NCBI RefSeq assembly: GCF_026151205.1
Contig: NC_087083.1
Coordinates: 3,238,536-3,302,535, forward strand
DNA from: Bolinopsis microptera
Taxonomy: Eukaryota > Ctenophora > Tentaculata > Lobata > Bolinopsidae
Direction of reading: 5' to 3'
DNA: 64,000 nt
Shown: in pieces, positions 1 to 64,000 of the stretch
Layout: the number at the start of each line of letters is the position of its first letter
Position numbering within the stretch: position 1 is the first letter of the stretch
The notes under the pieces: model-generated
Database searches by the model: none
What the model was told of the DNA's origin: nothing
What the model saw: the letters and a program-made list of their open reading frames with translations, nothing else
Position numbers and translations under genes: made by a program

Positions 1-194
1 CTGATGAGTTATCAGGTTGCTTCAAAGACGAAAATCAGGTAAGGTACATAACTATAAGGTATGCACTTAAATTAACATCATTATTTACACTTAAAACTAA
101 AATAAAACAAACGCACTGAATTGGCACTAATCTGTATATTTCTCAGGACGCAAATAATTAATTAATTAATTAAGTATGATTTCAGTAAAATATG

Positions 195-1049
195 GGTCAT
201 AGCCCAGACAAGGCTGGTCGGTCGGAGGTTCGTCGACCTCCGACCGACCTCCGACCGGCGCTCGACCGGCGCCCGACCGACCTCCGACCAACCTCCGACC
301 AACCTCCGACCGGCGTTCACCTACGGCCGACCGACCTCCGACCGGACTCCGAACGACCTCCGACCGACCCCCGACCGGCGCCCGACCGGCGCCCGACCGA
401 CCTCCGACCGACCTCAGACCGACCTCCGACCGACCTCCGACCGACCTCCGACCGGCGCCCGACCGACCTCCGACCGACCTCCGACCGACCTCCGACCGAC
501 CTCCGATCGACCTCCGACCGACCTCCGAACGACCTCCGACCGACCCCCGACCGGCGCCCGACCGACCTCCGACCGACCTCCGGCCGACCTCCGACCGGCG
601 CCCGACCGATCTCCGACCGACCTCCGACCGACCTCCGACCGACCTCCGATCGACCTCCGACCGACCTCCGAACGACCTCCGACCGACCCCCGACCGGCGC
701 CCGACCGACCTCCGACCGACCTCCGACCGACCTCAGACCGACCTCCGACCGACCTCCGAACGACCTCCGACCGGCGCTCGACCGGCGCCCGACCGACCTC
801 CGACCAACCTCCGAACGACCTCCGACCAACCTCCGACCGGCGTTCACCTACGGCCGACCGACCTCCGACCGACCTCCGAACGACCTCCGACCGACCCCCG
901 ACCGGCGCCCGACCGGCGACCGACCGACCTCCGACCGACCTCAGACCGACCTCCGACCGACCTCCGACCGACCTCCGACCGACCTCCGACCGACCTCCGA
1001 CCAACCTCCGACCGACCTCCGACCGACCAGCCTTGTCTGCGCTATGACC
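195..1049. repeat. 11-bp GC-rich minisatellite bounded by 35-bp inverted repeats
   Basis: About 70 tandem copies of an 11-bp unit (consensus GACCGACCTCC, with GACCGGCGCCC and GAACGACCTCC variants). Both outer edges carry the same 35-bp sequence in opposite orientation (195-229 and 1015-1049, one mismatch), beginning GGTCATAGC and running through ACAAGGCTGG into the array. Eleven is not a multiple of three, so long open frames appear on both strands with an 11-residue periodicity; I treat these as by-products, not genes. The terminal inverted repeats suggest a mobile or foldback unit whose interior has expanded. No target-site duplication is evident. Confidence 0.85.
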
Positions 1050-1575
1050 GATTTTGTCGCTGCCCCTCAGTAGGAACCCCTCTTCACATGACATTGTCAG
1101 CACTGTTCCTGCTTCTACCGGGAATGTTGCATTTGTTGTGAGCTGACGTTTTGTCACGTTTTGTGTTGTTAAATCAACAGGTTCTTTGGTAAAAGCGTCA
1201 TTATTCTGTGAACGCAATGGTGACTAAGTTACTGAAAACTTATCTGTAGAAACATTTTATAGTAGGGCGCAGGTTTGTTGTCTGTTTGGTTGATATGGCT
1301 AGTAAATATTACTCAACACTCGGGTCAAGCTATTGTCCATTTTTTAATAATTTGTAATACTAAAAGAAATATGTAGTATTCTGTGGACCTTAAATAGACT
1401 CAAGTTTGTTATTTTCGGTTTTATCTTTAACGTAAACTTAAGAACTTAAAGAAGGAAAAAAAGGAAATGCTATAACGGCGAACAAAAATTAACATCTATA
1501 ACAATTTCATCAGATTTCAGAATCCGGTTGAATATCAGTACATACCTTTCATTGTACAACAGCATTTTCAAAAGT
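1050..1575 (+). repeat. Dispersed repeat, copy 1 (second copy at 30650)
   Basis: Starts exactly at the outer edge of the minisatellite and matches 30650-31205 closely, in the same orientation, for several hundred bases (both begin ATTTTGTCGCTGCCCCTCAG). Small indels accumulate towards the right end and similarity fades near 1575. No coding capacity seen. Identity of the repeat family is unknown. Confidence 0.75.
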
Positions 1576-2160
1576 TCGTGGATCAGGACGTAAATACATA
1601 CAAAGTTGAAAAGAAAAATGTAACAAAAACGTTCATTAACTAATTCCTTTATATTTACTGACTCAATTATTTGAATACTTATAGATGTGCACTACGGGTC
1701 CTTTTATTTAATAAAAAATGTGCGAAAAATCAATTAGTAATTATATGTAGGTTAAGACTGAGAAATCACAGCACACAAAATTCCAAATTGTTAAAACCTT
1801 AAAATTTAAAATTATTTATCAATTCAGTCCAACTTTTCTAATTCTAATAAAAATAGTGTGATTGTTTCTTATCATCATCCTCGTTATAAAATGTGTTGTC
1901 GCACCTTGTAAAATAGTTGAACAAATTTATTTAGCTCCCGATTAAACTCGTTTTTGTTCCGTTTCTTTACACCATCTGTTAATAATTTATATTTATTTTA
2001 TCTTCTTACTTCTAATGTTAAAACTTGCAGGAAGATATTCAAATGAATATTGTCTGTACAAACTGCCAACTTTACTCACTTAGTCAGTGGAGAATTTTAA
2101 AGAGAGTATTTCCATTTTTACTTTTCATATGAGCGGGTATAGGCCATATAGATCGATTGT
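1576..2160. other. AT-rich non-coding stretch
   Basis: AT-rich sequence without a convincing open frame, tandem repeat or inverted repeat. I see nothing further in it. Confidence 0.5.
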
Positions 2161-2164
2161 TAAA

Positions 2165-2257
2165 ATGTCAAACTTTATTCTTGCATTCTGCTTTTGCTGC
2201 ACGTTAGGGGCCATCATATCGGAAAATGAATATGGGGAATTAATGTTCGCTGGTAAT
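2165..2257 (+). CDS. Possible signal-peptide first exon (orphan)
   Basis: An ATG opens a 31-codon frame beginning MSNFILAFCFCCTLGA, which has the hydrophobic core and small-residue exit of a secretory signal peptide. A possible splice donor (GCTG then GTAATT) lies at its end, just before a stop. No downstream exon with matching phase was recognised, so this could be a dead first exon or chance. Low confidence. Confidence 0.2.
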
Positions 2258-3310
2258 TGAAATGCCAAGTTTTAGTGTATTCCTTCCAAAGCCCAGTAAT
2301 TGTATCTGTCAACTGAATCTAATGTATTTTAGGCGTGATGGTGTGATTTTTACCAGTCACCATAAACAAATGTAGGAATTCTTTAAATTGTTCAAATACT
2401 GACCTTTACAACTATAAATAACTAAAGATGCAAATTTAAACAGTCCACCTCGTCCCAGTCCACAACACATGTCCACTATACTTGTTAATGTCTGTTCTCT
2501 GCAGGTGTATCTAGATAAGCACGGTAGCGGGGTGTCCAGAAAGCAGCCTAGGGTTTCCACTCCCGATCTGAAAAAAAAGCCGAGACGGACATATCCCGTC
2601 TCCCCATCATCATAGAGACGCCTCCTCCACCTAAAGAGGCGAGGTCTGGTTCTGAGGCGGAAAGTGAGGCGACTACTGGAGCCCACACTAGACCTGCCAC
2701 CACAGCCACTGAGGTGACTGCTCAGTACTGAACTGAACTGATAAACTGAGCCGAACTGAGAGAGCTGGGTTTTAGGCTTTTGGTGAGCTTTTGGAGTAGA
2801 TTTGGAGTGAATTTTTTGTGATCTCACGAAATCTCTGAAATCCCAAGAAATTTGTTGTTTGTAGTTTTCAGATCCATGTAATGTGTAAATAGTTTTTTTG
2901 TCGCAGAATATTTATTTAATGTCACGGTCAGTAAGGTTTCGGTATTTCGATTTCCGGACTTTTATTTAACAGTTGCTCACTGCTCAGCCAATCAGCCAAA
3001 TTTTTGAAACAAAAACAATACATATTTTTATTGACCTGGCTGGTAATATCAAACATTTTTATCTATGATTTATCTTGACGGATGTTACTCCTCTAAATTT
3101 CTTCGAAGTAGCGCGCGCCGCTTTCTTCTCGAAATGTTGCCAGTCTAGTTGCCCGATGGCAAATGCTACGAAGTAGCGCGCGCCGGGCCAGACCATTAAC
3201 AATGGTTAATGATTTATCGCATTGTCCATGGCTTGAGCCGATAAGGTAGGTATATTATAAATACTAAATTTGGTTTCATTTCATTAATTTATAATTGCAA
3301 CTTTAACTCA
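2258..3310. other. Non-coding; short direct repeat of a GC-rich 17-mer
   Basis: Contains a Ser/Thr/Pro-rich reading frame around 2503-2740 broken by stops and of unknown origin. At about 3104-3192 the 17-mer CGAAGTAGCGCGCGCCG occurs twice, roughly 65 bp apart, in otherwise AT-rich DNA. A 17-bp tandem duplication around GTACTTTTCGAGTACA lies just before 3350. No gene supported. Confidence 0.5.
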
Positions 3311-3344
3311 CTGTACTTTTCGAGTACAATTGTACTTTTCGAGT

Positions 3345-4466
3345 ACAGAGAAAACACCAACAGAGACAAGAAGAGATGGGACTACACCAAGGAGCTGACT
3401 AATAGGGAGAGAGACCTCTACTTCAAAGAACTGATTGGCTACGTGCAGACCAGGGAAGGAGCAGGAATTGGATTCGGTGATCAGAGGAGGAAGAAGAACA
3501 AAAAGGAGCAACTGGTGGAGATAATTAAGTCTCTGAAAGAAGAGGAGCTCCTTCAAACTCTGTACGATAAGAGAGTCCAGGGAAAGTTTCTAACCTGGGA
3601 GAACACCATGCAGCTAGACACTGGCTGGCGAAGCCTGCTGTATACCTTGAGCCCCGAGCTGACAAAGTTCCACCTAAATGCCATCCACGACGTTGCAACA
3701 TGCAAGTACACCTAGCAACCTCCAGCTTTGGAACTACCGCTCCACGAACAACTGTCCCCTTTGTGGGCGTCAGCAGTGCAACCTAAAGCACATTCTAACG
3801 TGTTGCCCAGTGTCGCTTAAACAAGGAAGATACAATTGGAGACATGATCAGGTGCTCAGGGTAATCGTGCAACCAATTGCAGAGAAGCTGAGGGAGATAA
3901 ACAGTGCTACCCCAAAGACAGAAGTAAAGAGAGAGTGGAGGAAATTCGTATCCGGAAAAGGAACCTACAGGAAACCCGAAGTACGGCTTACAGAGGAACC
4001 TCATCTTCTAGAGGAGGGTAACGACTGGAAACTTGTGTTTGATGAGGACGAAAGGACAAGACAATTCCCCCAACATATCGTCAACACAGCTCTCAGACCT
4101 GATGTGGTAATATACTCTAACACACTCAGGAAAGTCATCCTGATAGAGCTGACCTGTGGAAACGAGGAGAACTTTGAGGACCAGAGATCCCGGAAAGAGA
4201 AGAGATACGAAGAGCTAATGGTGGAGATCGAGACCGCAGGCTGGGAAGGATATCTCTTTACAGTAGAAGTTGGATGTCGTGGATTCTACCACCACACATT
4301 ACCCCGAATTTTCAACTTCCTTAACATCACCCGGGCAAAGAAGAAGAGGGCACTTAACACAACAGCGGTGGTGGCCCTGAAAGGTTCCTACACTATCTGG
4401 CTTAGTCGCTACAACAAGACCTGGAGTGACAACTGGCAGCTGGCCGAAAGACCCTGCCCAGTTTAA
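3345..4466 (+). pseudogene. 5'-truncated retroelement C-terminus: zinc finger plus nuclease-like domain
   Basis: The frame is open from upstream of 3345 to 3715, then shifts by one base near 3710 and continues to the stop at 4466. The two parts join across CKYT and PSNLQLWNY. The second part has a CxxC-Hx4C-type finger (CPLCGRQQ...HILTCC). Further on is a block resembling the PD-(D/E)XK-like segment found at the C-terminus of many invertebrate retroelement polyproteins (RPDVVIYS...ILIELTCGNEE). Reverse transcriptase is absent, so this is a 5'-truncated, frameshifted relic. Assignment to a retroelement C-terminus rests on remembered family patterns; a host origin is unlikely. Confidence 0.6.
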
Positions 4467-5156
4467 CCCTGATGAACAGCTGAACGTTGGGCCCTTAAAA
4501 CGTCGTTGAAAGCTACATCTGGGGTCGTAAGTCCCAGACATCAGAAGAAGTCAGAGAGTGTAGAAGATTCTGCGTCTGAAAAGACTAGAGAATTGAGGTA
4601 AATATAGTTGGTTTGGTCTCTTCACTAAATGCTTCTTAATGCATTTAAGATCTTACCTGTATAACTATCAATACCATAACGGTAACAATACTTCATTGCG
4701 AGTTCTCCTGTCTTGTTACTAAAACTGTGATTTTAAAATTTTAATTATAAATGTGAGATGTCATTGCGCATGTTTTTCAAAGATAAAGCTATTTTACGTT
4801 TATATATTTTGGAAATGCAATTGAATATTTCATATTTTGTTCTTTCCAATTTGAAGTTGAAGTGAAACTAAACTTTTGATAAAATGGTAGAGTCACAATT
4901 TGTCTAGACCGACAGTTTTATAGTTTATAGTTAAACTTAACATCGTCCATTTAATTGATGCCCACCGAGACAATCCGTTTGAAACACTATCAAAAGAATA
5001 ATTTCCGCCTAACGTCAACAAATCCAACATTGCAGTTATAGTTATACTTAGTCGAAGTGGGGATCGCCTTAAGGCGGAAATTATATTAAATGCTTGAATA
5101 TTTCGGAAACAGCACAAGCTCTAGCTTTGGTCATCTTTGGTTAGCAATTGGTTACA
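4467..5156. other. Intergenic, downstream of the LDLa receptor gene
   Basis: AT-rich sequence between the retroelement relic and the stop codon of the minus-strand receptor. No gene, tandem repeat or strong inverted repeat seen; it probably contains the 3' UTR of the receptor. Confidence 0.5.
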
Positions 5157-8100
5157 TCATCGCCTCCCTTGGGTTCTTGTTGAACACTGCTTTGTAACTG
5201 AACATTTGATCCGAGATTTTGTGGCGATTTTGTGGCGTTTTTGTTCTGGAGGAGTCATCGCTGGTGATATATCTCCTGGAGCAACTGTTGTGTGGGCTCT
5301 CACGTGTGAAGTATCTTGAGTTTGAATTTGATTCATCTCTAACTCACTAGTCACTGCAGCCACAGGAGCTTCTGTCCTAAACGGTTCTCTTAATACTCTA
5401 ACTATTTTTGATAACAATACACTAACAGTTTCATCGTATAGTAGAGGATTGATGACTGAGTTAATGGGCAGGACGACAATGGAAAACAGGGAGTAATAAG
5501 GACTAGCGTCTGTCACTTCCAAAGAGTGGAGAAAACACATAACAATAAATGGTATCCAGCAACAGAAATCTGTCCCAATGATTAGAGTTACTTTTCTTTG
5601 AAGTCGCTTGTTTCTATTTCTAAGTTGCTCGTTTCCATTATTGTTAGCACATTGATTCGATGATCTGGCTGATATGAAATTAATGATAATATAAGCCACG
5701 GTAATCACTGCAAAGCATATGATGTTAAGAAGCAGTGTACACCACACATAAATCCGTTGAGGATCATCAGAAGTGACAAAATATTTGAAGAGGCATACTC
5801 CTGCGTTTCCGTAGAAATGAACCTGGTTCCTGGTGATTCCTCCAGCTACATACTCATCACTAAACATACTCATCACCAATCTGTCTATGTTTTTCCATGA
5901 GAGATCTTTATTTCTCATCCTTCCAAAGTATTCTTTAAAGATCTCGAGATGTTTAGATTTAGTCACAGATCCGACGAAAAGTGGGCTTCTGGGATAGTTG
6001 ATTCCGTTGACGAAGTAGTCTTCAAAGAGCTCAAACAAGGGCACTGCTGCCATTAAGCAGGAAGCTATGAGAATTAAGGTACCAATCAAAAATACGGGAA
6101 TGCTCGATTTTAAATTCGTTTCATCGCTGATAGATAATTTGCTCACTCTCAATAACCTGCTCAAACTCAAGACTGTCATTGAAAAGAGTGATAGCTGAGA
6201 ACCCACAGTATTGATGATTCCCACGATAGCGCATGATGTACTGGTTAACCATTCGAATCTGTTGGGACAATAATCATGGTAGTACACTCTGTGATAGATA
6301 GATATAGCTAAAAGATATACCCCTATCAAAAGGTCACCAAATGCTATGAGGAGGATGATAAGTTTGTTAAGAAGCATTGCCACTGTAGCAGCTTTTCTTA
6401 AAGTATACATCCCCCTCATAATTATGATGATGTTCAAAAGTGTCGCTAATGAGCCTAAAAGCCAGGCTACAGTTGTGAGAACAGTATTCTCAATGATCCG
6501 TACATTACATCTATCATTACATTCGTCTGAATAGTCTATACAGTCTGGTTTCCCATCGCAGACACTAGAAAGAGGAATATATTCTGTATCATTTGGGCAC
6601 TGAAAATGGTTATTACACAGTATTTCGTCGGAGAAATCCTTGCAATCATCTGCCAAGTTACAAACCTGCTCGTAAGGAATACATCTGCCATTTTCACAAG
6701 GAAACAAATTGTTGTGGTATTTGTTGTCTCCATACGGCAGAAGAAAGGTCAGAAAGTTGTTATCCGCGAGTGTGTAAACTCTTGAAGGGTACTGCCCAAG
6801 ACATGAATCATGTCTTATAGGATTCTCAAGTGGACAAATGGAAGTGGCACACTGGCCTATGCAGGAAAGATAGACATACATCTCACCGTACACATATTTG
6901 CAGTCAAACTTTGTTTCTGGAACATTCAAGAGGAGCTGTGTTCTTCCAAGAAGTTCATAGCCTAGGTATCCTAAATCTTTCTCCGAACAATTTCCTGCTA
7001 CGTAAGAAAGTTTGTCCAAACCTTTCAGACAGTACGAAACAGACAGGTGGTTGTTATAGCTATCTATCTTTTGGTGGATCCATGGAGAATCAAGAGCTTT
7101 GTGGCAGAGCGCATTCTCATTACCGCAAGTGTTATATTTGTCACACAGAAACTCAAATTCTATATGTCCAGAAGGAGGAAATCCACATAGGAAAACCTCT
7201 CCACATTCTTCATTATCTTTCTTGAGTCTCATTGTGGCTGGGGTGAAACCACAAGTTGGGTAAACTACTTCTTCATCTATACCATCTTCACAGTCCTTGT
7301 ATTCGTCATTTATCCAGCTCAAAGGTACTTTCAATAATCTGTTCTTCATACCAAATGCTCTTTTACATACAAACTTGCTCATACTACGGCAAGTGACAGG
7401 CAACTCGTCTGCCCCGTTGAAACAATCCTTAACTCTATCGCAAATTTGATGTTTGTGGACCTTACAAGTGATATCAATTCTCACGCACATGTCTTCAAAG
7501 CCGTCATCACAAAGTTGCAGACCTGTGATTCCATGGCATATCATTCTGTCAGCAACGGACACAGGGTAGCCGCCTCTAAAACATGTTAGGTTTGCAATTG
7601 AGGGGTCTGTGCAGTTTAGTTGGTCAGAGTAGTCGTCACAATATGGATATTTATTACGGTATAAGGGAGCACATCTTGTGCCATTTACGATAGGTCTTGT
7701 GATATCATCATTCATAACTCTCTGCTTACACAGCAGTCCTTCTTGACAGTTCATTTCATCTGTTCTATTAATACAATAAGGCCTATTGTCACACATCAAA
7801 AATGCTGATAAGTAACGAGGTCTTTGCAATGTAGAGTCTATAGAATTATAAGTGCAAAAGATCCCATAGGTAAACCCGTTGCAAATTGCCTCATCATCAC
7901 AAAAATAACAATCACAGACCTTATCACACAGACGGTTGGAATCGATCATTTCATTTTCGATTTTCCAAGGATTTCTACAAGTGTATGTATGATCCGTGTC
8001 ATCAGATACTGCACAAGTTTCTGTACTGTATTGAATGTTCTTGCATTCCTCATCATGTTCGCAGATGTCTTCTGAGCCGAATGTAGTATCTCCATTGTCA

Positions 8101-8207
8101 CAGACCGCACGAGCACACAAGAATTTGCTGTGATGATGCGTTTCCTCAATAGCAGTCATCCCCTCTTCACTTCCTTGATAGCAATTCAAGCTTATAGCTC
8201 CGCACAT
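5157..8207 (-). CDS. LDLa-repeat class A GPCR, last exon (exon 4 of 4)
   Basis: This exon encodes 1016 residues; with exons at 10849-10687, 10526-9339 and 8632-8433 the full protein is 1533 residues. It starts after a TTTCAG acceptor, so the ATG at 8207 is an internal Met, not the start. The first ~570 residues are cysteine-rich with many LDL-receptor class A-like repeats. The best pair lies around exon residues 500-570 (NLADDCKDFSDE, DGKPDCIDYSDEC). Seven hydrophobic segments follow from about residue 572, with a SLSRLLRV segment replacing DRY after TM3 and an NPLLY motif in TM7 (about residue 917), then a ~95-residue tail. This resembles relaxin-receptor/GRL101-like receptors in invertebrates. 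It is a plasma-membrane receptor; ligand unknown. Confidence 0.9.
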   Translation of the reverse strand: MCGAISLNCYQGSEEGMTAIEETHHHSKFLCARAVCDNGDTTFGSEDICEHDEECKNIQYSTETCAVSDDTDHTYTCRNPWKIENEMIDSNRLCDKVCDCYFCDDEAICNGFTYGIFCTYNSIDSTLQRPRYLSAFLMCDNRPYCINRTDEMNCQEGLLCKQRVMNDDITRPIVNGTRCAPLYRNKYPYCDDYSDQLNCTDPSIANLTCFRGGYPVSVADRMICHGITGLQLCDDGFEDMCVRIDITCKVHKHQICDRVKDCFNGADELPVTCRSMSKFVCKRAFGMKNRLLKVPLSWINDEYKDCEDGIDEEVVYPTCGFTPATMRLKKDNEECGEVFLCGFPPSGHIEFEFLCDKYNTCGNENALCHKALDSPWIHQKIDSYNNHLSVSYCLKGLDKLSYVAGNCSEKDLGYLGYELLGRTQLLLNVPETKFDCKYVYGEMYVYLSCIGQCATSICPLENPIRHDSCLGQYPSRVYTLADNNFLTFLLPYGDNKYHNNLFPCENGRCIPYEQVCNLADDCKDFSDEILCNNHFQCPNDTEYIPLSSVCDGKPDCIDYSDECNDRCNVRIIENTVLTTVAWLLGSLATLLNIIIIMRGMYTLRKAATVAMLLNKLIILLIAFGDLLIGVYLLAISIYHRVYYHDYCPNRFEWLTSTSCAIVGIINTVGSQLSLFSMTVLSLSRLLRVSKLSISDETNLKSSIPVFLIGTLILIASCLMAAVPLFELFEDYFVNGINYPRSPLFVGSVTKSKHLEIFKEYFGRMRNKDLSWKNIDRLVMSMFSDEYVAGGITRNQVHFYGNAGVCLFKYFVTSDDPQRIYVWCTLLLNIICFAVITVAYIIINFISARSSNQCANNNGNEQLRNRNKRLQRKVTLIIGTDFCCWIPFIVMCFLHSLEVTDASPYYSLFSIVVLPINSVINPLLYDETVSVLLSKIVRVLREPFRTEAPVAAVTSELEMNQIQTQDTSHVRAHTTVAPGDISPAMTPPEQKRHKIATKSRIKCSVTKQCSTRTQGRR

Positions 8208-8432
8208 CTGAAATATAATAATCTTATTCCCATTTTCTAAGATGAAAATTCTAGTAAAGCAACACTATGTTGTCATGAATATTATAATTGTGTGTCAGAC
8301 CTGTCCCGTACTTTGACAAGCCACTAATGTATCATCGCCATATAAACGCTCCATCTTTAAGTCAAGGATAAGTCCGTGGTCACCATTTTAAGATACTCAC
8401 TTCATTTAAAATCAATTTATTAACAGTTTTAC

Positions 8433-8632
8433 CTGGTAAAACTTAGGATCGTTAGGGCATGCCTCAGAAAATTGTTGGTACTTGCAGCTTAGTTTTAATT
8501 TTACCACCGAGTAATAATCGTTAGAATTCGGACACTTGAAGAACGTCTCAGTCTTGTTTGTGGCCTCATCTACAAATGTGCATTGTATCTTTATGTAACC
8601 GTGATGCTGTACGAACTCACAAGTCGTGTTTT
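8433..8632 (-). CDS. LDLa-repeat GPCR, exon 3 (Cys-rich module)
   Basis: 200-bp exon with TTTCAG acceptor and CAG|GTAAAA donor. It joins the preceding exon in phase 1 (Q-E-NTTCEF) and the next in phase 0 (KFYQ then MCGAIS). It encodes a small four-cysteine module with spacing C...C...C...C over 67 residues, of no family I can name. It lacks an ATG near its start, so it is visible only through splice-phase reasoning. Loss of this exon would remain in frame only if the phases were also altered, so it is likely constitutive. Confidence 0.8.
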
Positions 8633-8675
8633 CTGAAATTCATCAGTCAATGTAAGATATGTTCCCCTATTGTTA

Positions 8676-9208
8676 CAGTGACCCAAAAGTGACTACCCAC
8701 ACGCAACCTCTTAATAATTCACGTAATTTGTCTCCAAATTGCACCATAATTTCAGAGATTATAGATATGGGTCAAACTTAGATTTCCTGTAAGTTTCGTA
8801 AGCCACGCCCAATTACAGTGGGATTATAGATATGGGTCAAACTTAGATTTCCTAAAAGTTTCGTAAGCCACGCCCAATTACGTATCCGATTGATTTTGAA
8901 ATGATCATAACTCAGCCAAATTTTGAATAAATGAACTTGAAACTTTAGGAAAGGTTTTAAATTATCAAGCCAAATGCGTGAAAATTTTTTTGAGTTCTTA
9001 GCTCAAAGCGTTCTCATTTTATGAAGACAATAGTGAAAAAGAGGGAGTGTCACGCCAAGCCCACTGTAATTGGGCGTGGCTTACGAAACTTTTAGGAAAT
9101 CTAAGTTTGACCCATATCTATAATCTCTGAAATTTTGGTACAATTTGGAGACGAATTACGTGAGTTATTAAGAGGTTGCGTGTGGGTAGTCACTTTTGGG
9201 CCAGCCTG
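8676..9208. mobile_element. Mariner-like MITE in the receptor intron
   Basis: The two ends are inverted copies over roughly 140 bp (8676-8820 and 9060-9208). They start CAGTGACCCAAAAGTGAC and, on the other strand, CAGGCTGGCCCAAAAGTGAC, and each is flanked by TA, as expected for Tc1/mariner-type insertion. Part of the left arm (about 8758-8822) is tandemly duplicated to 8885. No transposase frame is present. It lies wholly within the last intron of the LDLa receptor gene. Confidence 0.75.
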
Positions 9209-9338
9209 TATATTCCTGTACTAGGAAATAATTCATTCTTAAATATAGGCCTAGAAGACTGACTGTACGGCAACATCAAATTTCGGTTACATGAACTGAG
9301 ATTACGGAAACGTATCATTACTATAATTACAAAGTTAC

Positions 9339-10526
9339 CTTGGATATGATCCCGTGGCACTTCGGTAACAGCTGTTGCCCATTTGTGAACAGAAGTTGCT
9401 GTTGACGTTGGAAACGTTGGATCTGTAATCAGGATGGATCTGTAATCACCGGATGTGTAATCACTGAAAGAGGGTTTTGCTGTACTAGATTCGTTTTCTT
9501 TTTCAGTTGGACCAGGTTTAGTTGGACCAGGTTGAATTGGCTCAGATTTTGTTGGAGTAAGTTTGGTTGGCTCAGTTTTGGTTGGAGTAGGATCGTTTGG
9601 ACCTGGTTTGGTTGGCTCAGGTTTGGTTGGAACAAGTTTGGTTGGATCAGGTTGAGTTGGCTCAGCTTTGGTTGAGTCAGCTTTGGTTGGCTCGGGTTTG
9701 GTTGGACCAAGTTTGGTTGGACCAAGTTTGTTTGGAGCAAGTTTGGTTGGAGCAAGTTTGGTTGGACCAAGTTTGGTTGGACCAAGTTTGGTTGGAAGAA
9801 GTTTGGTTGGACCAAGTTTGGTTGGAGCAGGTTTGGTTGGCTCAGGTTTGGTTGGAGCAGGATCGGTTGGAGCTGGTTTGGTTGGAGCAGGATCGGTTGG
9901 ATCAGGTTGAGTTGGCTCAGGTTTGATTGGATCAGGTTGAGTTGGCTCAGGTTTGATTGGATCAGGTTGAGTTGGCTCAGGTTGAGTTGGCTCAGGTTGA
10001 GTTGGCTCAGGTTGAGTTGGCTCAGGTTGAGTTGGCTCAGGTTGAGTTGGCTCAGGTTGAGTTGGCTCAGGTTTGATTGGGGTAGGTTGAGTTGGCTCAG
10101 GTTGAGTTGGCTCAGGTTGAGTTGGCTCAGGTTTGATTGGATCAGGTTGAGTTGGCTCAGGTTGAGTTGGCTCAGGTTGAGTTGGCTCAGGTTGAGTTGG
10201 CTCAGGTTGAGTTGGCTCAGGTTGAGTTGGCTCAGGTTGAGTTGGCTCAGGTTTGATTGGATCAGGTTGAGTTGGCTCATGTTGAGTTGGCTCAGGTTGA
10301 GTTGGCTCAGGTTGAGTTGGCTCAGGTTGAGTTGGCTCAGGTTTGATTGGATCAGGTTGAGTTGGCTCGGGTTTGATTGGGGTAGGTTGAGTTGGCTCAG
10401 GTTTGATTGGATCAGGTTGAGTTGGCTCGGGTTTGATTGGGGTAGGTTGAGTTGGATCAGGTTGAGTTGGCTCAGGTTTGGTTGGATCAGGTTTGATTGG
10501 ATCAGGTTTGATTGGATCAGTGTTTT
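9339..10526 (-). CDS. LDLa-repeat GPCR, exon 2 (mucin-like stalk)
   Basis: 1188-bp exon between a TTTCAG acceptor and an AAG|GTAACT donor, open throughout in the frame fixed by the neighbouring exons. Most of it is a tandem pentapeptide of the PEPTQ/PDPTK/LGPTK type, giving a Pro/Thr-rich stalk of about 340 residues expected to be heavily O-glycosylated. The last ~50 residues are non-repetitive and end VTEVPRDHIQ, which echoes the VTEVPWDNNQ ending of exon 1. The other frames of the repeat are also open (Leu/Ser/Asn-rich) but do not fit the splice phases. Confidence 0.8.
9480..10515. repeat. 15-bp coding minisatellite
   Basis: Roughly 68 tandem units of 15 bp (plus-strand consensus GGCTCAGGTTGAGTT, with GGTTTGGTTGGACCA-type units to the left). 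The unit is five codons, so length change preserves the receptor reading frame. Unit variants are grouped: the PEPTQ type lies at 9900-10480 and the LGPTK type at 9600-9900, indicating at least two local expansion rounds. Confidence 0.9.
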
Positions 10527-10686
10527 CTGAAATTTCAAAAAAGTTTAGATGAATTGGTTAGAATATGTTAATAAATTTAGTCATATTATGGTTAGTTATT
10601 TAAACTCATTGAGACTAAGTTATACTTATAGAAAGTACCGTATTTTAAAATAATGAAACATGATTATTCGATTATATAATTAATAC

Positions 10687-10849
10687 CTTGATTGTTATCC
10701 CATGGTACTTCTGTAACGCGAACGTCTGGATAGTTGGTTATAGTTGCCCATGATGATGATGTACTTTTGGCACTTGAGCTTGGCGGCGTTATTACGGGTG
10801 ACAGAAGAAATAGTAACAGTAACAAAGGAACCTCCAGGCGTGAAATCAT
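10687..10849 (-). CDS. LDLa-repeat GPCR, exon 1 (signal peptide)
   Basis: Starts with the ATG at 10849 and encodes MISRLEVPLLLLLFLLSP, a clear signal peptide, followed by a Ser/Thr-rich stretch ending VTEVPWDNNQ. The donor AAG|GTATTA leaves phase 1, matching the acceptor of exon 2 (g + AA gives Glu). The exon length, 54 codons plus one base, supports the model. The gene therefore reads on the minus strand from 10849 to 5157. Confidence 0.8.
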
Positions 10850-11316
10850 TTCTCGTTAGCTCGTTATGTAACTAAAAGTAAGTAGTAGATTGAGTTAAAA
10901 TTGTCTAAAATATTTCAAAATCCAATTTTTAGAAATTCTGAAATACAGCTGACTGAACAACTAGCAAGAGGGTAAATTTCAAAACAAATATCTGTTGTTG
11001 AAAATCAAGAATAAAGAACCAGAAAAAACGTGTATGAAATCAGACTGAAAGTGAGAAGTTAAGGGAATAATTATGAAGTAAGCAGTCAAATCTTTGAATT
11101 ATGTGTCTGAAATTGTGGTATTGCTGTGGTCATTGTCTTTTTAAACGGAATAATTATGAAATAAGTAGTCAAATCCTTGAATCATGTGTTTGAAGTTGTG
11201 GTTGCTGTGGTCATTTTCTTTTTAAACGGATCAGTATTCAAAGATTTCACTAATCATCAGATTGAAGCTGCAGGTAACGTGATTTGCAACAAATGAAAAT
11301 GGCTCTCACACACACT
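10850..11316. other. 5' flank of the receptor gene with an 83-bp tandem duplication
   Basis: AT-rich upstream region of the minus-strand receptor. Two imperfect tandem copies of an 83-bp unit occupy 11064-11146 and 11147-11228, each beginning GGAATAATTATGAA. No recognisable promoter motif or gene. Confidence 0.6.
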
Positions 11317-11453
11317 TGTTATGTATTATTGATTATATTATGATGTATGATATTAGTTATTATGTATGATTCTGACCAATACCTTTCAGCCTCTGATTAG
11401 AGGACTAGCTAAGTCAAGTGTATCCATTGTTCGAGATAAGATAGTCCATTACA
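11317..11453 (+). repeat. 5' LTR of gag-only mini LTR element
   Basis: 137-bp sequence beginning TGTTATG and ending CATTACA, repeated almost identically at 12024-12162. It is followed at once by TTGGCGACGAGATG, which has the form of a Ty3/Gypsy primer-binding site. The five bases before it (ACACT) nearly match the five after the 3' LTR (AAACT). Confidence 0.8.
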
Positions 11454-11464
11454 TTGGCGACGAG

Positions 11465-12049
11465 ATGACGAAAACGTACCCATATCCACTTACCCCTGGA
11501 GTCAGTGCTCCAGATGACTGGTTTGAACAGTATACGTGGTTCCTGAAGAGTCAACATGCTTACCCGGTTGAACCGGAAGCGTTGCAGGAGAACCCTAACG
11601 AAGCTCAGCAGACGGCACATAACGCATTGGTAGCAGAATACAATCGGCCGAGTGAAATGATCAAACCACATTTCCTAACCAGTATAGACCCGGACATCTA
11701 TTCTTTACTTACTTCATTAGCGTCACCTAATAATGTGCATGAGCTGACCTATTTTGAAATGAAAGACATTCTAATTAACCACATGGTCCCGAAGCCGACA
11801 GTGTTAGCAGAGCGATTCAAATTCTACAAATGCCACCCGAAACAGTCAGAAAAAACTGCAGATTTTGTCGCAAGGTTTAAAAAACTGGCAGTAAAATGCA
11901 AGTTTACGGACTTCGGTAGTTTGATGTTGGATCAATTTATAATGGGGATAATTAACTCAGAAGCACAGGAGTTGCTATTGGAGGAGGATTTCGAATTCAT
12001 TCATTCATTTGTGAAGGGAAGGTGTTATGTATTATTGATTATATTATGA
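11465..12049 (+). CDS. Gag-like protein of a deleted Ty3/Gypsy-type retrotransposon
   Basis: ATG twelve bases after the 5' LTR opens a 194-residue frame that runs into the 3' LTR and stops there. The sequence has the look of retrotransposon Gag: an Asp-Trp-Phe start region, then VARFKKLAVKC and LDQFIMGI near the end, as in the conserved Gag core of gypsy-class elements. Protease, RT, RNase H and integrase are absent. A polypurine tract (GAAGGGAAGG) lies directly before the 3' LTR, so the element keeps the sequences needed in cis. It is an internal-deletion derivative that would depend on another element for movement. Confidence 0.75.
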   Translation: MTKTYPYPLTPGVSAPDDWFEQYTWFLKSQHAYPVEPEALQENPNEAQQTAHNALVAEYNRPSEMIKPHFLTSIDPDIYSLLTSLASPNNVHELTYFEMKDILINHMVPKPTVLAERFKFYKCHPKQSEKTADFVARFKKLAVKCKFTDFGSLMLDQFIMGIINSEAQELLLEEDFEFIHSFVKGRCYVLLIIL

Positions 12050-12162
12050 TGTATGATATTAGTTATTATGTATGATTCTGACCAATACCTTTCAGTCTCT
12101 GATTAGAGGACTTAGCTAAGTCAAGTGTATCCATTGTTCGAGATATAAGATAGTCCATTACA
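12024..12162 (+). repeat. 3' LTR of gag-only mini LTR element
   Basis: 139-bp near-identical copy of 11317-11453 with a few single-base differences and two short indels. It follows the polypurine tract at 12013-12023. Near-identity of the LTRs suggests a fairly recent insertion. Confidence 0.8.
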
Positions 12163-12844
12163 AAACTGTCGCAGTACCATGTTATACTCTTTTACTGCCT
12201 AGCCCTGGAGTTCGAGCGTCTTCAACACCTTGGCTCCTCTGCTCATCTGGCAGATATTCACCGCATCTCACCCCATTCTCTCCTCAAGTTCCTCCTTAGC
12301 ATTCCTCTTTATCTCCGATTCGCAGAGTGACTTTGTTTTAACAATTATACTCCTATGTTAATGTTATGTAGGTTTATTTTCTGGCAGTACATTTTGGCGT
12401 TGCGTACATACGATTTGTGTTAATTTATAATACAACTTCAACTTTCACTTGCTCATCACCTCTTATCCTTCATGCAAATGAGTTTATTAGTGCTTTTCAT
12501 GCAACAAGTAAAACAAATCCTTTATGTCATGTTTCCAGGGTTTGGACTGGAATTGTCACCCACACCTACAACAAGAGTACGTTACCAGCATCACGGACAA
12601 AGGATAGGACAAAGAAGAGTCAAAGACACTCTCTGCCACACTCTTAGAGCCTGGCAAACTCAGATCACAGGTTAGTCTGGCAGTGGCTCACACTCTGTTG
12701 ATATCTCTTTAATGAGACTTGATTTTAGGCCTCTCAACTTCCCTAGTTGAGTGTGTCCCACAACCAAGCACATTGCCTAGAAGTCTTACATTATGTATCA
12801 CATAATGAACCTGGACATAAGTGGCGTGTAGCTCTAATTCTATT
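12163..12844. other. Non-coding
   Basis: Mixed-composition DNA with only short, unconvincing open frames. AACTGTCGCAGT at its left edge recurs in similar form at 12911 just beyond the (AAAAC) array. No feature recognised. Confidence 0.4.
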
Positions 12845-12910
12845 AACAAAACAAAACAAAACAAAACAAAACAAAACAAAACAAAACAAAACAAAACAAA
12901 ACAAAACAAA
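12845..12910 (+). repeat. (AAAAC)n microsatellite
   Basis: Thirteen uninterrupted AAAAC pentamers. Confidence 0.95.
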
Positions 12911-12927
12911 CTGTCGCAATTATAAAA

Positions 12928-12972
12928 AATCACATTACAGTGCCTATTTTTTATAGGCACTGTAATGTGATT
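12928..12972. other. Perfect 19-bp stem hairpin
   Basis: AATCACATTACAGTGCCTA at 12928-12946 is followed after a 7-base T-rich loop by its exact reverse complement at 12954-12972. It sits immediately right of the (AAAAC) array. Could be a relic foldback element; function unknown. Confidence 0.7.
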
Positions 12973-13578
12973 CAGGACACTATAACTCCAACTCTTAAAC
13001 CACCTAGTTAAACCCCTGTAGTGTAGTTGTGTAGGTGCGTATTAACCTTCCTGTACGTGTGACAGGTATCTTATAAAAACTACTTTTGTATCAGTATAGC
13101 GGATGAGGATTCTCTGAATATGCAAGAGACTCCACGACCCCATAAAAATCTGAGCTAATTACCTTTTGTAGGGCAGTAAGCTTTACTTGAAATGACAATA
13201 AACGAGGCAGATAAAGCTAAGATTCTTCTAATTACCTAATCCATATTATTATATTTATAAAGGCCGTCATTCGGGTAAGGTGGATACCTGTCGCCGACTC
13301 ACCTTGAGCCTCGTAAAGCGAGAGGATCATAAGGAGCGTTTTTTAATCATTTTATTCAATCGTGTAAGCTAAATGGTAATTTATAGCGTGTGATTGTGTT
13401 GATTAATTTATGAGCCTTAATTAAGTTCGGTGACTGACAAGGATTACACAGGATTACACAGGATTACACAGGATTAAAATTAATTTATAGATCCATTATC
13501 ATGGACCGTCATAATTGTACAGAGATTAATGAAAACAATCATCTTTGCTTGAAGTCAAGGCCAGGGTTATTCTTAAAT
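12973..13578. other. Non-coding with short GGATTACACA array
   Basis: Mostly unique AT-rich sequence. At 13441-13476 there are 3.6 copies of GGATTACACA, the reverse complement of the 10-bp satellite unit at 26.6-28.4 kb. It lies just beyond the 3' end of the minus-strand LINE relic at 13580-14623, where some LINEs carry short tandem tails. Confidence 0.6.
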
Positions 13579-13579
13579 C

Positions 13580-14623
13580 TTAATTATGACTAATTCGCGA
13601 GGTTCTCACCAAATTGATAGTAAAATTGTTTAAGTTTCGTGCATTTGAATTACGCTGACGCATATCTTCGGTGAAGCTATTTCGCTCTTCGGAGCAGCGA
13701 AGGAAATAAGTGCACACACAGTTGACAGCATAGGAGCGCCTTTCTTGAAATTGAATATACTGTGGGGTGTTTGGTTGAATATCAAGTGAGCGGTGGCAGT
13801 GAATATGGAGGCTCTGGTGATTTTGAGGAATTAGAGTTGAGTAAGGAGACAAAATTTCCATGAGATGATCTTTGAGATTTGTTTCATTGATATTGCCGGA
13901 GTCGGTGATTTCATTGCTTATTTCAATGATTGGCATTTGAGAAAGATTTTTGACTAATTTCGACCTCTGTTTTGAATACAAGTCACATATGTAAAGAACA
14001 TGCGACTCGTCTTCGATGGTCTCAACGCCCATACTTGATTGGCACCAACCACATAGTCTTTGCTCACGGGGTGTGTTGGAGTATCTGCCTCTTTCAATAT
14101 GGAGATCATGGGCGCTGATTCTAAGTTTTGTGGTGCTGTAACGACGAGAAAAGCCTTTGCATAAGTATAAGTAGGGCTCTCGGTTGAAGGTGTGTTTGAT
14201 TGAGTGATAGAATGAGAGTTTAGAAGAAGTAGATTTTTGGTATTGCCAACATTTTTTGAATTGATTGGTTAGAGCTTCGATGATTTTAGGAATTCTATAC
14301 TTTTTGCTGCATAGTGGTTTGATGGATTGACTAAAATTTGACTGATTTATGAGGGAGTCTTTTAATAATTTGTGATCACTTACAGGGTTGGGCGCGGCTT
14401 TGTTAGCTGCATTTGTATTGAGAATTCGGTGCGCAGTTACGTGATCTAGTTTGTAAATTTCATCTAGTTCAAGGAGTGGTTTTATGTTTCGATACCAAGG
14501 TAAGTTTAGTGATTTTTGTTCTTTTACGGCTGCAGTGACAAACGAATTCGACTTTGATTTTGTATTTAGCCTTTTGAAGTAATTTAACGTTAAGCGAATT
14601 GAGAGGAGACGACGAATTGACAA
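13580..14623 (-). pseudogene. LINE reverse-transcriptase C-terminal fragment
   Basis: A 347-residue frame with no RT catalytic core. It aligns by eye with the C-terminal part of the LINE relic at 23402-25833: both share LNLPWY, KLSFY, a RxSAHxxxIExGRY block and a cysteine/histidine segment (CGWCQSS then ESHVLYICDLY). In the LINE families I know this region follows the RT and forms a zinc-finger-like domain. The element is 5' truncated and abuts the dispersed repeat at 14625-14890. Confidence 0.65.
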
Positions 14624-14624
14624 G

Positions 14625-14890
14625 AGACGACGGCATCAACTTTAACGCAACTTTCCGCAAAAACCGAAAAAGATATACAACTGAAACTTTTTTGACTGGG
14701 TCAAATGCTTTAATGGCCTTCAAATCAGCATGAAAAAATAAAAAATTGGCCAAGGAATAATAATTTTAGTGCCCAAAATTTGGACTCCCAAGTGGTGTCA
14801 AAAACGCGAATTAAATAGGTAATAATTATTTTAGTCTCTCGAGTCTTGACACCACTTTAGGGTTAGACGGGTTCCTGCTAGTTAATGTAA
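14625..14890 (-). repeat. Dispersed repeat R, copy 1
   Basis: Matches 25846-26090 and the split copy at 43055-43130 plus 43765-43970, here in reverse orientation. The family starts with GCAGGAACCCGT and includes an inverted pair TGGTGTCAA / TTGACACCA about 60 bp apart, followed by TGGGGGTCCAAATTTTGGG. All three copies lie against a LINE fragment of one family. No coding capacity. Possibly a non-autonomous element or the 5' region of a larger one. Confidence 0.7.
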
Positions 14891-15494
14891 ATTACCTACT
14901 ACCTAGCTATTTCTAAATAATAAATACGCGGCAAAACTTTCTAGCGATCATATATCATTTCAGAAATCAACTTCTGTACTCATATAGTTCATACTTTATC
15001 TTAGTAGAACACAATGCCCACTCAATACCTAAGATATCTTCCGTTGATCAGGAATAAAAGAAAAAGGATATTCTACTCAAGTGTCAATTCCAGAATGTAA
15101 GATCATTTCAGGCTTTATAACTTTACAATGTGATATACAGGGTGTACCACAGAAAGTTAGACTTTTTTGAGATAATGATACAAAATATTATGAAGGAGCA
15201 GTTGCTGTATATGCATTTAAACACTCTTAAATTACTCGAGAAGATTAACACCAGCATAGAAAAGTACATCCTCCAAACTTGAGAGAAAAGACATTTGGAG
15301 ATTTTATTTGGCTTCATGTTATTCCGGCCTTTTTATTACCTGGGGACCCCAGGCTATAATATAATGTTCATAAATATTATATAGAGGTTCGGAATGACTG
15401 TTTCCGTATACATGGAATTTGAATAAATTTTGGGGCCGATCAAAATTTAAAATATGACAAACTAAAAATATAAAAATATAATATTTTAAAAAAA

Positions 15495-15529
<35 letters not shown>

Positions 15530-16537
15530 GACAAACTCTAATCTGGTGAACAATCAATATTTTATTTCAAAATTACCATATGCGCTCGATAACTTTCCCA
15601 ACAGTTGCTCTAAATTTACGTTAGTTCCACTAGTTCACTGTCTATTCTTCTATTGTATCTCTGTCCAGTGTCTAATGGTCAGTTCACCTCACTGAATCTC
15701 ATCCTACACCTGTAATAACGGTATGAGATACCAGGTTTTGCTAAGAGCAAGGGACTTACTACTACTAGTAGTACTCAATAGTCAATATGGTTTTCTGTAT
15801 AACGTGCTGGTTGTTTCATTTGCATGGGAATGCAATGTTGCCTTGTGGGCAGTTTTGTATTACAGGAGATATATTATATCTATTGAGGGACGTCCTGGTC
15901 CAACATGCGTTCTCATATGGATGGTCCCCGCTAATAACAAGTGACAATAGCACGTGACCACTGACCCCGCTAATAACAGACACTCGTCCCTCACCTTGCT
16001 GCTGTTCATCCACATATTGGGCCCCTCTTTCTGTTGAATGATAGAAATATAGAAACATAGGTGCTGGTATTTGATTCGAATGGATAGTTTATATTAAAAT
16101 TCCCCTTTTTCGTAATTATTTTTCATTTGTTGTATTATTTGCATCGCATAAGTTCTGAATTCTCATTATTTTCTCCTTTTAAATTTCTGTAATCTATAAT
16201 AGTGCCCGCTCCTAAATATATACGTACAGTTTCCGACGATCGTTTTTTAAGGTTCACAAGCGTGAATATAGTTTGCATGTAGGACGGTTTTTGCATTGTT
16301 GCTATGGTTACTTCATTGTTGTTATGGTTACTTCATTGTTGTTATGGTAATAGGTAACTACGCATTATGCACTTAATGGTATTAGTTATAAAGGAGTATC
16401 CCATATTTGAGTGATAATACCAAATATAGTCACATCGTCCACAGCTTTGCACGTGGTTCAACTTTCTCGTAAGATGGACTAATTATCAAGTAAAAATACG
16501 TTCCTTTTAATAACGTTCATTATTTATAGGTTATGGC
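14891..16537 (+). repeat. Upstream part of a segmental duplication (partner at 49770-52710)
   Basis: From TAAATTACCTACTACC onward this matches 49785-52710 in order and orientation. The partner has an extra 1459-bp hAT-like insertion; this copy has extra sequence around a poly(A) tract at about 15489-15530. The segment leads directly into exon 1 of the adhesion-receptor copy at 16538, so the duplicated block includes the gene's 5' flank and presumably its promoter. A mariner-like end (TATACAGGGTGTACCACAG) at 15136 is present in both copies. Confidence 0.8.
15489..15530 (+). repeat. Poly(A) tract
   Basis: An A-rich run of about 42 bases, flanked on both sides by AAATATGACAAACT-like sequence (left copy near 15450, right copy at 15526). 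That is the pattern of a poly(A)-tailed insertion with a short target duplication. Absent from the paralogous region near 51700. Confidence 0.7.
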
Positions 16538-16616
16538 ATGCTAGTTCGGAAAATTCTAGTAGCCCACAGTTTGCTCTGGATTCTAGGACAAGTTTGTGCG
16601 TTTGATTACACTAACA
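16538..16616 (+). CDS. Adhesion GPCR 5' copy 1, exon 1 (signal peptide)
   Basis: Encodes MLVRKILVAHSLLWILGQ and a following cysteine, ending TN with donor A|GTAAG in phase 1. Almost identical exons lie at 52711-52783 (plus) and 22774-22852 (minus). The matching exon 2 is at 20029-20298, beyond a LINE inserted in the intron. Frame and splice sites are intact, but no later exons (Cys-rich repeats, GAIN, 7TM) follow in this copy. It is a gene fragment or could encode a short secreted product. Confidence 0.7.
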
Positions 16617-16721
16617 GTAAGTTGGACGATTCTAAGTTTTATAAAATGATAAGTATAGATTAATTTGCTTATAGTTACGTACGTCATTGATGAAAGTTCA
16701 ATGATTTGATTTAACTTACAC

Positions 16722-19700
16722 TTATATCAGATGGTCCGTTCGAGTAATGTCAGCGGTGGAGACGGTGGTGACGCCAACTCCAACATATTTAACCCGAAGA
16801 AGAAATCATTTGTATCAACAACCATTGCATTAATGATCAGCTTCGCCACATTTAACATCCGTGGGCTCGGTGTTCAGCAAGATGATAGCCTACATAGTAA
16901 ACGTGAGTTACTAGGATTAGACTGTGAAAAGTACAATGTCGACATCTGCGCTCTGCAGGAAACTAAAGTCACCGAATCAGACAGCCTTGTTTTGCGCAAC
17001 GGTTTTAACTTGTTTCTGTTCGAGCAGTTGGAAAGTCGCCATGGAGGCTTGGGTTTTATAATCAGTCCTCGCATGATGAACTATGTGGTTTGCTGGAAGT
17101 ACATCAGTGACCGGGTATGCTATGTCGATATTTGCATCCCCTCACGTAGCGGTACACCCTTACGTTGCAGGGTGATCAATGCCTACTGTCCACATCAGGG
17201 GCTAGTCCGTAAAAATCCAGTTGTTTTGGATAACTTTTATGGGCAGCTAAGAGAGGCCAAGAATGTACCCTCTAAAGTGGAGTTGCAATTTCTGGGTGAC
17301 TTTAATTCAAAACTGGGTAAATTATCCCCTTCTGATATTGAACAGGGTTTTGGTAGATATATGGGGAAATACGGAATGGGAGTAAGGAACGAAAACGGTT
17401 CTAGATTACTGGATTTTATCTCAGAAAATAATCTGTTTGCTGTGAACACTAGTTTTATACAACCTAGCAGACGTGTTACATCATTTACTGGTTGGCGGAA
17501 GGATTGGTCGGCTGGTCGGTACAGTAAGAAGACACTGCCTGTATACTCTCAAATAGATTACATGCTATGCCGAAATAGATCTAAGTGTCTTTTGACTCAA
17601 TCAAGAACTTATGCTGGTACTAAAACATTTTCAGATCATAGACTTGTCATTGCTCGCATCAATTTCAGCAACATTAATCTTTGTTTCAAACCTAAACAAC
17701 GTCGTTTTCCTTCTTATAATATATCAGAACTTGTAAGCAACAAAGATATGCAACATAAATATCACTTGGCCCTTGAAGGTAAGTTCTCAAATTTTGTGAC
17801 CAGCAACGATCCAAATGCCGACCTTCAAAATCTTATGTCTCATATTCGTGATGCTGCCAATGTTTCCATCGGCCCAAAACCTAAAGCTCGCTTGAAACAT
17901 CACAGCAGTGATGACACTCTCAAAGAGCTTGTTGAAAAGCGTCACGATCTCCGACAGCTACTTAACAATAATCAATCTCTTGATCGAACTACATTGAGGT
18001 CATCCATCAACCACCTCACTAATAGTATCCAGAAAAGATTAGTTGAAGTGAGGTCTGCTCAAGCTGATCAGACCTATAGTGATATTACTAACACAAACGA
18101 TTCAAGGAAAATGTTTGAAGCAGTAAGACATCTTCAGAAAAGTAAACCACCTAATAACTCGATTGGTGTTCATGATTAAAATGGCTGTTTGATTGCATCT
18201 GACGACATGAAAGCTTCTGTTGTTAGAGACTATCTCGAAAAACAGCTGACTCGCAATGAGCAACCTCTCGAGCCTTTTGAGGGACTACCACGTGCTCTCA
18301 ATGTCCCTTTTACTGGAGTTGAAATACATGCAGCCACCTCTAGCTTGAAAAATGGGAGGGCAAATGGTCCCGATGGAATACCCAACGAGCTAATTAAGTA
18401 CTCTAATAGTACAGTCCATGAACATTATGCTGGAATCATCAACAGTTGTTTCGAGACACATACTTTCCCCATTTCCATTGGAGAGGCTACTATAACACCC
18501 TTACAGAAGCCAAAAAAACCTATTGGTCCTCTGAAGAATTTACGTCCACTCACCTTGTCCAATGCAGCCAGAAAAACTCTGTCTATGGCTACTCTTAAAA
18601 GGATAGAAGAAAAAGTGAACGCCTTCACTGGTCCATGGCAGTGCGCATATAAACGCGCTCGTTCTTGTGCTGATATTGTTTGGTGTCAGCGAGTTCTACT
18701 GTCAGTTGTCCAAAGAAAGAAATGGGAGTATCATCGCATGGGCATTGATATGTCTAGTGCATTTGACACGATCAAACGCACTACGATTCTTGAACTCCTG
18801 AAACTGTGTGGCTGTACTGAGGATGAGCTGAGGATTGTCCGGTTGTTGTTGTCCAACACAAAGCTACGGGTGAAGGTAAATGGAGTTCTTTCAGCCGAGT
18901 TTTTAAGTCTTCTTGGAGCTGTCTGTTCACCCTTGTCTTGGCTGGTGCTTTGAATGAACTTAGATGGACTATAACAATCAGTTTAGATAGGCCGATCCCC
19001 CCGATTACTATTGCTGGCCTTCCACTTGACACTGAATATGCTGATGATGTTGACTTCAATGATGAAGAGGAAGACAACTTGAGAGCTATTTTGCCCCAGG
19101 CAACAGCTATACTCGAGAAATGGAACCTCTTTGTCAATGAAGACAAAACAGACTTCACTCATGTTTATTTAGCTAGTACGGGTGAAGTCGACAGTGATGG
19201 AAAATTAGTGTCGGGGAATGAAGCATGGAGGAAAAGTATCACTCTAGGGTCCGTCTTGTGTAGCAAAGCTGATATTCAGCGTCGCATAAACCTGGGATAT
19301 GCTGCCTTTAATAATTACAAGAAGGCCTGGAGTGATAAACTGCCCCTAAACAAACGTCTAATACTGTATAATGCTTTAGTCGTATCGGTTCTTATGTACA
19401 ACTCATCCTGTTGGGCCGTCCCCAAAATATTCCTTGAAAAACTAGATGTTGTTCACCGCAGACATCTTCGCACTATTTTGAATATAAAGTACCCAGGAGT
19501 CATCTCCAACAAAAACTTGTATAAACGCTGCAATGCTGAACCATTGTCAGAAAAAGTGGCCCGTAGTCGGTGGAGAATGTTAGGACATGTTTTGCGGGGT
19601 CCTATTGACGGACCAGCGTTTTCTTCCCTCATTTTTGCCATCAATACACTGGACTTACCAGGGAGAAGAGGAAGACCCCAAAGCAATCTATTCTCGCTGA

Positions 19701-19906
19701 TTGTGCATGATTTATGTAAAAGAAATCTTTATTTAAATAATATCTTTGACCTGCATTATCTCCGTAATTTGAGTTATGACAAGAGATATTGGCGGAAATT
19801 GCAATGAAGTTTTTAATTTTTAGTTTTTGTTTTAGGGAAAGATTAGACTTGGGCGTTGTTTTTTTAACTATCCCTTGTTTAGAACTTTGATTTTAATAAT
19901 TATATC
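16722..19906 (+). mobile_element. Nearly full-length APE-type LINE with 7-bp target-site duplication
   Basis: LINE body 16729-19899 between two copies of TTATATC (16722-16728, 19900-19906). The empty site is seen twice in paralogous introns of this window (near 22640 on the minus strand and 52880 on the plus strand), both reading ACACTTATATCTGAAG. The element starts two bases before its ATG and ends in a TTTTAATAA tail. It is in the sense orientation of the host gene copy. Confidence 0.85.
16731..19807 (+). pseudogene. LINE endonuclease-reverse transcriptase ORF, broken
   Basis: The N-terminal part (16731-18179) is an apurinic-type endonuclease: FATFNIRGLG, ICALQETK, and SDHRLVIARI at the end of the domain. 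An in-frame TAA at 18177 interrupts it; translation then continues in the same frame with RT block NGPDGIPNELIK and the catalytic MSSAFDTIKR. A frameshift near 18940 destroys the Gly-Gln-Gly turn before the third frame, which carries EYADDVDF (YADD box) and the C-terminus to 19807. So the enzyme is dead by one nonsense codon and one frameshift. The second copy at 61847-64000 is related but divergent. Confidence 0.85.
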
Positions 19907-20028
19907 TGAAGAATTAACTGTGTAGATCTGTATTCGTTAATGTATTATGAAACGTTGTGTACATTGCTACGTGTACTATACTAGTGTAACTACTAACTAG
20001 GTGCAAATTAAGTTATATTACTTTTCAG

Positions 20029-20298
20029 AACTGAAAACTCAGAATGCCTTTGTACCTGTTCCTGAAGCTGGGATAAAGTTCTCAGATGGATCTGATGTGT
20101 GGCAAGAGAATCCAGTGCCATCACCTGCTGTTTGTCAACTGAACGATGTTGAAGATATCCTGCGGAGTGAACGAAATGTTTATATAATGACCCTGAAAGG
20201 AGATGGTGTAGATATCTCCATAAAACTAACACCAAATGAGAACCCTGGCCTTCGAAAAGTTGAGCTAGGAGATCTAAATCTCAGAAGTATTAGCACAG
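20029..20298 (+). CDS. Adhesion GPCR 5' copy 1, exon 2
   Basis: TTTTCAG acceptor at 20028 and CAG|GTACAA donor, phase 1 at both ends, as in the paralogues at 52999-53295 and 22238-22546. It encodes LKTQNAFVPVPEAGIKFSDG, a PSPAVCQL block and a Leu/Asp-rich end. I do not recognise the domain. Read through the donor, the frame stops after 12 more codons. No exon 3 is found in the copy; an inverted repeat begins just downstream. Confidence 0.65.
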
Positions 20299-20334
20299 GT
20301 ACAATTTTTAATAATTATAATATCACTAATTAGT

Positions 20335-22200
20335 TATGGAATTATGCACAATGTCTGGGAAAAAATTGGTGACAAGCAGTTTTGTGCAGTTTTGTGTTGT
20401 CCATAGTGTCAGGAACCACCCCAAAAAAATTCCAGTCTGGATCTGATGGGGAAAAAATGTTGAAAAACTAGTAACTATCGTAAGAAAGACACCACGGAAT
20501 CCGATAGGCGGTGCAAAATGACCGAAATAGTGACATTATGTGGGGCGAATCAGTGAGCATCCCCGCCGGGGCGATCGCATCTTTAGTAGGGATTGGCTGG
20601 CAGTATCCTTCAGAACTCATTTCCCATCCATAATGTAGTGGATTTAGACTTGCAGTGTCGAGTGTCACCCATTCATGGTACTGGAGATAAGATCTTAGTT
20701 CTTAATATGTGTTCAGTTGCAGAGGATGTTGCTGGCGGTAACCTTGATGGGTTGAGTTTTTCATGCTATCATTCTACTGTAGCTGACCTTACTAAAGAAG
20801 TAAAGAAGACAGTGAGGGTGAACGAAAAAGACTTCTTTTTATAATCGGCTTGTCTTTGCATCGGAACGAGAGTCTACATTGGAGGACAGTTACAATATGA
20901 GCTCACTGCAATGCTGATGAATCTATTTAACAATGAACAAATGATGAGAAAGGCAAATAAGGCATACCTCTAGGATTTTGTTGGCTGTACTGTGACAAAG
21001 AGCAACCCATCCTACCCATTAATAATTGATGGTGGATGGCTTCTCCACCAGGTCACCTCATCCACACTCCACAGGCTTTGAAACATTCGGCGACGTAGGT
21101 AACAAATACCTCAAGCTAGTTCTGGAATCCGAAATATTCCCAATCAACGAATGATCATAAGCATCGGCGAAGAATGAAGGCATATTATTATTGCTCTGAT
21201 ATAGCTATAAAAAGCACTACCATGTGCACAGTCCCGATGAATAAACTGTTCAGCAACTCAAAGAACAATTATGAGCTTATAAAGCTTCTGTCCGACGTTT
21301 TTACAGAACATGGAATTGAAGTACATGTAGTTACTGATGATGCTGATACCATGGTAGCTAGTAAAGCTTTGAACTTGTCCTTGAACGAAGATGTTGAGAT
21401 AAAAGCAGAGGATACTGATATACTTTACCTCCTTATTCATCATTTTAATTTTAGTTAGAATCACAATGAAATTGAAATTGTAATGACGACGAGAAACGGT
21501 TCGCACTCGATCAGTGAAATTGACAGCTTCTCAGGCTGTGAAACGGTCAGCAGCTGTATACATGGCTTTGGTAAAGTTTATTTTCAAGAAGAGGGTAATT
21601 TAGCATCATTACTGTGAGAGTTTCAACAAATTAAGTTATTGCGACTGGCCTCTCCTTGTTTCAATGTATCTATATATAAAAGCAAGGCATTTAAAACTGT
21701 TAGATCTCTCAGCTACAGTAGAATGATAGCAAAGAAAAACCTCAACCCATCAAGGTTACCGCCAGCAACATCTTCTGCAACTGAGCACTTATCAAGATCT
21801 TATCTCTAGTACCACAGATGGGCGACACTCGACACTACGATTGCTCCGACGGGGATGCTTAACCTGATCATTTACTAACTGCTCTGTGGAAGCTGAAAAC
21901 CCTTGTCAGTACTTCCTGTAGCTGCCGGAAGTATGGCCTTAAAAGTCTCCCTACCTGTGGTCAATGTAATGGTTTAACAAGACGATTCAGGAGAAACAAA
22001 CAATTCGGAGGAAATAGCATAATCACAAAATGCGCGATCCTTAGGCTGAGTTAGGCGCCTGCAGAAAATTTGCTTTAACTTTTTTCCCCGTCAGCTCCAG
22101 ATTGGAACTCTTTTGGGGTGGTTCCTGACACTATGGACAACACATTCCTGTAGAAAACTGCCTGTCGCAAATTTTTCCCAGACATTGTGTATAATTCCCT
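20335..22200. repeat. Spacer of a large palindrome, with inverted arms
   Basis: The region between the two facing copies of the receptor fragment is itself palindromic. 20340-20460 (GTGTCAGGAACCACCCCAAA) is the reverse complement of 22080-22200, and 20550-20800 (GATGTTGCTGGCGGTAACCT) of 21700-21880. The unpaired centre is about 20850-21690. The whole arrangement is an inverted duplication of about 16.33-20.85 kb (minus the LINE) against 21.69-23.05 kb. Confidence 0.8.
20790..21458 (+). pseudogene. Degenerate multicopy ORF with PIN/NYN-like acidic motif
   Basis: Scattered frames contain ASERESTLED, LQYELTAML, LIIDGGWLLHQV and, in the longest piece (21174-21458), ELIKLLSDVFTEHGIEVHV then DDADTMVASKA and EDTDILYLLIHH. 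This order recalls a multicopy protein found in many invertebrate genomes, with a C-terminal acidic, PIN/NYN-nuclease-like fold (DADT...EDTD). Several frameshifts and stops make it a pseudogene. It sits in the unpaired centre of the palindrome. The family link is from memory and moderate in confidence. Confidence 0.45.
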
Positions 22201-22237
22201 AACTAATTATTGATATTATAATTATTAAAAATTGTAC

Positions 22238-22546
22238 CTGCGTGATCACTTCTGAGATCTAGATTGTTCTCTCCTAGCTCAACTTTTAGAGGTTTACCGT
22301 ACTCAATCGGTGTTACTGTTAGTTTTATTGAGATATTTACACCGATTCCTTCCAGGGTCATCATATAAACAGTTTCATTTTGTATCACTCGCCGGATATC
22401 TTCTACATCGTCCAGTTGACAAACAGCAGGTGATGGCACTGGACTCTCTTTCCACGCACGAGATCCATCCGAGAAGAATCTAGATCCATCCGAGAACCTT
22501 ATACCAGCTTCAGGAACAGGTACAAAGGCATTCTGAGTTTTCAGTT
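22238..22546 (-). CDS. Adhesion GPCR 5' copy 3, exon 2
   Basis: Inverted copy with acceptor TTTCAG at 22550-22547 and donor CAG|GTACAA. It is 309 bp and open in frame, with the same LKTQNAFVPVPEAGI start and PSPAVCQLDDVEDI block. It carries a 7-codon tandem duplication (FSDGSRFFSDGSR) not present in the other two copies. Phase 1 at both ends is kept. No exon 3 is present downstream. Confidence 0.65.
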
Positions 22547-22773
22547 CTGAAAAGTAATATAACTTAACTTGTACCTAGTTACACTAGTATAGTACACGTA
22601 GCAATGTACACAACACTTCATAATACATTAACGAATACAGATCTACACAGTTCATTCTTCAGATATAAGTGTTAGTTAAATCAAATCATTGAACTTTCAT
22701 CAATGAGGTACGTAACTAAAAGCAAATCAATCTATACTTATTATTCTGTAAAACTTAGAATCGTCCAACTTAC

Positions 22774-22852
22774 TGTAAGTGTAATCAGACGCACAAACTT
22801 GTCCTAGAATCCAGAGCAAACTGTGGGCTACTAGAATTTTCCAAACTAGCAT
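22774..22852 (-). CDS. Adhesion GPCR 5' copy 3, exon 1 (signal peptide)
   Basis: Begins MLVWKILVAHSLLWILGQ on the minus strand and ends with donor A|GTAAGT in phase 1. The 227-bp intron to exon 2 has the uninterrupted LINE target site (ACACTTATATCTGAAG in sense), which proves that the LINE in copy 1 arrived after the duplication. All coding and splice features are intact. Confidence 0.7.
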
Positions 22853-23400
22853 GCCATAGCCTATGAATAATTAACGTTATTAAAAGGAACGTATTTTTAC
22901 TTGATAATAAGTCTCACGAGAAAGATAAACCACGTGCAAAGCTGTGGACGATGTGACTATATTTGGTATTGTCACTCAAATATGGGACACTCCTTTATAA
23001 CTAATACCATTAAGTGCATAATGCGTATTTACCATAACAACAATAAAGTATTAGTAACCATTAGCAGGAACCCGTAGGGATTTCAAAGGATTTCAAGGAT
23101 TTCAAAATAAAATGATCATTACAATAAACATTGTGTCGGATCTAAATTAAAAAAAATAAAGATAAAATGAAAGTCAAAAACGAAAAAACCGAAACCTGTC
23201 CTGAAAAATGCACGGTTGACGGTTATAGTCTAAAGAGTTTAAAAACCGAGCTATTCTAAAAAGGAATGTTCATGACGCGAACAACCAGTCCTTTGTGTCC
23301 ATGCCTAAAATCCACACATAAATTCCACACTAAATCAAAAGTGTGAAACGCACACGAAAAATAACACACTGTCGGATCCACGCATGTTGAGTCCGCGTGA
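22853..23400. other. Inverted copy of the gene's 5' flank, then LINE 3' end
   Basis: To about 23050 this is the reverse complement of the flank at 16.33-16.54 kb. At 23066-23110 the sequence GCAGGAACCCGTAGGG is followed by three GGATTTCAA-type units, which may be the short tandem tail of the minus-strand LINE that begins at 23402. Confidence 0.6.
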
Positions 23401-23401
23401 G

Positions 23402-25833
23402 TCATGTTGTTAGTCCTTCCTTTTCTTTTCTGTCACTCGGGGGGAACCTCCGCTTGTTCACTTTACTCAAGAATCTGGCAGTTTCTCTGATCAATAGGAT
23501 ATCCTTGAAGAGGTCGGCAAAGGTCTCCGCTCCAGAGGTGATCATGGTTTTCGCCTGCTGACCTATGTTTCGCCTCAGGTCGTCGTAAAGCGAACAATCC
23601 GTGAGAACGTGTTTCTCATCTTCAATGATCGGCTCAAACATTGGTAGTTCGGCCAGTATACCGACAGCTTCAAGGTCTGATGAAGAACAGTGCTTACAAA
23701 TGCGACTGAGCGGATTTTCACGGTTGATGGCGTATCTACCGGTCTCGATGTTGAACTTATGAGCACTCATTCTGAACTGTGCCAGCCGCTTCACCTCTTC
23801 TCCACTGAGCTGCAGGTTCAGGTACGCTTCAGCTGTAAATTCACTTTTGATAGTGTTGTAGAAACTGAGCTTCCGGTTGTTTTGCCGCTCCTCGTTCCAA
23901 CAGTTAATGAAAGTACTACGTAGTGCTGTTTTGAATTGGTTGGGGTAGGTCAACCTGCGAGATGATACTGACTGAAGGCTTTGTCGGAGATCTTCTATAC
24001 CTTTGTACCATGGCAGATTGAGTGTGCGTTGTTCTATGAACGCCTGTCTGGCTAGACTTGTGCAACCAGCTCTGTCCATTTGCTCAAGTCGGTTGAAATA
24101 CCCAAATACTTGCTTTGATGCCTTTATCACTAGGGGGCAGCGGCCTGTATCACCCCATACACTCGCATTTGAGGTTTTTCTGCCCACTCCTAAGGTCCAC
24201 TTGAGGAATGAGAGATGAAGCTTTTCGAGAGGATCTCTTGCAGTCTCCTTCAGGAGAGATTTGGTGTTGATATTATCTTGATAGTTTCTGACAAAGAGAG
24301 TCTCTGGGAGCCACACCTGACATCCGTATGTCACAATCGGTACCACAAGCGCGTCGAATAGCTTGAATACGATTGTTCGCCTGAAGTGTCTTAAGTCAAT
24401 ACTGCTTTTTAGCGCGAAGTAGCTTCTGAGACCTTTTGCTTCAGTTTGTTCTGTGCTACTGCTGAAGAACCGTTGAGGGTAAAGGTTATCCCGAGGTAGC
24501 AATATTCTCGAACTGATGTGATGTTGGTTTCGCCGAGTTGGAATGTCAGGCTCTCTTTAAGGAGCCTCCCGGAACGGTTGAACACCATCACTGCCGTTTT
24601 TCCGATGTTAACGGTTAGTCCCCATTCGATACAGTAACTGTGTAAAACGTTTAGAAGTTTCTGTAGTCCAATATGATCAAGGGCAAGAAGTATAAGATCA
24701 TCAGCCCAGAGGAGATGAGTGATATTAACATTATTCAGTTCAGGGACGTTGACTTCCTCAGCGTTATCCAGATCTAGGGAGAGTTGGTGGATGAAACACT
24801 TGAACAGCTCAGGAGACATCGGGTGACCTTGCTCAGTCCCACAGTGAATGTCGATTGTCTCTGACAATCTGTTCAACAGTTTGATTTTTGCTGAGGAATG
24901 TGAATACATCTGCTCGATACATTGAAAGTATCGACCTCTTACTCCTAGCTCCCAGAGTTTATAGAGCATGGCATCTCGGCACACAGAGTCGAACGCCTTC
25001 GCGTAGTCGACGAAGCATCCATATAGCCTCTTTTTCCGTTGCGTTACATACTTTTGGATGCAAGTTGAGAGTGTTAGTATGTGGTCACTCGTCTGTGCTT
25101 TTTTTACAGAACCCTAGCTGGTTTATGGTGTCTGGACAGTTCAGTGACCGGAATGTGAGTAGGCGCTGTAATAAAATAGTTGAAAACAGCTTCCCAACAT
25201 TGCTCGCCACGGCTATCGCCCGGTAGTTGTTCGGATCGTATACACTCCCCTTTTTGTGCAAGGGGGTAACTAGAGAGGTCGTCCATGGATACTCCCCGAG
25301 TTTCAAACAGTGGTTGAACAGGTTAAGAACAGCTGACAGCATTGGTTCATCTGACGAAATGAGGAACTCATTCAGGATTTTATCTTCGGCGATGGCTTTC
25401 CCTTTCTTAAGGCCTTTGATGGCGGTCCGAAGTTCCTCTATTTCGATATCTTTGTCCAGAACTTCCACGAGTTCATGAACACGAAGTTCAGTCTTTCTGC
25501 GTTCCGTGAAGTCAGCAGTTTCTTCATTCGGGGGGGAAGGTTTTGAGTACAGCTCTTTGAAGAATTTACAGAAGTTCATCATATCGAAAACGTCCAGCTT
25601 TGTGCCATTTGAGGAGAAGCTTTTAAGTTTCTTAAAGCAGTTTATGTCGCGCCCCTCGTCAACATCACGACAAAGAGATTCCACGAACTTGGCCTTCTTC
25701 TGTCTCACGAGCTTTCGATATTCGCGGCGTTTGTTGTAGTAGCTGTCTCTCAGTTCTTTATCAAGAGGACTTTTACCGTATGTTTTAGCTAATCGATTTA
25801 GTTCACGTTTTTCGATGATGCAGTTTTTCGGTG
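23402..25833 (-). pseudogene. LINE reverse transcriptase, 5'-truncated and frameshifted
   Basis: Reading from 25833 down: an RT N-terminal region (LKKGKAIAEDKILNE, TPLHKKG, NNYRAIAVAS), a frameshift near 25090, the catalytic FVDYAKAFDSV, CGTEQGHPMSPELF and LLWADDLIL, a second frameshift near 24420, then the C-terminal domain with ICKHCSSSD and DEKHVLTDCSLYDD. The endonuclease is missing. The apparent start codon region (MTPLYGYT) comes from the adjoining repeat R. RT features fit a CR1/L2-like LINE. Same family as the fragments at 13580-14623 and 43130-43356. Confidence 0.75.
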
Positions 25834-26150
25834 ATGCACCCGTATAACCATAAAGTGGTGTCAAGACTCAAGAGACTAAATAATTATACCTATTTAATTC
25901 GCGTTTTTGACACCACTTGGGGGTCCAAATTTTGGGCTCTAAAACTTCTATTACTTGGCCAATTTTTTATTTTTTCATGCTGATTTGGAGGCCATTAAAG
26001 CATTTGGCCCAGTCAAAGAAGTTTCAGTTTTATATCTTTTACGGTTTTTACGGAACGTCGTGTTAAAGTTGATGCCGTGGAGTCAGTAAAATGGACAATG
26101 GTACATATATATCAGTAAATATATCGTCTCGCTTTATTTATACAAGATAT
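25834..26150 (+). repeat. Dispersed repeat R, copy 2
   Basis: Same repeat as at 14625-14890 (reverse) and 43055-43980. It starts within CCGTATAACC, contains TGGTGTCAA and its reverse complement TTGACACCA 60 bp later, then TTGGGGGTCCAAATTTTGGG, and extends to a segment CTCGCTTTATTTATACAAG also found near 44000. Confidence 0.7.
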
Positions 26151-26279
26151 ACATAGTAAGATAGCAACAATACAGGAACCGTCCAACATGCAAACTATGT
26201 ATATTCACGATTGCGAACCGTAAAAAACGATCGCCGAAAACTGTACGTATATATTAAGGAGCAGGGCCCTATAGATTAC

Positions 26280-26460
26280 TGTCACGAGTAACCATGAGTA
26301 ACCACTGTCACGAGTATCCATTAGTAACCACTGTCACAAGTAAGCATTAGTAACCACTGTCACGAGTAACCATTAGTAACCACTGTCACGAGTAACCATT
26401 AGTAACTACTGTCAGTGTCACAAGTAACCATTAGTAACCACTATCACGAGTAATAAATAA
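26280..26460 (+). repeat. 24-26-bp minisatellite (inverted counterpart at 49.2-49.46 kb)
   Basis: About seven units of the type CTGTCACGAGTAACCATTAG. The reverse complement of the same unit forms an array at 49300-49460. A single related piece (AGTAACCATTAGCAGG) lies at 23052. Confidence 0.85.
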
Positions 26461-26591
26461 TAATGAGTAACCACAATCAATTACTTCTGATTACCTCACT
26501 AGCAACAAATTAAATTAAACAAAACTACTCGATTAAAACCAAAAAGGCTGTCGCAATGACGGTCAGGCAAACAAATAAAACAAAATCAGTT

Positions 26592-28363
26592 TGACAATCC
26601 TGTGTAATCCTGTGTAATCCTGTGTAATCCTGTGTAATCCTGTGTAATCCTGTGTAATCCTGTGTAATCCTGTGTAATCCTGTGTAATCCTGTGTAATCC
26701 TGTGTAGCTCTGTGTAATCCTGTGTAATCCCGTTTAATCCTGTGTAATCCTGTGTAATCCTGTGTAATCCTGTGTAATCCTGTGTAATCCTGTGTAATCC
26801 TGTGTAATCCTGTGTAATCCTGTGTAATCCTTTGTAATCCTGTGTAATCCTGTGTAATCCTGTGTAATCCTGTGTAATCCTGTGTAATCCAGTGTAATCC
26901 TGTGTAATCCTGTGTAATCCTGTGTAATCCTGTGTAATCCTGTGTAATCCTTTGTAATCCTGTGTAATCCTGTGTAATCCTGTGTAATCCCGTTTAATCC
27001 TGTGTAATCCTGTGTAATCCTGTGTAATCCTGTGTAATCCTGTGTAATCCTGTGTAATCCTGTGTAATCCTGTGTAATCCTGTGTAATCCAGTGTACTCC
27101 TGTGTAATCCTGTGTAATCCTGTGTAATCCTGTGTAATCCTGTGTAATCCTGTGTAATCCTTTGTAATCCTGTGTAATCCTGTGTAATCCTGTGTAATCC
27201 CGTTTAATCCTGTGTAATCCTGTGTAATCCTTTGTAATCCTGTGTAATCCTGTGTAATCCTGTGTAATCCTGTGTAATCCTGTGTAATCCTGTGTAATCC
27301 CGTTTAATCCTGTGTAATCTTGTGTAATCCTGTGTAATCCTGTGTAGCTCTGTGTAATCCTGTGTAATCCTGTGTAATCCTGTGTAATCCTGTGTAATCC
27401 TGTGTAATCCTGTGTAATCCTGTGTAATCCTGTGTAATCCTGTGTAATCCTGTGTAATCCTGTGTAATCCAGTGTAATCCTGTGTAATCCAGTGTAATCC
27501 TGTGTAATCCTGTGTAATCCTGTGTAATCCTGTGTAATCCAGTGTAATCCTGTGTAATCCTGTGTAATCCTGTGTAATCCTTTGTAATCCTGTGTAATCC
27601 TGTGTAATCCTGTGTAATCCCGTTTAATCCTGTGTAATCCTGTGTAATCCTGTGTAATCCTGTGTAATCCTGTGTAATCCAGTGTACTCCTGTGTAATCC
27701 TGTGTAATCCTGTGTAATCCTGTGTAATCCTGTGTAATCCTGTGTAATCCTTTGTAATCCTGTGTAATCCTGTGTAATCCTGTGTAATCCCGTTTAATCC
27801 TGTGTAATCCTGTGTAATCCTTTGTAATCCTGTGTAATCCTGTGTAATCCTGTGTAATCCTGTGTAATCCTGTGTAATCCTGTGTAATCCTGTGTAATCC
27901 TGTGTAATCCTGTGTAATCCTGTGTAATCCTGTGTAATCCTGTGTAATCCTGTGTAATCCTGTGTAATCCTGTGTAATCCTTTGTAATCCTGTGTAATCC
28001 TGTGTAATCCTGTGTAATCCCGTTTAATCCTGTGTAATCCTGTGTAATCCTGTGTAATCCTGTGTAATCCTGTGTAATCCTGTGTAATCCTGTGTAATCC
28101 TGTGTAATCCTGTGTAATCCAGTGTACTCCTGTGTAATCCTGTGTAATCCTGTGTAATCCTGTGTAATCCTGTGTAATCCTGTGTAATCCTTTGTAATCC
28201 TGTGTAATCCTGTGTAATCCTGTGTAATCCCGTTTAATCCTGTGTAATCCTGTGTAATCCTTTGTAATCCTGTGTAATCCTGTGTAATCCTGTGTAATCC
28301 TGTGTAATCCTGTGTAATCCTGTGTAATCCCGTTTAATCCTGTGTAATCTTGTGTAATCCTGT
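26592..28363 (+). repeat. 10-bp satellite (TGTGTAATCC) with higher-order structure
   Basis: About 177 units of TGTGTAATCC in strict 10-bp phase. Variants recur in fixed order: TTTGTAATCC is followed 40 bp later by CGTTTAATCC six times (26951, 27161, 27581, 27751, 27981, 28191). A longer module starting AGTGTACTCC occurs at 27091, 27681 and 28121. So amplification happened in blocks as well as by single units. No gene inside. Confidence 0.95.
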
Positions 28364-29140
28364 TAATTAGATTAAGTTGGTCATCTCACATAAAAGCTTT
28401 AAAGTGTAAAATGGCATACTGTACAAAATTAAATTATACATTCCCTCAGAAGTTAGAACTCAAATCTACCACAGTTTTATTCAGTTTTATTCCTTGGTCT
28501 GGTCCAAGACCAAAATCGAGTGCTTATTCCGTCAACGAAAGAAAGGTATTAGAGCCGTAATGCAAGGATTTGTGAATTATTTTTATAATGATGGGACATT
28601 TCCTATAACTGACACCAAATCTTTTTTCAGCAGCCATTCAATCTTAACCATACACATCATAATCTTATTTTATTCACTAATTTTTACAAATAAAATTTTC
28701 TATTTCTCCAATCAGCTCCCTCCAATAGTTGCAAAAACTATTTACGAATATATGCTGTCTCAAAACTCAGAAGTTATCACTGAGGCTAACTTACTAACTG
28801 TGAATGGTTCAATGACTGCAATACCGCCACACATAGAAATTCGATATTCTTCAACGGCCCACTCCTATTTGTAGACGCATCGATAGACGAAGCTTCCAAT
28901 TCACTGTCATGCCAATAGCTGAAGGCGTTCAAATCACTATGCAAGAGAACAGTACTAAGGATGCAGAAGGGGGTTAATAATGTAAATGAGCTTGGTCCAC
29001 GAGTAAAATTTCTCATCCACGAAATGAGCGGCCTCCGTACGTAGGTCCAATAGAAATAGAGATTCGTAATTGTTTTTGCTGCTAATTGGCTAAATCCAGC
29101 GTCCAGAATTGAGTTTCAAATTTGTTTTTTAATTCCTAAT
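28364..29140. other. Non-coding, AT-rich
   Basis: Contains a small hairpin TTGGTCT..AGACCAA near 28494 and one open frame (28494-28874) of AT-rich composition that resembles no protein I know. No supported gene. Confidence 0.4.
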
Positions 29141-29412
29141 TCAAGGACAAAAGAAAATCGCGATTATTTAGACCAAAAATTACGGCGCCACGACAAGCCA
29201 AACTAGAAATAGTCGCGGCAAAATGGCGGCAAATTTGCGCAAAAGATAACGTATTTGTAGAGCTAAATTAGTTAATTAGATATCATAATCACACTGAAGT
29301 AGCAAAAAAAAGAATCACTCATCGGACTACTGGGATATACTAATCTTACGGCTGGATATTGAAATGAAGAGGAGTAATATTATTGTATTGTGCCGGCCAC
29401 ACTTCTACACTG

Positions 29413-29553
29413 CAGGGACAAAAGGATTATTTTGGCCAAAAATCGCGATACCGCAAAATTTAACAGGCTATACATTAAACTACACATAAAATTTGTCGCA
29501 AATAATGGGAAAAATCGCGATTCCGTATATGCCGCGATTTCCTTTTGTCCCTG
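29413..29553. mobile_element. 141-bp MITE with CAGGGACAAAAGGA terminal inverted repeats
   Basis: Ends are CAGGGACAAAAGGA and its exact reverse complement. Flanks TTCTACAC (left, two bases before) and TTCTACAG (right) suggest an 8-bp target duplication as in hAT elements. Inner sequences (AAATCGCGAT) are also partly inverted. Related starts (GGACAAAAGAAAATCGCGAT at 29143; AGACAAAAGAAAATCATG at 30391) look like fragments of the same family. Confidence 0.65.
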
Positions 29554-29934
29554 TTCTACAGGCTAGAAATCTCTTGGAACAGTAAACAAAATATTGATTT
29601 CATTACAAAAATAAACTCGCTATTCCATTTTGAGACGGTACTACTCTATCGCAGATTTGGTTTATAATCCAGCATTATGATGAGGAGATACAGTTATTAT
29701 CTCAATTCTCATAATCACGTGATAGTAGCTGGCAGAGTCGCGGGGTCGAGAGAGGCTAGCTTCTTAGTGAGATGAAATTCAGATTATATACGACTATCCT
29801 ATTCCTACGTAATTAGTCTGGTAACAATATTTTGTTGAGTAGACTGAGAAAAACCATGATTTAAGATTGGTGAGGCTAGCAAAGAAGTTGATTTAAACAG
29901 AATCGCAAAAATACCCCGAATGATGATATCTTTA
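29554..29934. other. Non-coding
   Basis: AT-rich sequence without gene or repeat structure that I can recognise. Confidence 0.4.
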
Positions 29935-30118
29935 AAAACCAAATCCTAAAACTCGGTAAATCGGACCGTCGCCAGTGTCTTCTTTTTCTAAACAAAAAAT
30001 AAATGATATCAATTTGAATTATCGTTCTCGAATGTAAAATGATACCGAGAATGACATCGCTCACCACTGCCACTAGGGAGTGGCGACGGTTCACTTTACC
30101 AATTTTGGGATTTTAGTA
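29935..30118. mobile_element. Foldback MITE related to the perfect palindrome at 34466
   Basis: Ends are imperfect inverted repeats (TCCTAAAACTCGGTAAATCG on the left; TCCCAAAATTGGTAAAGTG on the reverse strand at right), each followed by ACCGTCGCCA. The inner segment GATACCGAGAATGA is shared with the 34.5-kb element. A degenerate older relative of that family. Confidence 0.55.
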
Positions 30119-30649
30119 AAGGGATCAGGGAGGGAGGCCGGGGAGGGAGAAAGTTTCCGGTAATAGAACCTTACCTGGGGAGTAGTGAGTCCCAAGGCTA
30201 TCATGTTCATAAAAATATGAAATTCGGCGAATAGAGATTAAGAGATTCAGCGGATTGACAGGCTGAGCGTCACCCAGTCTAGTAAAGAACCACCATGATT
30301 TATAAATCAGTGAGTTTGTGGAAAATTAACATCAGACCATTGATAACAAAATAATCTATAATCATAATTCATATCTGAATCTCGATTAAAGACAAAAGAA
30401 AATCATGCTAATTTAGGCCAAAAATTGAGTGGTTAACTTTATGTCTAATAGTAGTGGTCAAATGAATGTCTAGTAAGAATGTAGTAAGTAATAGCCAGTA
30501 TACAGTGCACAGTACACTATTGCTGGCTTCCCAACCTATCACCAATATTTTAATATTCCAAACAACTATTCATGTACGGGCATCACCCGTTACAGCGTTG
30601 ATACTGAAAACTCACCGAATTACCCACAAGTGGTGCCCTCAGTACAGGT
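30119..30649. other. Non-coding
   Basis: AT-rich sequence with a further fragment of the AGACAAAAGAAAATC family near 30391. No gene supported. Confidence 0.4.
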
Positions 30650-31205
30650 GATTTTGTCGCTGCCCCTCAGTAGGAACCCCTCTTCACATGACATTGTCAG
30701 CACTGTTCCTGCTTCTACCGGGAATGTTGCATTTGTTGTGAGCTGACGTTCTGTGTTGTTGAATCACCAGATTCTTTGGTAAAAGCGTCATTATTCTGTG
30801 AGCGCAACGGTGACTAAGTTACTATGACAACTGATCTGTAGAAACCACTTGTAGTAGGGCGCAGGTTTAGTGTCTGTTTGGTTGATATGGCTAGTAAATA
30901 TTACTCAACACTTGGGTCAAGCTATTGTCCATTCTTTAAATAATTTGTAAAATTTAATAAAATAAATTGTGGTATTCTGTTGATCTTATAAAATCAAGTT
31001 TGTTGTTTTCGGTTTTATCTTTAACGTTAAAAAGGAAATCCTACGGCGAACAAAAATTAACATCTATAGGTATAACAGTGTATGAGTATAACAATTTTAT
31101 CAGATTTCAGAATCCGGTTGAATATCAGTTTCATTTACAGATACAAATTTTATGAAGTTTATTTTTTCACAGACCTTTTATTGTACAATTGTACAACAAT
31201 ATTTT
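30650..31205 (+). repeat. Dispersed repeat, copy 2 (first copy at 1050)
   Basis: Begins at the same base as the 1050 copy and stays similar to about 31205. Here it is preceded by unrelated sequence rather than by the 11-bp minisatellite, which fixes the left boundary of the repeat independently. Confidence 0.75.
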
Positions 31206-32150
31206 CGGATGATTATTAATCACTCTACACTCGACTGTCACGTGACTTTTCCAACCCGTTCTCTAGCTGGCCCTGAACGACTATTCGAAACCCTAACCCT
31301 CTTATCTAATCCCAACCCTAACCCTAATCCAATCCCTAAAAAAAAGCATATGTTGAAACCCTAACCCTAAGTCTCGCGAAATATTCGACCAACTTCCTTA
31401 TACGGTCATAATTCATATCACGTGATCAAGACAGTTTTTCGCCAATATCTCGGCAGGGGAGCATTTTAACCCTATGTCATGAATCATGGGGTGATTCTGA
31501 ATTAGCGTCCGAAAAAACATCGATTCAAGCTGGTTTTAACTGTTCAACTGGTTTCAACTGGTTTCAACTGGTTTCAACTGTAGAGTCAACATCGACTGTA
31601 GAGTGATTTAGCAAGCTCGTTGTACAAAACTTAATGTTTTACTTTTATAACCATTATTTTAAGACGAAAAGTAATTTGGGATGATCATCCATTACCTTTA
31701 AAACCTAACATTTTGTGCCAAATCAATTATAAAATCTCACTATACTGTGCTGACTTTAATAAAGCAGTAAAATTTAAACTGCAAATAAATCTCGGGGTTT
31801 TATAACCCTCGGCCAAGTAAATCCTCTTTAATCCAGTTTGTTTAATAAACTGTTTTTTAATAAACTGTTTACAATCACATACATGTGTAGTAAAATAGAA
31901 TTGTAAGTATTCCGATAGATTTTCGTCACATAATTAACAGTTCCAGGCCTTATAGCCCTCGTATAAAAACAAATCCTTGCGTTTGAACTGCGTTACAGAT
32001 ACATGACGTCAGTGTCCCTCATTTCTTAGTTATAAAGTGAACAGCAATTCGAGCTAAAAGTAGGGGTTGTCTTTTCTTGATCAGCCAGAGGAGAGAGTGA
32101 GGAAAGTAACCAGGACCCTTGCTGACCCTGGGGGAACGTTATATTTATAC
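31206..32150. other. Non-coding with a small TTTCAACTGG array
   Basis: At 31543-31582 the 10-mer GGTTTCAACT is repeated about four times. The rest is AT-rich without gene signals, apart from the telomere-like patch listed separately. Confidence 0.5.
31289..31370 (+). repeat. Short degenerate telomere-like (CCCTAA)n patch
   Basis: Contains AACCCTAACCC several times, interrupted by related non-telomeric text. This is the C-rich strand of the metazoan TTAGGG repeat. It is too short and impure for a telomere; best read as an interstitial patch or chance-level A/C-rich repeat. Confidence 0.5.
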
Positions 32151-32154
32151 AATT

Positions 32155-32209
<55 letters not shown>

Positions 32210-32214
32210 CATAT

Positions 32215-32283
<69 letters not shown>

Positions 32284-32284
32284 C
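32151..32284 (+). repeat. (TTTCAC)n microsatellite
   Basis: About 22 hexamers with one ATATTC interruption at 32211. Open frames on both strands (Ser-Leu, Phe-Thr, Lys-Val dipeptides) are simple consequences of the repeat. Confidence 0.95.
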
Positions 32285-33264
32285 TAGGGAACAGATATAA
32301 TACTGACTTGGGGGAACATTATAAACGAAAATCTGAATTTTATTTATAAACGAAGACGAGACTACAATGAGTTACTTTGGAAACAAAAACGAGACTACAT
32401 TGAGTTGGATCGTCAGGTAACGACTCTACGATGAAGCCGCTCACATCCACTGACAACCTGAGGTCAATTAAGTAATTAAATAATTATGTAATTATATAAG
32501 AAATTATGTAAGTTAATACAGTAAAACCCCTAAGTACAGTTTTGGGAAAGGACATTAGTACTGTAAATCAGAACCGCTTATAATCGTAAACAAATCGATT
32601 ATAAACGGCTGTTATTTTAAAAAGCGCCGAAAAAGCGCCCAATAAGCGATTATCAGCGCTGATAACAAAATTTCATTTATGGAAACCTGCCCTAAAAAAT
32701 CAATTACCAATCTTTCAAAAATCGTTTATTAAACGGCACACTCGTAAATCATAAGGGGCAAAATTTCTTTTTTCAATTGTCAAAACACTGTCACTGTGAC
32801 TATAGCACAGGCACATAAAAGTAAAATTCATGATCGTGAAATCACACGAAAATTGAAACTGCAAGTCAAATGTACGAGATATTGCACACTATACAGTTAA
32901 AACTTAAAAGGGAAATAAGGTTACCAAGGACCACATAAAGTGCTTTTGAAACTTTAAATGGTTACAACAAGTTTTTATACGTATCTTGGTAATTTGTCTC
33001 TCAAATAATTCACTGTCGTTAACTCGAATGTTTCTCTCGGTGGCTTTTATTCGTGTTTTCGTGACCATGCCTTTCACGCCTGGACATCTTAAGGTATCCT
33101 CATACTCATGTCCTAGTGTCTTGGTCTTCTTCGTTTCTTCCTTAGTTTGTTTCTTCTATCCTTGGACCTGCCAGATTGAATAAAATTGTCATGGTCTTGA
33201 CATTTCTAATATCATGCTCATTAGAAAATGTCAGAATAATGCAGTTCAATGCAATCATGGCTTA
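32285..33264. other. Non-coding, 3' of the class A GPCR
   Basis: AT-rich. Two near-copies of AACGAGACTACA occur at 32350-32400, and a run of short GCGCC-containing inverted motifs lies at 32620-32670. No gene supported; the right end is probably the 3' UTR of the minus-strand receptor. Confidence 0.4.
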
Positions 33265-34236
33265 TTAAAAACACTCAGGATATTTACCTTGGCTAGAAGC
33301 AACAGCATTGCTAGATATCAACTGTTTAGAGCCCAATATCCGAGACAAGAGAAACTCTCTGAAGCTAGTAACTGTCAAGCTGTAGACGTAGAAGTTGCTC
33401 ATAGTGTTGAAGTAGGCACAGGAAATGGAGATCCTGAGGTATTCGTTGTGGAAGAAACTCTTTTTATCTGCCAATCTAGGACCAACAAAAGAGTAGATGG
33501 CGTAAGGTAGGAGTGATAAGCAGTAGATGACTGCAATAAGGATGATAGTTATGATGCCTTGCCATTTGATAGTGTGCCTCCCTTGACTAGCGACTTTCTT
33601 TGCAATGATGAGCAAATTTACGGTAGAAGCGATAACTAGAAAATTTGGAATGACCATGAAGACCGTGGACAGCAGTGGTCTTAGCCATTTCCAGATAACA
33701 GATGAATAACCAAACTCACAGTTGTATTCTCTGTAATCGTAGATTTGATCACTTTTGTCTACCAAGAAGAAAGCAGCTGGAAGACTTAACACATATATCC
33801 AAATAACTGCACAACCAATGTGAGCCTTTCTTGACTCCAGTCCCCTGGCTCTCAGAGGCGCACGTAGGATGACAAGCTTGCAAGTTGTCATAGAACATAT
33901 GAGATACAGTCCTACTACATTAAGGTAATTCGTAATGTAGGGCTTAATGTAACAGAACCATTCACCCAGTACCCAACTATCTGCTATCAAAGTGATAACT
34001 CGTGGCAATGCCCCTGATAGAGACACCATTAAATCACAGACGGCTATGTGCCGGATGATAGCTACGATACAACTGTGAAGTTTAAAGGCCTTATATCGGA
34101 TTGACGCTACAAGAATGGTAGTGTCTCCGATTAAGGATGAGATGAGGACGAAAAGCATGTACCCCACCCAAGTGTATCTTTCAGCTTCCTTCTGAATTCC
34201 AAACTCTGTTTTATTGGAAAAGTCGTGAGAGTTCAT
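33265..34236 (-). CDS. Class A (rhodopsin-like) GPCR, single exon
   Basis: 323 residues from the ATG at 34236, with a short N-terminus bearing an N-glycosylation site (NKT) and seven hydrophobic segments. TM1 is around residues 25-47 and TM2 around 58-80. A conserved ECL1-TM3 region contains WVLGEWFCYIKPY. The TM3 end is TTCKLVILRAP rather than DRY, TM6 contains YCLSLLPYAIY, and TM7 ends NFYVYSLTV in place of NPxxY, followed by SFREFL of helix 8. The C-tail is very short. Length and layout are normal for intronless invertebrate orphan receptors; ligand unknown. Not closely similar to the LDLa receptor. Confidence 0.85.
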   Translation of the reverse strand: MNSHDFSNKTEFGIQKEAERYTWVGYMLFVLISSLIGDTTILVASIRYKAFKLHSCIVAIIRHIAVCDLMVSLSGALPRVITLIADSWVLGEWFCYIKPYITNYLNVVGLYLICSMTTCKLVILRAPLRARGLESRKAHIGCAVIWIYVLSLPAAFFLVDKSDQIYDYREYNCEFGYSSVIWKWLRPLLSTVFMVIPNFLVIASTVNLLIIAKKVASQGRHTIKWQGIITIILIAVIYCLSLLPYAIYSFVGPRLADKKSFFHNEYLRISISCAYFNTMSNFYVYSLTVTSFREFLLSRILGSKQLISSNAVASSQGKYPECF

Positions 34237-34465
34237 TGCACCGTGTACTTGAATGTAAATAGGGTAAATTAATATTACATTTGTTGAATTTGTAAAGTCT
34301 TGCTTCGTTCTAACGGCGTAGAGACTTGCTAAATATTTACGAATTTCGGTTCCTGCTCATATCAACAATATTATCGGAATGTTAATTGCCGATGTTAAAG
34401 CAGCTGTCGTATTCAAACTAAAATTAAAAATGCACGTAATTCTTATCACAAAATTTGTGATCGTA

Positions 34466-34794
34466 ATTTGACCAAAACCCATAATCATGGGTAGAGTGAA
34501 CCGCTGCCAGTGTCTCTCTTTTCCAAACAAAAGAAAATGATATTAATTTGAGGAACCGTCCGCAAATGCAAATTGATACCGAGAATGAAATCGGTCGCTC
34601 GCTTTTCCCATTCAATAAGCTTTATTACAATACGTAAGCCGTGAATGAATGGGAAAAGCGAGCGACCGATTTCATTCTCGGTATCAATTTGCATTTGCGG
34701 ACGGTTCCTCAAATTAATATCATTTTCTTTTGTTTGGAAAAGAGAGACACTGGCAGCGGTTCACTCTACCCATGATTATGGGTTTTGGTCAAAT
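34466..34794. mobile_element. Perfect inverted repeat, 149-bp arms with 31-bp loop
   Basis: 34466-34614 and 34646-34794 are exact reverse complements, starting ATTTGACCAAAACCCATAAT. No coding capacity. Structure and the related degenerate element at 29935-30118 identify it as a foldback/MITE-type insertion. Absence of mismatches implies very recent origin, gene conversion between arms, or constraint. Confidence 0.85.
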
Positions 34795-35807
34795 ATCATC
34801 TCTTTTTGATTATAATGTCAGGATAATTTACACAGTCGAAACTTAATAAGGAGGTAATTTCAACGATTTCGAAATTTTACCTTTGAAAACGTTTCCTTGT
34901 GTTTAGGTAGGCATATCTGTCAATAACAGACTGAATATAGCACTTTTTACTCATTCAAGTTGGCATTAAATTCATATATAATGCCATTTTAATATCGTGG
35001 GAAAGCAGAATATATTCGAAATCACGAATGAGCAAAATTCTCACCTTTCGCACGTGCAAACTTTGAGCGGACGTTGCGTGCGCATAAAATATTGAATCAC
35101 CATAAATTTTTGCATAGTGTTATTTAATATATAGTTTGATAAGCATGAAAAGTTTCAGAAGATTTCAAAAAGAACTTGGATCACAACGGGACTCCAAAGT
35201 TGGTAAAAATCGTGAAAATAACAATTTTTAGTGATTTTAGCTATTTTAAATGAATTTGGGCGTGTCCCCACGTGTGCAACTTTTCGATTTTCAACTTTAA
35301 AACTAACCTATAACACAATTTAGACCTTTAGGAAGCAAAATTGAGCTCCACAACCCAAGGGATGGCCCAACACCAGAGAATACTAATTCACAACTTTTGT
35401 GTTTTTATAAAATTATTCTTCAAAAAAGCACAAACTTCAATAGCGAATATCTTTATGAAGGAGCAAGGTAGGAAAACTTTCCGGTAGATTTTCAGAATGC
35501 TTGAACAATTATCTAAGATGAAAATGTCCTCAGATTTTGAATAAAATTACTCCTTAATACTTTAAAATCGATTTGAAAAGTTGTTATTTTGTCAAAAATC
35601 AAGTTTTAAAAACACTTAAATTGATGACGTCATCAAGTGATGATGATGACGATAAATTATTTTTCGATATAATGTAAACTAAAGTATAAACAATTATCTT
35701 TAAAACCTGTGGTTCGAAATGACTGTATCTTTTATACTTTTGAATCTACGGACACTTAAATGTAGGCTACAATTTACTGCAAAAGCGTCTATACATATAT
35801 ACATATA
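34795..35807. other. Non-coding, AT-rich
   Basis: No gene or repeat recognised. Ends in an alternating CATATATACATATA stretch that appears to be the target of the Penelope-like element. Confidence 0.4.
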
Positions 35808-35878
35808 ATTGTGGGTGGCGTCGTCTGCTTACAGTGCTCAATCGGCAAGCCGAGAGCTAGATACAAAATGAAACGACC

Positions 35879-35940
35879 GGTTGAGTCAGACAAATGTTTC
35901 AATCATGATACAAAACCATGATATCATCAGTGACAACTGA
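35879..35940 (-). ncRNA. Minimal hammerhead ribozyme motif (PLE tail, inverted copy)
   Basis: Reverse complement of the motif described at 38179-38240: core CTGATGA (35930-35924), 6-bp stem II, GAAA, 2-bp stem III with a 4-base loop, cleavage triplet GTC (35891-35889). Confidence 0.65.
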
Positions 35941-36035
35941 GGTATAGGAACTAAAATCAAAATTACAAAGCTAAAATTTAACATAAACAATCACTCGTGA
36001 AACAATACTAGGGGTTAGATGTATGAGTCATTAGA

Positions 36036-37760
36036 TTATAAAAGGAATTTCCGTTTATGGCGGCATTTTGTGAGGATTTCCGTCCTGGAGTTAAGTAAGT
36101 GTGGGTCAGAGGATCGAAGTAAGATTTCTAATTTCTCAGACGTGCACAGATCGCAGCTGTTCTGGCCGGCTCTGTATCCGTGTCCACGTCTGATTATTTT
36201 CCATTCGATCCTGAATTCTAACCCACGGTCTTTGAAGGACCAGATCTTCTCCGACAGTTTGGTTCTATTTCGGTACCGCTCCAGGCGAAATGATGACGTG
36301 TGCCCGTTGTACCGGTCCTTGAATGTGCCCTCCGTCATTCCGATGTAGTGGTGCTTCTCATTTTCCGTACGGAGGGTCGCCATGTATACCACAGACTTCG
36401 ATAGGCACTTTCCGTCTAGTGGGCAGGAGTTCCTGGAGCGGCAGTTGCACTGCCGTGTGGTGGGTTCCTGGGTTTCCTGGTGCTGACGAAGCAACTGCTT
36501 GTTCCGGGATTTTATGAGGCATTCCATGTTTTTCATACAGCTGTATGAGACTTTTACACTGTTCCGGTTCAAGATCTTGTGTAGTGGATTGTCCTGAGGG
36601 AAGTGTTTCTCCAACAGATTGAAGAATTTCCTTCCAACATTGGTCTCCACAGTGACAGAGAAGGGGGGATTGAACCAAAGGACCCTGCGTTTCCTCCTTC
36701 TATTACGTGGTGGTTTTGCCTCGCCTGCCTGGGTGTTGTAGGTCATGCACGAGTCCATATAGCCGCTTGACTTCAAAGCATCCTCGTAGTAAGGCTTGGC
36801 GTCGTCGAACACCTCCTTACAGGAAGATATGCTGTTGATTCGGTCAGCGATCATCTCCGGGATGTTGCGGATGATGGACGGTGGGTGATTTGACTGGCGG
36901 TGTACATATTTCGTTACCTTCTCCGCTTTGCGGAATGGCCGGAAGGAGCCATCCGATCGGAAGGTGACGTCGAGGAAGTCAACAGATGTGGATGGTGGGG
37001 ACACAGTGATCTTCAAGCCCTCTCTCCGGAATGTAGCAAACAAATCCTTCCGAATCCGCTCCATTCTGGGGCCGGGTGTGTCTGTCAGCATCACGAGTCC
37101 ATCGTCCCTATAGAGGCCGTGGGATTGTTGTGGGAGGATATCTCCGATCTGGGATAGTAGGTACACACCAACCAGCTCGCATACTTCTGCGCCGTCGGGG
37201 GCACCCATTGTTACATCGAACAGGGAGTCCTTTCTCTGCCAGGTTTCCCCTCGCGGACAGAACAAGAGGGAGAGTCGGCTGTGTTTGATGGTGTCGATGT
37301 CTTCCTCTGAGATGTTGATGTGTTCTTGTGCAAACTGGAGGGCCCTGTCTAGAAGATTCTCACTGATGGAAGGATAGAACGACTCAATGTCGAACTGGAG
37401 AAACTGGACATGCCCGGGTGTACAGTTGGTCTCGAACCAAGAAATAACCTCTCCGGTGCTCCGCCACTGGTTGACAGAGGAAGAAGTACGGAGTTGGGCG
37501 GTGAATTTCTCGAGGATTTTTTTGCTAACTCGTCCAACATCTGACTTGGCTGGATTTATCAGGCGACAAGGAAGGTTAGTAGCGAAATTTGGCTTATGGT
37601 CCTTGAGCAGTACGAATGCCTGGGACGTTTCGAAGCGTTGCATCCGTCCCTTCAGGTCTAAGCGGGCGGCGATGGAGGCTGCCTTATTCTCAATATGCTC
37701 TGCGGTGCCTGCGGGGGCCTTACGATATTCTGCTGTGATGCTGGACTCAATGAGTCGTTG
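36036..37760 (-). pseudogene. Penelope-like RT/GIY-YIG ORF lacking its N-terminus
   Basis: The frame is open from the junction (RLIESSITAEYRK) to the normal stop and keeps the RT box YRDD and the GIY-YIG domain. About the first 130 residues are missing. An upstream ATG is supplied only by the antisense of the neighbouring tail copy, so a normal product is unlikely. Confidence 0.85.
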
Positions 37761-38251
37761 AGAAGCACCACTACATCGGAATGACGGAGGGCACATTCAA
37801 GGACCGGTACAACGGGCACACGTCATCATTTCGCCTGGAGCGGTACCGAAATAGAACCAAACTGTCGGAGAAGATCTGGTCCTTCAAAGACCGTGGGTTA
37901 GAATTCAGGATCGAATGGAAAATAATCAGACGTGGACACGGATACAGAGCCGGCCAGAACAGCTGCGATCTGTGCACGTCTGAGAAATTAGAAATCTTAC
38001 TTCGATCCTCTGACCCACACTTACTTAACTCCAGGACGGAAATCCTCACAAAATGCCGCCATAAACGGAAATTCCTTTTATAATCTAATGACTCATACAT
38101 CTAACCCCTAGTATTGTTTCACGAGTGATTGTTTATGTTAAATTTTAGCTTTGTAATTTTGATTTTAGTTCCTATACCTCAGTTGTCACTGATGATATCA
38201 TGGTTTTGTATCATGATTGAAACATTTGTCTGACTCAACCGGTCGTTTCAT
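37761..38251 (+). mobile_element. Penelope-like element, tail-only copy (pseudo-LTR)
   Basis: Carries only the last ~107 codons of the ORF (from EKHHYIGMTEGTF) and the 3' UTR, directly followed by the intact unit. Tandem partial copies upstream of a full unit, with an inverted piece further out, are a known arrangement of Penelope-like elements. Confidence 0.85.
38179..38240 (+). ncRNA. Minimal hammerhead ribozyme motif (PLE tail copy)
   Basis: Seen directly: CTGATGA (38189-38195); stem II ATCATG/CATGAT (38197-38202, 38212-38217) with a 9-base loop; GAAA (38219-38222); a stem III of two pairs closed by ATTT; and GTC (38228-38230). Stem I pairs GTCA (38185-38188) with TGAC (38231-38234), plus GTT/AAC after a two-base bulge. 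The only irregularity is a U-U in place of the usual pair at the base of stem II. Established knowledge: PLE terminal repeats of several animals carry such minimal hammerheads. Activity is inferred. Confidence 0.7.
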
Positions 38252-38366
38252 TTTGTATCTAGCTCTCGGCTTGCCGATTGAGCACTGTAAGCAGACGACG
38301 CCACCCACAATTAACTAGCTCTCCCTGGGAAACCAGAGATTGAGCACTTTTCGTCAACTGCCATTC

Positions 38367-40481
38367 ATGGAATTGACACACTACGGTTACTCCCTAAAGA
38401 ACATTCCCCGATGCTCAAAAGACGCCTACTTAAAAGCCCTGATTACCCGAACTGAAGACTTCCTGATCCGCCTGCGTTGGAAGGCTTTCTTCTTCCTTCT
38501 CGGCCCCGAGCCACCAGACGAGGAGATGAAGGAAACCTACGGCTTCCGCTCCAACAAATCTCCCCCTGTGGTAAATGAGCTTGTGGCGTTCGAAAGCGAC
38601 ATATACCAGCTAATCGCATCGATAAAGTTTAGGCACGCTCCAAGTACTTTCCTAGACCGTCTCGACTCGGACGCTGCCCGCATAAAATCATCGACCACAG
38701 CCCTTATCCCTACCGATAAAACCAGCCAACATTATCGGATCCCTATCGACGAATATCAACGACTCATTGAGTCCAGCATCACAGCAGAATATCGTAAGGC
38801 CCCCGCAGGCACCGCAGAGCATATTGAGAATAAGGCAGCCTCCATCGCCGCCCGCTTAGACCTGAAGGGACGGATGCAACGCTTCGAAACGTCCCAGGCA
38901 TTCGTACTGCTCAAGGACCATAAGCCAAATTTCGCTACTAACCTTCCTTGTCGCCTGATAAATCCAGCCAAGTCAGATGTTGGACGAGTTAGCAAAAAAA
39001 TCCTCGAGAAATTCACCGCCCAACTCCGTACTTCTTCCTCTGTCAACCAGTGGCGGAGCACCGGAGAGGTTATTTCTTGGTTCGAGACCAACTGTACACC
39101 CGGGCATGTCCAGTTTCTCCAGTTCGACATTGAGTCGTTCTATCCTTCCATCAGTGAGAATCTTCTAGACAGGGCCCTCCAGTTTGCACAAGAACACATC
39201 AACATCTCAGAGGAAGACATCGACACCATCAAACACAGCCGACTCTCCCTCTTGTTCTGTCCGCGAGGGGAAACCTGGCAGAGAAAGGACTCCCTGTTCG
39301 ATGTAACAATGGGTGCCCCCGACGGCGCAGAAGTATGCGAGCTGGTTGGTGTGTACCTACTATCCCAGATCGGAGATATCCTCCCACAACAATCCCACGG
39401 CCTCTATAGGGACGATGGACTCGTGATGCTGACAGACACACCCGGCCCCAGAATGGAGCGGATTCGGAAGGATTTGTTTGCTACATTCCGGAGAGAGGGC
39501 TTGAAGATCACTGTGTCCCCACCATCCACATCTGTTGACTTCCTCGACGTCACCTTCCGATCGGATGGCTCCTTCCGGCCATTCCGCAAAGCGGAGAAGG
39601 TAACGAAATATGTACACCGCCAGTCAAATCACCCACCGTCCATCATCCGCAACATCCCGGAGATGATCGCTGACCGAATCAACAGCATATCTTCCTGTAA
39701 GGAGGTGTTCGACGACGCCAAGCCTTACTACGAGGATGCTTTGAAGTCAAGCGGCTATATGGACTCGTGCATGACCTACAACACCCAGGCAGGCGAGGCA
39801 AAACCACCACGTAATAGAAGGAGGAAACGCAGGGTCCTTTGGTTCAATCCCCCCTTCTCTGTCACTGTGGAGACCAATGTTGGAAGGAAATTCTTCAATC
39901 TGTTGGAGAAACACTTCCCTCAGGACAATCCACTACACAAGATCTTGAACCGGAACAGTGTAAAAGTCTCATACAGCTGTATGAAAAACATGGAATGCCT
40001 CATAAAATCCCGGAACAAGCAGTTGCTTCGTCAGCACCAGGAAACCCAGGAACCCACCACACGGCAGTGCAACTGCCGCTCCAGGAACTCCTGCCCACTA
40101 GACGGAAAGTGCCTATCGAAGTCTGTGGTATACATGGCGACCCTCCGTACGGAAAATGAGAAGCACCACTACATCGGAATGACGGAGGGCACATTCAAGG
40201 ACCGGTACAACGGGCACACGTCATCATTTCGCCTGGAGCGGTACCGAAATAGAACCAAACTGTCGGAGAAGATCTGGTCCTTCAAAGACCGTGGGTTAGA
40301 ATTCAGGATCGAATGGAAAATAATCAGACGTGGACACGGATACAGAGCCGGCCAAAACAGCTGCGATCTGTGCACGTCTGAGAAATTAGAAATCTTACTT
40401 CGATCCTCTGACCCACACTTACTTAACTCCAGGACGGAAATCCTCACAAAATGCCGCCATAAACGGAAATTCCTTTTATAA
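38367..40481 (+). CDS. Penelope-like reverse transcriptase with C-terminal GIY-YIG endonuclease
   Basis: 704 residues from the first in-frame ATG after a TAG. The RT has FDIESFYPSIS (Asp about 254), MGAPDGAEVCELVG, and the catalytic box LYRDDGLVML (residues about 346-355). A linker follows with CNCRSRNSCPLDGKC, the cysteine motif that precedes the nuclease in EN+ Penelope-like elements. Then comes the GIY-YIG-type domain: VVYMATL, HYIGMTEGTFKDRY, with Arg and conserved SSFRLERYRN. The frame is complete and uninterrupted, so the element may be competent. It acts on its own RNA in the nucleus, by target-primed reverse transcription (known for the family). Confidence 0.92.
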   Translation: MELTHYGYSLKNIPRCSKDAYLKALITRTEDFLIRLRWKAFFFLLGPEPPDEEMKETYGFRSNKSPPVVNELVAFESDIYQLIASIKFRHAPSTFLDRLDSDAARIKSSTTALIPTDKTSQHYRIPIDEYQRLIESSITAEYRKAPAGTAEHIENKAASIAARLDLKGRMQRFETSQAFVLLKDHKPNFATNLPCRLINPAKSDVGRVSKKILEKFTAQLRTSSSVNQWRSTGEVISWFETNCTPGHVQFLQFDIESFYPSISENLLDRALQFAQEHINISEEDIDTIKHSRLSLLFCPRGETWQRKDSLFDVTMGAPDGAEVCELVGVYLLSQIGDILPQQSHGLYRDDGLVMLTDTPGPRMERIRKDLFATFRREGLKITVSPPSTSVDFLDVTFRSDGSFRPFRKAEKVTKYVHRQSNHPPSIIRNIPEMIADRINSISSCKEVFDDAKPYYEDALKSSGYMDSCMTYNTQAGEAKPPRNRRRKRRVLWFNPPFSVTVETNVGRKFFNLLEKHFPQDNPLHKILNRNSVKVSYSCMKNMECLIKSRNKQLLRQHQETQEPTTRQCNCRSRNSCPLDGKCLSKSVVYMATLRTENEKHHYIGMTEGTFKDRYNGHTSSFRLERYRNRTKLSEKIWSFKDRGLEFRIEWKIIRRGHGYRAGQNSCDLCTSEKLEILLRSSDPHLLNSRTEILTKCRHKRKFLL

Positions 40482-40576
40482 TCTAATGACTCATACATCT
40501 AACCCCTAGTATTGTTTCACGAGTGATTGTTTATGTTAAATTTTAGCTTTGTAATTTTGATTTTAGTTCCTATACC

Positions 40577-40638
40577 TCAGTTGTCACTGATGATATCATG
40601 GTTTTGTATCATGATTGAAACATTTGTCTGACTCAACC
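40577..40638 (+). ncRNA. Minimal hammerhead ribozyme motif (3' tail of complete PLE)
   Basis: Same sequence as at 38179-38240: CTGATGA at 40587-40593, GAAA at 40617-40620, predicted cleavage after GTC at 40626-40628. The pair of motifs flanking the complete unit would release a unit-length RNA from a read-through transcript. Confidence 0.7.
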
Positions 40639-40652
40639 GGTCGTTTCATTTT

Positions 40653-41868
40653 GCATATATACATATATATATACATATACTAGTGTAACCCGGCCTACGG
40701 CCGGGATTTCACTGCCGCAGTTAAAAAGGGTAGGAGTAATTACCCGCAGAGTCAAAACCCGCATTAGGTGACCCAATAGTTTCTTAAACAATAATCTCAT
40801 AATCAGTTATTTCTTGTGGATAATTAAGTCATTATTAGCCATGAGGCACCACACTCCATGATCATAAGGTCTGAACACCGATTATTACACCTCATCACTC
40901 CCGTCTTGAACCGCTTTCTATTTTTATTTAAATCGTTATAGAAATTAACCCTTGTTAACTCCGCACCACACCCGCATATTATATTTGAAAACACGCATAA
41001 CATTGTCGTATGAACTCTCTCTCTCTCTCTCTCTGCAGTCCAAACAGACCCCAAACACTAACAGTCCCCCCTCCCCTAATAAGCTTAAGGTATAACATTA
41101 CAGCAAATCTTCCAGGCTAATCCAATTATGACGCTACTTAAATGCAGCTATAACATATTACACAGTAATGAGAGAGAGAGAGCAAGTCCCGTAACTCTTG
41201 CCGTTCTGCTCACGCAATTTTATGTAACATTTGTGGTACAAAACCATCAATTAAACCACTTACCATCGGCCGATTTAAAAAAAAATTTCCTATGGGCTTC
41301 ATCAGAGTTTTGTCGACACTATACCGAAAAAATCAGTCCCGTAACTCTTACCGTTTTTTTTGTATAACCGACCGGAAATTACACACGGACAGACAGACAG
41401 ACAGACACACACACACACACACATTCTGGTGTTATTAAGGTGATAGCTTCACGACAATCTGTTGTAAAACAGGGGTTCCAGAAAACCCACTTCCCGATAC
41501 TCCTGCAACATGAAATTTTTTTTACAGTCGATTTGGACAAGGTCTAGACGCTCTGCAAAGTTTCAGATCTCTAACTCAATTTTAACATGGTTTTTAAGGC
41601 ACCTGAATATGGCGATTTTGGGTTTTTTACCTAATTTCGTATAACATGCTGGCGCGTATTTTGCGCAAATTTCTTAAAAACCTCCACATAACTATTTCTT
41701 ATTCCTGTCATCATTAACATTGAATTAGAATGTTTTGAACTTAAATATACCTGCTGAACTACTTTCGATGAGTCTTAATGCCTGGAAAACAATAAAGGGG
41801 ATATAATAGTATAGGGGGTACATAGTGTTGTGAATATAAGGGCAACGGTTATGCTTGCCAGCATTGTG
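40653..41868. other. Non-coding with microsatellites and a GC-rich hairpin
   Basis: Begins with (TA/CA)n. At 40690-40706 CCCGGCCTACGGCCGGG forms a tight hairpin. A (CT)n run lies at 41015-41034 with a (GA)n run at 41170-41183, and (ACAG)n(AC)n at 41385-41424. CCCGTAACTCTT occurs twice (41189, 41338). These look like borders of an unrecognised repeat element; no gene. Confidence 0.5.
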
Positions 41869-41902
41869 ATAAGCATATTCGTATATATACGAATATGCTT
41901 AT
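41869..41902. other. Perfect 34-bp palindrome
   Basis: ATAAGCATATTCGTATA followed directly by its reverse complement, with an imperfect extension (TGTGAT / ATCACA) on both sides. It lies 30 bp left of a mariner-like end (TACAGGGTGGGCCAAACG, 41930). Confidence 0.7.
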
Positions 41903-42443
41903 TACGATCACAAATTTTGTATATATACAGGGTGGGCCAAACGTCATTGGACATCGTTGGCCTTAATAGCTCAGTTACTGAGTGCCCAGTATGCCTGGTA
42001 TGACTTAGTATTATAGGGACTACGGGTGGAAGATGATTAATTAAAATTCCAACAGCATCTTGTTCCCTTCATTGTGCTGATTCCGGGAAGCATTCTCTTT
42101 ACGCTCTCATCATTGATCAGTGTTCCTATCACGCGATCTTGATTCGTAAATCCTCGCGCACGCAATCACATTCGTAACGTGTCGTATGCCGACTAGGATA
42201 GTCGGCATACGACTACGTCACCAGAGCTCAAGCTACTTGATCAGGCCTTACTATACATGGAATAATATGGTGTATCGCGTGTGATTGGATCCAATTATAG
42301 GAGCTGCGCAATTATTGCAGCATCTTGATCTTGTATCACCTTCCATGAAACCTAGCAGGCAGCTGGGCCAGAAATTTGAAGATATAAGGATTTTTTGTTA
42401 ATGAATATCGAAGCGAAAATCATGTAACCCTTCTATGTTTTCG

Positions 42444-42643
42444 AGGACGCTGAACACGATAAAACTGGTTATAATTATCATACTCAAGGACACATTGCTT
42501 TAAAATGCACTCGGATGTCATAGATGTTATTATAAGCTAAGTAAGGACGCTGAACACGATAAAACTGGTTATAATTATCATACTCAAGGACACATTGCTT
42601 TAAAATGCACTCGGATGTCATAGATGTTATTATAAGCTAAGTT
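42444..42643 (+). repeat. Exact 100-bp tandem duplication
   Basis: 42444-42543 and 42544-42643 are identical (both begin AGGACGCTGAACACG). No mismatches seen, so the event is recent. Confidence 0.95.
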
Positions 42644-43054
42644 AAGCGCCTGAGCGGCTGATCGGATGGCATTAGTCTCTCTGCCGAATCTCAGTAATTG
42701 TAAACAATGACTCTAGTTCTCAGCTAATGATCGGGCTTTAATGAAGGAAAGATCTCGAGTTCAGAAGACGAAAAATTTTTTTCCAAATATTTGCTTAAGA
42801 TCAACGAATACAGATATCAACCAATATCGAAAAGGACTACCAAGGATTGTATCGGGACCTCTATAAGCAGTACTCACGTCTTAATAGCGTTTTCAGGATG
42901 CACTAGCAGTATTTTAGGATTGTGTTAGGGCTACTTACCGGTAGGTTGACGCTCCTGTTATATGAATGGCTTTATATATAGTAAGATACGGTATCTTAGA
43001 ACTTTAGACGCCATAATAAACCCCAATTGATATAATGTATAAATTTTAGATAAA

Positions 43055-43980
43055 CTAGCAGGAACCCGTATAACCCTAAAATGGTGTCAAGACTCAAGAC
43101 TCAAGAGACTAAAATAATTATTACCTACCACAAGAGACTACCATTCTTTGAAACACCTATCCTTGAAACCGAGGACCACGTCATAAATGAATGCCCCAGC
43201 TACAACTCCCTCCGGTCCAACCTCTCAGACAACCTTAAAAGCCTCATAATGCTCAAAGAATATGGGGCCATCATGAACTCATTCCATGCAACTGAATTTG
43301 GAAAGTACCTCACAGAATCCTTTCACCTTCGACATCCTCCTGAAAAGAAGTCTTAGTAATCACCTCCTAAGAAGTCCTAGTAGTAGTAATCACCACCTAA
43401 CAGACTCTCAAACCTTCGAAATCCTATGAATAAGTCCTAATCCTCGCTTCACGTCCCCTACTCATCTCCTTCATCGTCCCATCAACTTATATAGTTTTTA
43501 AGTCTAACCTATCTCCTTGGACTTGCTTTTATGCACACATCCAGAATTTTTATTAGCATTTAAATTGTTTTATTTGATTTTATTTCAACTTCGTGATATT
43601 GTAACGCGGTTAAATTTTAAGATTTTAAGATTTTATTTTCATACTTTTATTCGGCTTTTGTTTTATATCTGAGCTTATTTATTAATTGATGTATAGCCAA
43701 AACGAGTTCGTTAGTGTTCTCCTTGGTAATTTCAAGTTTAATTCCAGTTTAATTCCAGTTTAATTCCCATTTAATTCGCGTTTTTGACACCACTTGGGGG
43801 TCCAAATTTTGGGCTCTAAAACTCCTATTCCTTGGCCAATTTTTATTTTTTCATGCTGATTTGGAGGCCATTAAAGCATTTGACCCAGTCAAAAAAGTTT
43901 CAGTTGTATATCCTTTACGTTTTTTGCGGAAAGTCGCGTTAAAGTTGATACCGTGGTGTCAGTAAAATGGTACGGATCCA
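43055..43980 (+). repeat. Dispersed repeat R, copy 3, split by a LINE fragment
   Basis: The left part (43055-43130, GCAGGAACCCGT to ATTATTACCTA) and the right part (from ATTTAATTCGCG at about 43770) are contiguous in the other two copies. A roughly 640-bp LINE tail has inserted between the two arms of its TGGTGTCAA/TTGACACCA inverted pair. Confidence 0.75.
43130..43356 (+). pseudogene. LINE C-terminal fragment inside repeat R
   Basis: Encodes ETEDHVINECPSYNSLRSNL, matching the DEKHVLTDCSLYDDLRRNI segment of the LINE at 23402-25833, then the C-terminus and a 3' UTR to about 43768. The 3' end has three GTTTAATTCC-type repeats. Heavily 5' truncated. Confidence 0.65.
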
Positions 43981-44899
43981 TCCATAGATATCGTCTCGCT
44001 TTATATATAGTGAGATATTGATATTGGTGAGCTTGGGCCAAAACTCGCCTATATCAGGGGGATTAATATAGATCGCAAATACATATTAAATCGATAACGG
44101 ATTATAACTGCGAATTGATTAAACAACACGTGCACTTGAGTGGAAAATTTGAACATCAGGCGCTGAGAAAATTATCTCCTGCAGAGCACAATTCTAGGAG
44201 TGAGGTGAGAAACTAAGCGAGTTAATTTTCCGAGCCTCGACTTGAAAAATCGTAATCGACAATTTGCTCTCCTTTTTGCCGTAATTATTGGCTTTGAAAA
44301 TCATGTCTTCAGCCACAAAAGTACCATTGCCGAAGGATAGAGCTGGAGATAATTTTCCAAGAAACGTTCATGTAAATGAAAATTGTTCCCAATTTTCGAC
44401 TAATGATTACTTTAAGATTGTTTGAAAAATCGACTATCATGATCGTAAGTTATATGAAGAAGCCACTACTATGAAAATTACAAAAACATTACTGTACAAG
44501 TCCAGCTGTTTGTGGGTGACAAATAGTAACGTTACGCTACAAGCACTCGTACATAACAATGTCTTGGTTGATCATTGATGCGGCTAGTGATCATTATTCA
44601 ACATTTGCTAGATGTGACCACTGACCACGTGCCATACCTTCGTCCCAGACAATTATAATATAACAATTATTTTAAATTAAAGGTTATTTTAATCTATAAA
44701 GCGGACCTATGAATGCAATTGACCACTCAAATTATGAAGTTTTACACTTTAATAGTTTCCACTTTGGTTTTATTTCATTATTTCTTAATTATTATCTTAA
44801 TAAGATTTGTTTGAGGAAATTTAAAAAATCAGTTATGTTTTAATTTCTCTTCATCATCTAGCTCTGTACTGTAGTATGGCTTTTATTTGGCAACGACAA
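43981..44899. other. Interior of the 4-kb element, non-coding
   Basis: AT-rich. A 40-codon frame starts at 44304 (MSSATKVPLPKDRAGDNF) but has no recognisable relative. No further structure seen. Confidence 0.4.
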
Positions 44900-45230
44900 A
44901 AACATAGGGTTACATGATTTTCGCTTCGATATTCATTAACAAAAAATCCTTCTATCTTCAAATTTCTGGCCCAGCTGCGTCCTAGGTTCAAAAGGTGATA
45001 CAAGATCAAGATGCTGCAATAATTGCGCAGCTCCTATAATTGGATCCAATTACACGCGATACACTATACTGTTCCATGTAAGGCACGCAATCACACGTTA
45101 TGAATGTGATTGCGTGCCCGAGGATTTACAAATCAAGATCGCGTGATAGAATCAGCGGTCACGTGATAGGGCCGACTGTCACGTGACCTCAGTTATCCCT
45201 TATATGGCACAAGTAGCTACAATTGATCAG

Positions 45231-45872
45231 CTCTTAACCAAGGTTGTTAAATACGTCAAATTTTCGTGAAAGAATACGACGTATTCGGTTCTAATAAAGA
45301 ATACGTCGTAATACGCCGGAATACGGTAATTTCTATGGATTGTTAAATACGTCCAAGAATACGCCATAATACGCCGTAATACGCTGATTTGTCAAAATTA
45401 AACATTACAGCTGCGCGCCACCCTCATCATTGATCATGCATTAAAGGAGTGCAGTTATACATGATAACTTAAATTTGTAATCAAATTTCATGGATAATCC
45501 GATAAGCTAACATTTTTTGCGAAATTATCAATTACATATTAATACATATTTAATGATTTTGATGTTCAGAGAGCGAGAAGTTCGTCAAGATCAGTCAGCT
45601 TCACAGTGCACTACTCCGGTCTGGGAATTAATTTTTCAGTTTGTTAGCCGTCAGTAATTACTAATTAGGGATTAGAGGCTGCTCCTAAAACGATCTCGCA
45701 ATTATCAAAGTTTAAGACCATTTTCTAAAGTTCAGTCCCCTCAACATATTTGAATTTTTGAATTTTTTGAATAAAGAATACGTCGTAATACGTCAATTTT
45801 CGAGGATTAATACGTATTCGTATTCCAATACGTATTCCCTCCAAATACGTATTTAACAACCTTGCTCTTAAC
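45231..45872. mobile_element. hAT-like MITE with 8-bp target-site duplication
   Basis: Element 45239-45864 (626 bp) has ends CAAGGTTGTTAAATACG and the reverse complement. It is flanked by exact CTCTTAAC duplications (45231-45238, 45865-45872). Both subterminal regions are packed with AATACGTCGTAATACG-type motifs in mirrored order. No transposase. Removing it restores the right arm of the surrounding 4-kb element. Confidence 0.85.
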
Positions 45873-46414
45873 TGGGCTGCAATCCTTGACAGGCCTTTAA
45901 TTACCCAATTTTAAATTAACGATATCTCATTCTACAGTATGATGAGAAGGTAAAGAGAATGCTTCCCGGAATCAGCACAATGAAGGTAACAAGATGCTGT
46001 TGGAATTTTAATTATTCGTCTTCCACCCGTAGTCCCTACAAACTTTACAAATACGAATAATAACGGTTCACGTACTGTAGTGCGACACGTACTCTAGTGC
46101 GACACGTACCATAGTGCGAAACCTCCAAGATCGACACTGTCGCAGTAGAGTACGCTACCTGGATCGTAGTGCGACACGTACCCTAGTGCGACAGAGAATT
46201 TTCAAGGCCGACACTGTCGCACTACAGTGCGCTACCTGGACTGTAGTGCGACACGTACTAAAGTGCGACAAAACACTTTACACATTCAATACAAATTTTA
46301 CTTACCATTTTTAATGACAAGAGTGTAGTCGTGTATGAGTAATGGGGTTAAATATAAAATCAAAGATTGCAATCACAATATTCAATTCAAAATCATTGTT
46401 CCAACACACTTCAA

Positions 46415-46662
46415 CTAATCCATTCTGTCATAATCATCGTAGCTATCAATCACAGCGTTCAAGCGACGGTCGTAATCAGTCCACTCCTTCATTCGGCGAG
46501 GAGGTAGTTGTCTGAGCATCTTCATTCTTCTGGTTGATCTTCCATTGGGTTAGATCCTGCTCCTTCTTCAGGACGTCGATAAATCGCCAGATAGTAGGGT
46601 TGGTGCAGCCCATCAAGGGGGAGAGGAGGTTTGTGTTCCGACCCAGGTACGTTCGTAGTAGT
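46415..46662 (-). pseudogene. MULE transposase C-terminal fragment
   Basis: Reading downstream of the FLYWCH frame on the minus strand: LMGCTNPTIWRFIDVLKKEQ, typical of the last part of MULE-associated ORFs. A one-base frameshift follows, then KEWTDYDRRLNAVIDSYDDY and a stop at 46415. The catalytic middle has been lost. Confidence 0.6.
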
Positions 46663-46664
46663 CA

Positions 46665-46889
46665 CTAGGCAGCAAAGGAATCCATCTCCGAGGGAAGGGT
46701 TGCTTTCAGCTGCGTCCAGGTCACAGTAGTGCTGTTCGTCAGACTGAGACGTCCGGAGCAGGTCTTCTCAGTGCATCGCCAGTAGGTCTTGTCGTCGCGA
46801 TTCTTATCCAGGCAGTAGCGGTATCCGTCGTGGATAACGTTTCTTGAACCAGTAGTGCGTCCAGGAATGAGGGTGATTGAAGAAGACAT
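46665..46889 (-). CDS. FLYWCH-type zinc-finger fragment of a MULE
   Basis: 74 residues from ATG at 46889. RNVIHDGYRYCLDKNRDDKT followed by YWRCTEKTCSGRLSL has the spacing of FLYWCH fingers (G-Y-x-Y...WRC....C.GRL), a DNA-binding module commonly fused to Mutator-like transposases. The C-terminal histidines are missing because the frame diverges after SLTNSTT. Deleted element; probably not functional on its own. Confidence 0.65.
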   Translation of the reverse strand: MSSSITLIPGRTTGSRNVIHDGYRYCLDKNRDDKTYWRCTEKTCSGRLSLTNSTTVTWTQLKATLPSEMDSFAA

Positions 46890-47462
46890 GTTGATGTTGT
46901 TCGATGCTTTGGTAGAATCATCGTGACCTTATTTATGGCCCAAGCATATGAACTTGTTATCCCAATCGGAGATATACCTTCATACGATGCGTGTGATAGG
47001 AATGAGGATCATATGCTGCTTAAGAGTTACCCAGTGGATCACACACTGCATACGTGGCTTGAACTGACCCGAAGGAATTATGATCAGTGGATAACTTCGA
47101 AACACGTGATGTGAACCGACGAATCGTATTCGCAAGATCACTTCGAAATAAGTGACGTGAACCGACCCGACGAATCACTTAATGGTCCATAAGAAGGATA
47201 AGATGTGCCTGAACTTGGATATAAGTCAGGATATTTTGTCGCATTAGAGTACGCTACCTGGATCGTAGTGCGACACGTACGGTAGTGCGACAGAGGGTGT
47301 TTTTGTCGGACTTCGCACTAAAGTACGTGTCGCTCTAGAGTATGTGTCGCACTACAGTACGATTACCCCTCACTGTACAGGTACCCAGTTAGCTGGTTCG
47401 CTGTGGAAGTGTAGCTGATGTCTTCTACTGTGGAGGTACTGGTCTGTGAGCTGCTTCTCTGG

Positions 47463-48140
47463 TATTGTGACGTCATCGCTAGATAACGGATAGTTACTGT
47501 GATGTCATCACTAGATTACGGCTAGTTACTGTGACGTCATCACTAGATAACGGCTAGTTACTGTGACGTCATCACTAGATAACGGCTAGTTACTGTGACG
47601 TCATCACTAGATAACGGCTAGTTACTGTGACGTCATCACTAGATAACGGCTAGTTACTGTGATGTCATCACTAGATTACGGCTAGTTACTGTGACGTCAT
47701 CACTAGATAACGGCTAGTTACTGTGACGTCATCACTAGATAACGGCTAGTTACTGTGACGTCATCACTAGATAACGGCTAGTTACTGTGACGTCATCACT
47801 AGATAACGGCTAGTTACTGTGATGTCATCACTAGATTACGGCTAGTTACTGTGACGTCATCACTAGATAACGGCTAGTTACTGTGACGTCATCACTAGAT
47901 AACGGCTAGTTACTGTGACGTCATCACTAGATAACGGCTAGTTACTGTGACGTCATGGCTAGATAACGGCTAGTTACTGTGACGTCATCGCTAGATAACG
48001 GATTGTTACTGTGACGTCATCGCTAGATAACGGATTGTTACTGTGACGTCATCACTAGATAACGGCTAGTTACTGTGACGTCATCACTAGATAACGGCTA
48101 GTTACTGTGACGTCATCACTAGATAACGGCTAGTTACTAA
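47463..48140. repeat. 32-bp tandem array carrying palindromic TGACGTCA in nearly every unit
   Basis: Twenty-one units (unit GTTACTGTGACGTCATCACT then AGATAACGGCTA). The octamer, the consensus cAMP-response element / ATF-CREB site, starts at 47468 and recurs every 32 bp to 48108. Eighteen copies are perfect and three (47500, 47660, 47820) read TGATGTCA, together with a linked ATTACGG change, exactly 160 bp apart. So there is a five-unit higher-order repeat. Binding is inferred. Confidence 0.95.
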
Positions 48141-48564
48141 GCCATGACGTAACTAGCATAAGTATAATAATTACAGAAAACTTTTTTAATCAAGCCTGTA
48201 ATATAATTATAGCTGAGCACATCCTGATGCACTATTTTGAAGGCATGCTAAAGATGTGAATTGTGATGGGGATATTTTTTCTGTCACGTGACAACAATTA
48301 ACCAATCAGCAACAACAATTGACGAATCACACCCAAGAAACACTGCCATGTCTCAATCAAAACAATATTCCTCGCCTCCCCAGTCTTCACCTGCACAGCC
48401 CACATATAATTATATAACGAATTGTGGAAACAGGTACATGACGACACAAAGCAAACCCTAGCTCGAATATCACGTACAGGATATGACAATATAAAAGCGG
48501 GAGGTGAAGGCTACCAGCTCTCATTTAAGAAAATGTGAACGGTCAGTTATGGGAAATTTAAAAT
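48141..48564. other. Non-coding
   Basis: AT-rich sequence after the 32-bp array. No gene or repeat recognised. Confidence 0.4.
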
Positions 48565-48858
48565 AGTACGGTAAATCGGGGTACACGGTAAATCGGGGTA
48601 CACGGTAAATGGGGTACACGGTAAATCGGGGTACACGGTAAATCGGGGTACACGGTAAATCAGGGTACACGGTGAATCATGGTGCACGGTAAATAGGGGT
48701 TAAGGGGTAAACGGTAAATTGGGGTGCACAGTAAATCAGGGTGCATGGTAAATCAGGGTGCATGGTAAATCGGGGTACACGGTAAATCTGGGTGCACGGT
48801 ATATCAGGGTGCACGGTGAATCGGGATGCCTGGAAAATCATGGTGCACGGTAAATCAC
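48565..48858 (+). repeat. 17-bp minisatellite
   Basis: About 17 units of CGGTAAATCGGGGTACA, clean on the left and increasingly divergent to the right (ATCAGGGTGCA forms). One reverse-complement unit (CCCGATTTACCGTGCCCC) lies in intron 2 of the adhesion GPCR at 53357. Confidence 0.9.
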
Positions 48859-49204
48859 ATTGGTTTTTTTTTTCTTTAAGTCAGGAATGTCAAGGATTTT
48901 AATTGACAGGTATAAATGATATTTAAAGAAAATAATAAAACAAGCTTTAAAGCATTAACAAAACATCAGCTATTATCTGAAACACAATGTCACTTAACTA
49001 ACACAACTGAACTGTTCCCTGAGCAGCATAATCCGGTTATTTTACTGATAAAATGCTTGTCTGTGTGGTAAGTGGTTATCACTGTTTGATTTGTCGTCAT
49101 ATGTGACACACAAATATTTGAATATTAGTAAATGTGCCATATATTTGTTTTAATTCACGAGGCTACGCAAGAATGAAAAGGTTTGTCACCAAATTACGAG
49201 TGGA
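48859..49204. other. Non-coding
   Basis: AT-rich; nothing recognised. Confidence 0.4.
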
Positions 49205-49457
49205 ACCTATTTGGTTACTCGGTTACTTATGGTAGTGGTTACTCAGTTACTTATGGTAGTGGTTACTCGGTTACTTATGGTAGTGGTTACTCGGTTACTT
49301 ATGGTAGTGGTTACTTGTGACAGTGATTACTAATGGTTACTTGTGACAGTGGTTACTAATGGTTACTCGTGACAGTGGTTACTAATGGTTACTCGTGACA
49401 GTGGTTACTAATGGTTACTCGTGACAGTGGTTACTAATGGTTACTCGTGACAGTGGT
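49205..49457 (+). repeat. Composite 24/26-bp minisatellite
   Basis: Left half: about four copies of TTACTCGGTTACTTATGGTA plus GTGG. Right half: about five copies of TTACTAATGGTTACTCGTGA plus CAGTGG. The right-half unit is the reverse complement of the array at 26280-26460. Confidence 0.9.
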
Positions 49458-49769
49458 ATATTTCAAGTCTGAAAGTGTAAATACACTTTTTCGAAAACTT
49501 AGTCTGTTGTAAGTTTCTAAAATACTTCAGAAGCTAGCGATAAATTATATTATATAGTAAAGGAATAATTATGCAAATTTAAGTAATTTCAAAATTATGA
49601 ATATTTTCATTGGATGGTAATGTTCTATATTTTAATAATGCAACAAATTCTTCTCGTTACAATCTGGATACAAATCACTAATCAGCACCAATATCGACGC
49701 TATACAATAACTATAAGATGTTGCTATGGTAACTAGTACTACACTGTTGCCAAGCAACCGGGTTGCTTG

Positions 49770-52710
49770 TGCTACAATAAATACCTACTACCTAGCTATT
49801 TCTGATACGCGATATATATCATTTTAGAAATCAACTTCTGTACTCATACTTTATCTTAGTAGAACACAATGCCCACTCAATACCTAAGATATCTTCCGTT
49901 CCTGATCAGGAATACAAGAAAAAGTAGGTAGTGCGCCATCGACAGTGAGCCGCGCGTGCCGACTGTAGGATGGTTTTTTAGCGCTAATTTCGGCCAGCAC
50001 AATTTTCTTCAAACAAATAGATATTGAGTATTAGTAGAGGCTCTTACGGGCAAAAAGACGTGTTTTCTGCTACGAGTTTAGAGACCTAACCGCTAATTGG
50101 ACACAATAGTATGATGTCTAAGGATCGATAATATGTTAAGAAGTATAAATTTGGCCTTATTAGTCACGTGCTATACCAATGCGCGTTTTAAATTTTGACA
50201 GTCTATTAGTCTAAGGCAAATAGAGTAATTATATTCATATTTTGTCAGCAATAAGATCACATTATTTTCTATTTGGTGTGAAAATATGAGCTAGAACGGA
50301 CATAATCTCGCTGAGTTATAGCTGTTTGAAATTTATGATGAACGCGCGGGTGCCAATTGATAACAACTAAATGCTTTTGCGCGTAGTGCGCGTCGAAAAT
50401 TGGCAAAAACGCTTGCGGAGTGACAATATTCAAACTTCAATAAAGTATATGAAGTGGGTACTTCTCGGAAAGGAAAAATTTAGGCAAACACGATGTGACT
50501 ATTTTTGGGTTGATTTAATACAACTGCAAAAAATTATTCAAACTTCAAGCAAAAAAGTCAAAATTTTTACCACTTTTTTGGATTTTTACCCCCAAAAAAA
50601 TAGAGGGATTTTTCAAATTTTTATATCATCTTGTGCGGCTGTGTTTCAGCTATCTCCATGCAAGTTTTGCCGACATGCCAACAAAATTAACTTGTTCAAA
50701 ATATCAAAAAACATGGTTTTTTGGCCTATTTTTGGCCCAAAAATCGGTTTTTTGCGATTTTACCCCCAAAAAGTCAGTCCAATCATCTTAAAACCACTTT
50801 TAATCGATTCTACGGTCAAAAATACGTCTAGTAAGGTGTATCTGGGGTCCCTAGCGTATCGAGCAGACAATGCCCGTAAGAGCCTCTACTATATCCTTCC
50901 CAACCTCCAATTGCAACAAAAATTGGTAACCTTACTCATAGACTTACAAGGAAAGTGTCCGACAAATTTAAAGCATATCCAACCATCAGACATTATGTTA
51001 CAGCTAAAAGCAGCGTATTTTGCCCCATTTTTATCACTATATCAACTCCGATATCCACCAAATTTTTCGGACAGTTGTGAAAGCTTTATTGGAAGGTCGT
51101 CGCCAATTTCCAGAATGATCTCATTTAAGGAACTGAAGATAAATCCGAAGAATACGACAAAAATGGTCAAATTTGGACGAATTTGGTCAAATTACGCGAC
51201 TTTTACAGCTGCTTTTGCTCCAAAAGCCGCGCACCATCAAATATGGCACCTAGGCGAAACTCACTGATCTTTCCAAAAAGGTATGACAAATTTTGTATTG
51301 TGAAAATTCTCACAGTCTCTAGAAAACAGTGGTACAAAAATTTTAAAAATCCGAGCAAGTTTATTTTTTATCGTGCACCTCCTAGAAAAAGGATATTCTA
51401 CTCAAGTCTCAATTCCAGAATGTAAGATCATTTCATGCTTTATAACTTTACAATGTGATATACAGGGTGTACCACAGAAAGTGTGACTTTTTTACGAAAT
51501 GATACAAAATATTATGAAGGAGCAGTTGCTGTATATCATGCATTTAAACACTCTTACATTACTCGAGATGATTAACACCAGCACAGAAAAATACATCCTC
51601 CAAACTTGAGAGAAAGGACATTTGGAGATTTTATTTCGCATCATGTTATTCCGGCCCTATTATTACCTGGGGACCCCATGCTATTATATAATGTTCATAA
51701 AAATATAGAGATTCGTTAGAGCAACTGTTGGGAAAGTTATCGAGCGCAGATAGTAACTTTTTAAAAAAATGTATTGTTCACCAGATAAGAGTTTTTGATA
51801 CTTAAAATTCTGACAACAGAATTAAACTTCCCAGTGCATATGCGGTGTTGCTGGTCATTTATTCCCATGTACTTGTAGCAATGTCACGGTTGTGTTTTAC
51901 CCAGGTGTATCTATCAAGGATGTGAATACCAGGTTTTGCTAAGAGCAAGGGACTTACTACTACTAGTAGTACTCAATATGGTTTTCTGTACAACGTGCTG
52001 GTTGTTTCATTTGCATTGGAATGCAATGTTGCCTTGTGGGCAGTTTTGTATTACAGGAGATATATTATATCTATTGGTAGACGTCCTTGTGCAACATGCG
52101 TTCTCATATGAATGGTCCCCGCTAATAACACGTGATACTAGCACGTGACCCCGCTAATAACACGTGACAATAGCACTCGACCCCGCTAATAGCGGACACT
52201 CGTCCCTCACCTTGCTGCTGTTCATCCACATATTGGGCAACTCTTTCTGTTGAATGATAGAAATATAGAAACATAGGTGCTGGTATTTGATTCGAATGGC
52301 TAGTTTATATTAAAATTCCCCTTTTTCGTAATTATTTTTCATTTGTTGTATTAGTGGCATCGCATAAGTTCTGAATTCTCATTATTTTCTCCTTTTAAAT
52401 TTCTGTAATCTATAGGGCCCCGCTCTATACTACAGTTTTTTTACGGTTCACAAGCGTGAACATAGTTTGCATATTGTAAGCATGTAGGACGGTTTCTGCA
52501 TTGTTGCTATATTATGGTTACTTCATTATTGTTATGGTAGTTATTATTAGAGTATTAGCCATAAAGGAGTATCCCATATTTTAGTGACAATACCAAATAG
52601 AGTCACATTGTCCACAGCTTTGCACGCAGTTCAACTTTCATGTGAGATGAACTTATTATCAAGTAAAAATACGTTCCTTTTAATAACGTTCATTATTCAT
52701 AGGTTAGGGC
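49770..52710 (+). repeat. 5' flank of the adhesion GPCR, segmental duplicate of 14.89-16.54 kb
   Basis: Matches the upstream flank of copy 1 in order and orientation, apart from the hAT-like insertion at 49925 and small indels. It includes the same mariner-like end near 51463, GTATTACAGGAGATATATTA near 52050, and the region immediately before the signal-peptide exon. Confidence 0.8.
49917..51391. mobile_element. hAT-like non-autonomous element (about 1.46 kb)
   Basis: Inserted between two copies of AGAAAAAG. The paralogous flank at 15060 has the uninterrupted site (AAAGAAAAAGGATATTC). Ends are short imperfect inverted repeats (TAGGTAGTGCGC; reverse strand TAGGAGGTGCAC). Inside, AGTAGAGGCTCTTACGGGCA (50033) is exactly inverted at 50871-50890. 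The one long frame (50371-51267) has no recognisable similarity and AT-biased composition. Confidence 0.75.
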
Positions 52711-53295
52711 ATGCTAGTTCGGAAAATCCTAGTAGCCCACAGTTTGCTCTGGATTCTAGGACAAGTTTGTGCGTCTAATTACAGTATGTTGGACGATTCT
52801 AAATTTTACAGAATAATAAGTATAGATTGATTTTCTTATAGTTATGTACCTCATTGCTGGAAGTTCAATGATTTGATTTAATGAACACTTATATCTGAAG
52901 AATGAACTGTATTCGTTAATGTATTATGAAGCGTTGTGTACATTGCTACGTGTACTATACTAGTGTAACTAGGTACAAGTTAAGTTATTACTTTTCAGAA
53001 CTGAAAACTCAGAATGCCTTTGTACCTGCTGCTGAAGCTGGGATAAAGTTCTCGAATGGAACTGGTGCATGGCAAGAGAGTCCAGTGCCATCACCTGCTG
53101 TTTGTCAACTGGACGAAGTAGAAGCAATCCTGGAGAGTGAACAAGAAAACACTGTTTATAAGATGACCCTGGAAGGAGAAGGTGTAGATATCTCCATAAC
53201 ACTAACACCAAATAAGGATAATAACAAAAGAAAAATCGAGTTCGAGGATCTGCAGAATGAAGATGCTCGGACTGATCTACGAAGTGAAAGCGCAG
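52711..53295 (+). CDS. Adhesion GPCR exons 1-2 (52711-52783; 52999-53295)
   Basis: Exon 1 encodes MLVRKILVAHSLLWILGQ and VCASNY; donor A|GTATGT. Exon 2 starts after TTTTCAG and encodes LKTQNAFVPAAEAGIKFSNG through RTDLRSESAG, with donor CAG|GTATGG. Both junctions are phase 1. Intron 1 keeps the empty LINE target (ACACTTATATCTGAAG). This pair is what was duplicated at 16538-20298 and 22238-22852. Confidence 0.8.
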
Positions 53296-56200
53296 GTATG
53301 GTTTGTACTTTTGTAACAACCAGAATAAGGTAACAATTTCATTATTACAGTGAAATCCCGATTTACCGTGCCCCAATATACCGAACAGGTGATCCTAAAA
53401 TGTGGGAATTTACATGTATTCAGTGTAATTACTGGGTTAATTTCCTTTCCCGGACAACTTATAGGTATATTCGGGTTTGACGGGTGGCAGACAACTGAAC
53501 CCAATTGAACCTAGTTCCCACGCAGTTAAAGGCACCCAATCAGCTTACTTGGGTGACCAATCAGCTTAAAACCCAAAACGACAACTGAACCCAGGTCATA
53601 TCACAACTGCACCCAAATTGAAAATACGACAACTGAACCCAAGGAAATACGACAACTGAACCCAACGATCGGATTTTCAGTGATATGACTGTGGTCATTA
53701 TCACTATAGGATAGATCATGACCACTGTAATTTAGAGCATTGGAGCCTTTACGGAGTCGTCCTCTCAGTCTCTTCCCATAGTTTGGTTTCTAATCCAGTA
53801 AAAAATTGGGAAACTGTGTCTCTGGCATTCTGACAACGTGTCCGTCTAGCTTTGAAAGTTATAGCCTTGTAGATACGGATCTTGATGGGCGTTCTTATAG
53901 TTCCACTGTTTCATGTCTTCCAAAGCTGATGGAACGCACCATTAGCACGCTGGATACTTGGCTCAGGTTACTTGACTCAGATCTCGTGACTCCTGATGCT
54001 TTGGGAGGGCCTACCATGGTTCAGATCTCGAGCCCTGGGTCGGATCTCGATGCTTGAGGAGCAGTGGATCGTATCCTTTTCGGCACGTTTCGTGAACACG
54101 TAAGCTTGTTAGATCAGATCTCGCGATCGAAAGGCACCTAAGACCTTGTCATCTATTAGTACGCTTGTTATACAGATCGGATCAATACATAAGGAAGAGA
54201 GATGGTGGTCACAGTATCGGATCATGGTTGTCTTCAGCAAGTACATCAGCGGACAAAGAGGAGCTCAACTACTTCTGGACACAGACGGTTTCCTCTACAC
54301 CCGGAGAAAGGATCGAGATACCCCTACTACCTCTACTTGGAGATGCCAGAATTACAGAATCAAGAAATGTCCTGCTCATGTATTCCTTGACCATGGAGAT
54401 CAGTCCTTGGCCAGCGGTGCCAAACCTCATTCCCACGACCCTGACAACTTAGTAGCTGAGAAAGCAGAGTTCAGAGCAGAATTGAAGCGGAAAGCTGCCG
54501 ACCAACACCTCCCAGCAACAAAAAACCTCCTCACCGAAGCCTTATCTACATGCCCATCCGAAATCAACGTGGTACTACCTAAACTAGAATCCCTCGCCAG
54601 AATTGTCCAACGATCACGAGCAGATAAGTCCGGATCTGCCAACCACTCCGAAGCACCAACCTCAACAGACCGAAATTATAGGACTAGAAACCAGGCAGCA
54701 GCTAAACTAGAACGGTATTTGGAAACCTGTTAAACTGTTAGTGATTTATCAGTTGTTAGTGATTTCTAGTGACGATTGGGTTCAGTTGTCGTTTCAAAGT
54801 TAATTAGGTAGTCTGATTGGGTTTATAATTATTTTCCCAAGCTACCCTGTCTAGGAAAAGTCCAAATTGGGTTCAGTTGTCCGGTAGCCGGTTTGGGCTG
54901 CATATTTGTCTCTTCGTCGAGACTCTTGTTTCTTTCAATGTTAATAAATTCAATTTCAGGAAAATGGTGTACTCCTGATAACGAGACCTATAAAGTCTGT
55001 TACTCATCATACTCAAACTTTTACGATTTCAGTATCACAGGAACACTTACTATCACTACTTCTATAACTGATAATAGTCTTCTAACCTGCAAATTCTCTG
55101 AGCTTATTTCAGGAGAGCCCACAGTTATAGATTCACAGTATCTCAGCAAAAAAGAATTTGGTAAGTTAACTTGTTTTAAGTTTTCTTTTTAGTCAGCTTA
55201 ATAAATGAAAACTATGTTGATAGTACTGGTCAGGAGAGAGAGTCACGTTTTAAAAGGTTTGAATCTTTCTGCTTATAGAACTCAGGACTGTTGATACGTT
55301 AGTAATTGGTTCAAATCTAAGGAATGACATTGGAATTCTCAATTCTGTGATCTGGTTAACTTATTTATAACTTCTCAGGACTATCATTGGTGGGAACAAG
55401 CGTTGCAGACCACTCGTCTGGAAATTATCAGATAATGAGAGATGAATTCAACTGCATAGTACAGGTTCACAATCTTTACTCGATAAAATCAACCTAATTC
55501 TAAAGGTCTTGAGCCGTGAAATATTTGCAAATACGGAATTATAACGTTTTCTAATAACTAGTGGAAACTTAGCATCGGTGTTATCATTCATTTAAATATC
55601 CCAGGGATCCGTTTTCGAATCAGCTTATATAGGATGCATGATCGGTACAGATACTACTTCTTCATCAAAGTCTTCAGTCCTTCAAAACACGTGCCAAGAT
55701 GTAAGATCTATAACAATACATTTCAGCAATTCTTAGAATTATTTCTTGTGAATCAAAATAATACATTATAACTGTTCTACCATGTTGAATCTTGAATCAT
55801 GTTTTATAGCTCGTTTAAAAAAATTATGCCCACATCAGATTCTTGACGAAGAAAGGTCAACAGCCAGCTGCAGATTTCAGATGAGTGAAAACTTACTAAA
55901 ACGTATAAATTTCCGTATCCGACGCGAAAACATCACGTTTTATGGTAATACGAACTCAATTACATATCTACATATCATTATATGCCAGGTTTATTTATTT
56001 TGTAGTGTTGCAAGGAGTTTGGTAATTATTTGTTATCTTTTTCGGTATTTGCAAAAAAATTGACTTTTACTTATTACTACAAATATGTTCAAATTTTGTG
56101 GTTCTACTTTACACTTTACAGAATGCGCTCCTGGTTCACAGCTCAATAAAGTGAATGGAGCGTGTGAGTTATGTGCAATAGGGGAGTATCGTGGAAATGG

Positions 56201-59200
56201 ATCGGGCTCAGAATGTTTATCATGTGACAGTTCACAATCTCAGGTTAGTGAAGTTAAAAATAATACGATGAATGAGGCTAAGATACTTAAATAAGGTTTC
56301 AAAATTGGTTGATATAAACCAAAATTCTATAACCAGGTAGAATCCATAACCTGTTTATTGGAATCCCATTTTAACTGTAACTGTTGATTTACATATATCT
56401 AAAATTCAAACGTTTTAGTACGCACCAAACAGAGGTAGTACAGAGTGTTACTCCTGTGATAATGGACATGTTGAAGTTGAGAATCAGACCTGCACTCCTT
56501 GTCCTCCAGGTACAAACATTAGCACAGACTTTGTATCTAACTTAGGTGAAACAATTCTTGATGATTGCACACAATCCTAATACTCTAATACGATAACATT
56601 CTTCAAATTTGATTATCAACCTTTATTTTTGGTTAAAACGATTATTTCCTAGGAAAGAAAGCCAATAATGATGGGAAGACATGTGATGAGTGTGGCGCTG
56701 GAAACTACTTTGATGAAACTGATGCGGAATGCAGGGACTGTGAGGGTTACAAGTACTCGTTACCTGGTTTTAGTAAATGTTACTTCTGTCAAGCTGGATA
56801 TGAAGTCACTGGTAAGTTATTTTAGTTTTAGCAGTAGACATTTGCTATAGCCTGATTTATTTGATAATTTTAACAGGCAGAGCAGTTCTTCATTCAATTC
56901 AGTGCCATGTATAAATGTGACTGCCGGAGCGTTTTCTGTCACCACTTGCTTTACTCTGGAAATGCCAAAATCGTACATTCTTTCACTTTGAATCACGGAA
57001 CATGGCGATTATCATTGGATTATAAATTCATAGAATTTGACTAATTAGTAGAAGACGAAAAATACCCTTTTACAACATCAGTTTTAACAACTGGTGACAT
57101 TGTATTTCTCAGATGATAAAAGTGGGTGTAGTGCGTGTCCTCCAGGACAATACAACGACAAGCCTCAAGAAAGTAGATGTAAACCATGTGAAGGTGATGA
57201 GCTTACAACCAACCTTCACGGTCAAACTCAATGCAACGTTACTATCGGTGAGATTATACACGATACTGAGAACTGATCATCATTAAAGTTGATCCAAATT
57301 TAAATTACTTTTTCTTTTTAGTTTTTACTTTTAGCGCTTATTTATAATATACTGACATAAATACATTTAAACGCTTTATTTCGCGCCCCCACCCCATAAG
57401 AGCAAAGAGAGATCCTACTTATAACGCGTTTTTGAGCTTTCCAATCCCCTCCTTAACTATTCGTATTCACAAAGTGATACAAATATTAGAGGGAGCAGTA
57501 ATCTTTCAATTTTAACAGATCAAAATGTAATTTAAATGTGTCCAACTAATTTTTTATTTTGCAAACTTTTAAAACCTCCATCTGCATCACTGACCGAGCT
57601 TATTTTTAGTAAAAGGAAAGTTCTGCCCAAAAGACGACCAGTTTTTCACTCCTGCAGTTGGAGTTATTTCTTTTCCTTCGGTGCAAGCAGGTAAAGTTAG
57701 CTCTAGCCTCTCAGATTGCCATCAAATAAAATTGTCATGCTATGATTGATATCGCCATGAAAAATATTTCCAAACTTTTTGATACTTTTGAATCGATCCA
57801 CAATAATTATATTTATCAACGTTTCATTCAAAACATGTCTTATAATTTCTTTGTTTGGGGTAAACATTAACCAAGCCACTCCAGGTCAGGAAAGTAGAGG
57901 TCAATGTTTCTATAACATTGACAGTGCAGCTGTCAGACTATGCAATGTGGAGGGTCAGTGGGAGCGACCTGACCTGAGCGCATGTAACTCAAAAAAGTCA
58001 GAAGACATCAAAAAGGTGGGTTATCATACTTCAGCTGCTATTTCACCATTCGACTTCAATTTGGGGAATAGATATACCACTTAGAAATATCCTTTAAAAT
58101 TTATTTCTGATTGTACCTGATCCTGCCACCTCCGTCCTCCCAAATCTCAAGCCGATCTGCAACTTTCACAGTGAATCAAACAAATAAGCTACTGAGATTG
58201 GAACACTAATAAATACCTATTACACTTCAGATTATCATTGAAACTGAGGAGAGCATCGAGCAACTGAGGAACGAAACCATGAAAACAGAAGAGGTTTCCC
58301 CAAGGGATATCGAAACAGTTATTAAAAAGATGACGGATGAAAAGGTCGAGACTGTCTTTAGCAGCGTTACTGTAAGTTGTTACTTAGTAAGCACACATCA
58401 ATACTCAATTCATTGTCTGCTGATTGTATAATCAGATTTTGTATTTTATTTTTGTCAGGATATTTGCCCTAGCGTTAATTTTAATGTCATTTCAATTAAC
58501 TACAATTAGGACTAACTAGGTAGTTAAATTAAATGCATTAACTGAATGCCTTCAAGCGTTCATTTTAATGTTCGTTATAAATTATGCCCGTTCACGCAAT
58601 GTCCTGTCAAACAACGTCCAATAAGTTATGACATTCAACCTTCATGAATAGGGGGATTCAATTGAAAAGCTAGCAACGACGAGTATGACAGTTGTTTCCA
58701 ATATAATGGCCGCTAGTAAAACCTCACCGACCCAACAAAGAGTAAAAAACGACATCGTGAATTGCTTTGAACACATAGCCATGCTGTCATTGGAACATAT
58801 GAAGATTGGAGATAATTTAGTATCGATCGCCACAGTAAGTTATGAGATTAAACTCAAACATTTCTAATTTTGGATATATAATTTTCTGCGCTACAAGATG
58901 AACTCCATGTCACGAACGATATATAGGAATATAGTTATAAAAACAGATTCACACGTATATCACAACAGGACACAACAGACGTCTTCTTGGTACAAAATGC
59001 TGCTGATGCCAATACAACCATCGGAGATTCTAACATTCGTATAACTGTTAACCAAAATAGCAACATCAAGAATCTAGCAGCTCTTATTTACAAGGACAAC
59101 ACTGCTTTTCAGCCACCACCAAATCCAACCAGTTAGTTTTACTACTTAGAACTATGCACATTTAGTTAATAGTTTTACTTTACAAATCCAACCAGTCAGT

Positions 59201-61623
59201 TTTATCTTAATCGACGTAAATTTTGTCGGCTTCCTTAACAGTCACGTTGGTTATTCATTTTACAACTAATCACTAATGTAAGTTGAAACAAGCTCCTGAA
59301 GCTTGCTATGAAATTAAAAATTCTAACGATTATCTTCTTTCTCAGGAGGAAGTTCTACCATTGCAGGAAAGGTTGTAGGACTGCAGCATACAAAACGTGC
59401 TACAAACTCCACGGATATATCCTTTAGGATGAAGTTTGACTTCGTGGATATCAGAAAACCAGAGAAAAAACTCAGACAGAGGGTAATGCATTACAAAGTC
59501 AAAAGAAGCATGCTAGTTTGATTCATTATATAGCAGCCTACATTGGTCCATTTCTTTGGCAGTCATGAAATAATCATTTCGGTTGTACTTGTACCTTGGC
59601 CTTGCAAATAGTTTGGGGTTGAAAAAATGAAGCATTGACACAGATATATGAATCTTATCAAGTCCATGAATTCCATGTACGGTCCAGTAAACTTCCAATT
59701 TTCCCAACTTTTCCCCAAACTCCGCAGTAAATTGGGGTTAATTCAGGTGATAAAGGAGTGTAGATACTATGAGACAACCAGCAACAAGTGGTCACCAACA
59801 GGGTGTACTACAAGAGTGACAGAGGACGGGTCTGTAGAGTATGAGTGTGATCACATGACCAGTTTCGCTGTTATCATGGTATGTTATAGAGGTTCTTATC
59901 ATGGTATGTTATAGAGGTTCTTATCATGGTATGTTATAGAGGTTCTTATCATTGTATGTTATAGAGGTTCTTATCATGGTATGTTATAGAGGTTCTTATC
60001 ATGGTATGTTATAGAGGTTTTTATCATGGTATGTTATGTCAAGTCCTCCAAGTCACCCGGTCTAGATAGCATCCCTCCCTCAGTCTGGAAGCTTCCCCAG
60101 CTACGTGAAAACCTCCTCGGATTCTGTAACAAAGCACTCATGGATGGTGTGATCCCTCAAGCCTGGAAAACGGCCTCTATCATTCCTATCCCCAAAAAGG
60201 GTGATCTTACTAATCCAGGAAACTACCGTGGCATTTCACTGGCACCGGTTGCAGCGAAAGTTTTTAACAAGCTCATCCTCAACCGGATCTACCCATTCAT
60301 TGATCCCCTCTTGCGGCCAAACCAAAATGGTTTCCGTAGAGGAAGATCCACACTCCCACAGGTCCTTGCCCTACGTCGTATACTCGAGGAATGCAAGATC
60401 GGAAATCGCTCAGCCGCATTTGTGTTTGTCGATTTTTCGAAAGCGTTCGACAGCATTAACCGGGATGCCCTTTTCCACATCCTCTCCCTCTACGGTATCC
60501 CTGCTCCACTTGTAGATGCTATCAGGCTTCTTTATGACTCATCGTTCTCTCGTGTCCAGACCATCGACGGCCTTACTGACTTTTTTAGGACACTTATTGG
60601 AGTTCTCCAAGGGGACACTCTAGCACCCTTTCTCTTCATCATCGTCCTTGACTATGTCCTCAGAAGCTGCATGGGTGAAGAATTCGGTCTAACCATCGTG
60701 CCTAGGAAAAGTCGAAGAGTGCCTGCGGTCAAAATCACAGACCTTGACTTTGCTGATGATTTGGCCTTAATGTCAGACACCATAGAGCAAGTCCAACTTC
60801 TGCTGACAGACCTTGAAAATGCAGCCGGACAAGTTGGTCTTGCTATGAATGCTTCTAAGACCGAGTTCATGACCATCAACATCCCTGACACTGTCGACTT
60901 ACATTCCATCTCAGGCCGCCAGATTAAACAGGTTGATGACTTTAAATACCTCGGCTCTTTCATTGCGGACAGTAGAAAGGATTTCAACACAAGGAAAGGA
61001 ATGGCCTGGTCAGCCTGTATTAAACTGCAAAAAGTCTGGTCCTCTGGCATTTCCGAACAACTGAAAGTCAAGTTCTTTAGAGCCTGTGTAGAACCAGTAT
61101 TGCTCTATGGATCAGAGACATGGACCATAAACAAGCAGCTTGAGAAGCGCCTCAACGGATGCTACACCCGTCTTTTAATGAAGGCCAAGAACATCTCGTG
61201 GAAGAAACATCCAACCCTCAAGCAGATCTATGGCAACCTTCCATCTATTGCCTCAGTGGTTGCGTCGAGGCGTTCCAGATTTGCTGGGCATTGCATGAGA
61301 GCTTCTGACCAAGTTATCTCCACTATCCTCCCCTGGCGACTTGCCCAATCCGGCCGTGGAAGGAGACCACTCACCTTCCTGGACGTAGTAGCTCGTGACA
61401 CTGGGCTCCAGTTAGACGACCTTCGAACTGTTATGTGCGATCGAGACGTGTGGAGGCAGACAGTGAATGGGATTTCGATTGAGGATCGCCCAAAGTAAGT
61501 TATGTCATACTTTCAGACGTTAACGAACAAGTCGAGCGTAGCTGAAGACGGTGTTTCACGAACTTTATTGGGTTTAAGCCTATCGTGCTTGCTTCTGGCA
61601 GTTTCAGCGATCTTACCTAACAA
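52711..61623 (+). CDS. Adhesion GPCR gene, 18 exons seen (signal peptide to TM1), 3' part outside the window
   Basis: A single phase-consistent chain of 18 exons (2441 coding bases, about 813 residues) with no internal stop. Order: signal peptide; N-terminal module shared with two partial copies; Cys-containing region; GCC2/GCC3 (ephrin-receptor-like) cysteine repeats; HormR-like domain; GAIN domain; GPS; first transmembrane helix. The remaining six helices must lie beyond 64000, past a LINE that starts at 61845. Domain order matches invertebrate adhesion GPCRs of class B2. It is expected to self-cleave at the GPS and signal by a tethered agonist. Introns carry a FLYWCH element and a LINE fragment. 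Confidence 0.85.
53450..54883 (+). mobile_element. FLYWCH-carrying element in intron 2 with inverted subterminal repeats
   Basis: The left side holds at least four copies of GACAACTGAACCCA and the right side two of the reverse complement TGGGTTCAGTTGTC; the outermost copies lie near 53450 and 54883. Architecture (subterminal motif arrays plus a FLYWCH ORF and no transposase) parallels the deleted MULE at 46071 but with unrelated end sequences. The boundaries are approximate. Confidence 0.6.
54224..54733 (+). CDS. FLYWCH zinc-finger protein (169 aa)
   Basis: ATG at 54224 (the frame is open from at least 54146). Residues about 5-75 form a complete FLYWCH finger: FSKYISGQRGAQLLLDTDGF, LYTRRKD, TSTWRCQNY, KKCPAHVF and HSHDPD, with both cysteines and both histidines. 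A basic/Glu-rich helical segment (FRAELKRKAADQH) and a Ser-rich tail follow. FLYWCH fingers bind DNA and commonly start MULE proteins. Here the frame ends normally without transposase. It could be an expressed stand-alone DNA-binding protein or a dead remnant. Confidence 0.7.
   Translation: MVVFSKYISGQRGAQLLLDTDGFLYTRRKDRDTPTTSTWRCQNYRIKKCPAHVFLDHGDQSLASGAKPHSHDPDNLVAEKAEFRAELKRKAADQHLPATKNLLTEALSTCPSEINVVLPKLESLARIVQRSRADKSGSANHSEAPTSTDRNYRTRNQAAAKLERYLETC
54960..55944 (+). CDS. Adhesion GPCR exons 3-6
   Basis: Exons 54960-55160, 55379-55464, 55605-55700 and 55839-55944, phases 1-1, 1-0, 0-0, 0-1. They encode WCTPDNETYKVCYSSYSNFY, then alternating beta-like text with cysteines (LLTCKFSE, FNCIVQ, YIGCMIGTD, NTCQD, ASCRFQ). 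Possibly an immunoglobulin-like or CUB-like fold, which I cannot name. The start of exon 6 (after CACATCAG) was chosen by phase. The earlier AG at 55808 would put a stop in frame. Confidence 0.65.
56122..57247 (+). CDS. Adhesion GPCR exons 7-10 (ephrin-receptor-like Cys repeats)
   Basis: Exons 56122-56243, 56419-56509, 56653-56811 and 57113-57247, each with canonical sites and matching phases. Repeated pattern CxPG(S/T)...C..C..G.Y...G...C..C, e.g. ECAPGSQLNKVNGACELCAI, YSCDNGHVEVENQTCTPCPP, DECGAGNYFDETDAECRDCE, SACPPGQYNDKPQESRCKPC. This is the GCC2/GCC3 or TNFR-like class of cysteine repeats common in invertebrate adhesion GPCR ectodomains. One repeat is roughly one exon. Confidence 0.8.
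57610..58015 (+). CDS. Adhesion GPCR exons 11-12 (HormR-like domain)
   Basis: Exons 57610-57690 and 57885-58015. They encode KFCPKDDQFFTPAVGVISFP and RGQCFYNIDSAAVRLCNVEG then QWERPDLSAC. The C...R.C...G.W..PD.S.C signature is that of the hormone-receptor domain lying upstream of GAIN domains in adhesion GPCRs. Phase 1 in, phase 0 out. Confidence 0.8.
58231..59482 (+). CDS. Adhesion GPCR exons 13-16 (GAIN domain)
   Basis: Exons 58231-58371, 58652-58834, 58969-59131 and 59346-59482. The first two are helical (IEQLRNETMKTEEVSPRDIE; VVSNIMAASKTSPTQQRVKN), as expected for GAIN subdomain A. The last two are beta-rich (ALIYKDNTAFQ; STDISFRMKFDFVDIRKPEK), as in subdomain B. All frames are open with consistent phases. 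Confidence 0.75.
59747..59878 (+). CDS. Adhesion GPCR exon 17 (GPS motif)
   Basis: 44 codons, phase 0 on both sides. Encodes ECRYYETTSNKWSPTGCTTR and EYECDHMTSFAVIM: the C..W..GC...C.C.H(M)T pattern of the GPS. Predicted autoproteolysis lies between Met and Thr of HMT, with the following TSFAVIM as tethered agonist, hydrophobic as in the family. The catalytic triad residues (His, Met/Leu, Thr) are intact. The exon ends CATG|GTATGT at the start of a 25-bp tandem repeat. Confidence 0.85.
59879..60041 (+). repeat. 25-bp intronic minisatellite built from the 5' splice site
   Basis: Six and a half units of GTATGTTATAGAGGTTCTTA plus TCATG. Each unit ends CATG and the next begins GTATGT, so the exon-17 donor CATG|GTATGT is repeated every 25 bp. 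The final partial unit runs into the LINE target site. Confidence 0.95.
60033..61507 (+). mobile_element. 5'-truncated LINE fragment with 9-bp target-site duplication
   Basis: LINE sequence 60042-61498 is bounded by GTTATGTCA on both sides (60033-60041, 61499-61507). The right-hand boundary coincides with the stop codon, so the element has no 3' UTR beyond AAGTAA. It lies in the GPS-to-TM1 intron in sense orientation. Confidence 0.85.
60042..61496 (+). CDS. LINE reverse transcriptase (RTE-like), endonuclease lost
   Basis: The frame is open through the whole fragment (about 485 residues). RT blocks: SKSPGLDSIPPSVWK, ASIIPIPKKGDLTNPGNYRG, RRGRSTLPQVLALR, VFVDFSKAFDSIN, GVLQGDTLAPFLF, the catalytic DLDFADDLAL and FKYLGSF. 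It continues into the C-terminal region with YGSETWT and FAGHCMRA and ends DRPK. Truncated 5' of the RT, so it is not autonomous, but no stop or frameshift has accumulated. A different LINE family from the ones at 16.7 and 61.8 kb. Confidence 0.85.
61517..61623 (+). CDS. Adhesion GPCR exon 18 (TM1)
   Basis: Acceptor CTTTCAG at 61510-61516, donor CAA|GTAAGT, phase 0 in and 2 out. Encodes TLTNKSSVAEDGVSRTLLGL then SLSCLLLAVSAILPN. This is a short linker followed by a hydrophobic helix with the small-residue pattern of adhesion-GPCR TM1. It continues the GPS exon directly once the LINE-bearing intron is removed. Confidence 0.7.
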
Positions 61624-61844
61624 GTAAGTAACAAACTAACTAATCAGAGCACAGTATCCGCACTACGTGACACAAACTAACCAATCTTACCTAACAAGTA
61701 ATATTTCGTGTTCAATATTCCAGCTATGTTACGATAATTATGTTACCGTAATTATTTATAAACCTTATCGGATGTTATATTTGACCGGACATAATTTTCA
61801 AAGGACACTCAAAAGCAATAATTTAATTTATTTAATTTAACTTA
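61624..61844. other. Intron 18, left part
   Basis: AT-rich intronic sequence with two CTTACCTAACAAGTAA-like repeats (61610, 61685) copied from the exon-18 donor region. No exon recognised before the LINE at 61845. Confidence 0.5.
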
Positions 61845-64000
61845 GGATGGTGTGTGACAGTAACGAGTCCGCATGGCAGTGAAAGCAGCCAGTAAGTTTA
61901 TCGCCTCGACAAAGATCGCTGGATACCTTCTTTGTGCAACTTTTTCCATCATTGCTAGTACGACACTCAATTTTGGGACATGGAATGTTTGTGGTCTCTC
62001 CACCACTCACAAGCAACATCTTGTTGCAGAGGACATCGACAGATACGATTTAGATATTTTGGCCTTACAAGAAACCAAAACTCGTGAATTCTTGGAAACA
62101 ACACTTCCCGGTCATCATAGACTGTTTCTGTTTGACCAGAAGCAGGGTAGACATGGAGGTCTTGGTTTTGTTGTTAACAAGCGTTTTATGGACAGTGTTT
62201 TATCGCATCATCAGATCAGTGACAGAGTCGTTTACATGAACGTTAAACTAAAACCCAATCGGGTAAACAAACCACCTTGTTATATCAGAATTATAAATTG
62301 TTACAGTCCTACTAATCCAAAATCAGTCCAGAACCCTCAACTAGCTGATAAATTTTATGGTGAGCTTCTTGAGGCTATCAGTGTTCCTGCTCGATTTGAA
62401 GTATGGATGTTAGGTGACTTCAATGCCAAGTTAGGCGAGCGTTCACTTGTTGATGAAGAAAATGGTTTACAGCAGCACATAGGTAGGCATGGTGTTGGTA
62501 GAAGGAATGAGAATGGAGAGAGATTGTTACATTTTCTGGCAGCAAATGGCTTATTTGCTACCAATACTTCATTCTCCCACAGCAGCAGGCATATAACTAC
62601 ACGCACTGGATGGATAAGAGACCAATCCACCCGAAAGAGTAAACCATACTTCTCACAGATAGACTATATACTTTGCAAGTCCAGGAGCAAAGCACTACTG
62701 ACTGATGCAAGGTCATATGCGGGAACTAAGCACCGCAGTGACCACAAGCTTGTAGTTGCGAAAGCAGATTTTTCCCTGCGTTATAGTTTCTACAGGAAGA
62801 AGAGGACTACTCAGAAGGCATTCAACACAACCACTCTTGTAGGTAGCATTGCAGCGCAACAACAGTTTAAATCTGCACTTACTGTTAATATCAACCAACT
62901 AGTATCTGAACCTGACTATTCTTCTAATGATACTTGTCAACAGTTCGGAAAACTATTTAAAAGTGTTGAGACTGCTGCCATCTCCACTGTGGGTCTACGC
63001 GAGCCACAGCGAAAGAGACACCACTCTTCTGATAGTGAAGTTGTTGAAATGTCAGAGGAAAGAAAACAATTGCTACAACTTCTGAATAATAATGAATACA
63101 GAGACAGAAAGGACTTGAGATCAAAAATTAACAAACTCTCAAATGACATTAAGAAGCGACTGAATACTCTCAGAATAGAAGTTGCAAACAGTCTTGCAGA
63201 CTCTATCAATAATACAGACGACGGCCGTAAAATGTTTGAAGCTGTCCGGCAACTATCAGGTAACAAGAAATCAGACTCCATCTCTGTTTTTAATGACAAG
63301 AATCAACTGGTAGATAATGAGAGTGACAAAGCTGACATTATACGCAACTATTTTGAGCAACACTACACAGGACCAGACAGTGAACCTCCACTTGAGCCGT
63401 TTGTTGGCAGTCCTCAGCCACTAAACAATCCCATAACATCCTTTGAAGTGGAACAAGCTGCCAAAAAGCTAAGAAATGGTAAGGCTGTTGGTCCTGATGG
63501 TATACCAAACGAATTCCTTAAACACTCCCCACCTATTTTCTATTCTACATTTGCACAGCTGACCAATCAATCTTTTGAACGTCATGAACATGTACCTTCA
63601 TTCACTGAAGGATTCCTTACCCCACTGCAAAAACCTGGTAAGCCACGTGGACCTTTAAAAAGTTTGCGCCCTCTTTGTCTTTTAAACGGCACCAGGAAGA
63701 TATTGTCCATGATAGTCCTTAGACGCATTCAAAGTTCAAAGACAAGTTTCTCAGTACACTGGACCTTGGCAAAATGCCTACAAGCCTGGCCATAGCTGTG
63801 CAAATATTGTTTGGGCACAACGGATCCTAGTTTCAGTTGTGAAGGAGAAACGCTGGTCTCTACACAAAATGGGTATTGATATGTCATCTACATTCGACAC
63901 CATTAAGAGATCAGTTTTGCTAGAACTTCTTGCTGATGCTGGTTGTAGTGAAGACGACATCCGACTGGTAAGGTACCTACTCTCATGTACCAAACTGAAG
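61845..64000 (+). mobile_element. APE-type LINE, second copy, runs off the window
   Basis: Starts AGGATGGTG, equivalent to the AGATGGTC start of the 16729 element, so both begin within three bases of the ORF's ATG. It continues past the window end inside the RT. It lies in sense orientation in intron 18 of the adhesion GPCR. Its 3' end and target duplication are not visible. Confidence 0.8.
61873..63795 (+). pseudogene. LINE endonuclease-reverse transcriptase, frameshifted
   Basis: A frame shift close to the 5' end leaves MVCDSNESAWQ cut by a stop, with the main frame from 61873. Endonuclease motifs: LNFGTWNVCGLS, ILALQETKTR, GDFNAKLG and SDHKLVVAKAD. Then comes the RT start GNGKAVGPDGIPNEFLK-like block (63475) and LTPLQKPGKPRGPLKSLRPL. 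A frameshift near 63735 ends the frame; the next frame carries YTGPWQNAYKPGHSCANIVW and MGIDMSSTFDTIKR to the window end. Clearly the same family as 16731-19807 but with independent lesions. Confidence 0.8.

What the first reader, a model, noticed from the sequence alone, without database searches (positions are those of the whole stretch)
47463..48140. Array of 21 CRE/ATF-type palindromes at 32-bp spacing
Eighteen perfect TGACGTCA sites in one 678-bp array, three helical turns apart (32 bp), with a 160-bp higher-order repeat. Natural homotypic clusters of this density are unusual. It could act as a strong cAMP-responsive enhancer, a sink for CREB/ATF/bZIP factors, or be neutral expansion of a unit that happens to contain the site. 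It lies about 4.6 kb upstream of an adhesion GPCR.
Basis: partly seen in the sequence, partly recalled or inferred. Interest (0 to 1): 0.75.

Follow-up and report, generated by a model that had tools for sequence, protein, structure and literature searches.

The report
Tandem repeat built on CRE sites
A run of 21 near-identical 32-base DNA repeats, each carrying the binding site of a common family of gene regulators, turns out to be one of many otherwise unrelated repeats in this animal genome that share that site, which suggests that the site itself may help such repeats to arise.

Summary
In detail: 21 units of 32 bp (47466-48138), 18 with a perfect TGACGTCA and 3 with TGATGTCA, the three lying 160 bp apart. 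An adhesion GPCR 4.6 kb downstream is not supported; recognisable domains begin about 8 kb away.

The array is a minisatellite with two close relatives in the genome; the C12 one has 13 units and shares flanks in pieces over 5.5 kb. Genome-wide, TGACGTCA pairs 16-46 bp apart number 6,241 and TCACGTGA (E-box) pairs 6,406; eight control palindromes of the same composition give 1 to 565. The surplus sits in clusters. Nineteen loci with three or more sites, from half of one chromosome, fall into 13 spacer families, and all 76 octamers there read RTGACGTCAY. A synonymous word for the Asp-Val codons is not enriched, although some clusters are coding.

So at genome level the site is probably no passenger but a shared minisatellite core. 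I infer that bound or open CRE sites attract breakage or repair that seeds tandem duplication, and that arrays then grow by unequal exchange. For this array neutrality or a regulatory role is not excluded: its octamer is not significantly better kept than its spacer. The genome is most likely a ctenophore's.

The parts
47466..48138 (+). 32-bp minisatellite array, 21 units; 18 units with TGACGTCA
47498..47529 (+). variant unit (TGATGTCA plus A to T at unit position 20), first marker of the 160-bp block
47658..47689 (+). variant unit, second marker of the 160-bp block
47818..47849 (+). variant unit, third marker of the 160-bp block
47368..47465 (+). 5' flank shared with the C12:10.66 Mb relative
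   Evidence: L003 1501-2015 matches 47882-47368 at 93%
46071..47361 (.). probable insert with 50-nt inverted ends (92% complementary), present also in the C11 copy; it stops just before the shared 5' flank
48139..48242 (+). 3' flank shared with the C11 and C12 relatives
48252..48385 (+). old copy of a short dispersed element with TCACGTGA and CCAATCA; 37 dispersed matches reported
48568..48856 (+). neighbouring 17-bp array (ACGGTAAATCGGGGTGC), in the stretch shared with the C12 relative
49308..49457 (+). neighbouring 26-bp array (TGGTTACTCGTGACAGTGGTTACTAA), same family, inverted, at 26278-26453

Best explanation
The array is a minisatellite that belongs to a genome-wide class whose constant part is the CRE palindrome RTGACGTCAY and whose spacers are mostly unrelated between members; a parallel class is built on TCACGTGA. 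Shown: the class, its excess over same-composition palindromes, the unrelated spacers, and the five-unit (160-bp) block structure of this array. Inferred: a dimeric protein, most simply a CREB/ATF-type bZIP, binds the site; bound, nucleosome-poor sites suffer more breaks or more repair synthesis, so short tandem duplications arise around them more often; arrays then lengthen by unequal exchange or gene conversion. Any effect on transcription would be a by-product.
For: TGACGTCA pairs 16-46 bp apart: 6,241 against 417 for the reversed word; triples 3,488 against 324; TCACGTGA 6,406; eight control palindromes of the same composition 565, 417, 409, 275, 190, 11, 4, 1. Independent placement at the observed density would give about 37 pairs and 0.08 triples. 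In the first 100 listed sites of C1, 59 lie in 15 clusters and 41 are single. 19 loci of C1 fall into 13 spacer families. 76 of 76 octamers in them are flanked R..Y against 6 of 10 single sites (p = 0.024). A synonymous word, TGATGTTA, is not enriched: 517 and 375 on the two strands against 404 and 527 for its reversal. 10 of the 19 loci lie in the first 2.1 of 13.4 Mb. All 18 intact units of the array contain ACGTCAT, the M26 heptamer on the other strand; fission-yeast hotspots at ATGACGT depend on the ATF/CREB dimer Atf1-Pcr1 (PMC6827382, passages). Mnemiopsis has CREM, ATF2 and CREB3L3 genes (PMC10876535, passages).
Against: No break, binding or length-variation data. A review states that the full CRE in fission-yeast ade6 is neither bound by Atf1-Pcr1 nor recombinogenic (PMC9775316, one passage). 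In this array the octamer is not significantly better kept than the spacer. Counts are of pairs, so a few long arrays weigh heavily, and CRE and E-box arrays overlap in part (C1:1899591-1899654 is). Part of the CRE count is a dispersed element with a 22-bp pair (and L014), and its second site breaks the R..Y rule (21 of 22 clustered sites there, 17 of the 22 being in the window array). Two loci (L047, L049) share flanks and look like copies of one dispersed element. 0 of 95 minisatellites in the random sample carry the octamer, so the site is neither needed for minisatellites nor common among them. The 2.1-Mb boundary was chosen after seeing the positions, on one chromosome arm.
Confidence: 0.4

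Rival explanations
1. Neutral passenger: one founder unit contained a CRE by chance, was amplified by slippage or unequal exchange, and was copied to two further places with its flanks.
For: The array is homogenised in five-unit blocks; its relatives share flanks; octamer and spacer vary alike by column, 1 of 8 against 7 of 24, p = 0.64; the genome is rich in minisatellites without the site.
Against: The same octamer recurs in unrelated arrays far more than matched palindromes. Counted by cells, 3 of 272 octamer letters but 42 of 816 spacer letters depart from the unit consensus (sums), though these cells are not independent.
Confidence: 0.25
2. Homotypic CRE enhancer, promoter element or bZIP sink kept by selection.
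For: Eighteen full sites on one face of the helix; the class core extends to RTGACGTCAY, which fits bZIP preference (recalled); one cluster with unlike spacers in L023 precedes TATATA; a TCACGTGA, a CCAATCA and a TATAAAAG follow the array.
Against: The 3' sites lie in or beside an old dispersed element; no target gene or start site was found; long frames run through some sibling clusters; no significant octamer constraint in this array.
Confidence: 0.18
3. The site spreads with mobile elements: short inverted-repeat elements carry CRE and E-box palindromes, and arrays are their internal or terminal repeats.
For: A dispersed pair TGACGTCATCAAGGGGTGTYTATGACGTCA at three places of C1 and in L014; a dispersed element with E-box and CCAATCA beside the array; L047 and L049 share flanks; an insert with inverted ends adjoins the array.
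Against: No strong inverted pair encloses the array among the 25 longest of 50 pairs in 44.5-52.5 kb; the class has 13 spacer families in 19 loci; only two further close copies of this array were reported.
Confidence: 0.12
4. Coding repeat: TGACGTCA recurs because it encodes Asp-Val in protein repeats.
For: L041, L043, L044 and L058 read through as DV[T/I] repeats; the commonest spacing is divisible by three in 11 of 19 loci against 9 of 50 random minisatellites, p = 0.002.
Against: This array has period 32 and no frame over 24 codons. Frames of 100 or more codons cross 5 of 19 clusters against 340 of 2,000 random pieces, and of 80 or more 8 of 19 against 621 of 2,000. The synonymous word TGATGTTA is not enriched.
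Confidence: 0.03
5. Assembly artefact: the array or its copies are errors of a repeat-rich assembly.
For: The C11 copy has 117 gap openings over 2,363 aligned bases and may be a badly polished second version.
Against: The window array is clean, and the C12 relative is a different array with 13 units and other variants.
Confidence: 0.02

Closest known systems
Human minisatellites with a shared core (Jeffreys)
   Same: Many tandem arrays at different places share a short constant word inside otherwise different units; [quoted passage not shown]
   Different: The core here is an 8-10 bp palindrome that is a transcription-factor site, not the roughly 15-base human core; length variation between individuals was not tested.
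Fission-yeast M26 (CRE-like) and CCAAT meiotic hotspots
   Same: ATGACGT and CCAATCA, the motifs of PMC6827382 Table 1, are present: the first in every intact unit on the other strand, the second in the element beside the array.
   Different: No recombination data here; the yeast sites are single sites, not arrays; one review reports the full CRE in ade6 as inactive.
Homotypic clusters of CRE sites (CREB/ATF enhancers)
   Same: Dense full sites at near-helical spacing.
   Different: The spacing comes with a repeated 32-bp unit; no binding, cAMP response or target known; sibling clusters occur in reading frames.
CTEP1/CTEP2 loop anchors of the ctenophore Mnemiopsis leidyi
   Same: A CpG-bearing motif in a ctenophore with a proposed architectural role (PMC12221973, section 9 read).
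   Different: That motif is described as GC-rich with two CpGs; its letters are in a figure that is not held. TGACGTCA has one CpG and is 50% GC. Not comparable here.

Membership tests
Minisatellite | Head-to-tail units of about 7-100 bp (range recalled) | tested here: met
   21 units of 32 bp, 96% matches
Minisatellite | Turnover by block duplication or unequal exchange | tested here: met
   marker units 160 bp apart; the C12 relative has 13 units and other variants
Minisatellite | Length variation between individuals | not testable with these tools
   one assembly only
Minisatellite class with a shared core | One short word constant across unrelated arrays | tested here: met
   19 loci of C1 in 13 spacer families
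Minisatellite class with a shared core | The word exceeds matched control words | tested here: met
   6,241 and 6,406 against 1 to 565 for eight palindromes; not all 8-mers were counted
Minisatellite class with a shared core | Concentration toward chromosome ends (as recalled for human minisatellites) | tested here: inconclusive
   10 of 19 loci in the first 2.1 of 13.4 Mb of C1, p = 2e-4, boundary chosen afterwards
Homotypic CRE enhancer | Several full CREs close together | tested here: met
   18 in 673 bp
Homotypic CRE enhancer | Site kept better than spacer | tested here: inconclusive
   1 of 8 against 7 of 24 variable columns, p = 0.64
Homotypic CRE enhancer | bZIP occupancy and cAMP response | not testable with these tools
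   needs ChIP or CUT&RUN and a reporter
M26-type recombination hotspot | ATGACGT heptamer | tested here: met
   18 ACGTCAT in the array
M26-type recombination hotspot | Factor-dependent meiotic breaks | not testable with these tools
   no break map
Transposon-borne repeat | Inverted ends enclosing the array | tested here: not met
   none strong among the 25 longest of 50 pairs in 44.5-52.5 kb; weaker or more distant ends were not excluded
Ctenophore loop anchor (CTEP) | The GC-rich motif with two CpGs | not testable with these tools
   motif letters are in a figure not held

The most novel reading that the evidence does not exclude
In a ctenophore, CRE and E-box palindromes act as minisatellite-forming motifs: bZIP or bHLH-type dimers mark sites where germline breaks or repair are concentrated, so a transcription-factor site, rather than a PRDM9-type zinc-finger motif, seeds and feeds tandem repeats across the genome, reading frames included. 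The window's array would be an advanced stage of that process.
Probability: 0.22. Interest if true: 0.85.

Novelty: new variant of a known kind. Interest (0 to 1): 0.52.

Why it matters
Why some short sequences become minisatellites, and whether a core motif drives the repetition, is an old question. A genome in which one palindromic factor site recurs in many unrelated arrays, with matched palindromes as controls, makes it testable: mutation, breakage and occupancy of arrays with and without the core can be compared. If binding seeds duplication, it also links regulatory sites, repeat birth and protein repeats in an early-branching animal lineage.

Tried and rejected
Peptide-repeat origin for the whole class: disfavoured because the synonymous word is not enriched, though single loci are coding. 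Origin inside a host gene: the C12 relative has open frames beside its array, but of two peptides typed from it one gave no Pfam family and the other only a match at E 0.073, 13.7 bits against a cut-off of 26.9; a START-like look is my recall only. PRDM9-type SSXRD search: nothing rang in any control genome either, so uninformative. Folding three units as single-stranded DNA: modest (z -2.13, 7 of 200 shuffles as good), not pursued. Loop-anchor motif of Mnemiopsis: could not be compared. A link to the adhesion GPCR: no evidence. First idea that clusters with unlike spacers at 18, 21 or 24 bp are helically phased factor ladders: weakened when three of them (L041, L043, L044) proved to lie in long frames.

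Papers. TGACGTCA with minisatellite found 2 papers and TCACGTGA with minisatellite 1, judged from listings not to be on this subject. Searches were listings. Opened: PMC12221973 (passages, outline, section 9), PMC11797021 (passages), PMC6827382 (passages), PMC9775316 (one passage), PMC10876535 (passages), PMC2782130 (passages). No paper was read whole. 'I found nothing in print' rests only.

Rows dropped; overlapping tandem-repeat rows reduced to the best-scoring one; only periods 8-120 with 2 or more copies kept (121 arrays, 95 of them in the random sample); rows within 10 kb merged (22 to 19 loci); one stretch was fetched per merged locus, so the long array at C1:932020-932466 was read only in the listings; the array's own first unit, listed as single, left out of the 6 of 10; two of those 10 (L011) are copies of each other; spacers of 2 bp or over 38 bp left out; the 0.75 threshold lies above the 99th percentile of shuffled spacers (0.62) but below their maximum (0.90). 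The seven loci were picked mostly for diverged spacers; one search added the other 12 of 19, so counts over 19 are not picked. The genome figure of about 375 loci with three or more sites is extrapolated from half of C1.

Full report
What is there. The window lies at C12:3238536-3302535 of a 264.65-Mb assembly. The array is real: 21 units of 32 bp at 47466-48138, 18 with TGACGTCA and 3 with TGATGTCA. The three variant units carry the same second change and lie 160 bp apart, so the array grew in part by copying five-unit blocks (the growth is inferred).

Surroundings. Just 5' is a probable insert with 50-nt inverted ends, 46071-47361. Just 3' is an old copy of a short dispersed element with an E-box and CCAATCA; a search with 48139-48560 scored 40 of 45 candidates and reported 40 matches, of which 37 are dispersed stretches within query 114-247. 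Two close relatives of the array were reported. The C11 copy shares 45956-48242 with the window at 90% and shows the TGATGTCA marker in at least two units, but with 117 gap openings over 2,363 aligned bases; the indels look like poor consensus (inference). The C12:10.66 Mb relative has 13 units, all with a perfect octamer, and shares flanks in pieces between 47368 and 52911 at about 80-93%. It has no marker unit of the window's kind, so the two arrays turned over separately. More distant arrays on C9, C3 and C13 match at 69-79%.

No link to a receptor gene. The nearest adhesion-GPCR domain that passes its cut-off is at 56.06 kb. A FLYWCH frame and dispersed repeats lie between.

The genome-wide class. 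Two TGACGTCA 16-46 bp apart occur at 6,241 places, against 417 for the reversed word. Three in a row give 3,488 against 324. TCACGTGA gives 6,406. Eight palindromes of the same composition give 565 (GTACGTAC), 417 (ACTGCAGT), 409 (AGTGCACT), 275 (GTAGCTAC), 190 (TCAGCTGA), 11 (AGTCGACT), 4 (CATGCATG) and 1 (CATCGATG); their median is 232.5. Independent placement at the observed density would give about 37 pairs and 0.08 triples. All TGACGTCA sites number 17,804, against 7,512 for ACTGCAGT. Of the first 100 sites listed on C1 (to 1.53 Mb), 59 lie in 15 clusters and 41 are single, 26.7 per Mb, about the density of the control word genome-wide (28.4 per Mb, arithmetic). So the surplus of this word is mainly a surplus of clusters. 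These are counts of pairs, so long arrays weigh more, and the two classes overlap in part.

Unrelated spacers. I fetched one stretch for each of the 19 loci with three or more sites in C1 0-13.4 Mb. Their spacers fall into 13 families (15 for 22 loci, with the window, a C3 locus and L023 added) at a threshold above the 99th percentile, though below the maximum, of shuffled spacers. The octamer is preceded by a purine and followed by a pyrimidine in 76 of 76 cases, so the shared word is the 10-bp palindrome RTGACGTCAY. Unclustered sites in the other loci show this in 6 of 10 (p = 0.024 against 13 of 13 families). Clustered sites in those other loci show it in 21 of 22, 17 of the 22 being in the window array; the exception lies in a dispersed element in L014. 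In the random sample of 20 stretches of 10 kb, 95 minisatellites were found, 0 with the octamer, so the class is a small part of a minisatellite-rich genome.

Results against a simple regulatory reading. Four clusters lie in long reading frames as DV[T/I] repeats (L041, L043, L044, L058), and the commonest spacing is divisible by three in 11 of 19 loci, against 9 of 50 random minisatellites of period 16-46. But frames of 100 or more codons cross only 5 of 19 clusters, against 340 of 2,000 random pieces, and TGATGTTA, which encodes the same two residues, is not enriched: 517 and 375 against 404 and 527. The window's array has no frame over 24 codons. So the DNA word rather than the peptide recurs, in coding and non-coding places alike. 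A mutational process acting at the word fits this better than selection on transcription alone (inference).

Conservation test. Over the 34 units of the window array and its C12 relative, 1 of 8 octamer columns and 7 of 24 spacer columns vary (p = 0.64). By cells the octamer looks better kept (3 of 272 against 42 of 816, sums), but copies within blocks are not independent.

Mechanism. Recurrence of a palindrome across unrelated arrays, with 10 of 19 loci in the first 2.1 of 13.4 Mb of C1, recalls the shared core of human minisatellites and the fission-yeast hotspots at ATGACGT and CCAATCA, which need Atf1-Pcr1 and the Php proteins. I infer that bound sites concentrate breakage or repair, that short duplications around them are then more frequent, and that arrays lengthen by unequal exchange. 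Against this, the full CRE in ade6 is reported inactive, and I have no break or binding data for this animal.

Organism. C1-C13 have 15.2-26.2 Mb each. The ligand-binding stretch of one ionotropic glutamate receptor (L031) matches ML032222a best (E 1e-32), then a kainate-like receptor (5e-24), ahead of NMDA receptors (3e-16). That ML032222a is from Mnemiopsis leidyi is recalled. Another receptor (L029) does not show this order: its best match is a delta receptor (2e-30) and ML032222a comes lower (7e-23). A 265-Mb genome and 13 chromosomes are reported for Bolinopsis microptera, with 346 scaffolds against 232 contigs here (PMC11797021, passages). A ctenophore is likely; the species is not proven.

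Verdict. A real array, ordinary as a minisatellite, but a member of an unexpected class with a transcription-factor palindrome as core: a new variant of a known kind.

Noticed in passing
G000 genome-wide; C1 places listed: TCACGTGA (E-box) pairs number 6,406 genome-wide, a second palindrome as over-represented in short-spaced clusters as the CRE.
   Followed up: partly
L041, L043, L044, L058: CRE clusters inside long reading frames, read as DV[T/I] peptide repeats such as TPRDVTTPRDVITP.
   Followed up: partly
L042 1-200: The first CRE of a 20-bp array supplies the TGA stop of an open frame that looks PDZ-like by eye (not tested).
   Followed up: no
C11:19767396-19771080 (L002): Copy of 45956-48242 with very many small indels (117 gap openings in 2,363 aligned bases), perhaps an unpolished second version.
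   Followed up: no
36036-37796 (-) and 38319-40481 (+): Two inverted frames encode nearly the same protein, Penelope-like by eye (recalled); the first gave no Pfam family.
   Followed up: no
26278-26453 and 49308-49457: The same 26-bp minisatellite in inverted orientation, about 92% alike.
   Followed up: no
26596-28367: 177 copies of a 10-bp unit, AATCCTGTGT.
   Followed up: no
42444-42642: A 100-bp unit repeated twice with 100% identity.
   Followed up: no
5157-8264 (-): A 1,035-codon frame with LDL-receptor class A and rhodopsin-type 7TM domains.
   Followed up: no
C9:8448466-8449622 (L004, L005, L008): A long array whose unit, GTTACTGTGGAGATCACTAGGTTACAAGAGTT, resembles the window unit (69%) but lacks the CRE.
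   Followed up: no
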